A DNA stretch of 64,000 nt, taken from NCBI GenBank assembly GCA_947034885.2, contig OX344749.2:43677682-43741681 (forward strand). The letters run 5' to 3'. Below the pieces are notes generated by a model. That model was not told where the DNA came from and searched no databases. It saw nothing but the letters and a program-made list of their open reading frames with translations. Shown here piece by piece: positions 1 to 64,000 of this stretch; within the stretch, counting starts at the first letter, position 1, and each line of letters starts with the position of its first letter. A program made the position numbers and the translations under genes. The DNA is from Thuidium tamariscinum. Lineage: Eukaryota > Streptophyta > Bryopsida > Hypnales > Thuidiaceae.

Positions 1-581
1 TTTCTTGCAACGACCCGAATGCTAAATCCTAATGTTTGTAGGATTTACATCACAACATGTAAAGTTCTTAGCATTATAAAGATATGACAATTTCACTATA
101 TTTATGTCAACTCCAATGTGATCCTCATTTGATTTGTGTACAAATACTTCTTGGTACATTTCTTTACAAGGAGTATTGAATTGATGTCTTTGCACCTTAT
201 ACCTTGTTTGGATCTTGATGTGATCCTTTCTTGGGTTTTATAGAAATGTTAAGTTGAAGTGATGTTTTGGTTAAAAAATTGGCATGATATGTTGTATTAG
301 TATATTGGAAGTTTATGTGTTATGTAGTTTAGAGTAATTTTTGTAAATTTAATAGGAAAGGCCATGTAAAGGAATGTCCCTCACCACTCAACTAGGTTGC
401 CTAAATCTTGAAATATATATTAAATTCAAATTACCTTTAAATCTTGCATGACATATCCAAAATATTGGTCTACTATGTAAAATATGCTTGACCTTCAATC
501 CCTTTTGAATGTGATTATTGAAATGTACTTCATATGTAGACCTCAATGATTTATTCATTTATATTTCCAATGTTTGTAGGG

Positions 582-1417
582 CTAACCCCTAAAGGACCAA
601 ATTGCATTTTTTGTCAATATAGCAATTTTGAGCAATTCATTATGAATGGAGATTATATTATTTTTCTTTGAATTTTTCACACAACATGTGTCCGAGGAGT
701 AGCTTTAAGGCCCAATAGTTTTCATATATTTTGACTACGTGGTTAAGAAGTTATTGCATGATATATGATTTTCTTTCATCTTTGGACAACCTAGGCAACT
801 GAAAAATCTACTTTTAAAATCACTTTTTCAAAAAATAAAAATTTGAAATTGGTTTATTAAATTTATATTTATTTAGAAAGCTTTGAATCATTCCATTTTG
901 ATTAATGAGATGAAACTTATGAGGACTTTTAGTTTTGGGTAGTTTGCGGGTAGTTATAGAATCTCTACTCTTCAAATAAGTTTAAAATCTTTTATTTAAT
1001 TCAATTTATAATATATTAAAAAAAAATTGAAACATTGGGTGAATATCGTTTATTAAAATATTACAACCTTTAGGATTGGCATTGTTCATTTCCATAAATA
1101 AATTGTTCATAATTTAGTATTCTAAATCATTTTCTATTTCTTTCTACTTATTGTTTTTTTCCTGTGTCTTGTACAATTTCAAATTTTTTCAGATTTTTTC
1201 AACATACAGCCAATTTGAACTAAAGAAGAGCAACCACCATTTTAAACATTTTTTCATACAAATGTGACCTTGTGAAGTGTAGCTACCTAGACTTCTGCAG
1301 GGATCCTACAGTTATATGTGTCAAAAATGTTTTTCTTCTATAATTTTGCACTTGCATTAGAAATGGCAACTTTGGAACCCTTTGGTAAAAATATAATCAA
1401 AAACCTGTAGTGGTTAA
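582..1417. mobile_element. Decayed TTAA-bounded DNA element, about 0.93-kb family
   Basis: Starts CTAACCCCTAAAGGACC (TTAA mutated to CTAA) and ends CTGTAGTGGTTAA. The interior aligns along its length with the copies at 8618, 16295 and 62792: the segment around 'aattttgagcaattcattatgaatggag', the block mentioning accumulated 'gtccgaggagtagctttaaggccc', and the end near 'gaaatggcaactttggaac'. It is the most diverged of the four copies. There is no coding capacity, so it is non-autonomous. Confidence 0.7.
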
Positions 1418-4149
1418 TCAATATCAATTACAATCAGTAGCACTATAGAAATATGGAACATTAAATTGTAACATGAAGTATTTTTTAATGTTTTGTTGTC
1501 AATTGCATTGATTATTTTAGTCATCAAGGTATGCATGTATAGACAAAAAATTTGGAAAATTTTGAAGTTTTCAAAAGATCAAGGTGAATAGATCCAATAA
1601 AGTTAACTAAAAGCTAAAGTACAATGAAATTAAAGTCAAATACACATACGGATATAGAAAAGACCAGTAAACAACTGGTTAGGAAGGAGTTAGGGTAGTT
1701 AGACAAATAGGCTAGCGATTAGTTTAGGGTTAGTTGCAGCCACAAACAAAAAGACTAATCGACTTTGTTTCTCTTTTTTTCTTTTGACAAATTGATACTG
1801 TGACCAAAGTTAGTTAGAAATAGTTACTTGGATAGAGTAGCAAGACCATTTGACCAAGTAGATAATATGCAATTGTAAATGTATGTGTAGTTATGGACCA
1901 ATTGACTCTTGGCCTAATTTGGAGAAAGATGTTACTATGACTAATTAACTCGACGGATAATGAAATAGGGAGTACTTTTTGTTGACTTTTGTGTGTTTTG
2001 CAAACTCACCAAATTGACAATTAGTGACTTGTGAATGATAGTATTCCAACCTAAAACAATCAGGCTAAATAAACAGAGATATTGGACTAATTGACAAAAT
2101 ATTAAAAATAAAAATTAATTAAGGAGTTACAAAGGTGTATCTTCACACCAATATATGCATATAAATTGTGGATTTGATTAATAAGTCAATAGAACAAGAA
2201 CCAAGACTATTTGACACACCTTGACTATTTGACATTAGAATTCTAGTTTAAGACTTTGATAGTAAGTCAAGGGTTAGTTTTCATGGGAAATGGACGATAG
2301 TTAAGATAGGTTAGGACAAAAAATACCTTTAGAAAACTAATCCTTTTAATTTTTAATCTTTCATTTCCATAAATGAGTGATAATCCTACATAAAAGTGAC
2401 TTTAGATACAAAACAATAGACTATTTGATTTTTCCCAAACGAAAGAACCACCACTAGGGGATTCCCCGGGTATTGTTTCCCGAGTAATTCTCCACTACAA
2501 CATGGTACAAGAAATTGCAGTATTAAGCAAGGGCCTAAACCAAATAAGACCTCTAGATTTTAGAATAGCCTTATTGTAATTGTGAAAAGTAGTGAGTGTT
2601 GTTATTTTTTAATTTTTCAAGTGTTCATGGATCGGTGTCTTAATAGTAAGATATTTTGGTTGTAATACAAGGCATTTGGATTTTACTAATAGTATTGTAT
2701 TCTAGATTAAAGTGAGAAAAAAGACTCCTTTTTTTCGAATGGTCAATTGGTTTAGAACAGACACTTCACTTTATGCATATTGAAATTAAGGGCACCATAT
2801 TGTGACCCTTGATTCTAATGCCATCATCTTCAAAAGTGTCTTGGAGAATCTAAGAGGTGAATTGACTTTGATTGATGGCAAGAATGCAAAGTGTCATGCC
2901 TTGGTTGAGTTTAAAAATGACAAAAAGATAACAAAACTACAATGATTAAATGTATTTTCATTTGTATTTAATTTTAGCCTTTAAGCCTCTTTGCTTTCTA
3001 TCATTCCACTTTAAATTGTGTATCAATAAATAAATGTAGATTGATAATTGATTTTTTATATGATTTGCATTGTAGGGGACATAGATTACCATTCCATCAC
3101 TTGCATGCATCAATGGCACACCTTAAATAAAGTTATTCTTAGCATAGATAGGTATCATACTACATTAAGGCAATTGCAGCTTGCTCTATAAATCATCAAT
3201 ACTTAAAAGAAAATGAGTTTGCTTTGACATAGGCGTTTGCAAATTATTTGATGTAGAGGCTCTAATGCATTGAAGAAGATGGGGGATCTTCAAATAGAAA
3301 ATTTAGTGGCTTCATCACTTACATCAATCAATCACACTTCAAGCCTTCCTCCAAAATTATTAGAATGCTCTAAGCTAATTAATTTGATAGGATTCCCCTT
3401 TTTTTTGGTAATTTGAAAATTCTGTCTTTTGTCATAGTGGTAGATAGAATAGTTGTGCTTTGTGAGTTTGTACTTCACTAGATAGTTATATTGTTGGAGA
3501 TATTTGAGTTCCATTTCACTTGTATGCCAACAAGTGAAGCTCTAGAAGTCTTGTTGTGATGTTGCAATATACCTTTTTTGTTTTTTAGAGTACAAGGTGA
3601 TGAAAAACTTAAGTACAAGTAGAATTCTTACATTCAACGCCTACATACTTAAATGTTCAAGTAGTTGGATATAATATGCTTTTTTGCTTTTTTGCTCCAA
3701 GCCAACGAATTCCTACCTGCATTAAATATGTACCATTGATTTGGTGCAAAGTAGTTCTAAGTCTCATATTGTTTTTGCTACTTAATTCATGTTTGGTCTA
3801 AATTTAAAAACTTCATATTGTATAAAGGTTTCCAACTTTAATCTTGAATAGCATTTTATTCTACCATAAAGCAAGTGTTTTTTATCATATTGGCACAATT
3901 CCTTTGTATTGTTGTCTAATGATGTTTATTTGGTAATGCCTTCATATAGAACCTTTGATTTAAATTAAGTCTTTCTTCACTCAAACAAGTCAAAATATCA
4001 ATGAATGCATATATTGCAAATACTTCAAAAAAAAGGAGGAAAGAAAATAGGGCTAAAATCCTTACAATATAATAAAAATAGTCACTAAATTCATGATTGT
4101 AGGTGTCACATGTGTTGAATCTTTCCAAAATCTTTTAGATTCTTTATTA

Positions 4150-4996
4150 TTCATTGTTTGTGTTCTCACAAGCTTACTAATCCACAATTGTAGGCTAATA
4201 GATTGCGTAAGTTTTGATCGTACAAATTGGAATATATAAGCATTCAAAGTTGAAAAAAAATTTGAACTTTTCCTATAATTTTAGATGACTTTGACCACCA
4301 TTTGTACACAAATTTTGCACTATGAACTTTGAATCGATTTTTGTTATTATAGGATTGTCTTGAAAGCTTAGGGCTTAAAAACAATAAAAAAATTTAATTT
4401 AATTCTTTAAAAATTTAAAATTTTTCATCATTTCAAAAATTGTTAAATAAAAGTAGATTCAATACTAAAAAACAAATTAAATCATTGATAGCTATTAGAT
4501 GGGATTCAATCACAATAATGCCAATAATAGGATTATTTTAGTTAGAAAAATTAACCTTGATAAACAATTTTGTTTTTCGAAATTGTAATAACTTGTATTT
4601 TGAAATGACACCTATGAGATATTTTTCAAGAAGTTGATGCTTAGATTGTGGAAAGAATGTTTACAACTTTTACATAATTTCTTATCCAAATAAGAATGAT
4701 CAAATCTTCACTTCTAGAAAAACAAAATCTATATTAAGAAAAAAAATTAAAATTAAAATTCAAGTTTTTGTGAATTCATTTTTTGCTTGCCAAATCAAAA
4801 TTTTGGCTTTTTGTAGTGTTAGTCAACTTTTTCTCCCAAGCACTAATTGAAATGAAAAATAATATTCCTATGAAGCTAACACATTTTTCTATCTTATGAG
4901 AAAGTTTCAAAAAGTTCTACTAAAAATCGAAGTCATAGCCTAAGCCTATTTGAAATTCATTTTGTCTCCAAGCGGATATTGGTCCTTAGGGGTTAA
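4150..4996 (-). repeat. Partial TTAA-bounded element, long family
   Basis: The right end reads GGTCCTTAGGGGTTAA. On the minus strand it starts like the complete element at 59465 (TTAACCCCTAAGGACC) and stays similar through the 'gaaactttctcat...agaaaa' and 'tttcaatt' blocks. The far end, toward 4150, has decayed and no second TTAA terminus is visible, so the left border is approximate. Confidence 0.55.
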
Positions 4997-6039
4997 AAAT
5001 TCATAGTTCATCCATATCCGGTCCAATATATGCATTTTTTGAGAATCTAACATCCCTTCTTCATTTGCAACAAGGCTACTTGAACATTTTTCACATTTTG
5101 ATGATAGGAACAAACCTCATTTTCCCTTATTTGGAGCATTCTCCTAAGATGGCAACAAGCATTCAAGTGCTAGCAAAGTGGGTGGATAGTAAGGTAGATG
5201 TATCCACCCAAAAGATAGTGAAGCAAATTTTTATTTTATTTAACCCCTTCCACCCATATTTTTTTAATTTTATTGCCTGCCCACCCACCTAGATGATTAT
5301 AAGTGATTTCCTATGCCCCATTGTATAGATACATATATTTGTATTTTTGATGAGTAGTTTCTCCACCAATCAATATGAGATATATTTAGTAATTGGTACA
5401 TATTTAGTATTCAATATGTATTAAGTATTTAGCATTAAATCAATGGCATTAAGGGGGTTTTCAACTTCTTTTTTTAAATTTCAAATAAATGTCTAGGAAA
5501 TTTAGTCATTTTAGTGTATGTAAGTGTTTGGTAGGGGATGGTGCCATCTTTCAATTGAAGGTTATGAAACCATAAACAATTCTGTATCATTCTATAATTA
5601 CTATGCAAAAGATATTGAAAATATACACCCAAAGTTCAAATTGCAATAAAATATTCAATATTACAAATTTGTTCAAAATTCTAATTGGAATAGAAACAGC
5701 TAGAATAGATGACATTCATTTCATTAGATGGGCTCAAACTCAAGAAATATTGTTTTTATAGAGAAATTTTAGATTAAGAGCAAAGAGCAACAACTTTCTA
5801 AAATATCCTGAAAATAATATATTTTGTGCTCCATTTTTTTTACTAAATTCTCATTCATGTGAAGACAAACACTAGCAAGACTACAAACTCAATTAGGTAC
5901 TCTTCATAACCCTTCGTAAAAGATCAACAAGAAAAACATAGATGAAAAATTACCTTCAATCTCTTTATAGACCACCTCTTTCTCATACAAATTCTATAGA
6001 TTGGCATTACCAACGTTACACTCTAACCCTCAAAGTCCC

Positions 6040-6726
6040 AAGGTCATTTGTCAAAAGTTCTTGCACTATAGACTTTGAATAAAAAAAACTATGTTGAAGA
6101 ATGGACTTGCAAGTCTAAGAAAAAATATTTCAAAAACAATTGAACTTGATTTTCATTCTTCAAAAAATTATTAAGTGAAGTAGTTCTAAGATTGAACTCT
6201 AAACTACATTGTAAATAGCTCTAAGATGGAATTGAAATATAATAATTCAAATCGTGAGATTGTTCTAGCAAGCATATTTAACCTTATCACTTTTTTTTTG
6301 AATTCTTTTTAGAAAATTGCATTCAAAAATGAATCTCTTAAGTTATTTTGCAACAAAGTTGCTTAGATTGCCCCCCAAACAAGATTATTCATGACTTTCT
6401 CATCACTGGTCCAAACTGAATGAATCAAAGCTTCACATGTATACAAAAATGTAATATTTCAAGAAAAAACTTTGAACAATTGATTTTGAATATTTGTGAT
6501 TTCTTCTAATTGCCTCTAACCTCCATTTTTGGCTTAATGTACTATAACTTTTTTTTTTCTTAGGCATTGATTGAAATTCAAAAGAAAATTATACGCCTAA
6601 GAACCTTACATGATTTTCTACCTTAATAGAAAAGCTTTAGAAAATAATGATGAATATTGAGGTTGTACAAGCCTACCTAAAGTTGCATTGTGGCCCTTGT
6701 AGGGGTAATGGGACTTGAGGGGTTAA
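6040..6726 (-). repeat. Partial TTAA-bounded element, long family
   Basis: Ends GGACTTGAGGGGTTAA at 6726. The interior matches, in reverse, the right half of the element at 59465-60838, for example the 'ttgcactatagactttgaat' and 'ttttcattcttcaaaaaatt' stretches. The left border is not defined by an inverted repeat and is approximate. No coding capacity. Confidence 0.5.
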
Positions 6727-7293
6727 AAAAACTGCAATTTAGACATTGGACAATCATGAAAATAGGTCCCTTCAATTAAAATTGGCAAAAAGACGTAAAT
6801 TACAAAGAGGTTAGCAAATCATAGTTATTGAAGCACTTTGCACTCCAAAATTGATTGAAGTGCTTTAATTTGGTAACCATGATTTGCCAACTCTTCCTAG
6901 TAATTTTATTACAAGGAGGGACTTATCATTTGTCGAAGGATTGTAGTTGTGAAAAAGGAGACATATAAGGTAGAATGCTCTTAAATGGAGCACGTTCTAA
7001 AATGGTGCCCTACCTTAAATGTACAATATTTCTACATTTTGTTTTTTCATAGCCTTCAGTAGTGTACTGATAGTGTACATTTTAACTAGGGCACCATTTT
7101 AGAGCCCTGTGCCCTTTCAACTTCAAAATTTAATAACTAATTCTACAAAGCTCCAAAAAATATGAAATGACTTGAATTAAATGTCAATTCTACTTGTCTT
7201 TCAAGGAAAATATACTGAACAATATTTCAAGATGTTTCACCTCCCCAAAGTTTAGTTTCAGCCCTTAGATGGGCGACTACTGAGCCTTGTACC

Positions 7294-7445
7294 TTAACCC
7301 ATTAAAGATAAGATCAATGACTAATTGATGACTTTGAGTGAAAATGACAAGTTTTCATTAGTAGTCACTTCAGCTACTAATGAAAACATGTCATTTCTAG
7401 CTAGATCTTCATTTGTAGTCATCGACCTGGGCCTTAATGGGTTAA
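7294..7445. mobile_element. Foldback miniature element with TTAA ends
   Basis: A 152-bp imperfect palindrome that begins TTAACCCATTAA and ends TTAATGGGTTAA. Its two halves pair with each other (GACAAGTTTTCATTAGTAG against CTACTAATGAAAACATGTC). The ends resemble those of the 400-bp element at 11045-11444. It is too small to encode anything; the open frames on both strands here only reflect the palindrome. Confidence 0.6.
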
Positions 7446-7448
7446 AGG

Positions 7449-7660
7449 AGAGGCACCCAATGGGGCACCTGTACCCAATGCCGTCCGTTTCTACAGCACA
7501 CAATCATTTCAGGCTATAAATGTAGGTAGGCAGTACATGGCTTATTGCTTTTGACTTAAAACAATAAGCAGTCTACAATCCCGCTACATTTCTGTTCTAG
7601 AATGAATGACTGACTTAGAAATGGACGGCATTGGGTGCAGGTGCGCCATTAAGTGCCTCT
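7449..7660. mobile_element. Foldback miniature element, AGAGGCAC ends
   Basis: A 212-bp imperfect inverted repeat directly after the preceding foldback. It starts AGAGGCACCCAATGGGGC and ends GCGCCATTAAGTGCCTCT; inside, CCCAATGCCGTCC pairs with GGACGGCATTGGG and ACATGGCTTATTG with CAATAAGCAGTCT. A diverged relative without the outer ends may lie at 34533-34690. No clear target duplication. Confidence 0.55.
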
Positions 7661-8335
7661 ACCGTAAGACATTTTATTCATTGTAGAGATCTCCTTTCAA
7701 GGATGCAAATGGGCCCCTCGACTCATTGCTCAACAATGTTATGGACGTCCCCACTTCCACCAAATCCAAGTCTCATGAAGCATATTCAGTCAGTCACAGA
7801 TTCTACAGTAAAGGTTTTCTTAAAAGACCAACCTACCAGGCAAGACTTTCACCAGCTCCATTGAAAACTTGTGTCCATATCACGACTTCAACTGTGGCAT
7901 GAAAGTTGTTTTGCAGGTAAATAAATAAATTGACTGCTGGGGTGAAATGATAGCGGCCCCTCAGGAAAACACTGAAATTTTTTATTTCCCAATTTAGCAT
8001 GATAAAATTTGCAAGTTTTGATTACATATTTGTAATCAAAGGTCCCAAATTAGCTACAAAGAATTGAGGTTTCAAGAGACCCATATTAATTAATTAATTA
8101 ATTAATTGACATTTCACACTATCTAAAAATCTATCTTTGTTGTATATCAATAGTTATTGAAGTGTCTTGGGATTGTAAGTTACATCATGTTTCAAACATC
8201 TACAATTTTTTAGAATGAGGCCCTTTAATTTTTTGGTCCCATTAATACTCCTACTTAGTATAGGAGGGATGTACAAAGCAAAGTAATCAAGTGCAAATCA
8301 AGGGGTTTTCTTTTTACTTGCACTCGTGGAACGAC

Positions 8336-9901
8336 TTAACCCCTAAATGTCCAAGGCACCAAAATCTGGTGTTTGAAAAACTTTGAAGTTTAAAAAAACC
8401 TAACCAAGTTGCTATTTTTAGTTTTTTGGAGAATTCTTTTCAAAGTCTATTTTAAGCATCAAAAAGTTGTTCTTAAAAATGATTGACTATGATTTTTTAA
8501 TTTGAAATTTTGTGCAAGGGTACCCTTTGCAATCTTGACTTTCTCTAGTGTTGAGGGTTCTTGGAAATGAGCCTCAAATAGACTAGATCTTGGAGAAAAA
8601 ATCACATAAAAATTCATTTAACCCCGAAACCCCTGAACAACGTTTTTTGAGATTATAGATTTTTTGGGCAGCTCACTACGGATGGCGTTTTGTTTTCTTT
8701 GAAATTTTGATATAATGTGTGTCCGAGGAATAACTTTAAGGCCCAACAATTTTCATAACTTTTGACTTTGTGGATAAAAAGTTATGGCATGATATGTCAC
8801 TTTGTTTGCTCGGCAGGCAGCTGAAAAAACTTTTTTTTGAAAAGTGAAATTTCAAATTGATTCTTTAGGTTTATACAGACATGGGAAGCTTTGAATCAAT
8901 CCATTCCGATCAATGAGTCAAAAGTTATGAAGATTTTGAGTTTGGAGTAGTTTGCGGCTAGTTATAGAATCTCTACAGTACAAATAAAGTTTGAAATTCT
9001 TCATTTAATTCAATTTTTCATATTTTTGGAAAAAAAATCAAAACAAAAGGTGTAGATTGTTTATTTCAACATTTTAACCATTGGGATTGAAAATTTTCAA
9101 TTCCATGAATAAAATGTTCACAATTTAGTATTTTGGCTCATTTTTTACTTCCTTCTACTTACTTATTTTTTCCTATATGTTGTACAATTCCAAATGGTTT
9201 GAAATTTTTTGAGAATGTAGCCAACTTGCATTGAAGTATGAATTCAAAGAGTAACCACCATTTTGAATTTTTTTTCACACAAATATGACCTTGTGAAGTG
9301 CAGCTGCCCGGATTTTCGCAGGGATAAAAAAACAGTTTTTGTCAATTCAAATGCTTATATCTTGCAATCTACATGGTGAAATTTTCTGAAATTTTTTCCA
9401 CATGTTTACAAACCACCTTAATACAAGATCCTACGGTTATATGAGTAAAAAATGTGTTTTAAAAAAAATTGCTCTTGTATTAGAAATGGCAGTTTTGGAG
9501 CATTTTTTTGGTGAAAACGCTGTCAGGGGTTTAGGGGTTAAAAAAATTGTAGGATAAATTTTGAGAAGCGATAAATTGATTGGAGTTGTGCATGTTAGAT
9601 ACTTTCACCTCATATGTTTTTGGTCACCAAATTTATAGATTTGACTTGTGAAAAGAGGATTGAAAAACTTCTCATTTCTTTTGCAATTTTAACACCTTCA
9701 TGATCAAAAATTATAATCTTTCAATCTATAAGTGATATTGTTGTGTTTTCTTTTCCTAAGTGATCTCTAACATGTTTCGTTTGAATTTGTACAATTACAT
9801 TCTAAAATAATTGATAAAGCTCATCAAAATAGTTGACTTTTTGTTCACTTTTGAACAAATTTCTATAAGCTCAAAAAAGGCCTTGGGCATTTAGGGTTTA
9901 A
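8336..9901. mobile_element. TTAA-bounded element split by a nested element
   Basis: The outer ends are TTAACCCCTAAATGTCCAAG at 8336 and, inverted, CCTTGGGCATTTAGGGTTTAA at 9901. A second element of the ~0.93-kb family (8618-9541) sits inside, so the original outer element was about 640 bp. No protein-coding capacity was seen in the outer parts. Confidence 0.6.
8618..9541. mobile_element. TTAA-bounded DNA element, about 0.93-kb family
   Basis: A 924-bp unit flanked by TTAA on both sides. The ends are inverted repeats: TTAACCCCGAAACCCCTGA at the left and TCAGGGGTTTAGGGGTTAA at the right. It is nearly identical over its full length to the copy at 62792-63730, so both inserted or were homogenised recently. 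TTAA duplications and CCC-leading termini are typical of piggyBac-like or Kolobok-like transposons; without a transposase the assignment is inference. Confidence 0.75.
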
Positions 9902-10080
9902 GGGGGCCAACCTAAGAGCATGGCCATGGCTCATATGGCCAAATGGCCTAGCCAAGGACCACTTTTTGTGAATTTAAGGAAGCTCGGGCTTGGCCAAAAA
10001 ATTTTTTGCCCCTCCCCAAAGCACCCAATAAGCATGGGGAAGCAAACATTTTTGGATTTTGAGGTGCCATGTAAGGGCAA

Positions 10081-10205
10081 AACACCCATTTGCATCCATG
10101 TATCCATTCCCGTCCATATGTAGCAGGGGTGCACATTTTTCAAAGAAAAATGTGCACCCCTGCTACATATGGACGGGAATGGATACATGGATGCAAATGG
10201 GTGTT
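10081..10205. repeat. Perfect 125-bp palindrome
   Basis: Two 61-base arms that are exact reverse complements, with a three-base centre at 10142-10144. The left arm begins AACACCCATTTGCATCC and the right arm ends GGATGCAAATGGGTGTT. Unlike other palindromes in this window it has no recognisable transposon ends. Open frames on both strands here are by-products of the palindrome. A transcript would fold into an almost loop-free hairpin. Confidence 0.85.
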
Positions 10206-10627
10206 CCCACCTTAGTAGATTCCAACAAAGCAAAATCTTTTTCAATTCTAAAATACCTTGAAACTTGGAATTAAATACAAAAAAATCATAGCAAATTGAC
10301 TCTCCACTTGTTGATCACTCCCCATTTGACAAAGACATAATCAAATTCGGCTAATTTTGACCTTTTTTTGCTTCACCTTGCATGTTGTCAGGCAATTAAA
10401 ATAGCCAAGCTGGACTACTTATCTAGTATATGTCATATCTTGCATTACCATGGGTAATTGACTTGACTCATGAGGGGTTCGTCACTTGGACCATGATATC
10501 TTATTTTAGTGTAAGTTGGAATTACATAATAGTAGAGAATGAATTAAGTAAATTTTTCTACTTTTGAAACCAGTCAAGGATCAACACTTCCACTCCATGT
10601 ACTTGACTATATAACTTAATGTTCTAT

Positions 10628-10720
10628 CACTAATAGAAAATCTACCCAGTTCTGTTGTTTTGGTGGTATTGATCATCAATACGACCAAAACAACAGAACT
10701 GGGTAGATTTTCTATTAGTG
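10628..10720. mobile_element. CACTA-type miniature element
   Basis: A 93-bp near-perfect palindrome beginning CACTAATAGAAAATC and ending GATTTTCTATTAGTG; the 46-base arms differ at one position. It is flanked by TAT on both sides, a 3-bp target duplication. The CACTA termini and 3-bp duplication are the hallmarks of En/Spm (CACTA) elements. Non-autonomous. Confidence 0.75.
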
Positions 10721-11044
10721 TATATATCATATTGTACTAAGTAGGTGGCTCTAAAAGCAACCCAACTTTGAAAGTGACTTCTAACATAGAAGTACATTTT
10801 TCTTTCTTCAATATATCAACAATGTACATTTCAACAAGGAGTTATTTTAAGAAACCACAACATTTCAACTTCAAATTTTTTCAACTAATTTTACAAAGGT
10901 TCAAAAATACTAAACAACTTGGGTTGGATGCCAATTCCATTTATCTTCCTACAAGAATTTATTGAAATTTATTTCAAGAGTTTAGCTTATAGTGAAAAGA
11001 ACTAAAATTGCCAATGTAAGGTAAAAGTACCTGTAATGGATAAC

Positions 11045-11444
11045 TTAACCCATTAAGGACCGTGGTTGATTTTGGGGGCGGGCAAAACATTTTCTAGCCC
11101 CAAAGTAAAGATGGAAAACAATACCAAATTGTGATGCATTCCAAAGATCTAACAATAATATTGAAATTGGGATAATTACTTCGGCCTCTACAATAAACTT
11201 TTGTCCATTAAAGGTTCTCTTGTTGGAAGATTTTTGTATTTTAACCCATATTTTATTAGTTTTTTCAACCCCTAAACTACATACTAGCAAGGATTTTTGT
11301 AATTCTTGTTCCAATGCATTGGATTCTCCACTCTCTATACCTGTATCCTTTTCTCTGTATCCAAATTCATTTTAAAACTTTAGCTACCAATGAAAAAGTA
11401 TCAATATCAATCCAAAAGTGGTCAATTAGTTCTTAATGGATTAA
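11045..11444. mobile_element. TTAA-bounded element, about 400 bp
   Basis: Ends are TTAACCCATTAAGGACCG on the left and AGTTCTTAATGGATTAA on the right, inverted with a few mismatches and both finishing in TTAA. The 89-codon open frame on the minus strand within it resembles no transposase I know and is probably accidental. Confidence 0.55.
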
Positions 11445-14400
11445 ACATTTCAATATGTAAGGTAAGAAGCTTGAACTCTGATAGGGCATTAAAAGTGAAC
11501 ATGATTCAGAGAAACATTTCTCTTTTTTCAATGTAAAACATCTACATGTTTCAAGAGGTGGTTCGTTTTGATGACCTTATAGGACCATTTTTTTTCAATG
11601 CCAAAAATTTGTAACTAATTCCATAATAAAGTTTCAAAAAATATGAAACAACTTGCGTTAGATGCCTATTCTACTTGTCTTTCAAGGAAAATTTACTGAA
11701 AAGTATTTCAAGATGTTTCAACTCTCCAAGATTCAGTTCCAGCCCTTTGATGGTTGGTTTATTAACCTCCTACCCTAAGATGTGGAGAATTCACTATGAA
11801 ATTGAACCTAATGTGTACAAACATGAGGATGAGGAACAATGCAAAAATAAAAGAATTTTTTTATTCAAAAATAAATATTTTCTTCAATACAAATTTAAAT
11901 TTTTCATTAGGATCCATTTCTGTTTTATAGACTCACCTATTATAGTTAGCTTTGGTACTTCTCCCTAAGAAAGAAAAGAAGAGAGATGAATGGATGAGAA
12001 GGCACAAATAAAAAATCTTTTTCAATAAATAGTGCATTCAAGTGTTCAATATTGTCTACAATAGGTCACCCTATGAAGCCATTAAAGGGGGGTTGTTTGA
12101 AATAGGTACTTCTACCTTAAACTATTCACTCAATTGGAGGCATCTCTTCTTGAAAATCATTTAAAAAAAAATTAGCAATTGAAAATAAAAAATTATAACA
12201 AAAAAATATTAGATTTTTCAAAAGTAGCATATAATTTATATGACTTTTCAAAATGTTAATCATGTAGACAATGAAAAGTGTCATGTAGCTAGATCTAAAA
12301 CCATATTTTAAACATCATGAGCTAACCAAATTTAGTTAAGTGTGGGGACATTTTAATAATGCTTTTGAAAGACACTTTATTGAAAGTTTAGAGACACTTT
12401 AAGGAAAATCTAGGGTACATGAACGAATACAAGGATGGTTTTGGATATTTCTATATTAGTATACCATGTGCCATTGCTACAACATGATTAAATTATTGAA
12501 TCAATTATTTATTAATTTTCAAATTCAAAAAAACTTCAAAAATCAGTAATTTTTATACTATAGGTTCAAATGCCATTCCTCTCAAAGAGGTTTTTGATGG
12601 TACCAAAAATGCAATTGGGATAGGATGTATGGTGTAATAGATTTCAATATAACAAACAAAACAAATCAAACAACTTCAGTTGCCTAATTTCAAAATATAG
12701 ATGGATGTTGACTTTATGTCAAACTATTTTTGGTTGATAGTTGAAACCATTGCTTGAATTTTGATTGTTAATTTTTTACTTATCAATAAATTACTTTTCA
12801 ATCTATGCTACTTAATATTGCATTTTTGCATAGAAATGAAAAGAAATTTGCAAAAATTGCTTCTTCACAATTTTCTTGACTTAATTGACTATAAACATGA
12901 AATTGATTTTATCATGTATTAAATTCTAATGTCCGATTTTTGGACGACTAAAATAGAGTGAAATTTAAATTTCATTTTCATTACTGCTTGGATGAAAGTC
13001 ATCCTAATTGGGGGAGATACTTGTATTATCCAATAGTTGTCCTATCTAATCATTGGATTTAGTACTAGTAAAATACATATATGTTAAATATGTATTCTTT
13101 CTAAAATCACTAATGTGGAAGTATGTCAAGTTGTTGATAAAGCCAAAATTGCATTAACTCTAGTTCCAAATTGGATTTGCAAAAATCAAGTTATAGATTT
13201 AAAGAACAAATTAATTTCAAATAATCACAATGTCAAAAGAACCTAATTTCAAATCCATGTCAACAAATTTTATTCACAAAATAATAATGGTGATAGGATT
13301 GATAAATCTAATTGTACACATGGAATCTACAATTTAAAATGTACAACTTTGATTTGTATATGATTCCAAAATGATATTCTTCCAAAAAGTAATTTATGAT
13401 GATTTTTCTCAAATTGTGGATTTGAGGAAAGAAGTCTTCTAGATGTTTAGGAGTTAAATACTCTACAAGGCTATTGCAAGAAACACTCCCTTATTTTTGT
13501 TAGTGTTTGCATAGTATTTATGATTTTTTTCCAAGAGTAACTTAAAATTAGGAAAATAATTTTGAAAAAATGTGAAAAATATGTTTAATGTGAATACCTT
13601 TAAGAAGAAAGTAGTCAAAGTACCTTAGGAAAGAAATGCATAGAAGAATTCCCTAAGTAGGAGAACTTGAAAAGTGGAAAATCTCATTGAATTAGGGATC
13701 TTGACATTTGATTTGTAAGAAAATTAAAAAAAAAAACTTTTAAAGAAAACTAACAGTTATCCATTTGGAAAGAATTGATAGTAATGAGATTTCAATGAAA
13801 GACTAGTCTTTATAGTTTTAGAAACATGTTCAATGTTGAAAAATTGCTCACAATGGGAGTGTTGTTTGTAGTCATATGGAGGGCATATAATAATATATTT
13901 TCAAATTTTCTAAACAAAAATATGATTTCATACTATACAAATAGTCCGTTAAGACTTCAACTCCAAATTATTAAATCATGGGGCTCCTAATCTAGTAAGA
14001 ACTTATGAACCTTCAAATGTGAAAAATTAACAAATATACTTTTGAAATATAAGACTATTTTTTAATTTCTAAATTTTTTTTTATTACCATCAAGTTAGAC
14101 ATGTTCAACAAAAAATTCTTCTTCATATGACTTCTACTTCAATGTTATAGTGGATGTTAATGATGTCAATCCACTTGTAACGGATAATAGGATTGGTATT
14201 TTAGTCTTGCAATGACCCTATATACAAAGTATGTTGTAATCAATACAAGACTTCAAGTAGAAGGCACCCAAGAACATTAAAGAAGAATTTTAGACCATTA
14301 AGGGCTTTGAATGTTTTTTCTAATTAAAGTGAGTATGAGGTTGTCTACATCTCCATTCTTGCCTTAGCATAGGACAAATAAAAATAGATAGTTGCCACTT

Positions 14401-14630
14401 GGCATGTAGAAATTTATAGAAGGCACCTCCTAGCCATCTTCTATGTCTAAGTCAAAAAATTGTTGATATGAATTGAATAAATATAATAAATATTTGAGCC
14501 CATCATGCAAAACTTGACCCAATTAGTGAGTTGACAAGAACTCTTTTCCAGCTAATTTTTGGCATTATAAAGAAAACTTTTCTTAGGTTCAATTTTTTCC
14601 TCATGACATATTGAAACAAGTGGCTAATTG

Positions 14631-14740
14631 CATTAGAGGAAATTAGGCTCTATAGAGGGCCGTTTCAATAGTTCCCCAAGCAGCTTTTCCTATTGATTCC
14701 GTAACAATGAGGGAATGGCTAACAATTGTTAGTCATCATA
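14631..14740. repeat. Fragment of CATTAGAGG-ended element
   Basis: Begins CATTAGAGGAAATTAGGC, followed by 'gagggccgtttc' and 'ttccccaa', as in the left halves of the copies at 26055 and 60545. The right half and terminal repeat are missing or too diverged to see. Confidence 0.5.
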
Positions 14741-16069
14741 AATACAAAAAACAAACAACAAAATCTGAAATTAAAAATCTGATGTGGGTGTTCAGTTGAA
14801 GGTGATTGCAAGAAACACTTGTCCTATTTTTTGTCCCCTTGACCTTCAACAAGTAGTGTTTTGCGCATAACTTTTGCATATTTTGTTTAATTGTCTTCAA
14901 ATTTGAAATGAAGGTTTACACAAAAGTTTTAGATATTGTGTAATTTTTTCAAAATTCTTAAAATTAGTTTATTATTTTTAACTTGCCTCCAATGGGATGT
15001 CTACTTTAGCCATTTTCGGGGATTCCAGTTCTATTTTTGACCCAAAAATACAAATTTGAAGCCACAAATTGGATAAGTTGGAGGTCTATTAACATTACAA
15101 GGATTGACAATGAGTTTTTATGAAATTAGCAACATGTCTGTTGCACACATGGGGTTAAAATGACCTTCCTAGGTACGAAGGCTACAAAGAGGGAAAAAAA
15201 TTCCTAGAGGATTTTTTAATTGCAATGTGAGAATAATCTTATCTAAAAGAATAGGGTTTTTAAAAATAATTTTTTGAATTTTTTTGAATTACTAAAAACA
15301 AAAAAATTGACAGAACCCTAACTTTTTTGTTATTTTCTGCTACGAGTGGCCTTTGTAGTACTTTGTAGTAGTCTACAGTACATTAGTACTATATAGTACT
15401 AAGAGATGGTCCAAAATATGCAAGCACCTTGATCCAATGGTTAAGATTTGCAAGTGCACTACTTACATGTAGTATTAGTAGTAACGCATAGTACAATTAG
15501 TCTTGTAGCCAAAAATTGCATTTTTGAGACATAAACAAGAAGGATTTCTTGCATTTTACCCTATTCATGTATCAAAGTTGAATATCAATTTCCAAATTTA
15601 ATCTTTTGTAATTCATTGTTCATATATGGCTATGTATAAATGTTGATACACTTACACAAGTTGAATGCTAGCAGTGAACTACTAGACTTGTATGTCACTT
15701 GCTTTTAATACATGTTTCATTTTTATTTGTCAACATGTACAACTTTTGAACTTTCCAACCATATATTTGTGCACCAACTTGCTATCTCTCTTCCTACATA
15801 AGATAAACCAATCTATGGTAAGTAGATTGATTGCTTTGCCATTTAGCCATTTTTGAAAATTTTGAATTATTGTTTTATTTATAGAAAGACAAACATGAGA
15901 AATGGAGAGAGCAATTGAATACTCTCTAAACTACTCCAAAACCATCTAAAAGAGTGTTCATAATCATCATTAAATCACCTAAAGCAGTTACAATATTTCT
16001 TAATATAGTTGTAATATTTTCTAACATATATATGAGACAATGGAATTTAAAAAATGACTAATTTTGATA

Positions 16070-16290
16070 AAACAGTGATATTCACTATGCCATTTTTTAG
16101 ACCTCCTGTTTTGAACTAGAAGCTAACATCTAAGAAAGGTATACATTTTCAAACATCTAAGACATGTGTAGATTTCTAAAATCTATGACATATTTAGATT
16201 TCACACAATGCAGTTTGAGACAAGTATAGATTTCAGACATCTACAACACATATAGATTTCAGATTACAAGGTTTGAACAATAAAAAATTT
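16070..16290. repeat. Internal fragment related to the 35996 element
   Basis: Repeated 'acatctaagac...tagattt' and 'aaatctatgaca' motifs line up with the interior of the miniature element at 35996-36299, but the characteristic termini are absent. It abuts the TTAA element at 16295. Confidence 0.45.
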
Positions 16291-16294
16291 CAAA

Positions 16295-17234
16295 TTAACC
16301 TCTAAAGCCCCAAACTGCATTATTTGGCAACACAACAATTTTGGGTAGCTCACTACAAATGGAGTTTTTATATTTTTTCTTCAAAATTTTCACACAACAT
16401 GTATCCAAGGAGTAGCTTCAAGGCCCAATAATTTTCATAACTTTTGACAACATGGTAAAAAGTTATAGCATGATATGTTGTTTTGTTTGAACTGGGTAGT
16501 AAAAAAAACTTCTTTAAAAATTATTTTTTCTAAAAATAAAAATTTGAATTTGGTTTATTAGATTTTATCTATGTAGAAAGCTTTGATTCATTCCATTTCA
16601 ATAAATGAGTCAAAAGTTATGAGGAATTTAAGTTTGGAGTAGTTTGTGGGTAGTTATAGAATCTTTATTCTACAAAAAAGTTTGAAATTCTGTATTTAAT
16701 TCAATTTTTAAAATTTTTGAAAAAAAACTAAAACATTGGTTGAATATTTTTTATTACAATATTTTAAACATTGGAATTGACATTTTTAATTTTTATAAAT
16801 AAATTGTTTACAATTTAGTATTTTCAAGCATTTTCTACTCCTTTCTACTAACTTTTTTTTTTCTATATGTTATACAATTCCAAATGATTTGAATTTTTTT
16901 GAGCATATAGCCAACTTGAATTGTAAAATGAGTTCAAAGAATAATAATCATTTTGAGTATTTTTTTCATACAAATGTGACCTTGTGAAGAGTAGCTGCCT
17001 AGATTTTTGCACAGTTAAAAAAAGGATTTTTGCTAGTTCAAATGTTAATATCTTGCAATCTACACGGTGGAAATTTCTGAAATTTTTTCTACATATTTTC
17101 AAACCACCTAACTACAAGATCCTTTGGTTAAATATGTCAAAAAATGTTTTTTTTCAAAAAATTGCACTTGCATTAGAAATCATAGTTTTGGAGTGATTTT
17201 GGTAAAAACATAGTCAAAAACCTTCAGGGGTTAA
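16295..17234. mobile_element. TTAA-bounded DNA element, about 0.93-kb family
   Basis: A 940-bp copy. It starts TTAACCTCTAAAGCCCC and ends CCTTCAGGGGTTAA, with the same internal order as the copies at 8618 and 62792 but clearly more diverged. Short open frames inside are shared with other copies only as DNA and contain unrelated stops, so they are not a conserved protein. Confidence 0.7.
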
Positions 17235-17323
17235 TTGCATATCACCGTTTTAATGAAATTTGCCATAAAGTTAGTTTTTCAATGACTTTACATTAGAAAG
17301 GTGGAGTTCCTAATTCAATCTGT

Positions 17324-17472
17324 GGAGTAAGAGCAAACCCCATAAGCACACGGTCAAGCAGCACTGTAAGTGTTGTGGGTGCGCCACTGATCTTCCTTTG
17401 ACAAAGAGGATCAATGGCTCACAGCACTTACAGTGTTGCTTGGCTGTGTACCTGTGGGACTGCTCTAACTCC
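17324..17472 (+). ncRNA. Candidate microRNA precursor hairpin
   Basis: A 149-base imperfect foldback with its best-paired part at 17352-17379 (5' arm) and 17418-17445 (3' arm). These 28-base arms differ from perfect complementarity at five positions, and all five are G-U wobbles if the plus strand is transcribed; on the minus strand they would be A-C mismatches. Length, mismatch pattern and loop size suit a plant MIRNA stem-loop. It lies about 2 kb upstream of the fatty acid hydroxylase on the same strand. A decayed miniature inverted-repeat element is the main alternative; mature miRNA identity is unknown. Confidence 0.45.
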
Positions 17473-19490
17473 ATCACCATCGTACAAAGCATTGATTTCA
17501 ACCATTAATCAACCTATTGTATTGAAATCTTTACCTCATTAATTGAAATTTTTTTGTCATGGATTGATAGAAAACTATAATGGGTAGTTCTGTAGATGTC
17601 TGCATTAGAGAGTTGGCCTGTCATACCTTACGAGTACAGATATTAATCAAATACGTATACTTGGTTAGTTACAGGAAGCTTATATGGTTGAGGGACATTC
17701 AACGGCTCCAAAGTCCCAACTGCCCACGACCTGCATTGATTTCAGATGTCTGTGCGTCAACGGTTTGGGTGGGAACCTTTTGCACTTTCGGTCTTTCGAT
17801 CGATCGGTTCCTTGCCAGCCACCGATTCGATAGATCGGTGAATCCCTTGCGACACCATTGTGGAGTCCCCAATTGCGAAATCTCTCCGATCCATCCATCT
17901 ATATAACAATGCCATGCCAGAGTTCTCTTCAATGCCAACGTACTGCAGTAGAACACATAGTTACACACGATCTAGCTCGCTCCTGTCCGGGCATGTGATG
18001 TATGCACGTACTGTAGATCGATCGTACACTGGCCCCGACACTGGCACCAGTTCTTCGATTCCCATTCTTCCGATCCGAAGGCTAAGTAACTAGCTCGTTC
18101 AATTCGGTCGATATATATGTATCTCCGTCCCAGCTAGTTTGCTTGAGTAGCTACAGCAGTTTCAGTTTCCGTTCAATTCCGTAACATAAGAAAGCTTGAA
18201 TCGGTGAGAAATATACATTACTTACGTACAGTATATATATTTGAGCGAGATCGATCGATCGAGTGACTGTCTTCAAACTTGAATGCGGAAGATTGAACGT
18301 GAGAAACATTCAATTCCAGCTACAGATAGAACCGCGCGCGCGCGTCCGGCCAAGCTATCGCTGATATATAATTAAGCTAGGTTGCTCGATCTTAATTGTG
18401 GTGCATATTCAAGGCGTACGTACGTTTTCCATCTTCGACGTCACGGTGACGTTGAATTCCAGGTAATTTTGCTTAGCAACGTACTGTAAATTATATCTAG
18501 GGAATGCATATTTGGGGAGTCGTGGAATCCCAGAGCTAGCTCCGATCCAGGCGCAGTCTGCAACGACAATTAATTTCGCGAAATTGACGATATTCCATTC
18601 CTTTGGCATGGCACCGTAAGTTCAGGACGCGCCGCCTGAACCCATAATCTCAGTGTTCCTCACCGAGTTAATTTGCGGTTAGAAATTAGACCTTCGTGAA
18701 GATATATGTCACAATTTCTGGCTGTGCGAGTATCGCCAATTTCACGAAATTGACGTTCTGCTATAATTCAGATTTATTCCATAAAATTGAATGATGGGTA
18801 GGGTGAAGAGGGTTAGCTAGACAGTCTCAAACAGGGAATCTGAGAAATTATATGTTTTTATCCACTGCGGTGGTTCTGAATATGAAAAATAATTCAAGAC
18901 GTACAACTAGCCTGTACAATTAATCTTGAGTTTGACAATACAGGGTAAGAAACTCAAAGGGAAGTCCATTATATATCTAGAGTGCACACAGATAGCCTTC
19001 AGTGTACGTGGCAACGTAACTCAACAACCTATTTAACGGCAGTTCGTTATCAGTGTAGGCAGTTGAATGTAACTTGTTCAATTCTCCACAACTTTTGAGT
19101 TACTTTCAATTCACTTCGCCTTTCCTGAACAATTCCATCTCTAATGAAAACCGAAATGATTGTGCAAATTACGTAGTGTCTTTTCAACTGGAACTGCATC
19201 ATGAGCACAGAAGGAATCCAGTGATTCACACAGCGGACGCATTTGAACAATTTCTGCTCTTATAATGCATCAATCAGTACTCAATTTTTAGAAGAAAAAG
19301 GATTTTTTCAAATTCCAACACTCTGACTCCAGTCTGTTGATGGATTTAGAAGCGAAAATCTGGAATCACATTCCAGTTTTGTTCTTCGCCGGATTAGTAC
19401 CAATTTGACGCTTCAATTTGGTGTCGGTCGTGAGCTTCGCTGCAGCAGTTAACAGAATTACGTACGTGGTACATATAGATTGAAGGAGTC
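17473..19490 (+). promoter_or_regulatory. Upstream region of fatty acid 2-hydroxylase gene
   Basis: Unique, less AT-rich DNA with no supported coding exon. It is rich in GATC- and TAGC-type palindromic words (for example GATCGATCGATCGAG near 18250) and a short GC alternation near 18335. TATA-like sequences occur at about 17899 (CTATATAA) and 18225-18240. It probably holds the promoter and 5' leader of the gene starting at 19491; the transcription start cannot be fixed from sequence alone. Confidence 0.35.
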
Positions 19491-22436
19491 ATGACGGCTC
19501 TACTGGACGTGGAACGAGATCGATCGGTGGACAAGATGAAGCCCATTGCCAAAACCAGCGTGGACATGACCAAGCCCATCGTTGCTCAAGTATGATTACT
19601 AGCTCCAATACTTATGCAATGTGATTTTCATAATTAGCTCTAGTAGCTAGAACCTATCACTGCTAATTAAGTGTGCAAATAGATCCAAATATAACATAAT
19701 TTTATTCACTTTATTGGGTAGCTAGGCAGCTATACAATTTCTTGCTAGAAATTTACGTTCATGACAAACGTTAGCCACAATTGAGTCTACGCCGCTCCTC
19801 AGGACCAGCTACGTTCATGAAAGCACTCTCACCTTTGTTACTGTAACAGCACTAGCTAGTTGGGTTTTTTTGAATTTCAACTCTACTGTACAGTCGGTTG
19901 ACTAAAACACAAATCAATACATACTAGTAACATACTAGTATTAGTCCAAAGTAGGATACTCCACACTATATAATTGCAAGGAAGAACACTCACTGAAGTG
20001 CTGAATATATATTCCTCAAATTTCAATGATTTGGGCCCTACTGATATTTGTGAACGGCACCTTTACTTTATTGGCATGCCCAGGTGGGTCATCTGGGTGC
20101 CGATTATGACGACTGGGTGCACCAGCCTGTGACGCGCAAAGAATGCCCCCGATTCTTCGAAAGCAATCTGCTGGAGGTCAGTGGTCGAAGCTAGCCCTTA
20201 CTTTTGAAAGCTTTTAAAATCGCTCAGTGTTTAATTCTGTTTTGATCCTACACTTACCACCTTGTCCAATCACACTGAGTCGAGAGAGTGATCCTGGAGA
20301 TTAATGGGTTTCTGCCAAATGTATATACAGCATTCTAAATTCATTGGATTTAATCGCCTGAATGTTGTTGGAGAGGAGCAATTACAAAGCGGGCCAATGA
20401 ATCTGATCGAGGTTTGAGATCATATATAATATCCAGTAGAAATTATTTGCAAATGCAGTCTAACTAGTACACCTATTTTCAACACTGCACCCCGAAATGA
20501 ATAATTTGTGTGAAGCTTTGGAGACTTGGAATTCGTAAGGTGCGAATATTTTGGCACCAAAATATTCGTTGTATGGACGTCCTGTGCAGATGGGGACCAA
20601 AGCCAAGTGGTGGATGATACCAATGATTTGGGGTCCAGTGGCCCTGTTGTTCCAAGCGAGAGCCGTCTCGGAAGGCCTTGCCCCCCATTTGGTGCTTCCC
20701 GTCTTCCTCGCCGGCGTGTTGGTGTGGACTTTAACCGAGTATCTCCTCCATCGCTTCTTGTTCCACATGAAAACCTCCACTTACTGGTATGAATCAGTCA
20801 CTCACAATCAGACGCAACTTCGTTTAATTCGTTCAAGTTTATGCATGTCAATGTAAGTAACCTCATCTGCAAGTCTCAACTCGTCCAATCGAATGTGTGA
20901 AATGCAAATATCCGTCGCTTGCTATAAAGTGACTCACATTTAATTAGCTAGTGTAGCTTCACTTACAATTAAACAGTGAAACTTGAAAGCATATCAAGGC
21001 ATGGCTTGCAATTACACTGACGCTAATGTACGTAGGCTGGCAGGTAAGTACTAGGTTTTGAATGCCAAGTGGTCGAATTTTTAAAGAGTTTCTTTGTTTC
21101 GGGTTGCACTAATTAAAATTTACATTCTACATTTGGACCCCACTATCATCTTGGGCTGAGTGTTGTAACTAAGTCGGTGCACGCAGGCCAAATACCATTC
21201 ATTATTTGATCCACGGATTTCACCACAAGCATCCCATGGACTCAGAACGTCTCGTGTTTCCACCTCTCTTTGCTCTTGGCATTGCCATCCCTGTAAGTCT
21301 TAAATATGTCCATATACTTAAGTTATGACCAGCCGTTGCATTTAATCCACAAGCAAGTCCTAATCACCATTTGTGAACAATTATAATGGGTATGAATGCG
21401 TTCTTTTAATTTTTGATGTTTAATGGTGAGATTCCTAGTAAGTAATTTTCTTTCAAATCGTTCAATTTTTGGAGGAATGCACATTATTGAAATCATTTTC
21501 CTTTGGATTGTTGGACACGGCATCTATGCAGGTGTGGTGTTTGTTGCAAGTCCTCATCCCATCTCCAGCTTTGTGCTCTTCAGGATTTGGTGGATTGCTC
21601 GCTGGTTACGTAATGTATGACCTCACTCACTACTTTCTCCATTTCGGCACAGCGTTTACCGACCATCTCTACAAGATGAAGGTGCGTTCCAACCACTAAT
21701 TTTAGGCATTTGTCCAGTTGCATTTGCCAATTTTAATTATTTATTTGAAAAAAATTGGTGGTCATGACCATTAAGTAGAGTATTGAAATTATATTATATG
21801 TGATTGTATTGTGGTGGCTAGCTTCTTAATAACAACCTTTTAATGACCAAATCATTGCTTAAAGTTTTGTATATTACATAAGCTATGATTCACCTCGGTT
21901 TCAGAGAATTAATTCATAACAAAAGCCCAGGTTATTTGGTTAAGATTTGAGCATTTCTTTGGATGACTAAGAAATCATGAGGACAAGACATCACCTTGAA
22001 ATAGTCTTTTATCATCCAAGATATGGACTTTGAGGAGTTCAGAAGTTATATTAAATATTCTAGATAAAAAGTGAAATACTCTAGATAACTTGGTTGTGGT
22101 TGCAAAAACTTGCTCTACCAGACTAAATAAGGGCTGTCAGATCTTGGAGATCAATTGCTCTATGAGAATGCAGGGTTTTTTTTTGCCACAATTCACCATG
22201 TAATGATGAATAACAACATGAAATCATAATATGCTAATTCGTTTATTCTGTTGTTTGTTTTTTCATTGTCACAGAAAGACCATTCCAACCACCACTTCAA
22301 AACTCAGATGCACAATTTCAGCTTCGGAGTGACAAGCCCATTCTGGGACATTGTGTTCAACACTCTTCCACCCACAAAACCGAAAAGAAAGGGGCATGGA
22401 CCTCAAGCAGTGGGCATGATCCAGTCTTCAACTTAA
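19491..22436 (+). CDS. Fatty acid 2-hydroxylase, plant FAH type
   Basis: Hydroxylates C2 of the very-long-chain fatty acid used in ceramides, at the ER membrane; plant enzymes receive electrons from separate cytochrome b5. Six exons join in phase: 19491-19589, 20084-20176, 20590-20786, 21187-21292, 21532-21681 and 22275-22436, giving 268 residues (Arabidopsis FAH about 237). The conserved N-terminal block [20 protein letters not shown] spans residues 33-52. The di-iron histidine boxes are present: HRFLFH (118-123), [11 protein letters not shown] (135-145), HYFLH (198-202) and KDHSNHHF (216-223). Hydrophobic segments flank 76-112 and 166-192. There is no cytochrome b5 domain, as in other plants. 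The extra length is a longer N-terminus and a basic tail. All introns are GT-AG. The gene looks intact. Confidence 0.95.
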
Positions 22437-23827
22437 AAATGTGTATTGGATTATCATGGTAAACATTTCTGCATAGAGAGATCATTCAGTCATTTCAGAG
22501 ATTTACAATTATCCATCTATTCTAGTCTCTATTAATTGTAGTCAAATGATATGCGGCATTACTTATTAATAGCCTGAGCCGTCACATGGCGTAGCTACAA
22601 CAAAAAAAAATGGCAGGCTCTCTCAGCCATTAGAAGAGCTAGGGATACCTTACTGTGAGGGAGTTTTGGAACCATAACACATACTGTACAAATTCCATTT
22701 TATTTGTTTCCAGAAAAATAAGAAAAATAATATATACTGTATTATACAATAACTTGGAAGGACAACAATTATCACATCAGTGCATGACCCATATCAAGGT
22801 CTCTAGCTAATTAAGTTAACTACAAGCAAGAAACTGAAATCGTCAAGATCAATTTTTGACTAAAAAAATTCTTGCTGGCATCAACTTTGGAGCATCAATA
22901 TGTCATTTCCTTCATCAAGCCATAGCTAAACCTTCACGAGTCAGTACAGAAACTAATGAAGACATCCTCCCAGCACATCCTTTGTCCAGAATTTCAAATT
23001 GAATGAGAAAGTAAAGTACCTCATGAGCAGAGAGGCAACAAAGGCACAATCATCTATTTTCTTCCACAATGATTGTCATTGTTTCTTCTCAACCTCGTGA
23101 TTTCACAAACTCGCCCCGCAGCCACAATCGATGGTATCCCTCCTCAAATCTGCCTCAGTGAAGTCAACAACCTCGATCTGGTGTTTCTGCATTGCACTCT
23201 ACAAACAGATGAGCCACCAAGCTCTCTGCATTCCACAGATGTCCATGTAACTTCCATTGGGCTCAGTATCCATTGTTGCACATGCATTGTCTGCAATAGC
23301 TGTGAGCTTGACATTGCCCACTAGAAATAGGCAGCCAAGATAATGCACAGGAGAGATACAAAATGTCCAGGCATCTATGGAATTTTCGAAGAATTCTAAT
23401 CCATGGAAAATGTCCAGTGAAGATAGAATAGAATAAGATACACTAGAATACACTAAGGTACACTACGAAATAGAATTTGGATAGTAATGGACATTATTTT
23501 GTCCAATTTGCGAAATGAATTTCTCCTGTGAGGTAGCAAGAAGCAGGCTTCATGTAGCCCTGAATCCAATTCTCTATGAACTTTGCTAAACATTGCTGGA
23601 ACATAACTAGTCACCTCACGTAATTGCTTATAAATGAAGAAGAACTACGATACACTGACACTGCAACGAAGGAACACATTCGCCATTGCCTTCCATTTCG
23701 CCTCCTCCTGTTTATCATCTTCGACTTGGATACAAGTATATATCAGTTTCCTCATCGTGACAAAACCTCTGTCAGATGAAATTGATACGGAGTATATTTC
23801 AAGGCATGAAGGATTGCTTGCAATTGC
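22437..23827. other. Intergenic, between hydroxylase and NHL gene
   Basis: Probably holds the 3' ends of both convergent genes. Open frames of 83-84 codons on either strand near 23073-23453 overlap one another and resemble no family I know. A short run of ATAGAAT/ACACTA-like repeats lies near 23420-23480. No RNA gene or transposon ends seen. Confidence 0.5.
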
Positions 23828-24559
23828 TCAATAGCGATGGCACTTCTTGGTGATCAACTGCCCCACACGCTCCTTCTCAGGCATCGTCACAGAAACGTCA
23901 CAAACCGTCTTCACCCCAAACCCAAAAGATCTGTAAGTCCCAATGCGCACCCTCGCCCTCCCCTCCACAAACACCTGCACCGCCACACTCCCCCTCTGAA
24001 TCTCCGCCTGCAACGCATTCGCCAGAATGAACGTCACTGGCACGCTCATCGCCTTCACCTCCACCCCCACCACCGTCCAATTCCTCTTCCCTTGCGTGAA
24101 TGGAACAATCATCGCCCTCCCAAACGTCGCAGTGGCATATGCCACTCGCATGTCAATTCGATCATACGTGATCTCCATGTGGTGGTTGCGGTTGCAGGCT
24201 CGCAAGGTGATGACCAAGTCTGCATTTAACAGAAAGGTGGTGATGCCCCAGTTGCTGTGAGTGTCGGTTGGTGATGATGAGAGTGATGCCGCCCCAGTTG
24301 CTGTAGTAGTTTGAAGGCGTCGACGTGAGTTTGTGGATTGGATGTTGAGAGTGATGAGCTTCATGTCGTCAATTTCCCATGACGGGGAGTGGATAGGGCG
24401 GAGGACGAGCCAGATGATGAAGGCGATTAAGCCTAAGAGGAGGAGGGTGATGACGAGAAGGGAGAGAGTGAAGATAAGCAAGCGGCGGAGGGCGTGGTGG
24501 CGGCGGTGGCGGAACTCGGCGTACTCGGGGTTTACTTTGCATTCACCAACTTCGCCCAT
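23828..24559 (-). CDS. NHL (NDR1/HIN1-like) LEA_2 membrane protein
   Basis: An intronless gene for a 243-residue protein of the NDR1/HIN1-like family, which in angiosperms are plasma-membrane or ER proteins linked to defence and stress. A basic cytosolic head (residues 1-26) is followed by one membrane span (about 27-53) ending in WLVLRP, the family signature after the helix. A serine/threonine-rich linker (75-105) precedes the LEA_2 beta domain (about 112-226), where NRNHHMEITYDR (123-134) and VPFTQGKRN (152-160) correspond to family motifs, though the usual NPN is changed to NRN. Cysteines at 122, 220 and 240 could pair outside the cytosol. The start sits in a good plant context (AACCATGGG). 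The antisense frame of 130 codons is a shadow. A specific role cannot be read from sequence. Confidence 0.88.
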   Translation of the reverse strand: MGEVGECKVNPEYAEFRHRRHHALRRLLIFTLSLLVITLLLLGLIAFIIWLVLRPIHSPSWEIDDMKLITLNIQSTNSRRRLQTTTATGAASLSSSPTDTHSNWGITTFLLNADLVITLRACNRNHHMEITYDRIDMRVAYATATFGRAMIVPFTQGKRNWTVVGVEVKAMSVPVTFILANALQAEIQRGSVAVQVFVEGRARVRIGTYRSFGFGVKTVCDVSVTMPEKERVGQLITKKCHRY

Positions 24560-25997
24560 GGTTGACGACAGTTAGGGCTCGCTGGAAAGCCCAAGACATG
24601 TGCAAAAGATTAGCCAGAAGTTACAATTGGAACAATTAGCATTGCTGCAACGATTTATACCCGTATTATGTCTCACTGCAAAATTTGCGATGAATTTGCA
24701 GCGTTTGCAAACCATAAACGTTGTAACATTTGTCACAATTAGCATTGCTGCATTGATTTGTACAAGCAGCATATGCAAACATTGCAAGCTTGGTAAGGAG
24801 CATTCACAAATCATTGTAAACTTATGCAAACAAACCCTTGTATAAGCGTTGAAAGCATGAGCATTGTGAAACCATTGCAAAAGAATAGCAAACTAATAGT
24901 GAGTTTCGAACCTTATTGAAACTTAAGCGCGTTGCAAATAGACTGCTGATGAGTTGTGGCAAGTCGCCAATAAAACATTCAACCTGGAGCAGTGAGCGAT
25001 GTTCGTAGCTTTAGTGATTAAAATAGATGCGCAAGAGCCTCTAAGGATGACATTTAACGCAATGCTATGCCATTTCCTACTTCGGAGAGATGGTTATCAC
25101 TATAAATTAACTTTGAAAACTGCAAGACTAATACAGTCTTTTGTAAATTTCCATTCACTCGATCTTAAAGTGAATCACCGTTAAAAACATGCACAGCATT
25201 CAACAAAACCTCAAACTCCCTAACGAAGGAAAAACCACTGATTCCAACCCCCATGAGTAAACTTTTGCACACAGAGTCTTGCGAATGGCCGATATATACG
25301 ATTCTGGCAAGAACACCATGCCAACTTACCTTAAGAAAGCAACGCCAGCACTGAGATCAATCGAGGAGCTCGCAATTCTGTGAAGTGTTAGAGAAACTGA
25401 TCCTTAACTACGGTGTGTCTTCGGAATCCATAGCATTCAGGGAGTTCTTACACATTGACCCCTGACAACAGCAGCAGCTCCAACAACTCAAGATCACGCT
25501 AGTGGCAAGTCATGTAAAAGCAAATATAATTCTTGGAAACAAAAGCATGCTAAAGATTTGTGAAAAATTCATGAAGACAGAAAATTGAGAACGAAAAAGC
25601 GGGAAATGCACTAACTTTCGACTATTGCGCTCTGATTCATCAAACAAGATTTCACACCAAGGCAAGAGCACTGCAGAGCAGCTGCTGAAGAGTGAAGAGG
25701 GGAGAGAGACGACAACTGGATGGATGGACGGATGAATCTTGACGAGGATGAAATAAATGGATGAGACTGGCTGTGCTCATGCTCTTCATGTGACGTGTAG
25801 GTAGTTATCATACAGGGAGCTGGTGGCCTGACTATTTTGATAGTTACGGCATTTAAATTAATTGTCATTTGATCCTTTCCTTGTTGTCCGGATTATGAAA
25901 AAGTATTAGAATAGTAAGAATTGGTCAGATTATCACGGATGGGATGTTGCAGTATTGCAGGGCCTGAATATTCAAAGCAAGACTTTTCAACTGCTTA
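24560..25997. other. Upstream region of the NHL gene
   Basis: No gene supported. It should contain the promoter and leader of the minus-strand NHL gene. Near 24620-24780 the phrase 'acaattagcattgctgca' occurs twice about 112 bases apart within a stretch full of GCAAAC/TTGCAA words, suggesting an old local duplication. Confidence 0.4.
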
Positions 25998-26679
25998 GAG
26001 CACTTCCAATGCGTCTCTGCAAACAACACGCGAACAGTGCAAACAGGCGTTTTGCATTAGAGGGGATTTGAGGCCTCCAAAGGGCCGTTTCGGGGTTGTT
26101 CCTTGAAACTATTCCCGTAACTGCTAGCTACTGTCAGGTCAGCATTTTAAAAATAATAAATAAATAAATTGGTAGTCTTGAAATATGAAAAAAAGCTCAA
26201 AAAAAAATTCAAATTTTATTTATTTTTATGACGTGGCACTCTCTTGACCATGTAGGATTTCTGTTCACGCGGTAGAAACTGTGTTCCCCCAATCCGGGAA
26301 CCCGTAGTCTTCCAATGGCCTCAAAAATCCTCTAATGACATCGCTTTGCCAAAAACTACTTCCCAATGCAACCGCTACTACCAACCGCATTTCCTAGGGC
26401 CCTACATATAAGAGCCCCTGCTCTACATATTTGGGCGATTTGCCAAGCACGGAATACAACTCCGTGAGCAGATTCTCTGACAATGATGACACGTAGTGGT
26501 GGTTCCGGGGTTCGAAGATGCAAAGATTCTTCGGGAAGATTAAAAAATGAGAGTTTGCCATCTCCGATTTGTTGTCGTGTTGGAAGCTGAAAGTGAACTT
26601 GGCCCGGTCCCTGCTACGGCAACAAACCCGGACCTTACAATTTCTTGTGTTGTTTTTAGGATAAGCATTGGAGATGCTC
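25998..26679. mobile_element. Harbinger/Tourist-like element with TTA duplication
   Basis: Terminal inverted repeats GAGCACTTCCAATGC (left) and GCATTGGAGATGCTC (right), 13 of 15 positions matching, lie between two copies of TTA (25995-25997 and 26680-26682). A 3-bp TTA/TAA target duplication and GAGCATCTCCAA-like ends fit the plant PIF/Harbinger (Tourist) group. No transposase frame. A second element with its own ends (26055-26337) lies inside. Confidence 0.65.
26055..26337. mobile_element. CATTAGAGG-ended miniature element
   Basis: Ends CATTAGAGGGGATTTGAGGC and, inverted, GGCCTCAAAAATCCTCTAATG. The interior shares 'gggccgtttcggggttgttcc', a central A-rich tract and 'gacgtggca...gaccatgtagga' with the complete copy at 60545-60812, and its left part with the fragment at 14631. 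Non-coding. Confidence 0.6.
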
Positions 26680-28462
26680 TTAGACGGTTCTCAAATAATA
26701 ATGTATAGGGGTGGAGAAGGGGTTAAGGTGGGCACCCTAAAAACCATCACTTTTTGCTAATGTGCCTATTTTCTATTAGGAGATAAGTCAAATTTTCTTC
26801 TTGGTAAGTGAAAGGAGGTCCCGACATACAAAAGAATGTGACATTTGGATCTTATATGCAAAAGTTACAAAGGGTCAAAGTTTTTTTAGATTGATTTTTT
26901 GTAGTTGTTTTCTCAATATATGTATATATTGAATTTGGAAATGTATGCAAGTGATGATGGTGGATTTAGGTAAGGTCCAATTTGGGGGTAGCTACCTTAT
27001 GGTGCCAACTATAGAAACTCAGGGGTAAGGGGCACTCTATGTGGGATTTGTACATCTTGTACAACTGGATTTTTTAATTTGGAGATTATTTTTCTCTCTA
27101 TGAACAATTAAATGGTCCCTATTATCACCTAATTTCCTCATTTTTGGAATTTTTTGCCTCCCTACAATTACTTAGAATTCTAAAGAAAGGTGAATCTTCA
27201 ATAGCCTTACTTTCATGCAATGAAGAAAAATAAAAGTAGAAAAAAAATGCAAAGATTGAAGCCAAAGATAGAGTATGTGAATTTAAAACACAACATTTAT
27301 TACACACAATTGGAGATGGGAATCTACAAACCATTGTTTGAAATAAGCAAAGATCAAGACAAAATACAAAACACTAGAGTAAGTCTATTTTCAAAACAAC
27401 TAAAAATGAAAAAACTAAAGATGAACCACGTTTTCAAAATGGATAATATGCACTTTGACCAAATTAAAAACTAAAAATCAAAACATAATGCTCATTTGAA
27501 AAATTAAAAAATATGGTTTAAGCTAAAAGGAATGAAAATACTAAAACAAAGTACAATTCCTTCAAGGCATCCCTTTGCAAAACCAAAGACATAAAATATA
27601 AAAGCAAATCAAATTAAACATCTCAAAATAACAACAATGCAATGAAAGCCCTCCAAAATGGGAAATTGAAGTAAATTACATCCTAAGATTGGTAGACATA
27701 TACAAAGCCAAAAAAAATTGGAATAGCTAATCAATAGTCACATTTCATAAACACATGAATATGTTTTGAGCCAAAAAAAAGGGACTAAAATAAACTCCAA
27801 CTCCAACAAGGCTTTTTTGTGCAAAAAACAAGAAGCCATGGAAAATCACAATAGATTTAGCATTTGAGGAAGACAAGAATTTATTGGCAAATTAAAAAAA
27901 TAGGGGATTAATGATTAATCATGGTCCAAATGAGGCAAAGATTTGGAAAGCATAGAGTCAAAATGGAAAAGCAACACTAAATCTAAAGTATTCCCACAAG
28001 AATAGTGCAAAGAATACACACATATCTTTGTCAATAGTAAGCCTCAACTATACTAATAAAACACAATCCTACACATATGAAGTTCATGGCTACCAAAAAA
28101 TCTTTTGTTTGTATTACATAATATTGAAGAAAAGTCTCTACACAATATAATAATAAAGAAAAACAAAACCACAAAACTAGGAAGCTACACAGAATTGTAA
28201 TGTATCACTTATAGGCTTTTAGGGTCATCCACAAAAATGAAGAATTATACCAATGTATTAATGGCACCACAACAACCTGCAAAAGCTCTCGACCATAGGT
28301 GCAAATGCCATGGAGCTCTGACAAGTCATGGGCACCCAAATTTGAAAGCATTGAAGTGCAAAGGTGGTCAAATATTTGAGTCTGCAACTACCAAGACTTT
28401 GAGAAGACTACTATGTTGCTATACTACAAATGCATCCTTGTCAAATTTGATGTATTAGTGGG

Positions 28463-28689
28463 ATGGTCAATTTCGTTAAAATGGCGGTATTCCGAGTGCC
28501 ATTTCGACATATTCCATGTGCCACTTTGACAAATTTCAAGTACCATTTTGACATATTTTGTGTACCACTTTGATATAGAGGCTTAGAGGTAGAGGAAGAA
28601 AATGTGCCATTTTAATGGAATGGTGTGTCATTTTAATGGAATATCATGCCATTTCATTGGAATATCGCCATTTTAACGAAATTGACTAT
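28463..28689 (+). mobile_element. Miniature element, ATGGTCAATTTC family, copy A
   Basis: 227 bp, beginning ATGGTCAATTTCGTTAAAAT and ending ATTTTAACGAAATTGACTAT, flanked on both sides by TGGG (28459-28462 and 28690-28693), a perfect 4-bp duplication. The interior is built from repeated words such as TGCCATTTTGACATA and TTTTAATGGAAT. Exactly the same length as copy B, which lies in the opposite orientation. Confidence 0.8.
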
Positions 28690-31600
28690 TGGGGCACTTG
28701 TTGAAGTTGGATCTATGCCAACAACATGCAATTGTTGAAACCAAAATTCGAGAAAAAACTTAAAATTCACCCTAATCCTAAATTGTCACCACAAGATACC
28801 TATAGCTTGTGAGGAGAAAGCAAAATTGAGCAAAAAAAACTAACTACTCTAGTAAACCCTACATTATCATTGCAAGCAAAGACCAATAGCATATGAGAAA
28901 AAAAAAACTGAATGAAAACCATTAATCCTTTCCTAAGGACCTCGAATCCTAAACTAGATACATTACCAAGTTTTTAGTCCATTGAAAAAAACAACTGAAT
29001 GAAAACCCTTAATCGTTTCCAATAGACTAAAAACTTAATAATGTACCTAGTTTAAGAATGAAGTCTCTTTTTTGGTCATCCATTGTATTTTAGACATCAT
29101 ATATAAGTACTTTAGGGTGGTTCTAAAATATTTTTTAAGTCTTTTAACCTCTAAAGGACCAAAAACTCTACTTTGGGCATTTTGATAACTTAGGAAGGTT
29201 CTATTGACTTCATAATTTAATGATTTTGCATGAAATTTTTATGATGGATGCTACTCATAATCATCTACTTGTGAAGCTTTGTTTTATGTCATTCTAATGA
29301 ATATTGCAAAATTTAGAATTTTTTTCCAATTTCCTTGTCAAATAAGGCACCAAAATATATTTTCTAAAATGTAAAATTATTTTCTTAGAATTGTATAGAT
29401 TGATACCTACTTTGGAAAAAATTGAACATCTTGATTTTGATTAATGAGGTCAAAGTTATTAAGAGTTATATTTTGTAGGCAAGAAAGGTAGAAAAAACAT
29501 GTACAATCATCTTTTGCTCTGAATTTTCAAAGTTTTCAAAAAAACTTTGAAGGCAAAAGATACTAATTGTTTACAATGACATTTTCACCATTAGGATTGA
29601 AATTTCTCAAATTCTTCCAAAAGTTATTAGCACAAGGTGATTGCAAGAAACACTTGTCATATTTTGTATCATATTTTGTCATATTTTTGGCCATAACTTT
29701 TGTGCTTTGGCTCCAAATGACTCAAGATTTATCGAAAAGGTACTCACAACTATCATACATCTTCTTTAATTTTTTTCACAATTTTCAAAAATATTTTACT
29801 ATCCAAAAATAGAACCCAATTAAATGTCACACTTACCAATTTGGAGGTTTTTAGTACTAAAGGGTACCTTCTTTTTTTAATGATTTTGAGATGAAATTTG
29901 GATGAAATGGTCTTCTAGTAGACTTATAGCTCTTCACATAAAGACTTTTAAAAATAGTTAATTTATATTTTTTAAAGGTTATCATTGTCATTTAAAAAAA
30001 ATTGTAAAGTAGGAGGTCTTATTGAATGAAAGATAAAACTAATATGGGGTGATTGCAAGAAATACTTGCAAATTTTGTTGCATTTTCTATAGTACTCATG
30101 ATTTTTTGGGGAATACTTTAATAATAGAAAAAAAATTAATTTAAAAATACAAATAATATTCACATATAATTCATTACCATTTTCACAATACTATTAGTCT
30201 AAAAAATAGGAATAAAAATGAATTAAATTTGATTTTAATTTTTTTTCTATAATACAACATATTAACTTTAGAGATGTCTATATAAGCAAATAGGGTTTTT
30301 TAGTAGTTGTAATTATAATGCTTCGTCATAAATTGGATGAATTCTAACTATAGGTAATGGATCCATTCTTTATCAAACCCCCTTCCCTATTATGGTGGTA
30401 TAGGCTACTTTATTTCCATGTAGGAAGAGATGAATAGTGATCAATTAAAGTACAAGTCTCAACACAATTGTGCTACATTATGTTTGGCTACAAATTTCTC
30501 AATATTGCAACTAATCCTTTGATTGATTTTATTTTTAGCATGTGGTAGAAAATAGAAAGGCCTATGTAACCAATATTGGCCAAATAGAATCTTCAGCTAA
30601 AAAATTTAGGATAATTATATTTTGAGGAAAAAAATTATGAAAAATTCTAGAATCTTTCCAAACTAAATTTTTGTATATGGAAAAAAATTTGCAGTCAAGA
30701 AACAAGCATAGTACATATGCAAAATTGCTTAACCTCTAAACGCCCTAGCACCTTAAATATGGCCTCTCCAATTTGAAAGGTTGCCCAATGTTGACTCTTA
30801 TAATCTTGTCAATAGTACAGTCAAATCATTTGTCCATTGCTTTGTTGCTCTAAGGTTGTCTTTACCAAGGTTGTTGTTTTTCATTTTTAAAGAAGTGTCA
30901 TAGTGGCAATATAAAATGTTATAGTAGTGTTCCAAATTGCAACATTCATCTACTTATTGGATGTAGAGTATGGTTTTCATCCACAATCAGGTGATTTCCT
31001 CTAATATTATTTTTAATTTCAAAATTCTCTGACAATTTCATCTAAGTTTTTTGGCATTTTTTATATTGTTTTTTAGCCAAATTATTTTTTTTGGTGCAAT
31101 CTGGCACTAGACAGCCAAAAAAAAGCCCTAATCTCAACTACCAATGAATTGGTACACTTAGTTTTTGTGAATCTTGTTTTTTTTAATGATAGTTTGATTG
31201 GAATTATTATTTTTTTAACTTTTTGAGTAAGTGCTAAGATGGCGATGGCTTCAAATTTGGTGAAGCATTGTATTTCTACATCTATTTGTCTTTTGGACTT
31301 ATAAACACTTTTCCATCATATTCATACACTTTTTCATCCAAATTTGGCAACTTCATCCATATATTAAAGAGAATTAGAAAATTTATGGCGAAAAAAGATT
31401 ACTTTTATCTGGCAAAAAAAAGACATTTATTTTGAAATGGTGCAATCTGGCTCCATAGTGCCCAAAAGAAAAGAGTTGATTGGAATGAGTGCAAGAGGGT
31501 CTAGATTTTAGTGAATATGAGTTGGGTGCTCACTGCTCAGGAGTGCTCAGGAGTTAAGTGGTTGGAAATGGGTTGGCTATAGGAGAGGGCTCTAAAACTG

Positions 31601-33068
31601 AGCGAGCATTTTCAACTGTCCAGTAGAGGCTGTGAAATGGACACTTGAATTGTGGAAAAATGAACCCTAGATTACAATGAACCTTGATAAGATTTGTTTT
31701 TACTTCTTCAATGGATAGTTTAAGAACCACATTGGTTTCATTTCTAACTAAGTGGCTAGGTGTTTACTAATTTAATTCAAAATAAGAATTCATTGTTCAA
31801 CTACCTTCTTACAAGTATTGAAAAATTTGAAATAATGATTAATTCAAGCATTCATTTCAGATTTAGAAAGGGATATTTTTAGAAACCATTTCTATTGCTT
31901 AGTACATATTGCAATGCTAGTTTTTGAACAAGCCCTGGGTTTTTTTCAAACTACACATGGATGGGTTTCCAAGGGCCTATGATCACAAATAGGGACCTAT
32001 ACCAAATTGTGTTTGAAAATTCATAACTAATTCAATAATGCTTCAAAAAATATGAAACAACTTGTGTTGGATTCCTCATCTATTTCTCTTTGATTGAAAA
32101 ATAAATTAAAAATATTTTCATCTCAAGAGATACATGAAAAAGGCACATCAGCACTTAAAATGATCGCTTTTTGAGCCTCTTACCCTACCTTATCCGGTTT
32201 GTTGATTTGGATGTTCAAGGGCCAGTGCGCATTGACGGAGGACACGATGCAGGAACCGTGGTGTAAGCGGTTACACATGGTACAGTACTGTACAGCAGTA
32301 CAATTCAAACTGCTCCCTAAGTTACGAATGAAGTCGGACAGGTGACGGACGCTTTGTGGAACTAGAATCAAAATGAAGTGGCCCTGCATAAGTTAGACTG
32401 GAAGTTATAGAACATACATGGGTGGGGGGGGGGCTTGCAGCTGCTGTTGGTTACGTTACTTCTTTGATTCACGAGAAGAGACACATCATTATATGGTTTG
32501 TGTACAACAATTTTTAGGTATTATTTTTTTAAATGAAAATAAAATATGAATAATGTATAGAACTAGGAGTCTTCATATTTCTACTATGTAGAATGCAAGA
32601 TATAAGTGTTTAATTGATAGATATCCTTTTTTAATCCTACAAAAAATCAAGTAGTTGCACTTCAAGTGGTCACATTTCTTTGAAAAAATGTTCAAAATGG
32701 TGCTTCCTCTTTGTATTTGTTCTTGAAAGCAAGTTGGCTACATCCTTGAAAATTTTGGATCCATTTTTAGATCATTTGAAATTGTACAGTATATACAAAA
32801 TGAAAATGAAATAAAATAAATTGTCTCAAATTCTTTTTTAGACTCCTAATTCTATTTGAAGACTCCTAGTTCAATTATACAAGCTTATAAAGAGATTTTT
32901 AAAAAATAATGAAGTATCCACCTGCTACATGTAATCAAAGTGTACTATCTTTGGGCATGCAGAGAGAGTACAATTTTCATTTCTTGAAGATGCAAATGGT
33001 TGAGAAGAAGCATCTTCAAATTAGGAAAAATGGATTCAATAGTTTATTCTTCATAATTTTTTTACTAT

Positions 33069-33295
33069 ATGGTCAATTTCATTAAAATGGCAGTACTCCA
33101 ATAAAATGGCATGATATTCCGTTAAAATGGCACAACATTCCATTAAAATGGCACATTTTCTTCTTCTACCACTAAGCCTCTATGTCAAAATGGTACACAA
33201 AATATGTCAAAATGACACTTGAAATTTGTCAAAGTGGCACACAGAATATGTCAAAATGGCACTCGGAATACCACCATTTTAACGAAATTGACCAT
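33069..33295 (-). mobile_element. Miniature element, ATGGTCAATTTC family, copy B
   Basis: 227 bp, bounded by ATGGTCAATTTCATTAAAAT and ATTTTAACGAAATTGACCAT, with CTAT on both sides (33065-33068 and 33296-33299). The interior aligns base for base with the reverse complement of copy A, including the central 'agaggcttagaggtagaggaag'-like segment read in reverse. Confidence 0.8.
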
Positions 33296-33684
33296 CTATT
33301 TAAAAAAATCAAATTCCACAATAATTATTGTTTTTCATTTTCCATCACTCTTTGAAAGAGTATAACTTTTAGAGAAAAAATTTCTAGGTCAAAATTTTCA
33401 TTCACATATTCTTCAGACTGCTCTATACATTATTCATATTTTATTTTCATTTAAAAAAATAATACCTAAAGTCATAGTATTATAGTATTCATGTCATTTT
33501 GAGCCAAAAACTTAGAGTGTTTCTTACAATGCCCCTACTACCAGGTGTTTTTTCCATCCATGCACATGGATGAAATTAGCTTCATCACTCAAATGAAAAT
33601 ATTTTTCTCCCGGCCTTAATGAGAAAAATAGAAAACAAAGGTCCGTTGTAAAGCATGCACAACTATAGGACTATGTAGTGAGTT

Positions 33685-33908
33685 TGCAGGATGTTAAATC
33701 CTACCATCAAAGGTAGACCCAATAGGTAGATTTATCTGGGGAAATACAAGAATTTTTTTTTTTGAAATTTTAATATTTTGCAAATTCTGAATTTATACTT
33801 GCAATCACAAACTCCAAATTATCTGGGGGCTTTTATTCACTTTTATCCAGAGAACCCAAAATGCATCCTACAGGGACCCCGTTTGATGGGAGGGTTAAAT
33901 GTCCTGCA
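33685..33908. mobile_element. Miniature element with TGCAGGA ends
   Basis: 224 bp with imperfect inverted ends TGCAGGATGTTAAATCC and GGGTTAAATGTCCTGCA that continue inward to TACCATCAAA / TTTGATGGG. It is flanked by GTT on both sides, a possible 3-bp duplication. A related end, 'attaaatcctaccatcaaa', recurs near 61508. Non-coding. Confidence 0.5.
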
Positions 33909-34258
33909 GTTAGTTTCATCATGGATATGTTCAATTGGCTAAAACCTCACATTGCCCCCCAAATAAAATGAAATAAAAACACCTCACAGTCACTTGAGGT
34001 GATGTGCTTGTTAATAATCTTGAGCATGCTGAAGCAACAGAATTGAAAATGGTTCATACTCTAGCAATTTATTTTGACAGCTCGTACTGTCATAATATTT
34101 AGTCAGCTCTCCTGATCTGTTCCTAACCAAAGCTAACCCAAGCCTGCCCAGGAAAGAGGCTCGGTGGCTAACTGCGACCTTGTAATAATACCGAAACTAC
34201 AGCTAACTCCAAGTGGGAACATACCTTAAGGTAGTAGCATCCATAGGTGTTAGTGCAC

Positions 34259-34527
34259 TTAAGGTGGGTACACCTAAAAGTACCACTTTTGGGTACTATG
34301 TCTAGTAACTATTACTGTTCTGATTTTCAAATAGTCTTCTTGGCAAGTGAAAGCACGTTCCAATGCACCAAAAAATGCAACATTTGGATATAGTATGCAA
34401 AAGTTATTAAGGTTCAAAGTCTGTTTCTAAAAGCCTCCAGCCAAATAGGTACATAATGGAATTCAGAAATGTACAGCTATAGATGGCACTTTTAGGTGAG
34501 GTGCAATTTTAGGTGTACCCACCTTAA
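34259..34527. mobile_element. Miniature element, TTAAGGTGGGTACACC ends
   Basis: 269 bp with inverted ends TTAAGGTGGGTACACCTAAA and TTTAGGTGTACCCACCTTAA. A diverged relative lies at about 26711-27000, sharing the 'cttcttgg.aagtgaaag' and 'gcaaaagtta..aaggttcaaagt' blocks. The TTAA at both edges may be the target duplication, as for the larger TTAA-bounded elements here. Confidence 0.6.
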
Positions 34528-35995
34528 ATGGCATCAGTTTTTATGTAAAGTATTTATTCTATAACATAAATGTAGGTAGATTGTAGATAGTTTATCATTT
34601 AGGTCAAAAAAATAAGCTATTTACAGTCCACTTACATTTAAATTCTAAAATGGTTATTGTGTGTACAAATTGGCAATATGAGGTGCTCCTACCTTAAGAT
34701 GGTCATTGTGAGGCAAACCAATACACACTCTCACTCCTCTTTCTGTTCAAGAAAGAATCACTTGAAGGAAGACAATCGATGTGGGATAAGGTATGTGCAT
34801 TTCAAAGTGACACTCTCCTAATTGGAGCACCTATCTATTAATAGCTATTTGAACAAGATTTCAAACTTGTATACCTTTACAAATGTACCTATGATTCTAA
34901 GCCATACCAATACTTGAAGAGTTGGGGACTAAGACTTATGATACTTCTCCCAATTGCACCCTTTGTCTCCAACAATTCAACATTTAAAATTATCTAATTA
35001 TAACCATTCAGAAAAAGTATTTTTAGTGTTTCTTGAATGCACAATAATGGTAATCCCCTACAAGATTCAACACTAATTCACCACATTTTAGCTTGTTTTA
35101 CAAAACATAGGGAATGTAGCCATCTTAGGGAAATGTGAGACAAGGCATTTTTGCATTTTTTTTAGTATTATTTGAAGATGTCCCTACGTACCTTCAAATC
35201 AATTCAATTTACAAAATTCAATCAATTAGACTGTAGATTTGTGCCTTTAAAATCTAATTTTGGTGTAGATTTCAGTAGACAAAATCATAAAATTTGTAGA
35301 TTATGGAGACTTAAATCTAATCATCATATAGATTTTGAATTACCAATCTCATTGAAATGTAAATTTCAAAGTTCTTGATATTGACCCTTTTTTAGATTTC
35401 AAGAGTTCAAATTATTAGCATTATGTAGATTTCATTTCTACAAACATTTCTGGCTTCACTTATTATGACATTTCTTAGGATTTAGAATAAGAAAATTCTA
35501 AAATTGGTAGATTTTTGTGAATAGAATGCAATGACTTAAAGGTTTACAACTTACAATTCTTATCACAATACATTTGACAATCAAAATGGAAGAATTGCAT
35601 CTTGTAAAACCTACCAAATATTAGGTAGAAACAACATTGGAATGTGCCAAATGAATGTGTTATAAATTCTACCATTGGGATTGCATGTGAGAAATTGGAA
35701 ATTTGGAGAAAAATTATAAAAATATTCATACAAAAACTCCATGACTTCCTTCTATACAAGAGTTCTTCGAAGATCCCTTCAAAAATGACCTAAGAATATT
35801 AGAAAACATAGAAACTAGTACAAACTAGCAAAAATAACCTACATTCTTTCCAAACCAAAGAGGGGGAATTCCAAACAAGCCTATTATGATTAAAGGAGTA
35901 TAGGTAAGAGATGCAATTGAGAAAGGGTTATAATGATATAGTTACCTTAACTTAAAAATACATTCTTGTACCTCATTTCCACCTAATGGCGAATT

Positions 35996-36299
35996 TCGTT
36001 AAAACGGTGTATTCCATGTGTCATTTTTAGACCACACAGTCTGAACTAAAAAGTGACATCTAGGAGTGGTATAGATTTTAAGACATCTAGGACTCATATA
36101 GATTTTCAAAATCTATGACAAATTTAGATTTCAGATTGTGTGGTCTGAAATATCTTGGACTAGAATAAATTTTAGACATCTCCAACACATTTATATTCAA
36201 AAATCTATGACGGTTTTACATTTCAAACCAAGCAGTCTGAAACTGTCAAAAGTGTCAAACCAATGGAATACCGACCGCCATTTTAACGAAATTCGCCAT
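35996..36299. mobile_element. Miniature element, ATGGCGAATTTC variant, copy D
   Basis: 304 bp bounded by ATGGCGAATTTCGTTAAAAC and TTTTAACGAAATTCGCCAT, a variant of the ends of copies A-C. The interior is different: repeats of 'acatctagga..tagattt' and 'aaatctatgaca', also found at 16070-16290. Flanks are ACCTA and ACCTT, a possible mutated duplication. Confidence 0.6.
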
Positions 36300-37255
36300 A
36301 CCTTTGCAAATTGACTAAAACCATATTGTTTGTGGGTGTCCAATGACAAGCTCCTATCACAATAGAGTGACAGGGATTTGCTCAAGACGAGCAAGTGGGG
36401 TTTACTGATAATTATTTCCTTCACACCACACCTGGCTTTCCAATTGGCAGAATTCTGCATATGGCCACCTTCATGGTGGGATGTCTTCATGAATTGGCAG
36501 CCAAGGAAAGTCCAATTATACAGATCTGGGCTACTGTGTAAGAGAATTGGGAAGCAATTGAAGACAGTGATTCAGCCGATTTGCAAAAACAGGTCATAAC
36601 TTAGCCGAGACAACAAGTATTGACTGCAGAAAATGGAAACAGTGATAAGAGATGCATTATTTTTGTGTAGAAGTGAAGCTTAAATTACTTCAAATGCGAG
36701 GCATGTGATGGAGTCAGTGCGTCCTTGGATAACAACATCCACTAATTAGGGGTGTCAGGCCACGCAATTCCTGGTCCGGAACTTGCAGGTTAAGTTAGTT
36801 ATCCAAACTGAGAACACAACGTCTTTCTTCAAAGTACTGACCTAGTTGCCTCAAAGGGAGGTCCATAAAGTGGCCATTCAAGAGCTGAAACTGAATTTTG
36901 GGGAGGTGAAACTTCTTAAATTATTTTTCAATAAATTTCTCTTGAAAGATCAGTAGAATTGGTGTCTAACCCAAGTTATTTCATATTTTTGTGAGCTCTG
37001 TGGAGTTAGTTATGATTTTTTGAAGTCGAAATAACATAGGGTTCTAAAATTGTCCACCCCTTCAAATGAACATTGTTTGTGCATTCCTCTGAAGATGAAA
37101 AAGCAGAATGTACAAACTGTGCAATTTGGAACTTGATTCTTGAATAGTCTCCTTGTGCATGACAATTGTCATCAGATCACCTGAATGTTCAAATGAACAA
37201 ATTAAACCCCAATTGTGCTTGCGAGCTTCTCTGATTACTTCAATTATGGTCAATT

Positions 37256-37385
37256 TCATTAAAATGGCGATATTTTGAGTGCCATTTTGACATAGAGGCC
37301 TAGAGGTAGAGGAAGAGAATGTGCCATTTTAATGGAATGTCATGCCATTCTATTAAAATACTGTCATTTTAACAAAATTGACCAT
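37256..37385 (+). mobile_element. Miniature element, ATGGTCAATTTC family, copy C
   Basis: A 130-bp internally deleted copy. It starts ATGGTCAATTTCATTAAAAT, ends ATTTTAACAAAATTGACCAT and is flanked by AATT on both sides (37252-37255 and 37386-37389). It keeps the 'agaggcctagaggtagagga' core of copy A but has lost most of the left internal repeats. Confidence 0.75.
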
Positions 37386-38622
37386 AATTGGCTGGCATCT
37401 TCGTGCATGAGACTCTTTAAATAGTAGAATGTCATTCTTCTTTCATAACCCATGTTTTATGGATCTCTTAGTTCTCGTATAAAATTCATTTAGTTTGATG
37501 ATCAAGATTATTTCTGTGTGATTCCCTGGCCGGGGCTGTATGCGCGCTGAGATTCTTTGGGTAGAGACAACATCCAGACCACCCTCTGCTTACTGAGACG
37601 GAGGGTTTTGTTTGTCACAAGCTGAATATGAAAATTCAGGTGAAAAATGCAAACAATCAATTTTCTATCCCGAGTTCAATTGTGCATGAGATTTTGTGGA
37701 AAATGTCTGATTTCAAGTGGCTGTATAAATGCCATGGACTCATTACTCTTGTTCTCATGGTTACAAAGAAGGTCAATGCTCCCGAAAGTTTCTTGATTCT
37801 GACCATTCTTGAGGTAGAGTTTAGTGAGATTTGTCGATATTTTAAGGCACAAATATCCAAGAAGTCACACCCGCTAAAGCCAGTTTTGGATATGGAGTGA
37901 AAGTGATTACATATCCTTCGGTGGGTGGAAAAGTTATCGGAGAACCAAATAGCAAGGTTTAAATATGCCGCTGTTGGAAGACCCAGTTCCTGATTCTCAT
38001 AAGCACATTCCTCTCCAAGACAGAATGAAATGCAGTTTTCATCATTTCAAGTCAGCATACATCTTCCTTAGAGTCGCGTACCAAGAATGAAACTCATGTC
38101 CTAAATTTCATCCAGGAGAAGTCCTCCGAACTTGGCTGAAATTTGAATAGTACATGCTTTCCACTAGAACTGCAGGTTTTGGTTGCGAGCTCTGTAAATT
38201 TTCCGCTTCATGACAAGTATTTTGCTTTTACCGTTGATCAAGAAGACTTCGACATTCATCATTTGGTAGCCAAGTTGGCTTTTTCAAGATGCTCACATTA
38301 CCTAGCTAGGAATGCATTGGTAGGCAAGTCCATCATTTATGAAAGGGCCTACTAAATCGACCCTAAGTTCAGCAGTGTCGAAGATGAGTTACTTCGGAGC
38401 AACAGTACGTGAGTCAGAATAGATACAGCAACAGCAATGGTTGTTTCCGTTTTAAATTTCAGTCACATGCATCTCAAACTTTACATTGAACGATAGCATT
38501 AACTAGCACACACTAGCTGTAGAATGCATGGGTCTGCTACATATATATGAGGACGTATCAAGTGCATAGTTAACAAATTTGAATAGGAATTGTGAGGGCA
38601 TAAGAGGACCCATCTATTATAT

Positions 38623-39137
38623 CTATAAAAACAAACAACACTCCATAAAACTAACCATACTCCGAGCTCCGTTTCTCTCTTTCCACAGGTTGATGAAGGA
38701 CCAATTGGAGCCGTTTCCATGGCCCACAGCTGCGTCAGGCGCGGCCATGAAGAACCCCTCCTTGGTCACTTTAATTATACAAGCAAGTGAAGGATCTCGG
38801 TGTGCCGCAATCTTCCTTCGGGTTGGTTTAAACCTTCTCCCCTTTCCACACCGGAAACTCCTGGGTCTTGTTCAAGCCCCACGCAAACGAGCATGAATAC
38901 AGCGTTGTGCCCTCCGGGTTTTGGTACAAAGTGAAGACGCGCGTCGGTGTCGTCGTGAGGCACATCCTGTTGCTCCAAGTCTGTGAATTGGTCGTGGTAG
39001 TGGACGAGGATGGGCTCCCCCACGTAGTTCCAGATGGTGACGGACGAAAGCGGTTCACCTGGTTCAGGAGTTGCCATACAAGGTACAGTTGCTAGTTCCG
39101 CAAGAATGCTCAACCCCAACAGTTTCCATGTATCCAT
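38623..39137 (-). pseudogene. S1-family (S-protein homologue) secreted protein, frameshifted
   Basis: S1-family proteins are small secreted plant proteins; the founder is the poppy self-incompatibility determinant, most members have unknown roles. Starting at 39137, a hydrophobic leader (MDTWKLLGLSILAELATVPC) is followed by SVTIWNYVGEPILVHYHDQ, which matches the first S1 strand. The match then moves to the next frame near 38936-38948 (FTLYQNPEGTTLYSCSFAW, the family core), and again near 38831-38848 to the third frame (AAHRDPSLACIIKVTKEGFF, like the S1 C-terminus), open to a stop at 38623. Both shifts need one base skipped, and the second lies in a G/A-rich run. Either a pseudogene with two small insertions or sequence errors in an intact gene. 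Confidence 0.6.
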
Positions 39138-41938
39138 GGGTACTTCGTTTGCCCCCTTGCAAACTTACGCGCTTCTCTTCCCGCTTAATGTGCACATGTA
39201 ATTCGGTACGTGGAATGCTTAAGGCAGCAGGCTCAAGCCCGATCGTTTAATTCATACTTAGCTATTATTTTACTAAAGGTTAACTTGCATCGATCTGCAT
39301 AGGTTTTGGAGCTTCAACCACTTCGTAAGTGACCCTACTTCAGTACGTACCAGCGGGAGACATCATATCAATAGTAACACGTACTGGCCATCGACATTCA
39401 CGTGACGTAGGTCGTAAAACTACCCAAACAGACTCAGGCTTTATTCGCAACGGTACGGTATCAGTCTTCTTGTAGATTGAGACTAGGCAAGGCCGATCGA
39501 TATCCTAGATTGCTTCAGGATCACTTTCGACGGAGACTCCAGAAGAGTACGTACCAAATCACAAAAGGCTGATACTTTCAAAAGCAATGTTATTGAATAA
39601 TGTAAAATCCAAGCTGTGGACGGTTGGTGACTAGCTAGCTACTCAAAATTTAGATTCGAGTATCGTAAGTCCCGGAGTAAGTGAACGATCGACAAATCTG
39701 GCAGGCTAGGGAGACATCGATCATTCACTGAAACATATGTCGAAAACAGGCAAGGAATAACTTACGTTCCTTCGTAAGACGGATCCGTAGCTCGGGCTTG
39801 ATTGATGGCGGACTCACCAACATCAATCCCACCCGGCCTTGTCGTCACCAACCTTGCTTCCTCCAAGTCCAGTACAGTACTGTACATGGGGCCATGAATG
39901 CTGCTCAACTCGCAAGGCATGGGACAACTGACCTCAGTGATCCCAAAACTGGCTAAATTTTGCTCATTTTCTACTAAATTTTTCCATGCCTTTGTATAAA
40001 TTTTAAAAAATCTTCCAAAAATGAACATTTGGCTAAAACCCTGATTCTGTTTTGAGATCACTGCTGACCAATGTTTTATTTCTTTGATTTGTCGTCATTT
40101 TGCACCAAATTAATGGGCTTGGCACCAAGTCCACAAAAAAAATTAGTTAAATTTTAGATGAAATTGTCAAAAAAATTCAAATTCAAAAAAATCTTGAACG
40201 ATATCACCAAATTGTGGATGAAATTAGAATTATGGATATGTGATATGTGTTATTTTCTATCCAATATATGAATGAATGTTGAAATTAGGAGTTCTACTCA
40301 ACTCTTAATATTGCCACTCTTAAAAAAAATGTGCAACTAACTATCAAAGTTGCATGGCATGTGATGTAAGTAGAAGAAATACCCTACTTAAAGATTAGAT
40401 TTAGCATAAATTAAGTCATTTACTTACAGAGTACAAGTGAAAGTGCCACATGTCATCTTGTGAGTAGTTGTGAGGTGATGTAGGCTCTTAAGAATGTGAC
40501 GTGGAGATTTACTTGTCACTTGAGTGCCAAAATAGACCTTGAGGTTACATATGATATAAAAATCCTTTTATAAGGTAAAGTAGGAACACCTAAAATTGCC
40601 ACATTTTCAGTTGAAATTTTTTTCCTTAGATTGGTGAAATTTTTATGTTTTCAAAAGGAGATTTCAATGAATCAAAGCATGCATCATTTAGATATTGTAT
40701 ACAAAGAATTATGAGGGGCATTAATAGCGGGGATTTGAAGGCATTAGAAGGTGGTGAGCTCCCAAGATGTTTTGATAAGCCCACCTTTGTTGTTGGTTGT
40801 TCAGTTGTTGTAGGAACAAATTTGATGTGAATAAGACATTGCTACATCAAATAAAAAATTTATTGTATAAAGATAGCAACATGACTACAAATTATTTTAA
40901 AATTCCATAAAATGTAAAGAACACATTAACAATTTATTGAATTGGCTCCCTATCTATTAATTTGCTACTAAGAAAAGTTTTGGATGGCCAAATGAAGGTA
41001 TGAATTCAATGAGATTTTGTGAGAATGCCAAGGGTAGGGAAGGTTGTTTTTATAGTGAAATGCATTGTTCATCAGGAATCCTCATAGGATATTAGATTAT
41101 TTGAAGATGAAAGCTTGATAGCTCATTGTCATTGATAAAATATAGGAATTTTGTTCAAAGTCAAGTTTTGAACTTCATTTAGGCAAAATAAAATAACTTT
41201 GTTCAAAAAAATTTGAACTAAAAAAAGCTGGAAAATCAATTAAAATTTCATCTCCAAATTTTTTTGGTAATTTTGAGCTTCCAAAAAAAGTTATGGACAA
41301 AATTCAAAAATAAAACATCCTTTCCAAACTATGCTCTGAATTTCAAATATGATTGAATTTTTTTTTAATTGATAAAATTGATTAGTTTTTCACCTTTGTA
41401 AAAATATAATGTTTTATTCCAATCAAAGATTAGAAAGAAAAGTTATATAATCAAGAATTGAAAAACAAGCAAAGACAAATAGCAAATAAATTCACTAATG
41501 TTTGAAATAATTAATTTGAAAAAATTCTTATAGATTATATTATATTCTATGAGGGAAGATTTGATATATTTCATTTTAATAAGTGATGTGAAAATTAGGA
41601 AGTATCTTTTTTGTAGGCAATTTTAGCAAATTCATAAAAAATTAGTGCATTGAGTTCATTTTTTAACTCAATTTTCTTTATTTTTCTTGAGGAGAGTTGC
41701 ATATGGATTAGTTTGCTTGTTAAAACAATCATTAGATGTTTTTTGAAGGATTAGAAGATTGTTTTAGGCTTGTGCCCAATACTTTGAATAGTCAAAATAA
41801 TAAATAATAAAAAGACTAAAAAAACTAAAATTAAATTAAATAATTTATTTTAAAAAAAATATTCTAAAAATATTCTAAAGACTATCATCTGACATGGTAG
41901 TCTCTTTGTCACGCTAGATCACATATGTGGGTGATTGC

Positions 41939-42660
41939 AAGAAAGACCGGTACTATTTTGCGTCACACTTTGAATGACGGAGTTGTTATTGCTTATAACT
42001 TTTAAAGTATGAACCATATTAACTTGAAATTTTGACTAAAGATTTCTGACATGACAACAATCAAATTCCTTATTTTTCAGAAATTTTCAAAAATCATTTT
42101 ATAATTAAATTTCAATTAAGCTAATTTGTCACACTTTGCGATTTAGGGGTTTTTAGTACTGGGGAGCATCCAAAATTTATGATCTAAAGCTGAAATTTCT
42201 GTGGCCTATTCCCATACTAGGTAGGCATGTTTCTACTAAAGGAAATCTTAAAAATCATTATTCTCTTTCCTCTACATATGCGCGAACAGGCCTCCCTTGT
42301 GCGCATACTTTTGAACATTTGAGATGGTTTTGAGATCATTCTTTTGGTGAAATCTCTTCATCATAAAGTTCTCCCCAATTTTCAATTTTTAGTTTTTTTT
42401 TAATTCTTTTTCCTATTTTTTACAAATTAAAATGTCAAAGTACCTATTTTCATGAAAATTTGCACTTTTCTAGTTCTCCCACTTAGAGAATTTTCCTACA
42501 CTTTTCCTTCCTAGGGTACATTCTTCTTAGGGGTATATACCTAAAACATATTTTTTACATTTTAAAAAAATTGTTTTTCTAATTATATAGTACTTCCAAA
42601 AATTTCAGTAGTATTGTGGAAAACGCTACATAAATCGGTCGGTCTTTCTTGCAATGACCC
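41939..42660. mobile_element. DNA element with GATTGCAAGAAAGACC ends
   Basis: 722 bp with terminal inverted repeats GGGTGATTGCAAGAAAGACC (left) and GGTCTTTCTTGCAATGACCC (right), 19 of 20 matching, flanked by ATGT on both sides (41935-41938 and 42661-42664). The same end sequence, usually GATTGCAAGAAACACTTG, recurs singly near 14795, 29637, 30046 and inverted near 33510, 63967 and at position 1. No transposase frame, so non-autonomous. Confidence 0.7.
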
Positions 42661-43334
42661 ATGTGGCAATTCCCACAATGTTTCCACATCTGCGAACTCA
42701 CAATCTTCTAATGAACAAAAAAAACATCTAATGTTCATTGCTCAAATTTATTGTACTTCAATTAATTCTATCTTTGAATTATCAACATCTTCATTTTTCC
42801 TTCTACCAAATACTTTTTTGTAGGAATTTTTTGAAACTCTCAAAGTTATTTATCAATAAAATTTTCAAAATTCAAAATCTTTATTACAAAAATTAAATTT
42901 AAAGGATTGAAAGATTATATCATTACTTAAGCTAGGTGCAAAAATGTTTGCTTTCTTCATTTTAAATGTTTATATTTTGTAATCTATTTGTTTGAAGTTT
43001 CAAAATTTATGACATTTTCATACTAGTCTTATGTAATATCCTATGGTTGAATATGAAAAAGAAACATATTGTCATGACTATCAATGTGAATGCATTGGTG
43101 GATGAGTCTAATTTATAATAAAATTTGTCATGATTTTTTTTTTTTTTTTGAACAAATGGGTAGAATCTATTGCATTAAAAAAATAAAGGAACAACATTGT
43201 GTCATGATTTTTGATGGATAAACTCATTTATGATGAAATTGTGTTATGACTTTTGATAGATGAGCTACTTCATGATGAAATGTGCACTAGTGTGCAAGTA
43301 GAGATTGGTTGGAAATAGATACCTCCACCAAGAG

Positions 43335-43575
43335 TTAGACAATTCACTTGGAGAACCAGTGCATTGGAGTGCTTAGAGATAGATTTCTCTTGGTGGTGGA
43401 TTTAAGCATTGGAATTAGATAATTCTACTAAGATAATAAGTGCATTGGAGTGCTCAGAGATAGATTTCTCTTGTTGATGGATTTACACACTGAAGTTAGA
43501 TAATTCTTCTAAGATAACAAGTGCATTAGATATTACATTGGAGTGTTATGAAATTCGGAGTTAAACAAACCCAAG
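43335..43575 (+). repeat. Tandem repeat, three units of 81 bp
   Basis: Units start with TTAGACAATTC or TTAGATAATTC at 43335, 43416 and 43497, exactly 81 bases apart, each containing 'gtgcattggagtgct.agagatagatttctctt'; the third is incomplete. In-frame stops show it is not a coding repeat. Confidence 0.75.
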
Positions 43576-46500
43576 TAGAAGATCAAGATTTGATTTTATA
43601 TTTATACTTAGGATACTTTGAATACTTCTAAGTATAAGTTGAACTTTTATTTTAGTAGATGATTCTTGAAAGAACTAGGAATAGAAGTTAACAATAGAAA
43701 AGAAGTTCAAGTCTATCTTTAATAGTCTTTTCTTATTGATGACTAGAGCTTGGAGATGAGAGCTCTCTTAAAAATAGATATCTATTTATGGTTGGGTGAT
43801 TAAAATTCCTTGTGAAAAACATTTTTTGTTAATACATATGTAGCATTTGGAGTCATTGTGGTTTTTAGGATAGATATCCACTGTGATTAATCTAGGTTTT
43901 AGATTTAGGTTTGGGGTTTGCACTCGAGGGGTTAGGGTTTTGAGATCACCTGTTGAATTGGGAGTTATTCAAATTAGGGTTCCAGAGTTCCCGCATGCCA
44001 AGTTACATGACCGTTACGGGGGCGTCAGTTTTAGGGTTTCTGTGTTTCAGCCGCATGTGAGCTCTTCTGTTTCGTACTTATTGTCTTCACTCACCTCATA
44101 TTCATCAAACTCTCTCTTCCGCAGATCACTAGGTTGCCCCCGAGCAATGCAGATTCCTCTTGCGCTTTTTCTTGTTTAGATTTGCTATGTGGTTTATGAA
44201 TTGATTCTTCATGTTGCCTGTCTTTAAATTTCTATTACTGGTGAATAGTCGGCCTCCGGTATCTGGTGTGGTGAGCACGCTTCAGCATGTAACGACCCTC
44301 ACCTCGTTAACGAGGCCTACAGGAACTGATCCAGGCGCGACGTGGATTGGGTTGTCCCTCTACCATTACTTATGTCCTGTGCACAGTCAAGTTGATTACG
44401 CCGGAAGTTTGTGGTTTTTTTAGTTCTTGTCCGCTAGGGTTTTCTTCAGGGCCCATGATGGTTACCTCTACGGGCGTTAGTTGCAGTTGGTGCTGAGACC
44501 TTGTTTGACAAGGAGAACCTCCTCAGTATGCCGCCTGCATTTCTGTGACGCGAAACTGTAAACTGAGGCCTTTTGTCTACTGCTTTAGGGTTTTGGTGTT
44601 CATTCTTGCAAGCCGGTGATGAAGATAATATCCGAAAACTTCTGATTTCTGTGATGTTTAACATATCACCATCTTTCGACTGAGGCTTCGAGTATAGCTT
44701 ATCGTTGTATTAGTGGAGGATTGGCTGGGTGACGATATAACACATAGACCTGTTCTGAACCTACGTGTTGAACAAAACATGCACTACCAACTGACAGCCA
44801 TCGCCCATCTTTAAGGTGTTCATTATGTTTAGTTTGGATGACGGGAGCAACGCTCTTGGCGGAGTGTTGCTTTGACAGCGAGGAGCGGCCCCCCGCGTCC
44901 ATGTGATGCACTTGTGGTCGTAGAGTCCTTTGTCAACGTCAGAGAAAGATACGTTCGCGTGTTGTGGACCTGACGAATCTGTTGGCGAGTTTGTGCCTTG
45001 GCCTTTCCTTGTTGATAGCTTTGTCGTTGGGGTCCTTACCTCGGGGACGTGAGGTTGCATATTCCATTGCCCTGGAGAGCAGCATCGCTGCAATTACTCT
45101 TTGGGACAGACCATGCCACCTACATTTTTGTACTCACTCCTTTCTTTTAGGTCAGGATGGTTTCTAGAGTAAGATTCAGACTGTTCGTGCTTTGCACAGA
45201 GGCCAATGATTACAACCCATCAAAATACCATCTTTCGGATCGTAGTTCACCTCCGGGTGGTGACGATTTTGTTACGTATGATGGTCTCTGTTAAGTTGCT
45301 TGATGAATGTTTGTCCTGTACAAAAAGCAGAGGTTATTGATACTTCATGAGCTAATCTCTCGTCAGTTACAGGTAGAATATATGCATCATCTTTAGGTGG
45401 TGAGCCACTGTCCCTTTGATGGCAACAGGTTCAATCCATGGTGCAACAGTTTTCTTGCCTTCGCAGTAAGTCTTCAAACCGGTGTCTGAGCTTGAACATA
45501 ATGGTATTCTCATAGTAAGAATACTCGCCGAGGCTCTTCTTGTTTTTTCACTTGTTCAAAGATGGTAGGGGTTACTAATATGTTTGAAGCGCTTCCATGT
45601 ACATGCTCTTGTTGAAACTTAGTCGGAACGAACGCTATCTCGGGATCATTTTATCCGGTTGAGAGCTTGATGACATGATGAACAAATCATATCCGTTACC
45701 ACTCTGAAAGATGATGTGTGGACGAACTTTTAAAACCATGGCTGTGGTTCTGATCTCTGCTCTTTCTGGAATGTTACACATCCTAGGTTAGGCCGTTCAC
45801 GTTTGAAAGCAATAGTAATGGCTTGATTAGCTCTACCGTTTCTGTGTTATGGCAACATGGGATGATTCTCAATTTCGTCCCGATTGAATTCCACAGACTA
45901 TTGTATCCGACTTGCGTATTCATTAGTTTATGTTCGCTTAACTACGTCCAAACGCGATTAAGGATTAGTTCCGCCGAGCCTAAAAACAGCGACTTTCAAT
46001 TAAAACTATTTCTACTAAGGAAAGCAGTTCTATGCCAACGCATCCGCACCCTTGTGGCCTAGGGTTCAGTAGATGGGAGTGGGATTTCATACACTCGAAA
46101 ATCATAAGCACGCAATCGAAACCCTCGGAATGCACACCACAAGTCATCGAAATCGAACCTCCAAAACATCTTCCGATCTGTATGAATGAACGAAAATGAA
46201 ATGAAACCCACGGAGTAGAGAAGAAGTGGAGTTTATGACGAAGAATTAGTTGAAGAAACATGAGCACACCTCCTTCAGAGCAGATGTTCACTGTCTGCAA
46301 GTTTCCCAGTCACGAACTCTCATATGCGAGCACAAATTATCGCACTGTGTACCGAATTGAAGGCCTCTGACCTTGGAAGGAGAGATAATTTTCACTTACG
46401 GAAAGGGATGATTTTATCCTACACATCCGGATGGATTGGCCCTTCGCTCGGCCTTACCATGTTTTAGCGGAGGTGCAATCAAAACAAAAAGCTCCTAGTG

Positions 46501-47350
46501 TGGGCCGTGATCACCCCTGCTTTCTTCACCCCTTAGCTAATATGGAATCTCTGATCGCAAATACGAATTCAAAATTTGCCAAAAAAATTTGTGTGAAAAA
46601 TAAAAAATTACAGCACTTTACCCGAGTGGCCGAGTGAGGGGTCAGTTCTCCCTGCCCATCCTACAGTCCCGATTTTGCTTCGGAATGCCCAGATGAAGAT
46701 GATATCACGCGTAAATCCCCTGGAAGAGACGGCTCGGTGAAATACATTATCACTGAAGGTCATATTTACAGCCATTTCTATGGATGAAAATTTATTAGAT
46801 GAAGAAAATCGATCTCAGTATTCATTGACCCCAAATGAGTTAGTCTTACTTCTAAATACCAAGTACGCAATTGGGGGGATGTGTGATCCGGGAGATCTTA
46901 ACATGACAAATCAAATAAATAAACAATGAATCTTAAGGTATAGTCTAGTGTGCCTTGTGCAATTGCCACAAGCAAAATCAATATAGAATTATTTTTTTAA
47001 TTTAATTAATTAAAACTTTGAAATTCAATAATTTTTACACCATAGGTAGAAACACCCTAAAACAAAGTATATGCACCCCTCTTTGTCAAGGGCTCTCCGA
47101 TGGTACCAAGAATGTAACTTGGAAACAAAGAGGCCAAGAGATCTCAATGTCACAAACAAAATAATATAAAACAAAACAAAACAAACAAACAACATATCTA
47201 AAGGTATCGAGCATACCGTGAAGAATATGAGGTTAGTAAAATTTTTACCATGTAGGAATATAGGAAATACAAAGATTGTAAATACGATTATTTCCAAAAT
47301 TGAAATTATTGTGATTACTAATAGGCAATGTCTAAACTCTTTCAATGAAT

Positions 47351-47618
47351 TCTAAATTCTTTCAATTCCAATCGTAGACTAGGTACTTTCCTACTTACTA
47401 CTTCTTACTTTCTTGCTCACTACTTTAAGACATGTGTCATGATCTTATTTGGCCTAACCTTATAAAGTAGGTAAGAACACAATGTCTAAAGTCTTCCAAT
47501 TCCAACCCTAGACTAGGTACTTTCCAACTCACTACTTCCTACTTCCTACTCTCTTGCTCATTACTTTGGGACATGTATCATGATCTTATTGGGCCTAACT
47601 TTAAAAAGTATGAAAAAA
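47351..47618 (+). repeat. Tandem duplication, two units of about 134 bp
   Basis: Two diverged units, starting 'tctaaattctttcaattcc' at 47351 and 'tctaaagtcttccaattcc' at 47485, each running through 'gactaggtactttcc', 'catgatcttatt' and 'ggcctaac'. Within the second unit 'acttcctacttcctact' is a further small expansion. Non-coding, 3' of the vasohibin-like gene. Confidence 0.7.
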
Positions 47619-48175
47619 GACAATTTAAATTGTGATTGGAAATATATTCTAGCCTTGGTTATAAGTAGTTGCACTCTATAGGCTGGGCATGGGTCCTCTC
47701 CACCCGCCTTGAAACTTACGTCTAACGTTCCAAAATCTTGGTCCCTTCATTGTGTTCGTGCCTTTTGATATTTAATTCTTTTGATTTCAACTCCTGCAGA
47801 TGTGAAAGTGTTCACTTTGTGACACCCGGGCTCTTCAGGGTCAAAATTATCTCCCTGTAACAAATAATCTGGCCACGGCCAGCTCGTTGATGCTTAGTTG
47901 CTCACTACAGGTCTTTTAGATTGTGAGAAACCACTTTTGTCCGATTGGCGTAGACTTGAGTTTCTTGCTTCAACATTTCATGAATCATTTGGTGCATCAC
48001 TCAGCTTTTGTTTTCTGAAGTGCCATACTGTAAAGCGGTCCTGATCCACTAATCTTACGATTTTCATCTAGTAACTTCGAGTCTGCTTGACACAACAAGT
48101 TCTCACAATCGCAGTGCTTGCAATCCTCCCAAGCTGAAGGATTTCGTACAGTCGATCCATACTCATCTATATGGA

Positions 48176-51100
48176 TTACAGAGTACTCTTCGTCTTACCG
48201 CACATGGTTCCTTGATGACGGTGTTTGGGACACTGGGTGTATTTCCAAGGACCAGTGGAATCTCTAGGGTTGAAGAAGCCTTTCAATGGAGACTTGTTGA
48301 TGGAGACTGGAGCATTTCGTTGCTTGTGGGAATAATGGAAATTCGTTTTATCGCTCACTGCTGATTCATAAGAGCGAGTGTAGGTAGAGGTTGGACGACG
48401 GCACGGAGGTACTTGATACTCCTCACACCGGTTCCTACCCACAGACCTCTTTCGCAATGTTGACGCCTTCTTTACAATCGGCCTGACTCTCGTGTTCAAT
48501 CCATTGTTTAGTGGAGCTTTCCTCAGGGTCTTCAACGGCTTTCTCGTGGGGTCAGCTCCTCTCCCAGAAATCACCCATCTGCAGAAGAAATTGTCGTTCG
48601 ATGCTCAAATTCACAGCAATGACTCGATTCGTAGCCCATCTAATTTTTTTTTAAAATCAACGATATAATTAGTATATCTAGACACCATTGACCTAGTGAA
48701 CCAATTCTGTGTGCGACTAGGTAAGAGCATTAACACTAAATTTCCAGTCAATGCCAAATGCTTATGAACTGAGAGAGTAGTTATTGCTACTTGAATTGGG
48801 CTTACACATTCCATAGGTGCTTCATCCTCGATGCATGGTTCTCAACGGCTGCCACACACTGAAGCAAACCTTATTTCAGTATGTCAGACCTCATTTACGA
48901 ACATACTATTCTTAACATGCGAGGTTACTGTCCATGATGAGGAATCCCCAATGAGACTGCAACAACATAGAATGGACTTCTATGTATACATACTATCTCA
49001 GCATATCATTATCAAAGTTTGAAAAATTAAATTAGAAGGTTTTTGGGGAAAACATCTGCTTACCTGCGGCCATGGTTGTTCAGCCGGGCAAAGACAAACA
49101 TGTTCCCAACAAACGTAAGTTGAGGACATAATGTTATGTTCTACCTGCCACAAGATGGACTGGTTATTTTGTGACTACCGGTTTTCTTGAGTCAGTTCCA
49201 ATTTACTACATAAAGAAACTCAAGGACCACTCTCTAGCACACAGAAGACCACCCACAGCAGATGCTGAACATCTTTGGACATTGTATGTGCTTCAGTGAT
49301 AAGTCTCCGTAGAATGACCAGAAGTATTATCTATTTACCGGGAGGCCAATTTGAAGATTCAGGATTGTATGGTCACTTTCCTCGTATGCTATCTTGAAGT
49401 CTTCAATAATGCTTGACATGCTGAAATTTCTCAAAAAATATTTTCGAGTTAGAATTTTCCTTGAAGCTGTTCAAGCTTGAAATTCCAGGTTGTCTTAAAC
49501 AATCGTTCAAGGCGTACACTTTAACGTAAAACTCAAAATCAATCTAAGGAACACTCACCAGTCAATGAGTAGCTTATGTTTTCGCCTGTATATATTACAA
49601 CTTCAATAAAGTCTTAGTTTCGCTTAAAATCCCAAAATTGTAAGATTGGACCTGGCTATGACTGTCAATAATTGAAATTTCATGTAAGCTTCCTTGTTTA
49701 CCTGTCGTAGCAGATGTCTTTGCTCATTAGATCTGGGCTCCTGCTCATTCCAAACGCTCCATACTTGCCTTTATGCTGCACCAGCAGGACAAGGTGCTGG
49801 TATACCTGTTCAATCCCTCACCCCAATGCATACCGCATATAAATGTCAGCTGGAGATGTTGATGTATCAATTTTGTCTGACAGAGCACCAATGCGGCATA
49901 CGTAAATGTCATGAGGAAACTACACCTGATTGGCGAACTGTGTCTTGAATCCAAGTGGTATGCGCTCAACTGCTCGAAGGCCAGCCTGCACAGCATGTTC
50001 AGACAATCTGCTTCACCATTTGACTCTTGATTTTGAATTCGAGGTACTGATTCCAATGAGCCAACTTGGTTTGAAATTTGCCTAACAGTTGATAAATTAT
50101 ATCAGATTGGATAGGCTTACAGTCAGATAGAGCGCAACAAATACTGCCTCCACGCACTTGATGGGCTCGGGTTGGTGAATAATCTGTTTATGTAATTGGA
50201 GAGATCGAGTTACGATCAGCATATGTTCATAGCATCTGCTTTATATTTGACCAGGCTATGATGCAATAATAGTCAGCGGGAAGAGCCTAAACAATATACA
50301 AGAAGCATATTGTCAAGAGACTCCAACAAATTCACAAGCTTTCTCATTGTCTGCATACGAGATCTACAGTAATAAGATATCAAAATTCCTCAGTGACATA
50401 GAGAAGATCAAATCGGTATTTGTACCAGTTTTGCAGTGGCCATCAGCCCTAACAAGGGCCGGTGTTTCTTGATCTGGAAGTTGGAAACCGGGTTTAGTCT
50501 GTACTCGAATTCAGAGAGAAACTGCTCAATCAGCACCAACAAAAAAATCACTTAGATTTCAGATTGTTGCACAGGATAGAACGTGAAAAGTTAATTGTCA
50601 TGTAGTCGTTTTGATCTATTTGCAATAAATTTTAGACTAATACTTTTGAGATATATTTACGAACCATAACTGGTTAACCTGCTTGACAGCTCGAAGTCGT
50701 TGTCTCGTAGGCAGGTCAAAGAAATTGGAAGGCAGCTTGGGCTGTGCAGAAGAAACACTTGAGATCATATTTTCTCCGATGCATTGACATTGGTTTATCT
50801 CCACGTAAGTAGAAGTAACGGCTGATTCTGGACCCTACAAGACCATGTCATCTTCAAGAAATGCGGAATACAAGAGCTATATTTCGGTCTTTCATTGGAT
50901 TTTACTGAACTGGTGAACTGGTCATTTGCTCATTGGTTTAACATAAATATGATGACGGAATCATGAACAGCATTGCTGACTGAGAGAAGCATGATGGCAC
51001 ATGCATTCATTTTTCAAGACTCAAATGTGGACTCAAATCAGATTGGGATGCTTGATCTGGGAAAAAAGCATCATCTGAAGGAAAACGAACCTCTGAGGTG

Positions 51101-51855
51101 TGTTGCGGTCTTTCGAAGATTTGTGATTTCTCTGACATGCAGATGGCAGCAAGACGGGAGCTTGTGTTTGTGTCCAGTTTCCCAACGAATCCTATTGGGG
51201 ACTGTCCACAGTTTCTATTCGACCACACATGTCCAGAAGGGACGCAACCCAGTGAAGTTAATTCCTGGGGAGGTGAGCAGGCTGACAAGCTCCTGCTTCC
51301 ACTATAAAGACCACTTTTCGTGGACCCGACGACATCCGACGGCTGGGATAAGCAGGCGCCTCGTGGTATTGAGCAGTTTGATAATGTCTCGTCTTGGTTC
51401 TCCCGAAAATCCAATGTGTCGTGCTCTCTTACTGCATTAGCTAAATACTCTGCCAAACTGTTGTCTGACTTGGAGGATGATTCACATGCCTTCAGTGGCA
51501 CAGGACCAGGTGATGGAGTTTGGTCTTCACCTCCTTGTAATCGCAAGGGACTAGGAACTCTCAAAACGTTTGAAAAGTATTGGGAAAAACTGATGTCTGA
51601 CCTAAAGGATGAACTCGCATCCCGGGTCACTGAAGAGCAAGCCGATGGAGACGACTCTTGGCTATCGTGGATGAAAACTCGATTAGGTTCCCCCAAAATT
51701 CTCGCCACGTACTCCACAAAATTGTCGTCTGACTCAAGGATGGTACTACATGAAACAAGACATTTCATAGCCTGCGCTACTTTTTGACTTGCTTTTCCAA
51801 ACCAACCGAAGAAGTTGAATGCCGGCGATCGTTTAGGGAGAAAAACCTCACACAT
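48176..51855 (-). CDS. Vasohibin-like tubulin tyrosine carboxypeptidase
   Basis: Predicted to cleave the C-terminal tyrosine of alpha-tubulin. Ten exons join in phase: 51855-51091, 50834-50679, 50521-50426, 50183-50121, 49985-49926, 49805-49702, 49420-49339, 49144-49064, 48858-48806 and 48578-48176 (620 residues). The vasohibin core is about residues 297-486. PIKCVEAVFVALYLT carries Cys349, VYQHLVLLV His384 and GAFGMSRSPDLM Ser401. Spacings of 35 and 17 equal those of human VASH1 Cys169, His204 and Ser221. The Lys before Cys and Arg after Ser, which in VASH1 hold the tubulin C-terminal carboxylate, are kept. KKHRPLLGLM, VERIPLGFKT and VENHASRMKHLW also align without gaps. A basic, disordered tail follows (488-620), as in VASH. 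The 255-residue first exon holds 44-residue repeats. Start is tentative: an in-frame TGA lies upstream, but a splice acceptor-like CAG is close by. Confidence 0.9.
51334..51735 (-). repeat. Coding tandem repeat, three units of 44 residues
   Basis: Inside exon 1 of the vasohibin-like gene, residues 41-174. Units begin SDDNFVEYVARILGEP, SDISFSQYFSNVLRVP and SDNSLAEYLANAVREH; the tyrosines fall at 49, 93 and 137, exactly 44 apart. Each unit is a short predicted helix (Asp-x-x-hydrophobic-x-x-Tyr-hydrophobic-x-x-hydrophobic) followed by a Ser/Pro/Asp/Glu-rich linker ending in a Cys- and Ser-rich segment. I recognise no domain family. Confidence 0.75.
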
Positions 51856-54800
51856 GTCATCTGTTCAAAATGAACCACGAAGCTCAGATAAATGTTGTCA
51901 CAATAGTGGGCATGCATGAATACGTAAGAGAAAGAATTTTCTAATCGAGTACAAGAAAAGTTAACTATATCAAAGGGGAATACAAGCACGATTTTCTTAA
52001 CTTGAAAAGCAGAGAAAATGTCTGCTTTCCTGCCTCATCTTCTGCAGCAAAACACATGGTGCCACTTCACAGGCATTCCGCAGGCAAGCACCTTAAACTC
52101 TTCCCGCCGGAAAGAGTTTTTTTCGCTACCAGGATTTTGTACTGAACTTGCTGCTGACGTTCTTGATCGCTTGGCGAATCCCTGGCCACGAAATTCAAAG
52201 TTTAGAAAGTGCTATGGATCTTGTACATCAAAACATGTCCGGAACAGTTAATCCCCAGATATGAAGCGAGGCATCCGTTAAATTTGAAGGATGCTCTATT
52301 GTGCCGCAAAAAGCTAGGGCAAAGCATAGGACCAACCTCAACGCGATTACGCTGGATTTGAAGCATTGAGCTCATCAGCTACCGAACAGTCAACTCAGCA
52401 ACATTCGCAGACTTCAGAGGATACATGAAAATCCTAAGGATGCGGCACAGGAAGGGTCAAAAGATTCTCACCACTGCATATTCTAGGGTTCTGAGCAAAG
52501 TGTCTTATAGATCTGGAGTTCCGTCAGTTCTCAACCTACATTCGACGAATGTACAAAGTGACAGCTTTTCATGTATTGTAGAAATTGTCGATCCAGCCAC
52601 GAGTAATACTGATGATGGTGCCTCAAGTGAATAGCCGACGAAAAATTAAACAAGAAGAGCAATCTACAGGAGCTTAATCGTCGAAAGGTAGGGAGTATTA
52701 CGAGACTCGAGAGCTGTGAGGTAAACTTAGCACTCACTTCTTAAAAAAAAATCCAGAATGCAGAGAAGAGTTCCGCACGCATTACCAACAGGTCTTGCGA
52801 TGATCATTGCTCTAGCTCTCCTCGCGCCAGCACTTGTAAGAGGTCTTATTTCTTCCTTAAGCTTCATTCCGGCATCACTGTTTAAGAGAGAAGTTTGTAC
52901 CAGGCAGGCTAGAGTTTACGGAGAACGGATGCTTGAGTTGATTCGGTTTCTCTGCATCAGCACAGATCCTCAATAGATCCATGGAAGTAAACGGAAATGG
53001 CGTCGCCGTCCTTGAGAATCACAGAAGGGACCACCTGGATGCTGTTGTGCTATCCAGGGCATCATAACAATGACCTTGAGGAAAACGGGAAATCAACCGA
53101 CAGTCTAGACACAACTGATTTCTATCACATGAGCAGAGATACTACCAGTTGCCTCAGCACAGTACCGGAGATGATGGGAAACTAAGCGACACAGTACCTC
53201 TTCGCCTCCTATTGACGCTATGCTTCTGGAGATTGTAATTTCCTGTAAGTGACATCAGCCTTCGATTCAATCGTTAGAGCACTTCTACAATAATCCTCCG
53301 AGGACTGCGCTGGTGCAACTGATCAATTCTCGTGATTCACCGAATCCTGCCAAGCTCCATAGAAGTTTTTTTACAGAATATTATGCTTCCAAAATTTTTC
53401 TAAACTACTCACTCCCGTTAAGATTATGAATATCCTCGTGCCTACAAACTGAATTATGGCGCTTGTTACTCAAGCCGTCAGTACTCTGTTGAGTAGCATT
53501 CATCAGAAAGAACATTTGCCATTTCTACAAACAATAATAATTGCTCAGGATTCAGCTAAACTGATGGTCTGCATTGCCAGCCGAGCTTCTTGACATCATA
53601 TCCACTCAAATCTCGTTCGAGCTACCAATAAGTCAATCATCATTCGCCACTTCATCTGCGGAACTCACCTGTCTACATTCAAAACGATCAAATCAAGATC
53701 CTGAGCCCTAATCTTTCTGTTTCTCCATTCAGTCTAATTTTCGATTCTTATACTTAGGATTGATTAGGAGAGATTATTCACAAGGAATGTATGGAATCAC
53801 AACAATGCTCACACTATTGATATACTACCTGCATGATGCTCTCGAAATCCCGCCCGCTAGCATGAGTACTTCCTCACTGTTGCCATTTGCCTAAACCCTA
53901 AACAAGGTCAAGAATCATTACTTATGCCAAACCATCAAAAGGCGAAGCGAATGGTCGTCAAAGAGCATGATCACGAAATGGAATAGTCCTTCATCGTTGT
54001 GGAATCATGAGATGGCTCTGCTAGTCTAGGAGAGTCCAGACATCATCAGGCACACTTCTGCTGCGAAGACAATAATCACCAAGTTGCCGTGTGCTGTGCT
54101 GGAGCGCTCTTCTTGTGCAAAATTATGAATAATGAAGTAAAGCTTCACTCATGACTGCAAAAAGCGTTACAGCACAGAAAAAACTTTGCCTCTGGAATCT
54201 GTTCAATTGGAAAAACAGCACTGCATTTGGAAGCAAGTGAGGGCACTGAGTCTCCCACTAAACCCTTTCACTATAACCGGCATACCGTATCTCACTGATT
54301 CCTCTCAAAAATCTCACTAATTAATTCCACTAAATAATCCGCCTCACTAATACCATTAACAACCGTAGTCTATCTCACAGTCTTGCAGCAAAAACAGCAA
54401 AATTAGGGCTCAGTAATCTGCAAGACTTCCAAATTAGCAACCTGGTATCTGTTCTTCACTGATCCAAGTACTGGAAATCATGTCTCCATCTGAGCTTTAT
54501 ATTGCTCAGTAGGATCGATTCATTTTCATAACATGATTCCTAGGTCGACACGACAATCCAGCTTCTCTCCAAACCAGCTTGCATTCTCCGACGGGTTGCT
54601 ATACTTTCCTTCGGAAAACATCCAGAAAAGATCAGCTCCGATCGTGCACCTCTAATTCACGACAAAGACACCTTCCTTGATCCAAGTTTCGTTAATCATT
54701 TTACTCAAAATATAGTTTTCGCAAACCTCCAAACGTAATTTGTGATCCAGGGCAGACAAAGCTGCACATGCCCGTGCGGCAATGTTCGAATCGGAGCCAA

Positions 54801-55468
54801 TTCAAACGCGGATTGAATAGATCTCCATTGAAACAGAATTCTAATAGGGGTAGTCACAGTGTTCGATTTCGGTGTAAGAATTCGATGCTTGAAGTCTTCT
54901 TCTGTAGTATTCTCGGTAGAGCGTGTCCATCATAGCGCGAGAGTGGAAGTAGGAATAGTGCAGCAGCCGATTTTTGCGGGTAAAGCACCATTTGGAGGCG
55001 GATGTATCGGAATCGATGAAATTAGATCAAAGTTCCTTTGACTTTCCACATGTCAGTGTTTCCGGAAATTGCTACTTTATTGACGAATTCAGTGTCCTGT
55101 TTTCGCTCATATTGTGAATTATTCGGAGTTGTCGTGGACGTTTTTTGTGTGATGTGGTACGGTAGTACACTGGAGTTCAACTGCGGCGCAAGCTCTAATT
55201 CCTTGTGAGATTTGAATTTCGCAAGCGCCGCAACCAAGACTCACTCTGGCTCTAGAGATTATTCTCAGCATTCGGAGCTCGCATTACCGCCCCAAGATTT
55301 GACTCTCAGAAGATGCGCAAATGCTGTTTGTTTTTGGGAAGTCGTGATTGGCATCTTCGTTCATAATTTCTTTCCATGGCGGCATTGGGATGTGCGGTTC
55401 GTGGAAATTATTCTAGAGGCGGTCGTAATTCTTAGGAATGAAACAGGGTAATTGTGTTGTGAAAGACG
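51856..55468. other. Intergenic region between two divergent genes
   Basis: Unique, moderately AT-rich DNA that should contain both upstream regions. On the plus strand 52018-52251, 52425-52634 and 52758-52976 are open for 65-80 codons. The second ends in a plausible acidic tail and the third begins with a hydrophobic leader (LPTGLAMIIALALLAPALVR), but frames differ, no splice model joins them and no family is recognised. A divergent small gene sharing the promoter with the vasohibin-like gene is possible. 53200-54800 shows nothing definite. Confidence 0.4.
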
Positions 55469-58264
55469 ATGGTGGATATGGCACCAGTCATGCCTCTTGT
55501 GCAGCCGTTAAGATTTGTGGAAAGTGCGAAGCAGGTCCTCTTCGGAACGGTTCTGAATGTTTTGCTTGTGTGCATTCCCTTGGCGATTCTGAGCGATCAA
55601 CTCCGTATCGGAAATGTGCGTCGTCTTCACTAATGCTCTGTGAATTGAATTGGAACTACGATGATATAGCCAATGTCTCACTTTACTTCTCTTTTCTTTC
55701 TCATTTGCAGACCCTAATCTTCAATTCATTCAATGTGATACTCTCAATGTGACGCACCTTCTTCAAATCCTTTGTATTTCTTGTTTGCAGTCGTGGGTTT
55801 TTCTTCTCAGTTTGATAGGAATCGTCCCGCTAGCGGAACGACTTGGATTCGTTACAGAGTGAGCTTACTCTCCTTTCGTGTTCTACATGTCTCTACAGTT
55901 TAGTGTTTACAATTTGCGATATGGACAGGGTTGTGCCTTTCAAGTGCAATTTCTAAATCGTTTGCTGTTTACATCTCTGTGTGTATCAGACAATTGGCGT
56001 TCGTTACAGGTCCTGCAGGTACTTGTGCACTCTTCACCACAACAAAAATTATGTGCAGTTCATCAGAGGAAGAACTTTGGTAACTGGTTTGAAAAAGCAA
56101 AGTTGCTTAGGACTGAGCTCATTCACTCTGCTGCCAATGTTTTTAAGAATCGTATAAAATGATGAATGCGCTTCTTCGCAGTGGGAGGTCTTTTGAATGC
56201 GACATTCGGCAATGCAACCGAACTGATCATCTGCGTGTTTGCGCTGCGAAACAACATGGTCCGAGTGGTGCAGCTGTCGCTTTTAGGATCCATTTTGTCC
56301 AACATGCTGCTGGTGCTGGGGTGTGCCTTCCTATTCGGAGGGTTTGTAACTTCAAAGAAAGAGCAGAAGTTTGATAAGGCGAGCAATTTTTTTGCGTGGT
56401 TTTCTTCGTTAAGTACCATGCTATGACGGCTTCAGAAACTGAAATTTTTTTATCTTGATCAATGGAGTGCCATTCTGGTCAGTTCTGATAATGTCTTGGA
56501 ATGGAGTGTATCCAGGCGGCAGCTCATTTGAACTCGAGCTTGCTGTTGATGGCTGTCATGTGCGCTCTCTTTCCTGCGGTCCTTCATACAACGCGGACGG
56601 AGTTTCATTCGGGGAAGTCTGAGCTTATGCTGTCAAGAATCACCAGCTGCGTCATGCTCGTGGCGTATGCTGGTTACGTATTTTTCCAGATCAGAAATCC
56701 TCCTCCCCTTCGAGAAGAGGTGAGAACAAATTCCATTTCAGTTTCTACAAGGAAGCTGGAATACTTTTTGAGCTTTGAAACCCTAATTATGGTTTTGCTA
56801 TCAACATGTAAGATTCTGTGCTTGACGTACCGACCATTTTGTATTTTGGGCTTGCTAGTATAGTTAATTGTGCTAAATCAAAGCTGAAACGTGATCACAG
56901 GACATCGAGACTGCCGAAATTACAGAGTCAGAGTCTGAAGTCGATGCATGGAGTGCTCTTTTCTGGCTGGCCGTTCTAACTGTCTTCATATCTATCCTTT
57001 CTGAATACATCGTTAATGCTATAGAGGTATGTCGATGAAACGACCTAACGACGGCTATGTTCAATGAAGCTATGTATTTGTAAGCAAAATTCTAATTCAG
57101 ATGGAACCTTGAGAGAAGAAATTGATCAGTGCTGCTGCTGATCTACAATCCTGACTACTTTCTGCTCTCAGGACGCTTCGGAAGCGTGGCACATACCTGT
57201 TGGATTTATCAGCGTCGTCATTCTGCCCATTGTGGGAAACGCGACTGAGCACACAAGTGCTGTTATATTCGCAGTCAAAGATAAGCTGGTACGTTTTCCA
57301 TCGTTCAGTTCACTTATCAATTGACCATACTTAGATATTTAGCAAAGTCATACTTACAGAACTTGCTACTGAATACAATTTAAGTATATGAATAGAGGAG
57401 TAGATGCTGGTAACAGGGGTTGGTATAGCAGTCTGTATCAGATCCCTAACAGTTCTAGTATCAAGTAGGTTAATTTTTGGTGCACCAAAGAGAGAAGTTG
57501 TATCCCAAGTTTGCTTGTTCATGCCGTCTGCCAAGTTGAGCTTACTCTTGATACATTGAAACCATTCTTGCGGAAACCAGAATTGATGGTCTTCATTTAA
57601 ATCGCGTGAAATGCCAGGACCTGTCCCTGGCTGTGGCAATCGGCTCCTCCATCCAAATATCTATGCTTGTGGTGAGCACATCGTTTCCCTCCTGAGTGTA
57701 AAACATGCAGCTTCCAAACTCTAATAAGAGAGTTCTTCACATTTATCGAAGTGTCCAAAGAGAATCTCTTTTGGATTTAACTGATATAAGTTTTGGGTCT
57801 CGTTTTCATTCATGAAAGTTTGACTCTATGCAGATTCCTGTCTGTGTTCTACTTGGATGGCCCATGAGAGTGTCCATGGATCTTAACTTCGAGTTATTTG
57901 AGACAGCGGTACTCTTTATCTCTGTACTTGTGGTGGCATTCATACTGCTGGTACGATTCAAACTCTTCCTATCATGTCACCAATTTTTTCTCTGACCTTG
58001 CACATTGCAGAGCGAATGTATCTTGCTTTTTAATTTTTAAGCTTGTTTATATGATGGCCTTTAAGTCGTGGAATCAAGTTCTGGTTGTGCTCCAGATTCT
58101 TGAGCCATTCGAAAAGAGTAACACACTGCCATGGCGTTTGGCAGGAAGGAACTGCAAATTACTTCAAAGGTTTCATGCTGGTGCTATGCTACTTCATTGT
58201 AGGAACAAGCTTCTTTGTACACGTAGACCCTCCGTCTCAAGTGAAGTTATTGAACAGTTTATGA
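55469..58264 (+). CDS. Vacuolar cation/proton exchanger, CAX family
   Basis: An antiporter that moves Ca2+ (and other divalent metals) into the vacuole in exchange for H+. Ten exons join in phase: 55469-55615, 55791-55858, 55990-56018, 56182-56378, 56516-56719, 56901-57026, 57172-57288, 57618-57671, 57834-57950 and 58145-58264, giving 392 residues. Both alpha-repeat signatures are present: GNATELI (91-97) in the first half and GNATEHTSA (279-287) in the second. The acidic linker between the halves is [13 protein letters not shown] (216-228). About eleven membrane spans are visible. The start follows an in-frame TGA at 55460, so the cytosolic N-terminus is only about 20 residues, shorter than the autoinhibitory region of angiosperm CAX1. 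Intron 4 seems to use a GC donor (AAG/GCGAGC); all others are GT-AG. The gene looks intact. Confidence 0.95.
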
Positions 58265-59619
58265 GTTGGCCAACCTTGTACAACTATTGAAGACCTCAAA
58301 GGAAACCCATGGTTCCATATTCTGTGGAAGGGTAGGCAGTGAGGAACTGAGGATACCCTACAAATCAGTTTTTAGGAATGTCAAGCAGATATAGAAATTC
58401 GAATTTTTTTCTACTGTATAGAACATTTGCCAATCATGGCACAGAAGAACATTTTTAAGAACCGGCTGTCCCTAATGAACACTAGAAGAACACTAGAAGA
58501 ATGAGGTGCATGGGAGCGCCACACCAGGGAGTCAGCCTTAGGGCCACTTTAGATTGCACAAGTCAAAGCAATAAACTTGAGACATCAAGGAAGACAACAT
58601 CTTTATTGGTGCAAAAAACAAATTTTCATTGTTTTACCTCATCTGGTTCAGTAGGACTTTGCAATGCAAGATTCTTTTTTCTACATTTCATTTTTTTAAG
58701 AATATCCCCTCAAAATTGGCATTTATTTAAAGAATTCTTTTAAGTTGAGTTGATAGCTATGTGGGTCTAGAAGTTCAACTATGAGGAATGAGGATGAAAT
58801 AGTGGTCCTTAGATGACTTCTATACAGCATTCCAAAATTGTTTGAGCAAAGGTTAGTACTATACCTAAATGTGTCCTATTTTTGAAATTAATGGCTACAT
58901 ATTCATGCCTAAGGTATATATCCTCTATTCATAAGAGTTTTGGATTCATTTGGATAAAATCGATATTCAGTTCTTTGAAAATTTAGAGTTTGATTCATAT
59001 TATCTTGAAAAAGCATTAAAGTTAAAAAAAATTTTAAATAGTACATTTCAAAAAATTCTTGGAATTTCAATTAAATCTACTTCAAGGAGGTGGGGTATCA
59101 CTAAAAATCTAGAGGTTTTAAATTTTGAGGTTTTTTTTGTGACATTGAACAAAAATGCGTTCTACATCATTGTACCTTCTTAGAGACTTTTGACCTCATG
59201 TACTATAAACTCATTTTGAAAGGACTTCTTGAGTTCATCCAATGCAAACCTTCCAAAATTTTGCCCCCAAGTAGCACACCTTGCAAAAGAGTACATCATC
59301 CATCTATTGCATGAAGAAGATGAGATGGTTTCTAGCCAAGGTATTCCACAAGCTCTAAAGTTTTGTTAGAATCCTTCTATCAAAGTTCGAAGACATTTGG
59401 GAAGCTTTGTATTGGCTAAAACTAAATATTGAGCCAATCATTCCCTTAAACTATTCTTGAAGCTTTAACCCCTAAAGGACCATTGTCCCCTTGGGGGACA
59501 AAATGGATTTTGGATAGGTTCCTATGACTTCAATTTTTGGTGAAACCTTTTGAAACTTTCTCACATCATAGAAAAGTTGATTAGCTTTGTGGGGATGTAA
59601 TTTTTATTTCAATTGGTGA

Positions 59620-59805
59620 CACTAGAAGAAAACTGCGTTAAAAATCTGCGAAACACGTGGGCTGAAATTTGTTGAGTTCCACGTTTCCAGTGCAAAAATC
59701 TGCGTTGGAATGCATTCCAATGCAGATTTTTGCCCTGGAAACATGGAACTCAACAAATTTCAGCCCACGCGTTTCGCAGATTTCTAACGCAGTTTTCTTC
59801 TAGTG
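59620..59805. mobile_element. CACTA-type foldback miniature element, nested
   Basis: A 186-bp near-perfect palindrome, CACTAGAAGAAAACTGCG to CGCAGTTTTCTTCTAGTG, flanked by TGA on both sides (a 3-bp duplication). Arms of about 90 bases differ at only a few positions. It interrupts the TTAA-bounded element. Its transcript would be a long hairpin. Confidence 0.75.
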
Positions 59806-60544
59806 TGACCAGGAGAAAAAGTTATACCACAAAAAGCCCAAATTTTCATTTGGCGGGCAGAATTCTCTTTTTGCAAAAACTCAATTTTTTTTTTCTGAAA
59901 TAGTGTATTTTTTTCCTACATGTGAAGCTTTGATTCATTCTATTTGGACTTATAATGAGAAAGTTATAGACAATCTTGTTTTGGGGGCAATCTAAACAAT
60001 TTCTTGAAAAAATAACTTATAGGATTCATTTTTGAATCCAATCTTCACAGTTTTTCAAAAACAAATTGTTAGACAAGGTTATGTTTACTTGCTAGAACAA
60101 TCTCACCATTGGGAATACTGTATTTCAATCCCATCTTAGAGTTATTAACCATTTTGTTTTTCTTTCAATCTTAGACCTACATCTACTTAACAATTTTTTA
60201 AAGAATGAAAATCAAGTGTTTTTTGTGTGAAATTTTTTTCTTAGACTCTCAACTCAATTTTTTGACACAAAAAATTATAAATTCAAGGTCTATAGTGCAA
60301 ACTTCTTTTATAAATGCCAGTCAAAGTCATATGAAATTGCAGACCATAGTTCAAAAAAACTTGTATTTCCAACTTTGAATGCTCATATCTTCCAATCTAT
60401 TCAATCGAACTTCATGAAATTTTTACCACATAATTTTAGACAAACAAAGTAGAAGATCCTATGGTTAGATTCTTAAAAAAAAAAAATTTGTTTTCTTGAG
60501 TGAATGCAACAGAAATGGCAGTTTGGAGAGGTTTTTGACAAAAA

Positions 60545-60812
60545 CATTAGATGAAATTGGAGGGCATTACAGGGCCGTTTTGGGTTTGTTCCCAAAATGG
60601 CTCCCAATGCTGCTGTCTGTTGTCAGGCCAATTTTTACCAAAAAAAAAAAAAAAATTTGGAATTCTGAAATATGAAAGTAAGTCCAAATTTTTTTTTAAA
60701 TTATTACGTGGCAAGGTCGCGACCACATAGGATTCGAGTTCGCAAGGCAGAAATTGCGTTCTCGCAGTCTGGGAACCAACAGTCTCCTAATACTCTCAAA
60801 TTTCATCTAATG
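60545..60812. mobile_element. CATTAGATG-ended miniature element, nested
   Basis: 268 bp, bounded by CATTAGATGAAATTGGAGG and ACTCTCAAATTTCATCTAATG, with AAA on both sides as a possible duplication. The interior shares 'agggccgtttt', a poly-A tract and 'acgtggcaaggtcgcgaccacatagga' with the copy at 26055. It sits just inside the right end of the 59465 element. Confidence 0.6.
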
Positions 60813-60866
60813 AAAGGCCTTGGTCCTTTAGGGGTTAACATAATTTGGTCAAATAGAGATTCACTA

Positions 60867-61409
60867 CACTAATAATGAGATTTTGGAGTTATATGGTACT
60901 TGTAGTGCTATTTATCCTATTGTATTAGTCATACTAATTCTCATTTGCATGACATATAGTCTTCATGTAGTATACTAAAACTAATAATGCAAGGTGAACC
61001 ATCTCAATTTTGATCTATTTTTTTAGTGGGGATTCTATCTAGTTTATGATTGATATTCAAGTTGACATAAGGCCTTATTCAATAAAATCAAACAAATTAT
61101 ACATTTTGAGACTTCAACCATAAAATAGTTATAGTGATTTATTGTCGAGCGATGATAAGATGAAACTACAACCTTTGGGCAATCAAAGGTTTATATGTAC
61201 TATTATAAATATTCAATTTTGAGACTATACAATAATTTGAGACTTTTATATATATAAGTCAAAGATAAAATTGAGACTACACTTTGTTCTAATATAACAA
61301 ATAAGGCCTTACATTTAGAATTGCTAATATGACCAACATTGTTGACATTTAGTGTTAGAAACTTAGAATTCAAGAAAAGTGTTACAAATACTAAATCTCA
61401 TTATTAGTG
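60867..61409. mobile_element. CACTA-type element, 543 bp
   Basis: Perfect inverted ends CACTAATAATGAGATTT and AAATCTCATTATTAGTG. The flanks share only TA. The interior is AT-rich, non-coding and not palindromic, so this is a small deletion-type CACTA derivative rather than a foldback. Confidence 0.6.
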
Positions 61410-62103
61410 TAATTGGAATCTTTTGATGGTGCAAATGATGAAGGATTATGTAGATTTGCAAAGGAGGTTAATGACTTACAAGTGCATGCAGAAACTCTAG
61501 GAGACATTAAATCCTACCATCAAAATGGGACCCTTGTGGAACTTGCCCATCAAAAATGATGGGGCCCAATCAAAATTGCACATGGTTAAGGTACAATTGT
61601 AGAATTGCACCTCTAAGAGAACTACAAGATTGCAATATAATTTCATTGTTCTACAAATCTTGTACAAAATGGACATGACAACAATTCTAGGATTTTAGGA
61701 AGTTGTTGTAGGGAATAGAGTGTCTTCTTTTATCTATGAGTGATTGAGCTCCTACTATATATAAATTGTTTTACCTCCTACCACACTTCATGTATATAAA
61801 AATAGGTTGTTTTCTCAATTCAAAAGAAAATAATGATGACTTTTGAAGAAAAAGTAGTTGTAGATGTGATGTCATGCTACATCAATTTGGATTCATTTCA
61901 AATGAATGATTTAACATCTTGAAGGAAAGGACAAATCTTAACATCTTTTTCATGTTCTACTAAAATGACAATTTGTAGTGCAATTCAAACAACATTTTTA
62001 AAAGTTCCCATATAGGACTTATATATGAACTTTGAAGATTAAATTTTTTTACATATTATTTCTTCTTATAACAATGTTACTTTTGATATTGAAAAAAAAT
62101 TAA

Positions 62104-62517
62104 TTAACCTCTAAAGTCCTAAGGCCTTTCTTTCATAAAAAAAACACTAAAATCTACCAATTCTATTGCAAAGAGAAAAAACTTTAGAATTTTTGTTTTT
62201 TTATTTTATTTTATATTTATATTTATATATTTTTTCATCTTTAATACTAGACTAGCATAAAAATGTGTGAAAAAATTCAAGAACTTTGACAATGTAGATT
62301 GCAAAATATTTTCATTCAAAAGGAAGAAAATAAGTTTTTTACACCTTGTTCAACTTGACTTTTTAGCTTCAAATCTTTACATTTAGACAAAAATAAATTC
62401 ATTAAGGAAAAAATGAAAAATGAAAAAAATTCAATTTTTTGTGATTCTTTTTGGGCTACCCCTTGAGTTGTTTTTGGAACTTAAAGTGGCATAATTTTTG
62501 CTCCTAGCACCAATTGA

Positions 62518-62583
<66 letters not shown>

Positions 62584-62650
62584 CTCCAAAGCTAACCTCG
62601 TTTTCTATCTTCAAAAAAAGTTTCAAAAAATCATGTCAATTAGAGGTTAA
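62104..62650. mobile_element. TTAA-bounded element carrying a TA microsatellite
   Basis: Ends TTAACCTCTAAAG on the left and AATTAGAGGTTAA on the right. The right part ('caccaattgaaa', 'agctaacctcgttttctatctt') matches the minus strand of the 59465 family start. A (TA)30 run lies inside. Confidence 0.5.
62521..62581. repeat. TA microsatellite, about 30 units
   Basis: An uninterrupted TA run of 60-61 bases. It creates a spurious open frame of alternating Tyr and Ile. Likely length-polymorphic. Confidence 0.95.
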
Positions 62651-62791
62651 GCAACATCAAAGTTACAGAAAATATGAGCAATTCATGCTATTGAATGGAG
62701 ACAATTTGAATCCTTTTTGTCATTTTTATAATATATTGAACCAATTAGGGATTGAATTTAATCCTAATAAGGACATTGTATTTCATCCAAC

Positions 62792-63730
62792 TTAACCCCT
62801 AAACCCCTGAACAACGTTTTTTGAGATTATAGATTTTTTGGGCAGCTCACTACGGATGGAGTTTTTATTTTTTTTTCTTTGGAATTTTGATACAATGTGT
62901 GTCCGAGGAGTAGCTTTAAGGCCCAACAATTTTCATAACTTTTGACTTTGTGGATAAAAAGTTATGGCATGATATGTCACTTTGTTTGCTCGGCGGGCAT
63001 CCCGGGCAGCTGAAAAAACTTTTTTTTGAAAAGTGAAATTTCAAATTGATTCTTTAGGTTTATACAGACATGGGAAGCTTTGAATGAATCCATTCCGATC
63101 AATGAGTCAAAAGTTATGAAGATTTGAAGTTTGGGGTAGTTTGCAGCTAGTTACAGAATCTCCACAGTACAAAAAAAGTTTGAAATTCTTCATTTAATTC
63201 AGTTTTTCATATTTTTGGAAAAATATAAAAACAAAAGGTGTAGATTGTTTATTTCAACATTTTAACCATTGGGATTGAAAATTTTCAATTCCATGAATAA
63301 AATGTTCACAATTTAGTATTTTGGCTCATTTTTTACTTCTTTCTACTTACTTATTTTTTCCTATATGTTGTACAATTCCAAATGGTTTGAAATTTTTTGA
63401 GAATGTAGCCAACTTGCATTGAAGTATGAATTCAAAGAGTAACCACCATTTTGAGTTTTTTTTCACACAAATGTGACCTTGTGAAGTGCAGCTGCCCGGA
63501 TTTTCGCAGGGATAAAAAAACAGTTTTTGTCAATTCAAATGCTTATATCTTGCAATCTACATGGTGGAAATTTCTGAAATTTTTTCCACATGTTTACAAA
63601 CCACCTTACTACAAGATCCTACGGTTACATGAGTCAAAAATGTGTTTTAAAAAAAAATTGCTCTTGTATTAGAAATGGCAGTTTTGGAGCATTTTTTCAT
63701 TGAAAACGCTGTTAGGGGTTTAGGGGTTAA
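62792..63730. mobile_element. TTAA-bounded DNA element, about 0.93-kb family
   Basis: 939 bp with inverted ends TTAACCCCTAAACCCCTGA and TTAGGGGTTTAGGGGTTAA. It is nearly identical to the copy at 8618-9541, with small differences such as a short insertion near 62997 and scattered substitutions. Non-coding and flanked by TTAA on both sides. Confidence 0.75.
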
Positions 63731-64000
63731 AAGAACACAAAAATGACAACTTTGGAATTTTAATTTGATATTCCCAAATTTTTCTCCAAATTTTTTCTTC
63801 AAGCATTTTCTTGTATTTTGATTAGAATACATGTAGCATCATATATACACTAGCACAAACCTATTGCAATGTAAAATCAATTGTAAAATTAATTGAACTT
63901 GTGGTAGGAGAATGTGAATAAAATTAAAAACATTTTCTATAGGATGAGATATTTGAGATGAAAACATGACCATGTCTCTTACAATGGGTCATGACATAGT

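Follow-up and report, generated by a model that had tools for sequence, protein, structure and literature searches.

Described vasohibins and related detyrosinases

Animals possess vasohibins, enzymes that trim the terminal tyrosine off alpha-tubulin, and MATCAP (PF08014) is the other known detyrosinase family. In the VASH1 crystal structure, the third position of the catalytic triad is assigned to the carbonyl of L226, not to Ser221, and VASH1 grips its partner SVBP mainly through helices 1–2 (named residues Trp74 to Leu101) and through loops that include Q133, H136, T137, and F141, mutations of which lower activity (PMC6937246). Replacement of the catalytic cysteine by alanine or by serine (C169A, C169S) also disrupts VASH1-SVBP activity (PMC6937246), while microtubule binding persists for VASH1 C169S with SVBP according to a second study (PMC7449697). 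The kinetoplastid homologs TbVASH and LmVASH are described in one report as autonomous detyrosinases for which no SVBP was found (PMC11761321). For Chlamydomonas, another paper describes VashL mutants in which detyrosinated tubulin is strongly reduced, intraflagellar transport (IFT) trains stop recurrently, and ciliary regrowth is slower (PMC11770126).

Published statements on plants differ. Sanchez-Pulido and Ponting (2016) describe vasohibins in plants that range from green algae to Physcomitrella and none in vascular plants (PMC4866520), and a 2024 paper describes plants as being without vasohibin homologs (PMC11720312). A search of the mainly open-access literature gave no title on land-plant vasohibin function among the matches listed.

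Structure of the Thuidium gene

The window analyzed here, a stretch of 64,000 nucleotides on a 54.2-Mb contig of Thuidium tamariscinum (genome of 363.2 Mb in 19 contigs), contains a minus-strand gene that, judging from its sequence, is a genuine moss vasohibin, one more member of an established family. A LEA_2 gene and a cation-exchanger-type gene also lie within the window. An earlier note on this DNA had proposed a vasohibin gene of ten exons at 51855–48176. Re-splicing of these exons, which measure 765 and 156 nt, then 96, 63, 60, 104, 82, 81, and 53 nt for the seven middle exons, and finally 403 nt, reproduced an open frame of 620 aa with GT-AG borders at 9/9 introns and compatible phases. 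The seven middle exons have equal lengths in three other vasohibin loci of this genome (L005, L006, and L046), and this agreement across four loci makes a wrong splice model unlikely.

The long N-terminal exon (51091–51860) contains three SD-x-SF-like repeats, located around residues 42, 86, and 130 in the 620-aa model, and has 59% identity to residues 14–291 of the Ceratodon ortholog P0001. The vasohibin core begins (PKLPSNFFDLP...) in the exon at 50679–50834, as placed by splicing and by comparison with Ceratodon. The next exon (50426–50521) was assigned by splicing and by comparison with VASH1 residues, and carries Y314 and a KKxR motif (VASH1 Y134 and K145/K146/R148). Splicing also placed the exons with K348 and the catalytic C349 (50121–50183; codon of C349 at 50156–50154), with AGLRAVERIPLGFKTQFANQ (49926–49985), and with H384 (49796–49794), S401 (49745–49743), and R402 (49702–49805). 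The core continues, again by splicing, through (D)SMSSIIEDFK...IGLP (49339–49420) and VEHNIMSSTYVCWEH... (49064–49144), followed by the exon CVAAVENHASRMKHLWN (48806–48858). The last exon of the earlier model (48176–48578) encodes the C-terminal region and is supported by splicing and by comparison with Ceratodon.

The core exons of that model stand, whereas both of its ends need revision. Upstream lies a 37-nt segment (52038–52002, minus strand) that reads MRQESRHFLCFS, starts with ATG, is followed by the donor GTTAAG, and joins in frame over a 141-nt intron to an acceptor CAG before 51860 (CAG|ATGACATG), after which the reading continues as NDMCEV. Ceratodon M758_1G120200 has the N-terminus MRQEDGDLDFLCVTNDMSVD, and its start MRQEDGDLDFLCVTNDM is matched by this segment. 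The gene probably starts with this extra exon, which is absent from the earlier model. At the other end, positions 48194–48003 read in a different frame have 53% identity to residues 661–722 of Ceratodon P0001, and this out-of-frame continuation (EEYSV...SGPLYSMALQKTKAE, minus strand) runs through 47997–48194 to a stop. A Ceratodon-like C-terminus in another frame implies a frame offset near 48195–48205. Ancestrally, the gene probably did not end with the stop at 48176. The offset is either a true change, in which about 65 residues would be replaced by seven, or a small assembly indel. A tail with GPLY or GSLY and a basic stretch ends P0004, P0008, and L006 (Cys-less clade, see below). The Physcomitrium ortholog P0002 has another ending, without a tail of this type.

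Because the offset alters the C-terminus, the allele in the window could be impaired. In the stronger form of this reading, the copy is decaying or non-functional, with homology stranded in another frame by a truly inactivating lesion near 48195. We regard this as very improbable, since the ten exons, splice sites, and catalytic residues are intact and the core shares 81% identity with that of the orthologs. Moreover, the lesion lies past the catalytic core, the Physcomitrium ortholog lacks the tail in question, and an assembly error is possible.

Family identity, fold, and active site

A Pfam scan of the protein (E up to 0.001) returned a single family, Vasohibin PF14822 (175.8 bits against a cut-off of 24; E 1.2e-51), over profile positions 47–228 of 245, as the earlier note had anticipated. 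All 19 matches among solved structures in the PDB belong to VASH1 or VASH2 (tubulinyl-Tyr carboxypeptidases 1 and 2). VASH1, the top match, is aligned over an uninterrupted stretch of 177 residues (E 3.6e-36), which bears out the gapless core match to animal vasohibins that had been read by eye. An NCBIfam scan of five relatives assigned no family.

In the re-spliced protein, C349 (in PIKC), H384 (in QH), and S401 (in MSR) have the VASH1 spacing of 35 and 17, exactly as had been noted. The residues of the proposed Cys-His-Ser triad are thus present, but the assignment of serine as its third member does not agree with the VASH1 structure, in which the L226 carbonyl has this position (PMC6937246). 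Leucine is kept at the L226 position in the window protein too. The claim that substrate-binding Lys and Arg residues are conserved also holds: 5/5 substrate and active-site residues (Y134, K146, R148, K168, and R222 in VASH1 numbering) are kept, and 8/8 when C169, H204, and S221 are added.

For the fold, an AlphaFold model was obtained for the Ceratodon ortholog P0001, with P0001 as the first row of a 56-row alignment (56 of the 63 proteins found in database searches). The model is mostly disordered (mean pLDDT 55.8, pTM 0.48), with a core mostly above 90. In a Foldseek search with this model, ranks 1–23 are VASH1 or VASH2 chains. The superposition on VASH1 6j8f has an rmsd of 1.8 Å over 197 columns and a TM score (target) of 0.80; for some VASH chains, longer alignments give rmsd values of up to 13.3 Å. 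An earlier structure model, of P0012 (mean pLDDT 51.5), was set aside. As far as the model of the Ceratodon ortholog goes, the predicted fold is transglutaminase-like and of the VASH type.

Distribution and descent

Protein searches (17 and 63 matches; 63 different proteins) named mosses, liverworts, Selaginella, Adiantum, Klebsormidium, and Micromonas, so that the bryophyte, fern, and algal relatives for which the earlier note had suggested a search do exist. Over the searched region, the closest proteins reach 82% identity in Ceratodon and 81% in Physcomitrium. The orthologs, annotated as hypothetical or uncharacterised, are M758_1G120200 of Ceratodon purpureus and LOC112279716 of Physcomitrium patens; the identity in the core is 81%, and pairwise identities inside the clade of the window gene are 81.3, 80.8, and 81.8%. 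A Marchantia record bears the name tubulinyl-Tyr carboxypeptidase. Together with the plant vasohibins of the 2016 report (PMC4866520), this record overturns the idea that genes of this type might not yet be known from plants. In addition, three Selaginella records and an Adiantum protein encoded on a 139-Mb contig contradict the absence from vascular plants claimed in that report (PMC4866520). An absence of vasohibins from seed plants is weakly supported at best: no named seed plant is among the 63 matches (7997 candidates scored), but the same search named no animal either, and for this reason it cannot demonstrate such an absence.

A midpoint-rooted tree of 26 rows and 203 columns was built from 21 of the 63 database proteins, the window protein, L005, L006, L046, and VASH1. 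The other 42 proteins (near-duplicates, fragments, and mostly metagenome rows) were kept outside the trees and residue tables. Klebsormidium falls outside the land-plant group (100/100), within which a lycophyte/fern group (97/92, including four further rows) is separate from a liverwort/moss group (93/87). The placement of VASH1 and Micromonas is unsure because of long branches. The order of the tree is that of plant phylogeny, as vertical descent would produce, and nothing in it points to transfer; the vasohibin in the window looks vertically inherited. Of the two origins that the earlier note had left open, retention is favored by the tree and by the 81% identical orthologs, and transfer is not. 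Contamination with animal or protist DNA, or horizontal transfer from such a source, was rejected as having a negligible probability. No evidence was found in its favor, and it is contradicted by the 54-Mb contig, the moss orthologs, the position of Klebsormidium outside the lycophyte/fern and liverwort/moss group, and the two neighboring genes that share the window.

Apparent loss of the SVBP dock

The window protein leaves the PF14822 positions before 47, the site of helices 1–2, unmatched and keeps 0/4 of the SVBP contacts Q133, H136, T137, and F141. In the land-plant clade, matches to the profile start at positions 37–51 (7/7 proteins scanned); the start is at 45 in Klebsormidium, compared with 9 in Micromonas and 7 in the algal-side P0145. 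Among 18 land-plant-clade rows, 0/4 contacts are kept in 12, 1/4 in five, and 2/4 in one; Klebsormidium keeps 1/4, and three algal-side rows including Micromonas keep 3/4 (Adiantum, P0017, and P0139 are without this region and outside these counts). The active-site and substrate residues are kept 8/8 in 15 of the 18 land-plant-clade rows, and the three Cys-less rows keep 5, 6, and 5. The SVBP dock thus appears to have been lost in land-plant vasohibins, with retention of the active site.

A search of the genome for SVBP (PF15674), the partner that the earlier note had recommended looking for, gave no match above the cut-off (best E 0.13, 20.9 bits against 27). The power of such a search, over exons in six frames with a profile of 63 positions, is low: an intron-split gene could escape it, and 14 control genomes were likewise without a match. 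One candidate, L007, was read as DNA and set aside, as it looks by eye like chance. In a homolog search for SVBP, the names among the 120 listed of 235 matches are of vertebrates, and the result is silent on plants. No partner came out above the cut-off of this weak search, and little of the corresponding docking surface can be recognized. Taken together, the apparently lost dock and the kinetoplastid precedent lead to the prediction of a single-chain enzyme.

Alternatively, the moss vasohibin may still need an SVBP partner that is too diverged for detection. The solved VASH structures are SVBP complexes to judge by their titles (some titles are silent on this point), the weak search could have missed a partner or left it at the sub-threshold match of E 0.13, and the block GFVGKLDTNTSSRLAAI, which Ceratodon and Physcomitrium share with the window protein, could stand in for helices 1–2; the P0001 model has one low-confidence helix there. 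We nevertheless consider a hidden partner unlikely, because all four contacts are changed in the window, land-plant rows keep 0–2 of them against 3/4 on the algal side, and eight streptophyte-side proteins enter PF14822 at 37–51 against 7–9 for two algal-side proteins.

Paralogs and a clade without the catalytic cysteine

At least four vasohibin loci are present in the genome, and the existence of at least three besides the window gene is itself a point against the explanation preferred below. L005 (C3:33.6 Mb) keeps the compared active-site residues, as does L046 (C6:18.7 Mb) except for Phe at VASH1 L226. L006 (C1:12.7 Mb) has C169 replaced by Ser, R222 by Pro, and Y134 by Cys (VASH1 numbering). 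Its Ceratodon ortholog M758_4G244100 has Ser169 and Pro222, and its Physcomitrium ortholog P0008 has Ala169, Asn221, and Ser222, so that the catalytic cysteine is absent in 3/3 rows. This Cys-less clade is the sister of the window gene's clade (100/99), and with identities of 83.0, 81.0, and 81.3% it equals the active-type clade in conservation. The simplest reading of these sequences is that the Cys-less clade keeps a non-enzymatic role, and the loss of the cysteine in a sister clade means that such roles may exist in the family. As a tentative and rather doubtful extension, streptophyte vasohibins may have shed the SVBP lobe to become single-chain, sperm-tied detyrosinases, and in mosses the Cys-less paralog may bind microtubule tails without cutting them and so tune the active copy.

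Proposed function

The substrate of such an enzyme is present in this genome. Among 27 matches to the tubulin C-terminal domain, six alpha-type loci (assigned by eye) were read to the stop, and 6/6 tails end in -EY or -DY, whereas none of the five beta-type tails read to the stop ends in Tyr. The TTL family has seven matches at three places, and exon pieces from two of these have TTLL7 (E 1.8e-6) and TTLL6 (E 6e-28) as best PDB matches. TTLL7 and TTLL6 are polyglutamylases, and no retyrosinating TTL was established from the pieces of these two places.

Our preferred reading, with a probability of roughly 75%, is that the moss vasohibin is an SVBP-free, single-chain alpha-tubulin detyrosinase that acts mainly on stable microtubules of flagellated sperm, those of the axoneme included. 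The K348/R402/Y314 cluster would hold the C-terminal end of the alpha-tubulin tail, and C349 with H384 would cleave off the terminal tyrosine. The enzyme would work as a lone chain, as reported for kinetoplastid VASH, and its main use would be in sperm. Both the activity and the role in sperm or axoneme are what we infer. As far as is known, each of the named vasohibin-bearing organisms forms flagellated cells at some point in its life. In Ceratodon, a member of another clade has a V-chromosome locus tag (KC19_VG152000), V being the male sex chromosome. As a whole, the interpretation of the earlier note is partly supported, and the observation on which it was built is confirmed.

The enzyme may instead have shifted to another substrate or microtubule role, for example in cytoplasmic arrays or the phragmoplast, away from sperm axonemes. 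The four loci and the long, repeat-bearing N-terminus would fit such a shift, as would the loss in the window protein of the VASH1 microtubule-interface residues H268, V270, and R234, mutants of which reportedly have lower VASH1 activity. Furthermore, the Chlamydomonas paper states that SVBP-knockout mice are fertile, which disfavors a general need for VASH-SVBP in sperm (PMC11770126). A changed role is a serious possibility, yet we find it less probable than not, as the residues that bind the tail are conserved, the alpha-tubulins still end in Tyr, and the named relatives belong, as far as is known, to organisms with flagellated cells.

Under the preferred reading of a partner-free sperm detyrosinase, the lost dock in plants with swimming sperm leads to two predictions, namely that the enzyme is active on its own and that mutants have defective sperm or flagella. 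An intact active site in this moss protein, together with its Physcomitrium orthologs and Marchantia relative, makes the question of a plant detyrosinase testable by knockout and in vitro assay. Beyond a new family member, the value of the locus lies in this testability and in two further findings, the loss of the SVBP dock and a sister clade that is conserved despite lacking the cysteine.

Comparison with known systems

The window protein shares with human VASH1 and VASH2 the predicted core fold, the Cys-His dyad, the Ser221 and Leu226 positions, Tyr134/Lys168/Arg222, and Lys145/Lys146/Arg148. It differs from them in that helices 1–2 are not recognizable, the compared SVBP contacts are lost, a long N-terminal extension is present, and the three compared microtubule-interface residues are not kept. 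The Ceratodon and Physcomitrium orthologs have the same 8/8 active-site and substrate residues and a related N-terminal region. However, the C-terminal extension that is in frame in Ceratodon is out of frame in the window, and Physcomitrium ends differently. The Cys-less clade is the sister lineage, with equal middle-exon lengths in L006, but unlike the window gene it has Ser, Ser, and Ala at C169 and Pro, Pro, and Ser at R222. If it binds tubulin tails as proposed, it would mirror in nature the engineered C169S form of VASH1.

Kinetoplastid VASH, likened here by its published description, has the SVBP-free mode predicted for the moss enzyme. Its substrates include Tyr-ended beta-tubulin, whereas the moss beta tails read are not Tyr-ended. 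Chlamydomonas VashL, likened from its published description, also belongs to the green lineage, and normal detyrosination of the axoneme depends on it (PMC11770126). Unlike the moss gene, however, its locus is called a Vash2-SVBP homolog in that paper (PMC11770126).

Vasohibin genes

Besides the vasohibin gene in the window, the Thuidium genome carries vasohibin genes at G000:C6:18.730 Mb (L046) and G000:C3:33.627 Mb (L005), and both of these genes retain the Cys, His, Ser, and Arg residues. The position of human VASH1 Leu226 is occupied by Phe in L046 and in the Physcomitrium protein P0013. L005 is a near relative (80%) of the Ceratodon vasohibin P0007 (KC19_VG152000), which bears a V-chromosome locus tag.

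A further paralog, L006 (plus strand, from position 3548 of the locus, G000:C1:12.687 Mb onward), carries Ser at the position of the catalytic Cys. The exons that were read have open frames and GT-AG junctions. The orthologs in Ceratodon and Physcomitrium (81–83% identity) likewise lack the catalytic Cys. For the window vasohibin, the N-terminal region contains three SD-x-SF-like repeats (51091–51860), and similar stretches were found in these same two genera.

Neighboring features and tubulin loci

Upstream of the window vasohibin and divergently oriented lies an open frame (56166–56423, plus strand) with a match to PF01699, the family of sodium/calcium exchangers (E = 4.7e-11); the frame after it (56492–56860) has matches below the cut-offs only. 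Downstream of the vasohibin gene, a 141-bp unit occurs twice in tandem (47351–47624, 82% matches). Another open frame (23828–24568, minus strand) has an LEA_2 match above the cut-off (PF03168, E = 4.3e-7).

Elsewhere in the genome, alpha-type tubulin matches form two inverted pairs (G000:C1:17886098 and 17907760; G000:C7:16512768 and 16528842), and three beta-type matches with equal scores are clustered at G000:C3:43937739–43991592.

Vasohibins in vascular plants

Vasohibins were also found in Selaginella (P0012, P0140, and P0141) and Adiantum (P0016). These vascular-plant proteins run counter to a statement in PMC4866520 (2016) that vasohibins are absent from vascular plants.
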